Source of the DNA: an uncultured Actinomycetes bacterium
Lineage (GTDB): Bacteria > Actinomycetota > Actinomycetes > Nanopelagicales > Nanopelagicaceae
DNA length: 15,490 nucleotides
Assembly: GCA_903844585.1 (NCBI GenBank)
Contig: CAIMUD010000182.1
Location: 1-15,490, forward strand
Reading direction: 5' to 3'
Numbering within the stretch: the first letter of the stretch is position 1; each line of letters starts with the position of its first letter. This document shows, in pieces, positions 1-15,490 of this stretch. Below the pieces are notes generated by a model. It ran no database searches. It was not told the DNA's origin and saw only the letters and a list, made by a program, of their open reading frames with translations. Both the position numbers and the translations under genes were made by a program.

Positions 1-1209
1 AGTTAAACGGAAACCAAAAATTCCGCGCTTACCTTTAACCGTGATTGAGGAATCAACATCTTGCATCACCAGTGCAATTACAGTTTTTTCACTCCAAGCT
101 CGAACATTTAGAAGTCGTGCAAGAATCTTTGGATTCTTTAGGAAAATTTTCCACCATTGCCTACGGCGATCACTTGGCGAGTGAGAATCAGTCATTATTG
201 TTTGAAGCAGTCCCATTGCATTGCTACCTTTGCCGTATCTCACTGGTTCGATATGCGTGTGTTCATCTGGGAAGAATGAAGATGTGATCGCGCTACCTTC
301 GCTGAAATCTATTTCTTTTGAATCCATCAGCGCACCAGTGAGGGCTTCGCTATTTGTACGAGATAACTCGCCTAAACGGCTCGAGATTTTAGGTAAGCGA
401 CCCTTTGCTTTTAATTTGTGAAGAAGCTTCTGGGTATTAAATGTTCCTGCAGCGACAACTAGTTCTTTTGCAAGGAATTCTTGTCGCCCTGCACGAATGA
501 TCCATTTACCATCTTCGCGTTGCCAGAATTCACTAACAGTTGTGCGTGGGAATACTTCTGCTCCAGCTTTTTCGGCAAGACCTAAGTAATTCTTTGGAAG
601 TGTGTTCTTGGCGTTGTGTCTGCAGCCGGTCATACATTCACCGCAATTTGTACATCCAGTTCGAACTGGACCAACGCCGCCAAAGAATGGATCTGACTTC
701 TTTATGCCGGGACCTTCTCCAAAATAAATACCAAGTGGTGCCATCTTGAATGAATGGCCAACGCCCATTTCTTGCGCAGCATGCTTCATCGCCGCATCGC
801 TATTTGAAAAGAATGGATTTTCAATAACACCAAGCATGCGTCGTGCTTGGTCATACCAAGGTGTTAGCTCGCTCTTCCAATCAGTAATGGAAGCCCACTG
901 CGGATCTTGAAAATATTTATCGCCAGGTTGATACAAGGTGTTGGCATAAACGAGTGAACCTCCGCCAACTCCTGCACCGCATAGAACCAATACATCTGGA
1001 AGAAAGTGAATGCGCTGGATTCCATGAAGTCCGAGTTTTGGCGCAAAAAGAAACTTATTTAGCCGCCAAGAAGTCTTTGGAAAATCAGAATCTTCAAATC
1101 TCTTTCCGGCCTCTAATATCCCGACGGAATAGCCTTTTTCAGTCAGTCGAAGCGCAGTAACCGAACCACCAAAACCAGATCCGATTACTACGACGTCGAA
1201 CTGTTTCAT
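1..1209 (-). CDS. GMC-family FAD oxidoreductase with cysteine cluster (C-terminus cut by window edge)
   Basis: The first 403 codons of a flavin-dependent alcohol/sterol-type oxidoreductase are visible and the reading frame runs off the left edge. Residues 10-15 (GSGFGG) form the FAD dinucleotide-binding glycine motif, followed by an E at the end of the second strand (ILEAG, 31-35). A glycine-rich stretch at 78-90 (GAGVGGGSLVYAN) is typical of the GMC/cholesterol-oxidase group. C186, C189, C192 and C196 form a CX2CX2CX3C cluster followed by RHNAKNTL, a ferredoxin-like pattern that some actinobacterial GMC oxidoreductases carry. The ATG overlaps the stop of the upstream saccharopine-dehydrogenase-like gene by four bases, so the two are co-transcribed. 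The substrate cannot be read from the sequence; a sterol or other secondary alcohol is a guess. Family is well supported, specificity is not. Confidence 0.88.
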   Translation of the reverse strand, partial: MKQFDVVVIGSGFGGSVTALRLTEKGYSVGILEAGKRFEDSDFPKTSWRLNKFLFAPKLGLHGIQRIHFLPDVLVLCGAGVGGGSLVYANTLYQPGDKYFQDPQWASITDWKSELTPWYDQARRMLGVIENPFFSNSDAAMKHAAQEMGVGHSFKMAPLGIYFGEGPGIKKSDPFFGGVGPVRTGCTNCGECMTGCRHNAKNTLPKNYLGLAEKAGAEVFPRTTVSEFWQREDGKWIIRAGRQEFLAKELVVAAGTFNTQKLLHKLKAKGRLPKISSRLGELSRTNSEALTGALMDSKEIDFSEGSAITSSFFPDEHTHIEPVRYGKGSNAMGLLQTIMTDSHSPSDRRRQWWKIFLKNPKILARLLNVRAWSEKTVIALVMQDVDSSITVKGKRGIFGFRLT

Positions 1210-2456
1210 ATCTTAAGAGTATTCAATTCTTCAACTGAGATATCGCTTGAATCTTCTTCGCGGATATTCCAAGAAGTTCCATAAGACTCTAAGAGATCCA
1301 AGAATGGTTTTGCTTCAAACCATTCTGGACCATTAACACCCTCAGGAACCCACGTACCTTTATGGATTAATTCCATAGCGATTACTGGATTAATAGCGGT
1401 CTGCCAAACAACGGCTTGATCTCCGTATTCAGACATTGACCACGCATTATCAACAACGTTATAGATGTAACAGGCATAAGGCTTTCCTTCTTTATTTAAA
1501 CCTCTAACAAGTGCACCAGCACAAGTCTTGCCCTTCATTCGCTCGCCAAGTGTTGCTGGATCTGGAAGTGATGCAGCAAGGAGATCTCGAGGTGAGACTT
1601 GGTGACCTTGAACGTCAACAGTCTCCTTGCGATCCATGCCGAGCATGTGAATTGTCTTGAGCGTTGTAATGAATTGCGCACCAAGCCCATACTTAAAGTT
1701 AACTTTCTTAGCGTCAACTTTCTGTGGAATTAGTACAACTTCTTCGTGCTCAACGTTTACACATTCAACAGGGCCTATTCCTTCTGGGAAATCAAAAGTT
1801 TCAATCTCACTAAATGGCTCAGTTGTGTACCAACCGCGTCCATCTTCCCAAACCAGCGGTGGATTCAGGCATTCTTCGATTGTTGTCCAGATTGAAAATG
1901 AAGGAGCAAAGTCTGCACCTTCAACAACCAAGTTTGATCCGTCTAAAACAGTGAGTGAATCAATACGGCTAAAGAGATGGTCAGATGCATAGCGCGCAAA
2001 GACATCGCTCATGCCTGGCTCAATTCCCATTCCAACGAGTGCGAAAATCTTTCGCTCACACCAATTCCAGTCACGAGCGAATTGCTCGTCGCCCAGCTTC
2101 ACACCAGTCTCTGAATTCGGATAGTGAGGATGTGGACGTGAAAGTGACATAGCCATATCCATGTAATTAACGTTTTCAATTTCACACGCTAAAAAGATTG
2201 GCATAACAAAACGCGGATCTACCGCGTTGATCACAATATCGGGATTGGCTTTACGAATCAGCGCACGTACATCCTCGAGTTCTGCAGCATTCACCTCCGC
2301 TGCGGAGAATCGTGAGTCATTTACTTTAGTTACGGCTGCTTCAGCACGTGACAGATTGCGGTCAGCAATAACCATCGACGTAATAAATTTTCTACGTGAT
2401 GCGATATTTGCGATTGCACTGCCAACGCCGCCTGCGCCAATAACGAGCGCTTTCAT
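1206..2456 (-). CDS. Saccharopine dehydrogenase-family NAD(P)-dependent oxidoreductase
   Basis: This 416-residue protein starts with a Rossmann motif (GAGGVG, residues 7-12) and an acidic residue at the second strand (IADRN), as in saccharopine and carboxynorspermidine dehydrogenases. The length and the C-terminal pattern (KGTWVPEGVNGPEWFEAKPFL) resemble carboxynorspermidine dehydrogenase at least as much as the shorter fungal-type saccharopine dehydrogenases; this comparison is from memory. The family forms or cleaves a secondary amine between an amino acid or polyamine and an oxo partner, so lysine or polyamine metabolism is likely. A clear ribosome site (GAGAGG, about six bases before ATG) supports the start. 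It leads a two-gene operon with the GMC oxidoreductase, which overlaps it by four bases. An inverted repeat lies 26-47 bases upstream of the ATG and may be an operator. The exact substrate is unresolved. Confidence 0.88.
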   Translation of the reverse strand: MKALVIGAGGVGSAIANIASRRKFITSMVIADRNLSRAEAAVTKVNDSRFSAAEVNAAELEDVRALIRKANPDIVINAVDPRFVMPIFLACEIENVNYMDMAMSLSRPHPHYPNSETGVKLGDEQFARDWNWCERKIFALVGMGIEPGMSDVFARYASDHLFSRIDSLTVLDGSNLVVEGADFAPSFSIWTTIEECLNPPLVWEDGRGWYTTEPFSEIETFDFPEGIGPVECVNVEHEEVVLIPQKVDAKKVNFKYGLGAQFITTLKTIHMLGMDRKETVDVQGHQVSPRDLLAASLPDPATLGERMKGKTCAGALVRGLNKEGKPYACYIYNVVDNAWSMSEYGDQAVVWQTAINPVIAMELIHKGTWVPEGVNGPEWFEAKPFLDLLESYGTSWNIREEDSSDISVEELNTLKI

Positions 2457-2481
2457 GGTGGCCTCTCAATATAAGTTACGC

Positions 2482-2503
2482 GTCATAATCGAATTACTAT
2501 GAC
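2482..2503. promoter_or_regulatory. Inverted repeat, possible operator upstream of the saccharopine dehydrogenase-like gene
   Basis: GTCATA, ten bases, TATGAC: two perfect 6-base arms separated by one helical turn centre to centre plus a little. It lies upstream of the minus-strand ATG at 2456 and next to the plus-strand promoter of the tRNA gene. The spacing fits a dimeric regulator, but no regulator gene is nearby and the site could be chance. Confidence 0.35.
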
Positions 2504-2507
2504 TGCT

Positions 2508-2536
2508 TTGTGAGCATAGGTTACCGCTCGTATAAC
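2508..2536 (+). promoter_or_regulatory. Sigma-70-type promoter for tRNA-Arg
   Basis: A -35 element TTGTGA (2508-2513), a 17-base spacer and a -10 element TATAAC (2531-2536) lie upstream of the tRNA. Four of six and five of six positions match the housekeeping consensus. Transcription would start near 2543, giving a 5' leader of about 25 bases that contains a short inverted repeat (AATACG at 2545-2550, CGTATT at 2555-2560). Confidence 0.6.
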
Positions 2537-2567
2537 CTTCTGCCAATACGTATGCGTATTTATGCAA

Positions 2568-2640
2568 GTCCCTGTAGCTCAGTGGATAGAGCAACCGCCT
2601 CCTAAGCGGTAGGTCGCCGGTTCAACTCCGGCCAGGGACA
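2568..2640 (+). tRNA. tRNA-Arg (anticodon CCU)
   Basis: The full cloverleaf folds: acceptor arms 2568-2574 (GTCCCTG) and 2633-2639 (CAGGGAC), D stem GCTC/GAGC, anticodon stem ACCGC/GCGGT around loop CTCCTAA with anticodon CCT at 2601-2603, and T stem GCCGG/CCGGC around TTCAACT. The discriminator is A2640 and the following bases are CAA, so the CCA tail is not encoded. It reads the rare arginine codon AGG. Confidence 0.97.
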
Positions 2641-2668
2641 CAAATTAATTTCAATTTAAAATATTTGA

Positions 2669-3508
2669 TTAAGAAAAAATTACTGTGCGATGACCAACGA
2701 CAAAGATTCGGTCCTCTGCATAAAGTTTTACCGCTTTTGCCAATACGCGACGCTCGATATCTCGTCCGAGAGCAATGAGCTCTTCAGGTGTCGATGAATG
2801 CGTTACATGTGCAACATCTTGTTCGATGATTGGGCCCTCATCTAAGTCAGCAGTTACAAAGTGAGCCGTTGCGCCAATAATTTTTACGCCACGATCATGA
2901 GCCTGGTGATAAGGCTTTGCACCTTTAAATCCAGGTAAGAAAGAGTGGTGAATATTAATAATTTTGCCAGGGAGTGAAGCGCAGAATTCTGAAGACAAGA
3001 CTTGCATATAACGAGCAAGCACCACAAAATCAATTTTGAGTTTCTTGATTTGTTCTTGAATTAGATTCTCTTGATCTGCTTTTGCAGAAGTTGCAACTGG
3101 AAGATACATAAATGGAATTCCGTGAGATTCAACTAAAGCACGAAGATCTTCGTGATTTGAAATCACCAGAGGAATTTCGATTGGAAGTTCGTTTAATTCG
3201 AGTAGGTACATTAGATCTCGAAGACAGTGGCTCTCTTTAGTTACAAGAATGAGTGCACGTGGTTTTTGATCTGTTGGTCGAATATGCAAAGCTGGAGAGA
3301 ATCGAGTTAATCCATCGCTTAAACTTGCAGTTGCGCGTTCGAGCCCCTGCGCGGATTCGAAACGTGTACGCATAACAAATGTATTTGTCGCGTGATCAGT
3401 GAACTGCTGATTCTCAATAATATTTCCATCGCAAGCTAAAACAGCGCTCGTCATCGCATGGACAATGCCTGGTTGATCTGCGCACTTAAGCGTTGCGATG
3501 AGGTCCAT
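2669..3508 (-). CDS. purU: Formyltetrahydrofolate deformylase
   Basis: PurU hydrolyses 10-formyltetrahydrofolate to formate and tetrahydrofolate in the cytoplasm, balancing one-carbon pools and supplying formate for purine synthesis. The 279 residues match the family length. Residues 1 to about 80 form an ACT domain (DQPGIV near the N-terminus), and the rest is a formyl-transferase fold with NIHHSFLP at 185-192 and DLDEGP at 221-226. N185, H187 and D223 occupy the positions of the formyltransferase catalytic triad. No purine-rich ribosome site precedes the ATG; instead TATTCT lies exactly six bases upstream, which suggests a leaderless mRNA. The gene converges on the tRNA-Arg gene, and the 28-base AT-rich gap between them has no convincing terminator. 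Confidence 0.95.
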   Translation of the reverse strand: MDLIATLKCADQPGIVHAMTSAVLACDGNIIENQQFTDHATNTFVMRTRFESAQGLERATASLSDGLTRFSPALHIRPTDQKPRALILVTKESHCLRDLMYLLELNELPIEIPLVISNHEDLRALVESHGIPFMYLPVATSAKADQENLIQEQIKKLKIDFVVLARYMQVLSSEFCASLPGKIINIHHSFLPGFKGAKPYHQAHDRGVKIIGATAHFVTADLDEGPIIEQDVAHVTHSSTPEELIALGRDIERRVLAKAVKLYAEDRIFVVGHRTVIFS

Positions 3509-3514
3509 CAGGAG

Positions 3515-3520
3515 AGAATA
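3515..3520 (-). promoter_or_regulatory. -10 element of purU, probably leaderless
   Basis: TATTCT on the minus strand, followed by six bases (CTCCTG) and the purU ATG. In actinobacteria TANNNT at this distance usually places the transcription start on the first base of the start codon. No clear -35 element is seen. Confidence 0.45.
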
Positions 3521-3551
3521 TCGGTTCAGCTCAAATTAAAAAAATACAGCG

Positions 3552-3557
3552 TACGAT
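3552..3557 (+). promoter_or_regulatory. Possible -10 element of the 39-residue ORF
   Basis: TACGAT lies nine bases upstream of the ATG at 3567, so transcription could begin two or three bases before the start codon. It is back-to-back with the purU promoter. There is no clear -35 element. Confidence 0.3.
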
Positions 3558-3566
3558 TGGAACACA

Positions 3567-3686
3567 ATGAGCAGCATATTCCCAAGCACAACTGATGACG
3601 AACGCGATCCTCGAGAAGATTCAACCGAGGAATCAAAACGGTTGGAAGAAATCAAAGGGGATAAGCCTCCCCACCACGACGATTAA
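3567..3686 (+). CDS. Possible small acidic hydrophilic protein (39 aa)
   Basis: An ATG-TAA frame of 39 residues beginning MSSIFPSTTDDERDPRED and ending KPPHHDD. It is strongly charged, with many D, E, K and R and few hydrophobic residues, no cysteines and no membrane segment, so it would be largely disordered. A weak GGAA precedes the ATG by about five bases, and a -10-like TACGAT lies just upstream. The stop codon directly abuts the stop of the convergent FmdB-like gene with no intervening base, so the frame fills the gap exactly, which favours a real gene in a compact genome. I recognise no family. Short acidic peptides can arise by chance, so confidence is moderate. Confidence 0.45.
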   Translation: MSSIFPSTTDDERDPREDSTEESKRLEEIKGDKPPHHDD

Positions 3687-3902
3687 TTATTCAGATTTTG
3701 CGGGCGTTGCAGGAGTTGCTGGTTTTGTGACTGAATCAGTTTTATAAAAACCTGATCCTTTGAATACAACTCCGACTGCTGAATAGACTTTACGAACTTC
3801 GCCCTTGCATTCTGGGCAAATAGTCAGTGGCTCATCTGAAAAAGACTGGACAGCTTCGAATGCGTGGTCGCAAGAATTACATGCATATTGGTAAGTAGGC
3901 AC
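3687..3902 (-). CDS. FmdB-family zinc-ribbon protein (Ruc-like)
   Basis: A 71-residue protein with two CX2C pairs (C8/C11 and C29/C32) forming a putative zinc ribbon, followed by the family signature GSGFYKTD at 49-56 and a short Pro/Ala/Thr tail ending KSE. The start is GTG, with GGAG a few bases upstream. M. tuberculosis Rv0991c, reported as the redox-regulated chaperone Ruc, belongs to this family and lies beside the 5-formyl-THF cyclo-ligase gene; here copC and copD-ctaG separate the two. A redox-sensitive chaperone role is therefore possible. The tail after the ribbon is short, so the disordered C-terminus of longer members is mostly missing. Family assignment is firm; function is inferred. 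Confidence 0.85.
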   Translation of the reverse strand: MPTYQYACNSCDHAFEAVQSFSDEPLTICPECKGEVRKVYSAVGVVFKGSGFYKTDSVTKPATPATPAKSE

Positions 3903-4004
3903 CTTGCTCCGCCCTTCATTCGAATATTTCTCAATTGGTTCTAAATTGGACTAGTGGTTAAGTCTAAGGAAGTGAGACGATAGAGGCGAATTGAAGGCCT
4001 ACAT

Positions 4005-4013
4005 AGGAAGAGG
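4005..4013 (+). promoter_or_regulatory. Ribosome binding site that decides the copC start
   Basis: AGGAAGAGG ends four bases before GTG 4018. It favours this start over the in-frame TTG at 3991, which has only a weaker GAGG. Confidence 0.6.
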
Positions 4014-4017
4014 ATCT

Positions 4018-4542
4018 GTGAAACTCTCATCAGCCGCACGCATTTTAGCGGTGCTGGGCATCGCTGTTTTAACGGTCGCGCCCGCCTCAGCCAACACTTT
4101 AGTTTCTACCAGCCCAGTATCTGGTGCAACTATTAAGACAGCACCGAGTGCAATCACAATTACAACTGAACTGCCATTGCTTGATGCAGGAAATGAAATA
4201 GTTGTAACCGATCCTTCTGGAGCACGCGTTGATGATGGAACTTTAACAATTGTCAATAACGAAATTGTTGCCGGTATGAAAGCAATTTCAGTCCCAGGTA
4301 TTTATAAAATTACTTATTCGTTGCTGGCAGAAAATGATGTGCCTCTCAATGGCAGTTACACCTTTAACTATTCAACGCCGGTCCTAGAAACCCCAACAGC
4401 ATCTCCAGAACCAACTACGCAAGGGAAAATTGCTGGCAATAATATTGGAACAAGTATTTTTGCAATTGTACTTTTATTACTTGCGGTACTTGTAACTTTC
4501 GGACTCGCCTTATATGCCAGAAGGTTATATAGAGACCGATGA
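4018..4542 (+). CDS. Secreted, membrane-anchored CopC-domain protein lacking usual copper ligands
   Basis: From GTG 4018 the product has 174 residues. Residues 1-25 form a signal peptide (K2, R8, hydrophobic core, ASA before the cut), then a CopC-type beta-sandwich domain (TSPVSGATI at 31-39; PLNGSYTF at 109-116), a Pro/Thr/Ser linker at about 122-134, and a C-terminal membrane helix at about 145-166 with an RRLYRDR cytoplasmic tail. CopC proteins bind copper outside the membrane and work with CopD. The mature N-terminus here is Asn rather than the ligand His, and the DGH motif before P(V/L)xGSxxF is replaced by NDV, so the usual Cu(II) ligands are not present. The stop overlaps the copD-ctaG start by four bases (ATGA), so the two are translationally coupled. 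An alternative start at TTG 3991 would add nine residues before the signal peptide. Confidence 0.85.
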   Translation: MKLSSAARILAVLGIAVLTVAPASANTLVSTSPVSGATIKTAPSAITITTELPLLDAGNEIVVTDPSGARVDDGTLTIVNNEIVAGMKAISVPGIYKITYSLLAENDVPLNGSYTFNYSTPVLETPTASPEPTTQGKIAGNNIGTSIFAIVLLLLAVLVTFGLALYARRLYRDR

Positions 4543-6431
4543 AACTATTAGCAGCGGGAATTACCACTGCAAATCCTCTGATTGACTCCTTATCTACTGT
4601 AAGTAGATTCATTTCAATCACAGCCAGTTTTGCAACTGTAGGCGCGCTCTTAGCTATGGGCTTTTTACTATTTGATAAAGGCGGATTCCTGGGATTAACA
4701 GCGCTAAAACTTCGGGTCGTCGCATCGGTTTCTGCTTTAACATGGTTTATTGCAAGCGCGGCTCTTGTCATAACAAGCGTTGCAAATATTCTCGGCACTT
4801 CACTAAGTGATGCTTTTGATTTAAATACACTTAGGTCTTTCTTAACGCAAGTAACACTTGGTCAATATATGTTCTTTCAAACGCTAGTGGCAGCGCTAGT
4901 TGCTGTTGCTGTTCTACCAATCAAAAAAACGGGTGGAGCAATCGCGCTCCTATTGCTTTCAATTATTGGAATAATCGCGCCTGTTTTTCAAAGCCACTCA
5001 GCATCTAGTGGTTCACACGCACTTGCTATCGGTTCACTAGCTATCCACGTTATAGCGCTAGCTTTTTGGGTAGGCGGCGTTATCGCAATTGCTCTCTTAG
5101 ATAACGCTGATAGATCGATTGCGCTACCAAGGTTTAGCGCATTAGCGCTCTGGGCTGCAATCGCGGTCGTCGCTAGCGGAAGTGCAAATGCATGGGCACG
5201 AATGAATTTTGCGGCGGCATGGGAAACGGGCTATGCAAAAGTATTAATTTCTAAGGTTTTATTAACGGCGATTCTTCTCTACTTTGGTTATGAGAATAGA
5301 AAGAACTTAGCGCGCAAAAATTCGATCGATATGAAGGCCCTAGTTCAACTTATCTTTGCAGAAGTTTTTGTAATGATTATCGCGACTGTTCTTGGTTCGT
5401 GGCTTTCTTCACACCAGAGCCCAACCCCAAAAATTGAACCAGCCTTTGATGCTGCAGTTGCTGTTGCTGGTATTTCTAATCCAGGAGCACCAAATTTATG
5501 GAAACTCCTAACGCTTTACGATCCTGACGCATTTATCTTGGGCGCCATCATCGTTGCTGTTGCACTTTATATTAAGGGTGTCCGGGTACTTAGTAAGCGT
5601 GGAGATTCATGGCCAGTTGGACGCACTGTTGCATTTGCTCTTGGGATTGCCGCGATTGATTTTGCAACAAGTGGCGGACTCGGTGTGTACGCAAAGTTTT
5701 CATTTGAATATCACATGATTGCTCACATGGTTTTGGGAATGATTGCGCCAATTGGAATTGTGCTTGGAGCACCAATAACACTTGCACTTCGCACACTGCC
5801 TATAGGGCGAAACCCCGAAGAAAGAGGGGTCAGAGGAACGCTCATTACTCTGATGCATTCAAAGACAACTTCACTAATCACAAATCCAGTTGTAGTTCTT
5901 GCAATTTTTGATGGTTCACTTTTTATCCTGTACTTCACCTCACTCTTCGGCGGAATGATGCAATCGCATGCAGGGCATCTCTTTATGAATGTACATTTCA
6001 TACTTGCAGGGATTCTCTTCTTCCATGTGATTATTGGCGTTGATCCGAACCCTAGAAAAGTTCCGCATATTGTGAGAATCGTTATCCTTTTTGCTGCGAT
6101 GAGTATTCATGCCTTCTTCTCAATTGCTCTTATCTCAACATCAACACTTCTTGATCAGGGTTATTACAAATCACTTGAAAGCCCATGGTTAGGAGATTTA
6201 CTTGCAGATCAACATGCAGGAGGATCAATTGGATGGGCCATGGGAGAAATACCAATTCTTCTCGCACTCGTTGCAACATTTATTCAATGGATGCGTGATG
6301 ATTCAAGAGAGGCAAAACGAATTGACCGCAATGAAGCGCGCTTAGCTGCTTCGGGTGAGCCAGATGAATTGGCTGAGTACAACCTTTATTTGTCTAGGCT
6401 AAATCAGCGTGATGAGAAAACTAGTTCTTAA
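4539..6431 (+). CDS. CopD-CtaG fusion: copper transport / cytochrome c oxidase assembly membrane protein
   Basis: A 630-residue polytopic membrane protein. Residues about 15-290 are a CopD domain (SHALAIGSLAIH at 159-170 followed by a WVGG motif at 177-180). Residues about 325-590 are a CtaG domain of the caa3 type, with H392 and H396 in FEYHMIAHMVLG, H477, H480 and H486 around QSHAGHLFMNVH, H496, and the late DQHAGGSIGWAMGE signature near 557-570. The same fusion is known in other actinobacteria, including M. tuberculosis Rv0102 at similar length. It likely moves copper across the membrane and delivers it to the Cu site of cytochrome oxidase. The start overlaps the copC stop by four bases. 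The 3' end overlaps the convergent cyclo-ligase gene by 11 bases, leaving no room for a terminator. Confidence 0.93.
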   Translation: MKLLAAGITTANPLIDSLSTVSRFISITASFATVGALLAMGFLLFDKGGFLGLTALKLRVVASVSALTWFIASAALVITSVANILGTSLSDAFDLNTLRSFLTQVTLGQYMFFQTLVAALVAVAVLPIKKTGGAIALLLLSIIGIIAPVFQSHSASSGSHALAIGSLAIHVIALAFWVGGVIAIALLDNADRSIALPRFSALALWAAIAVVASGSANAWARMNFAAAWETGYAKVLISKVLLTAILLYFGYENRKNLARKNSIDMKALVQLIFAEVFVMIIATVLGSWLSSHQSPTPKIEPAFDAAVAVAGISNPGAPNLWKLLTLYDPDAFILGAIIVAVALYIKGVRVLSKRGDSWPVGRTVAFALGIAAIDFATSGGLGVYAKFSFEYHMIAHMVLGMIAPIGIVLGAPITLALRTLPIGRNPEERGVRGTLITLMHSKTTSLITNPVVVLAIFDGSLFILYFTSLFGGMMQSHAGHLFMNVHFILAGILFFHVIIGVDPNPRKVPHIVRIVILFAAMSIHAFFSIALISTSTLLDQGYYKSLESPWLGDLLADQHAGGSIGWAMGEIPILLALVATFIQWMRDDSREAKRIDRNEARLAASGEPDELAEYNLYLSRLNQRDEKTSS

Positions 6432-6969
6432 AGCGCAAAATTAAATCTGGAGTTGCTGCTGCGCCCAGCGCAATATCGTGCGCCTCTCTGGGCAGATCAC
6501 TACCTGATATTTCATCTGGGTGAATTAGACCAATTTTCCATGCGCGAATAGAAGTTAGCGCCCGATCGTAATAACCGCCCCCTTGTCCTAGTCGATATCC
6601 GTTTCGATCAATGCGAAGCGCGGGAACAACAATCAGATCAATGACTTCAGTTGATTGAAGTACGTCACCCAGTGGTTCTAAAATTTTCTTATTTGATTTC
6701 AATTGTGATTCATCACCAGACCAAAAAACCCAATCAAGGTGCTGCCCATTAATGCGGGGGAGCAGTAACTTCTTACCGGCTTTTAGGATTCCAGCATTTA
6801 ACTCTTTAGTACTTGGTTCATCGCCATAAGAAATATAACTTGCAATAGTTTGGGCGGCGATAAATTCGGGTGTGGTTAGAAGATGAGTAAAAGTATGGGG
6901 GACGTACCTTTCATGGCGTTCATGACGGTAGCGAGTACGCAATTGATTCTTAATATCTTTATCACTCAT
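6421..6969 (-). CDS. 5-formyltetrahydrofolate cyclo-ligase
   Basis: The enzyme (MTHFS/YgfA family) uses ATP to convert 5-formyl-THF to 5,10-methenyl-THF, returning an inactive folate to the one-carbon pool. The 182-residue product has the N-terminal basic helix (KNQLRTRYRHER), a central ISYGDEPST segment, and the diagnostic RLGQGGGYYDR motif at 126-136. I chose ATG 6969 because GGGGA precedes it by about six bases and MSDKDIKNQLR gives the usual family N-terminus; the in-frame ATG at 6999 would add ten hydrophobic residues without support. It is divergent from glp, the position its relative (Rv0992c) holds next to galU-moeA1 in mycobacteria. With purU it is the second folate-interconversion gene here. 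Confidence 0.93.
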   Translation of the reverse strand: MSDKDIKNQLRTRYRHERHERYVPHTFTHLLTTPEFIAAQTIASYISYGDEPSTKELNAGILKAGKKLLLPRINGQHLDWVFWSGDESQLKSNKKILEPLGDVLQSTEVIDLIVVPALRIDRNGYRLGQGGGYYDRALTSIRAWKIGLIHPDEISGSDLPREAHDIALGAAATPDLILRFKN

Positions 6970-7000
6970 GCAAATCCCCAATAAGTAAGCCCGAAACAAG

Positions 7001-7006
7001 TATGGT
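7001..7006 (+). promoter_or_regulatory. -10 element of glp, probably leaderless
   Basis: TATGGT lies six bases upstream of ATG 7013, the same geometry as purU and pmt. This supports ATG 7013 over the in-frame GTG at 7007, which has no ribosome site. No strong -35 is evident. Confidence 0.45.
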
Positions 7007-7012
7007 GTGATT

Positions 7013-7939
7013 ATGGCAGAGCAAGTACGCGTAGATGAGTTCCTCGCCGAACTCCTAGCAATTTGCCGCCCTCTCGAACCATTTAATATGGCACTTTTAG
7101 ATGCGCATAACGCAACTCTTGCAGAAGATATATATGCAGGCGAACGCCTCGTACTTAAAAAGGGTTCACGAATTCGTTCTACTCAAATTGGTCTTGCAGC
7201 TTCGATTGGAAGAGATCATCTTCCGACAAGACCGCATCCTCGCGTCGTTGTTTTATCTGCAGGCCCAGATCTAGTTGCACCAGGAAAAGATTTAGAAATT
7301 GGCGAAGAGTACGAGACGAATTCTTGGCTACTAACAACGGCTGTGCGCGAAGTTGGAGCTGTTGCATATCGAGTGCACACAATTCCAGATGATGAAGAGC
7401 AGCTACAAGCTGTAATCGAAGACCAGCTTGTGCGCGCGGACCTCATCATCATTAGCGGCGAGCGTCATAATGATTCATTCGATTTAATAACCCGAACTCT
7501 TTCGCGAATTGGCGAAATAAGAATTGCAGATATAGCAATTGAATCCAGCGGGCGACATAATTACGGTGTAATAGGTCCAGATAAAACTCCAGTCGTTACT
7601 TTGCCTGGAGATCCGATAGCTGCATATATTTCATTTGAACTTCTCATTCGCCCAATGATCCGTACGATGCTTGGGGCATCAACACTTCACAGGCCATCAG
7701 TTAAAGCAAAACTTGAAAAGCCTGTTAAGTCATCCGGTGGATTTCGTTCTTATGTGCGCGCAGTTTTATCGGAAGACGGAAAGTCTGTTCTGCCACTTAA
7801 TGAAACTGGTTATAGCGCGCAAGACGAACAAGCTGCGCTTTCGGATGCAAATTCTTTTATTGCAGTTCCTGAAGGAGAAACGGAGATTGCTGCCGGAAAA
7901 GAAGTCACCGTTGTGGTTCTAGAGCGCAGATATATTTAA
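7013..7939 (+). CDS. glp: Gephyrin/MoeA-like divisome protein Glp, lacking domain II
   Basis: The 308-residue protein aligns by eye with MoeA/gephyrin-E proteins but is about 100 residues short. The N-terminal helix (about 1-42, ending LAEDIYA) runs straight into GERLVLKKGSRI, so the segment carrying the DNSAMDGYA motif and domain II of MoeA is absent. A MoCF-type domain III follows (PRVVVLSAGPDL at 76-87, SGERHNDSFD at 148-157, TLPGDPIAA at 196-204), then domain IV (about 222-308). The molybdate/pterin loops are changed from the usual SGGVSxGxxD and LPGNPV. In Corynebacterium the equivalent protein is reported as Glp, an FtsZ-binding division protein acting with the membrane receptor GlpR. 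The genes immediately downstream, rimJ and a GlpR-like protein, give the same context. I infer a divisome role rather than molybdenum cofactor synthesis. Confidence 0.8.
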   Translation: MAEQVRVDEFLAELLAICRPLEPFNMALLDAHNATLAEDIYAGERLVLKKGSRIRSTQIGLAASIGRDHLPTRPHPRVVVLSAGPDLVAPGKDLEIGEEYETNSWLLTTAVREVGAVAYRVHTIPDDEEQLQAVIEDQLVRADLIIISGERHNDSFDLITRTLSRIGEIRIADIAIESSGRHNYGVIGPDKTPVVTLPGDPIAAYISFELLIRPMIRTMLGASTLHRPSVKAKLEKPVKSSGGFRSYVRAVLSEDGKSVLPLNETGYSAQDEQAALSDANSFIAVPEGETEIAAGKEVTVVVLERRYI

Positions 7940-8512
7940 ATGAATTCACGCTGGCCCATCACTCTGCAAAGTAATGAAATCACATTGCAGCCACTTCGCT
8001 TCCGTGATCGAGGTAGATGGGCAAACGTGAGAGCCGAAAATCGCGAATGGTTATCACAGTGGGAGGCAACTCTTCCAAGAGTTCCTGGTATGGAATTTTA
8101 TCAACAACTCCCTTCATTTTTAGAAATGTTGCGTTCTATAAATTACGAAGCAAGAAATGGACGCTCATACTCACTAATGATTTGGCACGAAAACAATTTG
8201 ATTGGCCAAATAACTATGGGTGGCGTTACTTATGGAGCAATGCGTGGGGCGCACATTGGATACTGGATTGATCGCAACTATTCAAACCGAGGATTTACAA
8301 CGTCAGCTGTGAGCCTATTAACCCAATACGGATTTAGTGAATTAAAGCTGCACCGTATTGAGATCAACGTACGCCCCGAAAACGCTGCATCAATTCGCGT
8401 AGCCGAAAAGGCGGGCTATGTTTTCGAAGGGGTACGCCCACGGTTTCTGCACATCGATGGCGCATGGCGAGACCACCACTGTTTCGTAAAAGAAAATGAG
8501 CTAATTATTTAG
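7940..8512 (+). CDS. rimJ: RimJ-like GNAT N-acetyltransferase
   Basis: A 190-residue GNAT protein of the RimJ/RimL type, which transfers acetyl from acetyl-CoA to protein N-termini. The acetyl-CoA-binding segment is seen as RNYSNRGFTTSAV (112-124), and the C-terminal half has the usual NxxS...AEKAGY pattern (N148, S151, 155-160) followed by EGVRP. The ATG directly follows the glp stop codon with no gap, so the two are co-transcribed and probably translationally coupled. The same position between the MoeA-like gene and the GlpR-like gene is known in mycobacteria (Rv0995, annotated rimJ). Ribosomal protein S5 is the classical RimJ substrate in E. coli; a substrate among the neighbouring divisome proteins is possible but unsupported by anything in the sequence. 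Confidence 0.85.
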   Translation: MNSRWPITLQSNEITLQPLRFRDRGRWANVRAENREWLSQWEATLPRVPGMEFYQQLPSFLEMLRSINYEARNGRSYSLMIWHENNLIGQITMGGVTYGAMRGAHIGYWIDRNYSNRGFTTSAVSLLTQYGFSELKLHRIEINVRPENAASIRVAEKAGYVFEGVRPRFLHIDGAWRDHHCFVKENELII

Positions 8513-8523
8513 CGATTTTTAGG

Positions 8524-8549
8524 CCCTGAAATCCACGAAGGTTCAAGGG
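8524..8549 (+). other. Imperfect hairpin between rimJ and glpR
   Basis: CCCTGAA (8524-8530) can pair with TTC-A-AGGG (8542-8549), giving seven pairs with one bulged A and an 11-base loop. No T-run follows, so it is not a standard terminator. It may be an attenuating or RNA-stability element, or chance. Confidence 0.25.
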
Positions 8550-8557
8550 TGCTCCTC

Positions 8558-8563
8558 TAATCT
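8558..8563 (+). promoter_or_regulatory. Possible -10 element upstream of glpR
   Basis: TAATCT lies nine bases before the glpR ATG in a 60-base gap, with no purine-rich ribosome site close to the start. An internal promoter giving a very short leader is plausible; no -35 element is clear. Confidence 0.35.
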
Positions 8564-8572
8564 AGATACATC

Positions 8573-9352
8573 ATGGCTTCAGGAATCATCTACCTCGCAA
8601 TAATTGGCATGTGGGTTGCCTATTTTTTGCCTCGCTGGGTACATGATCGAAATGAGTTTTCTGGAAAGAGCGTAGAGAAATATAAGAGCGCACTTCGAGT
8701 GGTTGCTAACTCAACTCCAGGATCTAGTTCGAATTCCGGAATCTTAAATATTGATTTGGACCATGAAGCAAAAGTTGCTCAACGACTTATGCGCAGAAGA
8801 ATTATTTTTTCAATAATCACACTCTCATTAATCATGACAATGGCAGGTGCATATATGCAAACTTTGGCGTATTCATTTATCGCTCTTCCGGTGGCTGGCT
8901 TCTTTTTATATATTGCATATGTCAGGCGTCAAGAGAACACTGAACGCATACAACAGCGACGAGTCAAGAATTTGCATCGCGAATCGTCAGGTGTTTCTTC
9001 AACAAATCTTGCAGATGTGGTTGCACCTAAACCTTCAACTGAACATTGGATCCCGCTTTCGGAGCGCGAACTTTCAGGGGTTGTAATTCTTCCTAAGGGA
9101 ACAGCAGCAGCAAATAGAAATGAATGGGAACCAAACTCTGTTCCGGTGCCTACTTATGTAAACGCTCCAAAGGCTGTGACTCCAAAGCGAGTAATTGATT
9201 TAACTAACCCTGGCGAATGGACAGAGGAGCAAGAACGACTTGAACGTGAAGCTCTTGCTGCTGCAGCGCCGTCTCGCGATGAAGTATTTGATCAGCAATT
9301 AGCAGATGAAGCTGTTGATAAAGTGCGTAAAAATCGCGCAGCAAATCAGTAG
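8573..9352 (+). CDS. glpR: GlpR-like membrane receptor of the gephyrin-like divisome protein
   Basis: A 259-residue protein with a short N-terminal membrane helix (about 3-19) followed by YFLPRWVHDR, a soluble loop, two adjacent helices (about 77-116) and a long hydrophilic C-terminal tail of about 140 residues. The topology and the FLPRWVH signature match the actinobacterial membrane protein encoded after moeA-rimJ (Rv0996-like), described in Corynebacterium as GlpR, the membrane receptor of Glp. Two short stretches stand out in the otherwise disordered tail: WEPNSVPVPTYV at 185-196 and DLTNPGEW at 209-216, followed by an acidic helix. These are candidate Glp-binding motifs by inference. The symbol is not the glycerol repressor of the same name. 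The stop lies four bases from the convergent pmt stop. Confidence 0.78.
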   Translation: MASGIIYLAIIGMWVAYFLPRWVHDRNEFSGKSVEKYKSALRVVANSTPGSSSNSGILNIDLDHEAKVAQRLMRRRIIFSIITLSLIMTMAGAYMQTLAYSFIALPVAGFFLYIAYVRRQENTERIQQRRVKNLHRESSGVSSTNLADVVAPKPSTEHWIPLSERELSGVVILPKGTAAANRNEWEPNSVPVPTYVNAPKAVTPKRVIDLTNPGEWTEEQERLEREALAAAAPSRDEVFDQQLADEAVDKVRKNRAANQ

Positions 9353-9356
9353 GTAA

Positions 9357-10628
9357 TTAGATCCAAGAAGGCAACCACATGTGTTGTCGCCAAGCGTCAT
9401 ACGTGATTACATCCGCAGTGTAAAGCGGCATGAAGTAAATGAAGTTGAGCGCAATTACGATTAATAGCGCAGCCATAAGTGATATTGCTACGCGACTATT
9501 TTTTGCTTTTTCAAACCAGAGCCAAGCGCAATAAGTGAGTGCAAGAATCAAAAAAGGTTCGAAAACAATTGCATAAAAAGAAAAAACTGTTCGTTTTTGA
9601 AAGAAGAACCAAGGCAGATATCCAGCAACCAAACCACTCATAATTAAAGTGAGCGCTGGATCAATTCGTCTTTCGAATAAAGATTTAGTCCAAATTGCTA
9701 CAACTACACACAATGCAATTGTCGCACTCCACCATAAGAGCGGAGTGCCCAGTGCTAGAACTTCTTGTGCGCATGCATCAGCTCCGCACCCTTTGGGGGA
9801 TTCATAAAAGAAAGAAGTAGGGCGCCCCATCACTAACCAACTCCAAGGATTTGCTTGGTAACTGTGTTTATCTGTTAGCCCAGTATGAAATCCAAGCATT
9901 TGCTTGTGATAGTAAATAAATGAAGTTATTGGGTTGCTTGACCAATCACGATCCCAACCCCGATTGCTCTTAAACCAGCCAAACCATGAAGTTACATAGA
10001 TGGACAGAGGAAGTAGACCATATTGAGCAGCGACTATCGCGCTTGGTTTTAGAAGTCGCTTCCCACTCCCGCTAGTAAAGACTTTGTAAAGTGAAATAAA
10101 TCCAAATACCGCAACAAAGTAGAGAGCGCTCCACTTTGTTCCGAGCGCCAATCCGAAGAATAGTCCGGTAAACCAGTGCCATTCTTTGATGAAGAAATAA
10201 GCAGCTAATAAAATAAAAAACGCTAAGAAATTATCTAATAAAGCAGTGCGCGAATGCACAAGTGCCAATCCATCAAGGGACATCAGCGCACTAGCAAGAA
10301 TTGTTAAAACCTGGGAATGGAAGAGTTCGTGCGCGATAAGTGCGATGAGAACAATCATGAGAGTGCCAACTAGCGCACTCATAAATCTCCAACCAAAAGA
10401 GTCGTTGCCAAAGAATTGGATTCCAGCTCCAATTAGCCATTTACCTACTGGCGGATGAACGATGAATTCTGGTTTGAGCCCATCAACTTCTACGCCGTAT
10501 TTCAGTAGATCTCGTGCACCGTCAACATAATAAATTTCATCAAATACGAGTGAGTTGGGTCTGCCCAAGTTGATGCTGCGCAGTAAGAATGAGTAGAGAG
10601 TGATTACTCCTACAAAAATTATCTGCAT
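9357..10628 (-). CDS. pmt: Polyprenyl-phosphate-mannose-protein mannosyltransferase
   Basis: A GT39-type integral membrane enzyme that transfers mannose from polyprenyl-phosphate mannose to Ser/Thr of exported proteins. The 423-residue product shows VFDEIYY at 28-34, where D30 and E31 are the catalytic acidic pair of the first extracytoplasmic loop, HPPVGKW at 58-64, about ten membrane segments and the usual C-terminal PLYTADVITYDAWRQHMWLPSW region. I chose ATG 10628 because it sits just before the first helix and six bases after TACTCT. The in-frame ATG at 10793 would run far into the divergent rsmI gene and adds residues with no membrane or family character. It is divergent from rsmI, as Rv1002c is from Rv1003. 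The cytoplasmic N-terminus is very short compared with mycobacterial homologues. Confidence 0.9.
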   Translation of the reverse strand: MQIIFVGVITLYSFLLRSINLGRPNSLVFDEIYYVDGARDLLKYGVEVDGLKPEFIVHPPVGKWLIGAGIQFFGNDSFGWRFMSALVGTLMIVLIALIAHELFHSQVLTILASALMSLDGLALVHSRTALLDNFLAFFILLAAYFFIKEWHWFTGLFFGLALGTKWSALYFVAVFGFISLYKVFTSGSGKRLLKPSAIVAAQYGLLPLSIYVTSWFGWFKSNRGWDRDWSSNPITSFIYYHKQMLGFHTGLTDKHSYQANPWSWLVMGRPTSFFYESPKGCGADACAQEVLALGTPLLWWSATIALCVVVAIWTKSLFERRIDPALTLIMSGLVAGYLPWFFFQKRTVFSFYAIVFEPFLILALTYCAWLWFEKAKNSRVAISLMAALLIVIALNFIYFMPLYTADVITYDAWRQHMWLPSWI

Positions 10629-10634
10629 GAGATA

Positions 10635-10640
10635 AGAGTA
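10635..10640 (-). promoter_or_regulatory. -10 element of pmt, probably leaderless
   Basis: TACTCT on the minus strand, six bases (TATCTC) before ATG 10628, in a 48-base divergent gap shared with rsmI. It has the same geometry as purU and glp. On the opposite strand GAAGAT (10665-10670) is also six bases before the rsmI ATG but matches TANNNT less well. Confidence 0.45.
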
Positions 10641-10676
10641 AGTGTGATTAAGTGAAAAAACTGAGAAGATAGCGCC

Positions 10677-11519
10677 ATGGCCCTTACTCTTGCTGCAACC
10701 CCGCTTGGTAATCCTGGGGATGCAAGTCCACGGCTTAAGCGCGCCATTGAGAGCGCAGAAATAATTGCTGCCGAGGATTCGAGGAGATTTCATAGACTTT
10801 GCTCTGATATTGAAATCACTTTTACTGGGCGAGTTATTTCTTTTTTTGACGGAAACGAAACTGCACGCACCGAAGAAGTTTTACAACTGCTTCGAGAGGG
10901 CAAAAACGTATTAGTTGTTTCTGATGCAGGAATGCCAACAATTAGTGATCCAGGATTTAGGCTGATGCGAGATGCCATTGCAGAAAATATTGATGTAAAA
11001 GTTATTCCTGGTCCAAGTGCGCCAACGATGGCAGTTGCACTTTCTGGGTTGCCAACAGATCGATTTACATTTGAAGGATTTTTACCTCGAGCAAGTGGTG
11101 CAAGGAACTCTTTGCTTAATTCGCTTAGATTCGAAGAGCGCACGATGGTTTTCTTTGAAGCACCTCACCGATTAAAAGAGTCGCTGCAAGATATATTGGA
11201 AGTTTTCGGTTCAGACCGCAAAGGTGCAATTTGTAGAGAGATGACAAAGACTTACGAAGAGACCATTCGCGCAAACGCAGCAGAACTTCTTAAGTGGGCA
11301 TCTGCGAATGAAATCTTGGGTGAGATAACACTTGTGATTGAAGGCGCGAGCACGGGATCAGCGGCTAAGACTTCTACGGAAATGGTCGCGCGCGTTCGTG
11401 AATTTGAAGCCGCGGGGATGGACCGAAAAACAGCAATCGCCACAGTTGCAGAAGAATTTGACCTGCCAAAGCGAACCGTTTATGCAGCAGTTGTTGATGC
11501 GAATAAGATGGGCTCGTGA
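10677..11519 (+). CDS. rsmI: 16S rRNA (cytidine-1402-2'-O)-methyltransferase
   Basis: RsmI methylates the 2'-hydroxyl of C1402 in the ribosomal decoding centre using S-adenosylmethionine. The 280-residue product has the family N-terminus (TPLGNPGD at 8-15, AAEDSRR at 31-37), the SDAGMPTISDPG motif at 82-93, PGPSAP followed by GLPTDRFTFEGFLPR, and a C-terminal helix-turn-helix-like tail (LPKRTVYAAVVDAN). There is no strong ribosome site, so initiation may be leaderless or nearly so. It is the first gene of the rsmI-metG-tatD-rsmA-ispE run, and its TGA overlaps the metG GTG by four bases. Its position beside pmt matches mycobacteria. Confidence 0.95.
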   Translation: MALTLAATPLGNPGDASPRLKRAIESAEIIAAEDSRRFHRLCSDIEITFTGRVISFFDGNETARTEEVLQLLREGKNVLVVSDAGMPTISDPGFRLMRDAIAENIDVKVIPGPSAPTMAVALSGLPTDRFTFEGFLPRASGARNSLLNSLRFEERTMVFFEAPHRLKESLQDILEVFGSDRKGAICREMTKTYEETIRANAAELLKWASANEILGEITLVIEGASTGSAAKTSTEMVARVREFEAAGMDRKTAIATVAEEFDLPKRTVYAAVVDANKMGS

Positions 11520-13078
11520 AGTCCTTTTACCTAACTACGCCTATTTACTATGTAAATGATGCGCCGCATATTGGCCATGCATACACAACAGTTGCAGGCG
11601 ATGTTCTTACTCGTTGGCATCGCCAACGTGGAGAATCTGTTTGGTTTTTAACAGGCACTGACGAACACGGCCAAAAAGTTATGCGCACTGCCGAAGAGAA
11701 CAACGTTGCGCCCCAGGCTTGGGTAGATCGCTTAGTTGCCGATGCGTGGAAACCAAATTGGACTGCTTTAAACATTGCTAACGATGACTTTATTCGCACA
11801 ACTGAACCGCGCCATACCGAGCGTGTGCAAAAGTTTCTGCAATCACTTAAGGATTCTGGCCATATATATGCAGGTAAATATGAAGGCCCTTATTGCGTAG
11901 GTTGCGAAGAGTTCAAACTTCCTGGTGATCTCATTGATGCTGATGGAGCAAAACTTTGCCCCATTCATAGCAAGCCGGTTGAGATTGTTAATGAAAATAA
12001 CTGGTTCTTTAAGCTTTCAGCATTTGTCGAGCCACTCCTTGCGCACTACAAAGAAAATCCAGAAGCATGTCAGCCAGAGAGCGCACGTAATGAAGTAGTT
12101 TCTTTCCTTGAAGGCGGAGTCTCTGACCTTTCAATTTCTCGCTCAACATTTGATTGGGGAATACCAGTTCCATGGGATACCGATCAAGTTGTCTACGTTT
12201 GGTTTGATGCACTTCTCAACTACGCGACTGCAGTTGGCTTAACAGATGCCCCAAATTCAGAAGGTGGAAAGAAGTTCGCTTCCACCTGGCCTGCCGATGT
12301 GCATTTAGTTGGGAAAGATATTTTGCGATTCCACGCAGTAATTTGGCCAGCGATGTTGATGGCTGCAGGAATTGCCGTACCAAAGAAAGTCTTCGCACAC
12401 GGTTGGTTGTTGGTCGGTGGCGAGAAGATGAGCAAGAGCAAGCTCACCGGAATTGCGCCATCAGATATCACCGATCACTTTGGTGTAGATGCATTCCGTT
12501 ATTACTTCTTGCGCGCGATTCCTTTTGGAAGCGATGGATCTTTCTCTTGGGAAGATATGTCGGCTAGATACACATCCGAGCTAGCAAATGATTTTGGAAA
12601 CCTCGCCTCGCGTCTTGCTGCAATGGTGGAAAAATATTGCGAAGGAAAACTTCCAGCGAAAAGCACTGATAAAAGTCTTGAGAGCGCACTTTCGGAAACG
12701 GTGGCCAAAGCAGATGCTGCAATGGTTGCTCTCGATTTTCAGGGTGGGATAAATACGGTTATGGATTTCTGCAAGAAGGTAAATGGTTATGTAACCGAGA
12801 AAGAGCCTTGGATTCTCGCTAAAGACCCAGCGAATAAAGTTGAGTTGGAAGAAGTTTTATATAACACTGCAGAATCACTTCGTGCACTTGCTGTTTTGCT
12901 CCACCCAGTGATGCCAGCAACGACAGAAATTTTGTGGGATAGCCTTGGTGCAAATGTTGCAATTGGACCAATTGGCGCCCAAATAATTTCAAGCGTTGCA
13001 ACGTGGGGTCAGCTTCCACAAGGAACGACAATTACAAAAACTCCCGTTCTTTTTCCACGGCTTGAGATAAAAGAGTAA
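11516..13078 (+). CDS. metG: Methionyl-tRNA synthetase
   Basis: A class I aminoacyl-tRNA synthetase that charges tRNA-Met. The 520 residues include the HIGH signature (PHIGH, 17-21) and KMSKS (304-308), with a single zinc knuckle formed by C127-X2-C130 and C148-X2-H151. The C-terminal anticodon-binding helical domain is present, but the extra tRNA-binding/dimerisation domain of the E. coli enzyme is absent; this matches the short mycobacterial type of about 519 residues. The start is GTG within a GTGA overlap with the rsmI stop, so translation is coupled. tatD follows after five bases. Confidence 0.97.
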   Translation: MKSFYLTTPIYYVNDAPHIGHAYTTVAGDVLTRWHRQRGESVWFLTGTDEHGQKVMRTAEENNVAPQAWVDRLVADAWKPNWTALNIANDDFIRTTEPRHTERVQKFLQSLKDSGHIYAGKYEGPYCVGCEEFKLPGDLIDADGAKLCPIHSKPVEIVNENNWFFKLSAFVEPLLAHYKENPEACQPESARNEVVSFLEGGVSDLSISRSTFDWGIPVPWDTDQVVYVWFDALLNYATAVGLTDAPNSEGGKKFASTWPADVHLVGKDILRFHAVIWPAMLMAAGIAVPKKVFAHGWLLVGGEKMSKSKLTGIAPSDITDHFGVDAFRYYFLRAIPFGSDGSFSWEDMSARYTSELANDFGNLASRLAAMVEKYCEGKLPAKSTDKSLESALSETVAKADAAMVALDFQGGINTVMDFCKKVNGYVTEKEPWILAKDPANKVELEEVLYNTAESLRALAVLLHPVMPATTEILWDSLGANVAIGPIGAQIISSVATWGQLPQGTTITKTPVLFPRLEIKE

Positions 13079-13083
13079 TTTTT

Positions 13084-13941
13084 ATGGCTGACCGCCACAA
13101 TCGCGATATCGACCGCCAACCCGCACCACTTCCTAAACCTCTTCCAGTTCCAACTGTTGACGCACACGCACATTTAGAAATTGTTACCGATGCTGCGCCA
13201 GATTCTCCAGAAGTTCTTAAAGTATTAGATGATGCCAAATCTGTTGGCGTAGATCGCATAGTTCAAGTTGGTTATTCAGCTGAACAATCAAAGTGGTGCG
13301 CCGAACTTGCCAGGCTTTATCCAGGTCGCGTATTAGCTGCTGTTGCACTTCATCCAAATGAAGCACCTGTCGTCGCGGATTTAGAAGCTGATTTGAAATT
13401 TATTGAAGAACTTGCACAGCAGCCGCGAGTTCGTGCAATTGGTGAAACAGGGCTAGATTATTTTCGAACACCACCAGAGCTTCGAAAGCGCCAACAAGAT
13501 TCTTTTAAGTGGCATATCGAGCTAGCGAAGAAGACAAATAAGGCGCTGGTTATTCATGACCGTGATTCTCACGACGACGTTCTTTCAATCCTCCTCGAAG
13601 TAGGTGCACCCGAGAAAACAGTTTTTCATTGTTTTTCTGGAGATGTCGAAATGGCAAAGACTTGTATCGAACGCGGATACATATTGTCCTTTGCCGGAAC
13701 TCTCACATTTAAAAACGCTCCAGAACTTCGCGAGGCTGTAAAACTCGTTCCTTACGAACAATTGCTTGTCGAAACTGATTCTCCATTCTTGGCGCCTACT
13801 CCGCACCGCGGAGCGCTAAATACTCCAGCGCAGATTGCCAACATTGTTCGCGCAATGGCCGAAGAGCGAAACGAAAGTGTGGGAGCACTTGCTGGCGAGC
13901 TATCAAAGAACGCCGAACGTATTTTTGGATCGTTTGCATGA
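13084..13941 (+). CDS. tatD: TatD-family metal-dependent hydrolase
   Basis: An amidohydrolase-fold, metal-dependent nuclease of the TatD family; members act as 3'-5' exonucleases in DNA repair or RNA turnover. The 285 residues contain all expected metal ligands: H28 and H30 (DAHAH), E121 (IGETGLDYF), H158 (VIHDRD), H182 (FHCFSG) and D232 (ETDSPFLAP). A proline-rich N-terminal extension of about 24 residues precedes the first ligands, common in actinobacterial members. The gene begins five bases after metG and its TGA overlaps the rsmA ATG by four bases. In mycobacteria rpfB lies between tatD and ksgA; it is missing here. The physiological substrate is not determined by the sequence. Confidence 0.94.
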   Translation: MADRHNRDIDRQPAPLPKPLPVPTVDAHAHLEIVTDAAPDSPEVLKVLDDAKSVGVDRIVQVGYSAEQSKWCAELARLYPGRVLAAVALHPNEAPVVADLEADLKFIEELAQQPRVRAIGETGLDYFRTPPELRKRQQDSFKWHIELAKKTNKALVIHDRDSHDDVLSILLEVGAPEKTVFHCFSGDVEMAKTCIERGYILSFAGTLTFKNAPELREAVKLVPYEQLLVETDSPFLAPTPHRGALNTPAQIANIVRAMAEERNESVGALAGELSKNAERIFGSFA

Positions 13942-14777
13942 GCCTTCTTGGTGCCGCCGAGATTCGCGAATTAGCTGAAGCGCTCGATTTAAAACCATCA
14001 AAGTCACTTGGCCAAAACTTTGTCATCGATGCGAATGTGTGCCGAAAGATTGTGCGAACAGCAGGAGTGACATCGAGTGATATCGCACTAGAAATCGGTC
14101 CAGGCCTTGGTTCGTTAACTCTTGCTCTTATGGAGATAGCGAAAGAAGTTATTGCCGTTGAAATTGATTCACGACTTGCCAATCAACTTCCAATTACCGC
14201 TGCAGCGCATAGCGAAAAAAATGAACCACTTACAGTTATCAATCAAGATGCAATGACCGTCACTAACTTGCCTGCAGACCCGACAGTGCTTGTTGCAAAT
14301 TTGCCTTACAACGTATCGGTTCCGGTATTTCTGCATCTTCTTGAAGTTTTTCAAACACTTCGTACTGGCGTCGTTATGGTGCAGGCAGAAGTTGCTGACA
14401 GGTTGGCTGCAAAACCAAATTCAAAAGAGTATGGAATACCAAGTGTGAAAGCAGCGTGGTGGGCAGATGTTACGAGCGCGGGATCTGTCTCCCGATCAAT
14501 ATTTTGGCCAGCGCCAAATGTGGATTCAAAGCTTGTTTCATTTACTCGTCGACAAACTCCTGGAGATGAAGTTTTGCGCAAGAAAGTATTTGCAATTATT
14601 GATTTAGCTTTTGCACAACGCAGAAAGATGTTGCGCTCTGCGCTTTCGTCTATGTATGGAGGATCAGCTGCAGCAGAGGTTGTTCTTGGGGCAGCAGGAA
14701 TTGATCCCACCCTTCGAGGTGAGGCGTTAGATATTCACGCCTTCTGCAAAATTGCAGAACAAGGTTTAGGGTCATAG
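13938..14777 (+). CDS. rsmA: 16S rRNA (adenine-1518/1519-N6)-dimethyltransferase
   Basis: RsmA (KsgA) dimethylates the two adjacent adenines in the 3'-terminal hairpin of 16S rRNA during 30S maturation. The 279-residue product has the N-terminal KSLGQNFVIDANV motif (22-34), the SAM-binding EIGPGLGS (52-59), an acidic ribose-contact residue in AVEIDSRL, and the catalytic NLPYNVSVP (121-129). The C-terminal AQRRKMLRSAL segment is typical. Its ATG lies inside the tatD stop (ATGA), and ispE begins one base after its TAG, so the three genes are one transcript. The length matches actinobacterial orthologues. Confidence 0.96.
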   Translation: MSLLGAAEIRELAEALDLKPSKSLGQNFVIDANVCRKIVRTAGVTSSDIALEIGPGLGSLTLALMEIAKEVIAVEIDSRLANQLPITAAAHSEKNEPLTVINQDAMTVTNLPADPTVLVANLPYNVSVPVFLHLLEVFQTLRTGVVMVQAEVADRLAAKPNSKEYGIPSVKAAWWADVTSAGSVSRSIFWPAPNVDSKLVSFTRRQTPGDEVLRKKVFAIIDLAFAQRRKMLRSALSSMYGGSAAAEVVLGAAGIDPTLRGEALDIHAFCKIAEQGLGS

Positions 14778-14778
14778 C

Positions 14779-15490
14779 GTGGCTACAAATTCAGTGACGG
14801 TGCGAGTTCCTGCGAAGGTTAATTTGCAGCTTTCAGTTGGGCCAAAAGAAGAAGATGGATTCCATGGTCTTGTCACTGTTTTCCAAGCTATTTCGATTTA
14901 CGACGATGTAACTATTTCCAAGAGTGATCCTGGAAACGGAATTACCATCAGCGTGATTGGTGACCACACCCATGGAGTCCCAGCAGATTCAACAAATCTG
15001 GCAGTTAAAGCGGCTGAGTTAATTGCAAGTGAATATGACATTGATATGGATATTCACATTGAAATTAAGAAACTTATTCCGGTCGCTGGAGGAATGGCTG
15101 GTGGAAGCGCAGATGCAGCAGCTGTAATTGTCGGACTTGATTCACTTTTTAAATTAGGAGCTTCACGCGAAGAAATTCATGAGTTTGGTTCGAAGCTTGG
15201 AAGTGATGTTCCATTCATGATTTACGGTGGTACTGCCATCGGCCAAGGTCGCGGGGATCAATTAACCGCCGCACTTTCGCGCGGCACATATCACTGGGTA
15301 TTAGCACTCTCGACTGTCGGCCTTTCAACTCCTGCTGTTTATACCGAGTGTGATCGCTTGCGCGCGGGTTCAGAGATTGTTGCACCACAGACAAGTGATC
15401 AATTAATGCAAGCGCTCCTTGCCGCAGATCCAAAAGCTGTAGGAGCTGCACTCCATAATGATTTACAGATGGCAGCTTGTTCACTTCGTC
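14779..15490 (+). CDS. ispE: 4-diphosphocytidyl-2-C-methyl-D-erythritol kinase (3' end cut)
   Basis: IspE phosphorylates CDP-methylerythritol in the non-mevalonate isoprenoid pathway. The frame runs from GTG 14779 to the right edge, giving 237 codons of an expected 290-310. GHMP-kinase features are clear: PAKVNLQLSVG (11-21, with K13), DGFHGL (26-31), the ATP loop PVAGGMAGGSADAAA (101-115, with D112), LGSDVPFMIYGGTAIGQGRG, and ALSTVGLST. The start lies one base after the rsmA stop, so it is read from the upstream operon. Its place after ksgA is conserved in actinobacteria (Rv1010-Rv1011). The products feed polyprenyl phosphate, which among other things carries mannose for the pmt enzyme encoded nearby. 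Confidence 0.95.
   Translation, partial: MATNSVTVRVPAKVNLQLSVGPKEEDGFHGLVTVFQAISIYDDVTISKSDPGNGITISVIGDHTHGVPADSTNLAVKAAELIASEYDIDMDIHIEIKKLIPVAGGMAGGSADAAAVIVGLDSLFKLGASREEIHEFGSKLGSDVPFMIYGGTAIGQGRGDQLTAALSRGTYHWVLALSTVGLSTPAVYTECDRLRAGSEIVAPQTSDQLMQALLAADPKAVGAALHNDLQMAACSLR

Follow-up and report, generated by a model that had tools for sequence, protein, structure and literature searches.

The closest described protein to the one considered here is Glp of Corynebacterium glutamicum (Cgl0883, PDB 8bve/8bvf), for which the structural account gives domain II as residues 46-145 and domain I as residues 20-45 plus 146-181, places the putative active site at the distal dimer interface, and describes binding to FtsZ via a domain IV hairpin at the dimer centre, the same hairpin being needed for GlpR binding (PMC10522489). 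A published view holds that Glp in general lost catalysis (PMC11733289). In gephyrin, subdomain II (SDII) is reported to hold half of the substrate site and to make filament contacts, and its removal to leave receptor binding intact while abolishing filaments and synaptic clustering (PMC12441120). These facts imply that catalysis and filaments can be lost together with domain II without loss of the partner sites; as SDII-less gephyrin fails to cluster at synapses, the loss is not harmless there. Among the papers found in searches of open-licence PMC text, none describes a Glp without domain II in its title or abstract opening.

The 15,490-nucleotide stretch of actinobacterial DNA analysed here (the window) carries a gene whose product shares with C. 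glutamicum Glp domains I, III and IV, a Pro-rich hinge 2 and an adjacent glpR (PMC10522489), and differs from it in lacking domain II and in having a shorter FtsZ hairpin without M361/Y369; unlike in C. glutamicum, DivIVA was not found in the window’s order. It resembles the gephyrin E domain as a MoeA-derived, likely scaffold, and the domain it lacks is the one removed in the engineered SDII deletion; unlike in engineered gephyrin, the loss is natural, bacterial and order-wide, in a gene kept under selection (PMC12441120). With E. coli MoeA and plant Cnx1E it shares the fold of domains I, III and IV; unlike them, it has neither domain II nor the catalytic loop motif and is kept where MoaC was not found.

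A glp-like gene without domain II

The gene (7013..7939, + strand) has an ATG start and encodes 308 amino acids comprising domains I, III and IV, with domain II absent; an alternative GTG start at 7007 gives an ORF of 310 aa (7007-7939), and the frame contains no stop or frameshift. Pfam matches to the protein are MoCF_biosynth and MoeA_C, without MoeA_N. Its best curated NCBIfam family is Glp_gephyrin (NF045515), to which it aligns over model positions 139-403 of 403 with 274 bits, below the curated cut-off of 475, and its best PDB match by sequence is C. glutamicum Glp (8bve), covering 147-415. A six-frame search of the window for a DN.AMDGY-like motif found none.

In a 107-row alignment, from which 19 fragmentary, distant or redundant rows had been removed beforehand, the sole large gap inside the window protein spans 103 columns and follows residue 43. 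At this gap 82 of the 107 rows, the window protein included, have no residues, one row has 4, and the 24 full-length rows have 95-103; the zeros of one locus masked at the gap (L113) and of two partial ones (L027 and L043) carry little weight. Up to residue 43 the protein aligns with the N-terminal part of full-length Glp, and the alignments place the domain II site of full-length relatives at the codons for residue 43 (G) and residue 44 (E) (7139..7144, + strand). Given the published limits of domains I and II, the cut takes out domain II and little or nothing else; in the predicted structure, strands 40-42 and 45-48 flank the junction and meet there. A clean in-frame junction takes the place of domain II, of about 103 residues, and this loss is natural. 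The preliminary description, made from the letters of the window, had proposed an in-frame loss of about 100 residues carrying DNSAMDGYA and domain II, and the clean ORF and the shared junction, which also emerges from the survey of related genomes that it had suggested, confirm this. Its statement that a core of domains III and IV is left was wrong: alignment, published limits and predicted structure agree that domain I is kept, the core being I + III + IV.

Only the short length of the protein speaks for an assembly error, a frameshift or a decaying pseudogene. Against this stand the identical junction in so many aligned rows; the Glp matches starting at model positions 137-144 in at least 144 listed genomes of the order (at least 155, then at least 157, with further surveyed genomes); and the strong purifying selection on short Glp, which is strongly indicated by dN/dS values of 0.015-0.049 in six pairs, with dS saturated. 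The preliminary description would have taken full-length copies at the same locus in close relatives as the sign of a local assembly error; none turned up, full-length copies being seen only in a sister lineage within the order and in other actinobacteria. We regard the chance of such an artefact as negligible and reject it. A domain II encoded elsewhere in the genome was likewise rejected, MoeA_N being unmatched in 158 of the 232 genomes of the order.

Several features tie the protein to Glp. Hinge 2 (P-x-P-R, residues 74-77; 7232..7243, + strand) matches the Pro-rich linker of Glp; the P.PR pattern recurs in 24/24 full-length and 81/83 short loci, and the RPHPR of the window protein is missing in three acI MoeA paralogues. 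A Glp-specific domain III motif identified by motif comparison, EDQLVRAD (residues 136-143; 7418..7441, + strand), has equivalents in all 24 full-length loci, 81 of the 83 short loci and 2 of 15 other MoeA-like rows. An eroded catalytic loop, SGERHNDSFD (residues 148-157; 7454..7483, + strand), replaces [ST]GG[VT][SA]xGxxD, and a domain IV hairpin (residues 245-261; 7745..7795, + strand) lies at the position of the C. glutamicum FtsZ-binding hairpin and is shorter here. Membership in Glp is thus backed by the Pro-rich hinge, the clade and the glpR neighbourhood, and not by the score, the full set of domains I-IV or the M361/Y369 loop; of the marks of a MoeA molybdotransferase, both the DNSAMDGY-type domain II motif and the domain III catalytic motif are missing. 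Since the protein falls short of the Glp family in score, domains and loop residues, we name it a Glp-derived, domain-II-less variant, which probably works like Glp.

Gene neighbourhood and the Moco genes

The gene order in the window is glp - rimJ - glpR - pmt - rsmI. A RimJ-like GNAT acetyltransferase gene (7940..8512, + strand) starts directly after the glp stop codon, and 47 of the 48 nearest loci have a rimJ-like ORF in the same orientation downstream of glp, the remaining locus ending there. It is followed by a gene for a SepX/GlpR-like membrane protein of 259 aa (8573..9352, + strand), so that the Glp-RimJ-GlpR context put forward earlier is borne out. This protein matches NF050099 with 102.6 bits, below the curated cut-off of 150, which was reached in none of the 232 genomes of the order; its closest described counterpart is Streptomyces SepX, of the GlpR family (PMC8748795), in keeping with its resemblance to NCBIfam SepX_GlpR_2. 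Its hydrophobic segments lie near residues 1-23, 76-95 and 97-117 (by Kyte-Doolittle only), and its first cytoplasmic loop is short, with about 50 residues where C. glutamicum has 192. A GlpR-like gene is present in 45 of the 48 nearest loci, the other three ending shortly after glp. Within the otherwise variable tail, a 71-row alignment picks out a conserved stretch, PVPTYVNAPKAVTPKRVIDLTNPGEW (residues 191-216; 9143..9220, + strand), as a candidate Glp-binding peptide.

Elsewhere in the window, the O-mannosyltransferase ORF (9357-10793) overlaps the beginning of the opposite-strand rsmI (10677-11519) and probably has its real start further inside. Upstream of glp lie a protein resembling carboxynorspermidine synthase (1206-2456; 198 of 800 bits, far below the cut-off), a tRNA-Arg with a CCT anticodon (2568-2641, + strand), a small ORF without an NCBIfam match (3991-4542) and, after it, a gene for a 630-aa protein in which CopD-like and CtaG-like parts, both below curated cut-offs, are joined (4539-6431).

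A new observation is that in a sister lineage the gene for full-length Glp adjoins moaC and a moaB/mogA-like gene, with rimJ and glpR following downstream. The locus of one of its genomes, G032, reads galU - glp (404 aa) - moaC - moaB/mogA-like - (rimJ) - glpR - pmt - rsmI, with galU, pmt and rsmI named from sequence and the full order read in L158. The moaC gene adjoins glp in all 20 class loci (L079-L098) and all four full-length loci of the order (L049-L052), and in none of 75 short loci (L001-L048, L053-L078, L103). The domain III catalytic motif is found in 24/24 full-length loci, a set that leans towards conserved copies because most are best-scoring ones, and in 0/83 short loci, which include several loci of one genome and a few fragments; C. 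glutamicum Glp keeps domain II and has lost the motif. At the locus of the short lineage, the molybdenum-cofactor (Moco) genes, domain II and the catalytic motif of domain III are all gone, while the Glp-specific motif and glpR persist, and loss of the enzyme part of Glp is close to certain.

Across the 232 genomes, 71 match both MoaC and MoeA_N, 2 MoaC alone, 3 MoeA_N alone and 156 neither. Glp matches occur in 151 of these 156, in 147 of them together with GlpR, so Glp persists in genomes in which neither a Moco pathway nor a domain II can be detected; by co-occurrence, Moco-making genomes mostly have a separate full-length MoeA. The MoaC, MoeA and FtsZ content of the window’s own genome is read from its relatives. 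In four genomes (G031, G032, G033 and G039; L049-L052, L158) the sole MoeA_N match is the full-length Glp, which MoaC adjoins; Glp may therefore itself be the Moco enzyme there, with incomplete genomes a caveat, and one protein may serve both Moco synthesis and division.

Distribution and phylogeny of the short forms

The 48 nearest loci belong mostly to uncultured actinobacteria, several of them titled Ca. Planktophila. The closest to the window Glp is L001 (92% identity); Ca. Planktophila lacus, placed in Ca. Nanopelagicales by the NCBI taxonomy, is at 85%. Some nearest loci are titled Streptomycetaceae or Bifidobacterium breve, yet are equally close matches; three titled B. breve (L013, L014, L016) have a Glp 81-83% identical to that of the window, and these titles look like mislabelled metagenome bins. 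In the order of Ca. Planktophila lacus, 227 of the 232 genomes match Glp, a tally in which fragments are counted, as is at least one genome (G161) whose match is to MoeA alone; four reach the cut-off, all full length, and G030, where the end of a contig holds an N-terminal fragment matching MoeA_N, perhaps has a fifth full-length copy. Among the best 120 database proteins, 119 have 303-318 residues, and the remaining one, of 364 residues, also lacks domain II. In a survey of the class, 222 of 296 genomes had a Glp copy over the cut-off. Follow-up covered 32 low-scoring genomes outside the order (10 + 22, 2 of the 22 being over the cut-off) and found a domain-II-less Glp in G343 only, the others having longer matches, matches split by contig or frame, or MoeA-like ones.

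We built the Glp tree without the domain II columns and left out the acI MoeA paralogues, the contrast with MoeA being drawn from family scores and motifs. The short Glp of the order fall together in a single clade (100/100), which the full-length L049-L052 join (100/99), and the window protein branches inside the Glp clade, nested with these full-length sequences. A second short set, consisting of G343 and 88 of its best 120 database matches (299-318 residues), stands apart in the tree. In the order of G343, at least 16 genomes have a Glp match starting at model 143-145; those listed are all 1.3-1.8 Mb, and 11 of the 16 listed have MoaC. GlpR in the second clade was seen in one locus (L103), and a predicted structure of the second type (pLDDT 91.0) superposes like the first.

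Both clades come from small genomes, and the program warned of long branches in the Glp trees, which may meet; these points could be read as a single loss of domain II, with one group wrongly split by the tree. The AU tests reject a single clade of all short proteins (p 0.0203, and 0.000364 with more rows), the junctions differ (4-5 residues in the second clade, 16 rows aligned, versus 0 in the first), and a Glp over the cut-off occurs in 75 of the 145 genomes of the order to which the second clade belongs. We therefore consider one shared loss improbable. Judging from these sequence comparisons, the second short clade probably arose separately and domain II was apparently lost twice. The second clade can also be joined to nine particular full-length rows without rejection (p 0.0783), which leaves more than one candidate for its sister.

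Predicted structure and probable role in division

The window Glp is predicted to fold with confidence (pLDDT 89.4, pTM 0.89), and its model, in the superposition recommended by the preliminary description, fits MoeA and C. glutamicum Glp: among the rows listed it superposes on E. coli MoeA, Cnx1E, gephyrin and C. glutamicum Glp over 283-302 residues, and on archaeal MoeA over 255-288. The rmsd is 2.0-2.4 to closed MoeA-type forms and 3.1-3.3 to open C. glutamicum Glp, a comparison made with a single-chain model and weak on hinge angle.

The known FtsZ-contact residues are mostly not conserved in short Glp, and neither the window protein nor most other short rows have counterparts of C. glutamicum M361 and Y369. 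FtsZ was found in 11 of the 12 genomes searched and keeps its conserved C-terminal peptide in the relatives: ten sequences of the order end in (D/E)(L/I)D(V/I)PDF(L/M)K, and that of G343 ends in LSVPDFLR. DivIVA/Wag31 is a known partner of GlpR. It was matched (PF05103, E <= 0.001) in 0 of the 232 genomes of the order and in 7 of 14 controls, C. glutamicum included, so that part of the known network is missing. If this absence is real, these actinobacteria are without the usual polar scaffold.

The reading we favour, and think probable, is that short Glp is a dedicated, non-catalytic, Glp-derived adaptor of the divisome, in which contact with FtsZ is retained only perhaps; a scaffold role as such is likely. 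The ancestor would probably have been a full-length Glp beside moaC and moaB/mogA, active in Moco synthesis and tied to GlpR. Comparison of the loci shows three changes on the stem of most of the order, in whatever succession: departure of the Moco genes from the locus, in-frame loss of domain II and decay of the domain III catalytic loop. The remaining domains I + III + IV would form a small adaptor, probably a dimer, that ties together the membrane protein GlpR and, perhaps, the tail of FtsZ at the division site; by analogy with SDII-less gephyrin, it would retain receptor binding and form no subdomain-II filaments. The order-wide absence of domain II, the nesting with full-length Glp, the pattern of lost and kept motifs, the persistence of Glp without detectable Moco genes, the glpR gene kept next door, the conserved FtsZ tails, purifying selection and the confident fold speak for such an adaptor, as do the domain IV contacts of C. 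glutamicum Glp and the receptor binding of SDII-less gephyrin; the shorter hairpin, the missing M361/Y369, the sub-cut-off score, the resemblance to closed forms, the clustering defect of SDII-less gephyrin and the failure to find DivIVA in the order speak against it, as does C. glutamicum Glp itself, whose catalytic loop is degenerate in a full-length protein.

The changed residues of the FtsZ hairpin could also belong to a cytoplasmic protein that partners GlpR and no longer binds FtsZ, stabilising GlpR or orienting it in relation to the membrane while other proteins contact the Z-ring, and the conserved GlpR gene and tail motif and the retained Glp-specific domain III motif would fit this too. 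We think it unlikely, as the FtsZ tail is conserved in the relatives and a single hairpin serves both FtsZ and GlpR in C. glutamicum. A metabolic role, for instance as a MoeA remnant that binds a small molecule or molybdate, draws on the retained MoCF_biosynth fold and is very improbable given the absence of the catalytic motif from every short locus, the persistence of short Glp in genomes without detectable MoaC or MoeA_N, and the linkage to glpR. Returning to the divisome adaptor, its wider form is more tentative, and we would put it at somewhat below an even chance: a bifunctional Glp that twice lost its enzyme half, once in each of two small-genome lineages, would leave natural counterparts of SDII-less gephyrin, scaffolds working without subdomain-II filaments, in the first lineage also without DivIVA/Wag31, with multivalency supplied by the FtsZ polymer or by GlpR.

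Because Glp and GlpR are kept where no DivIVA was found, our results suggest a core role in the divisome rather than a link to the elongasome. A Moco-active Glp in the four full-length genomes, if true, contradicts the published general loss of catalysis. A domain-II-less, probable division scaffold of Moco-enzyme descent occurs in many small-genome freshwater bacteria. The loss of domain II shows which part of such proteins is the enzyme and which the probable scaffold; if short Glp does serve in this way, it sets the two functions apart within the gephyrin family, raises the question of whether a bacterial scaffold needs subdomain-II filaments, and provides structural studies with a compact construct made by nature.
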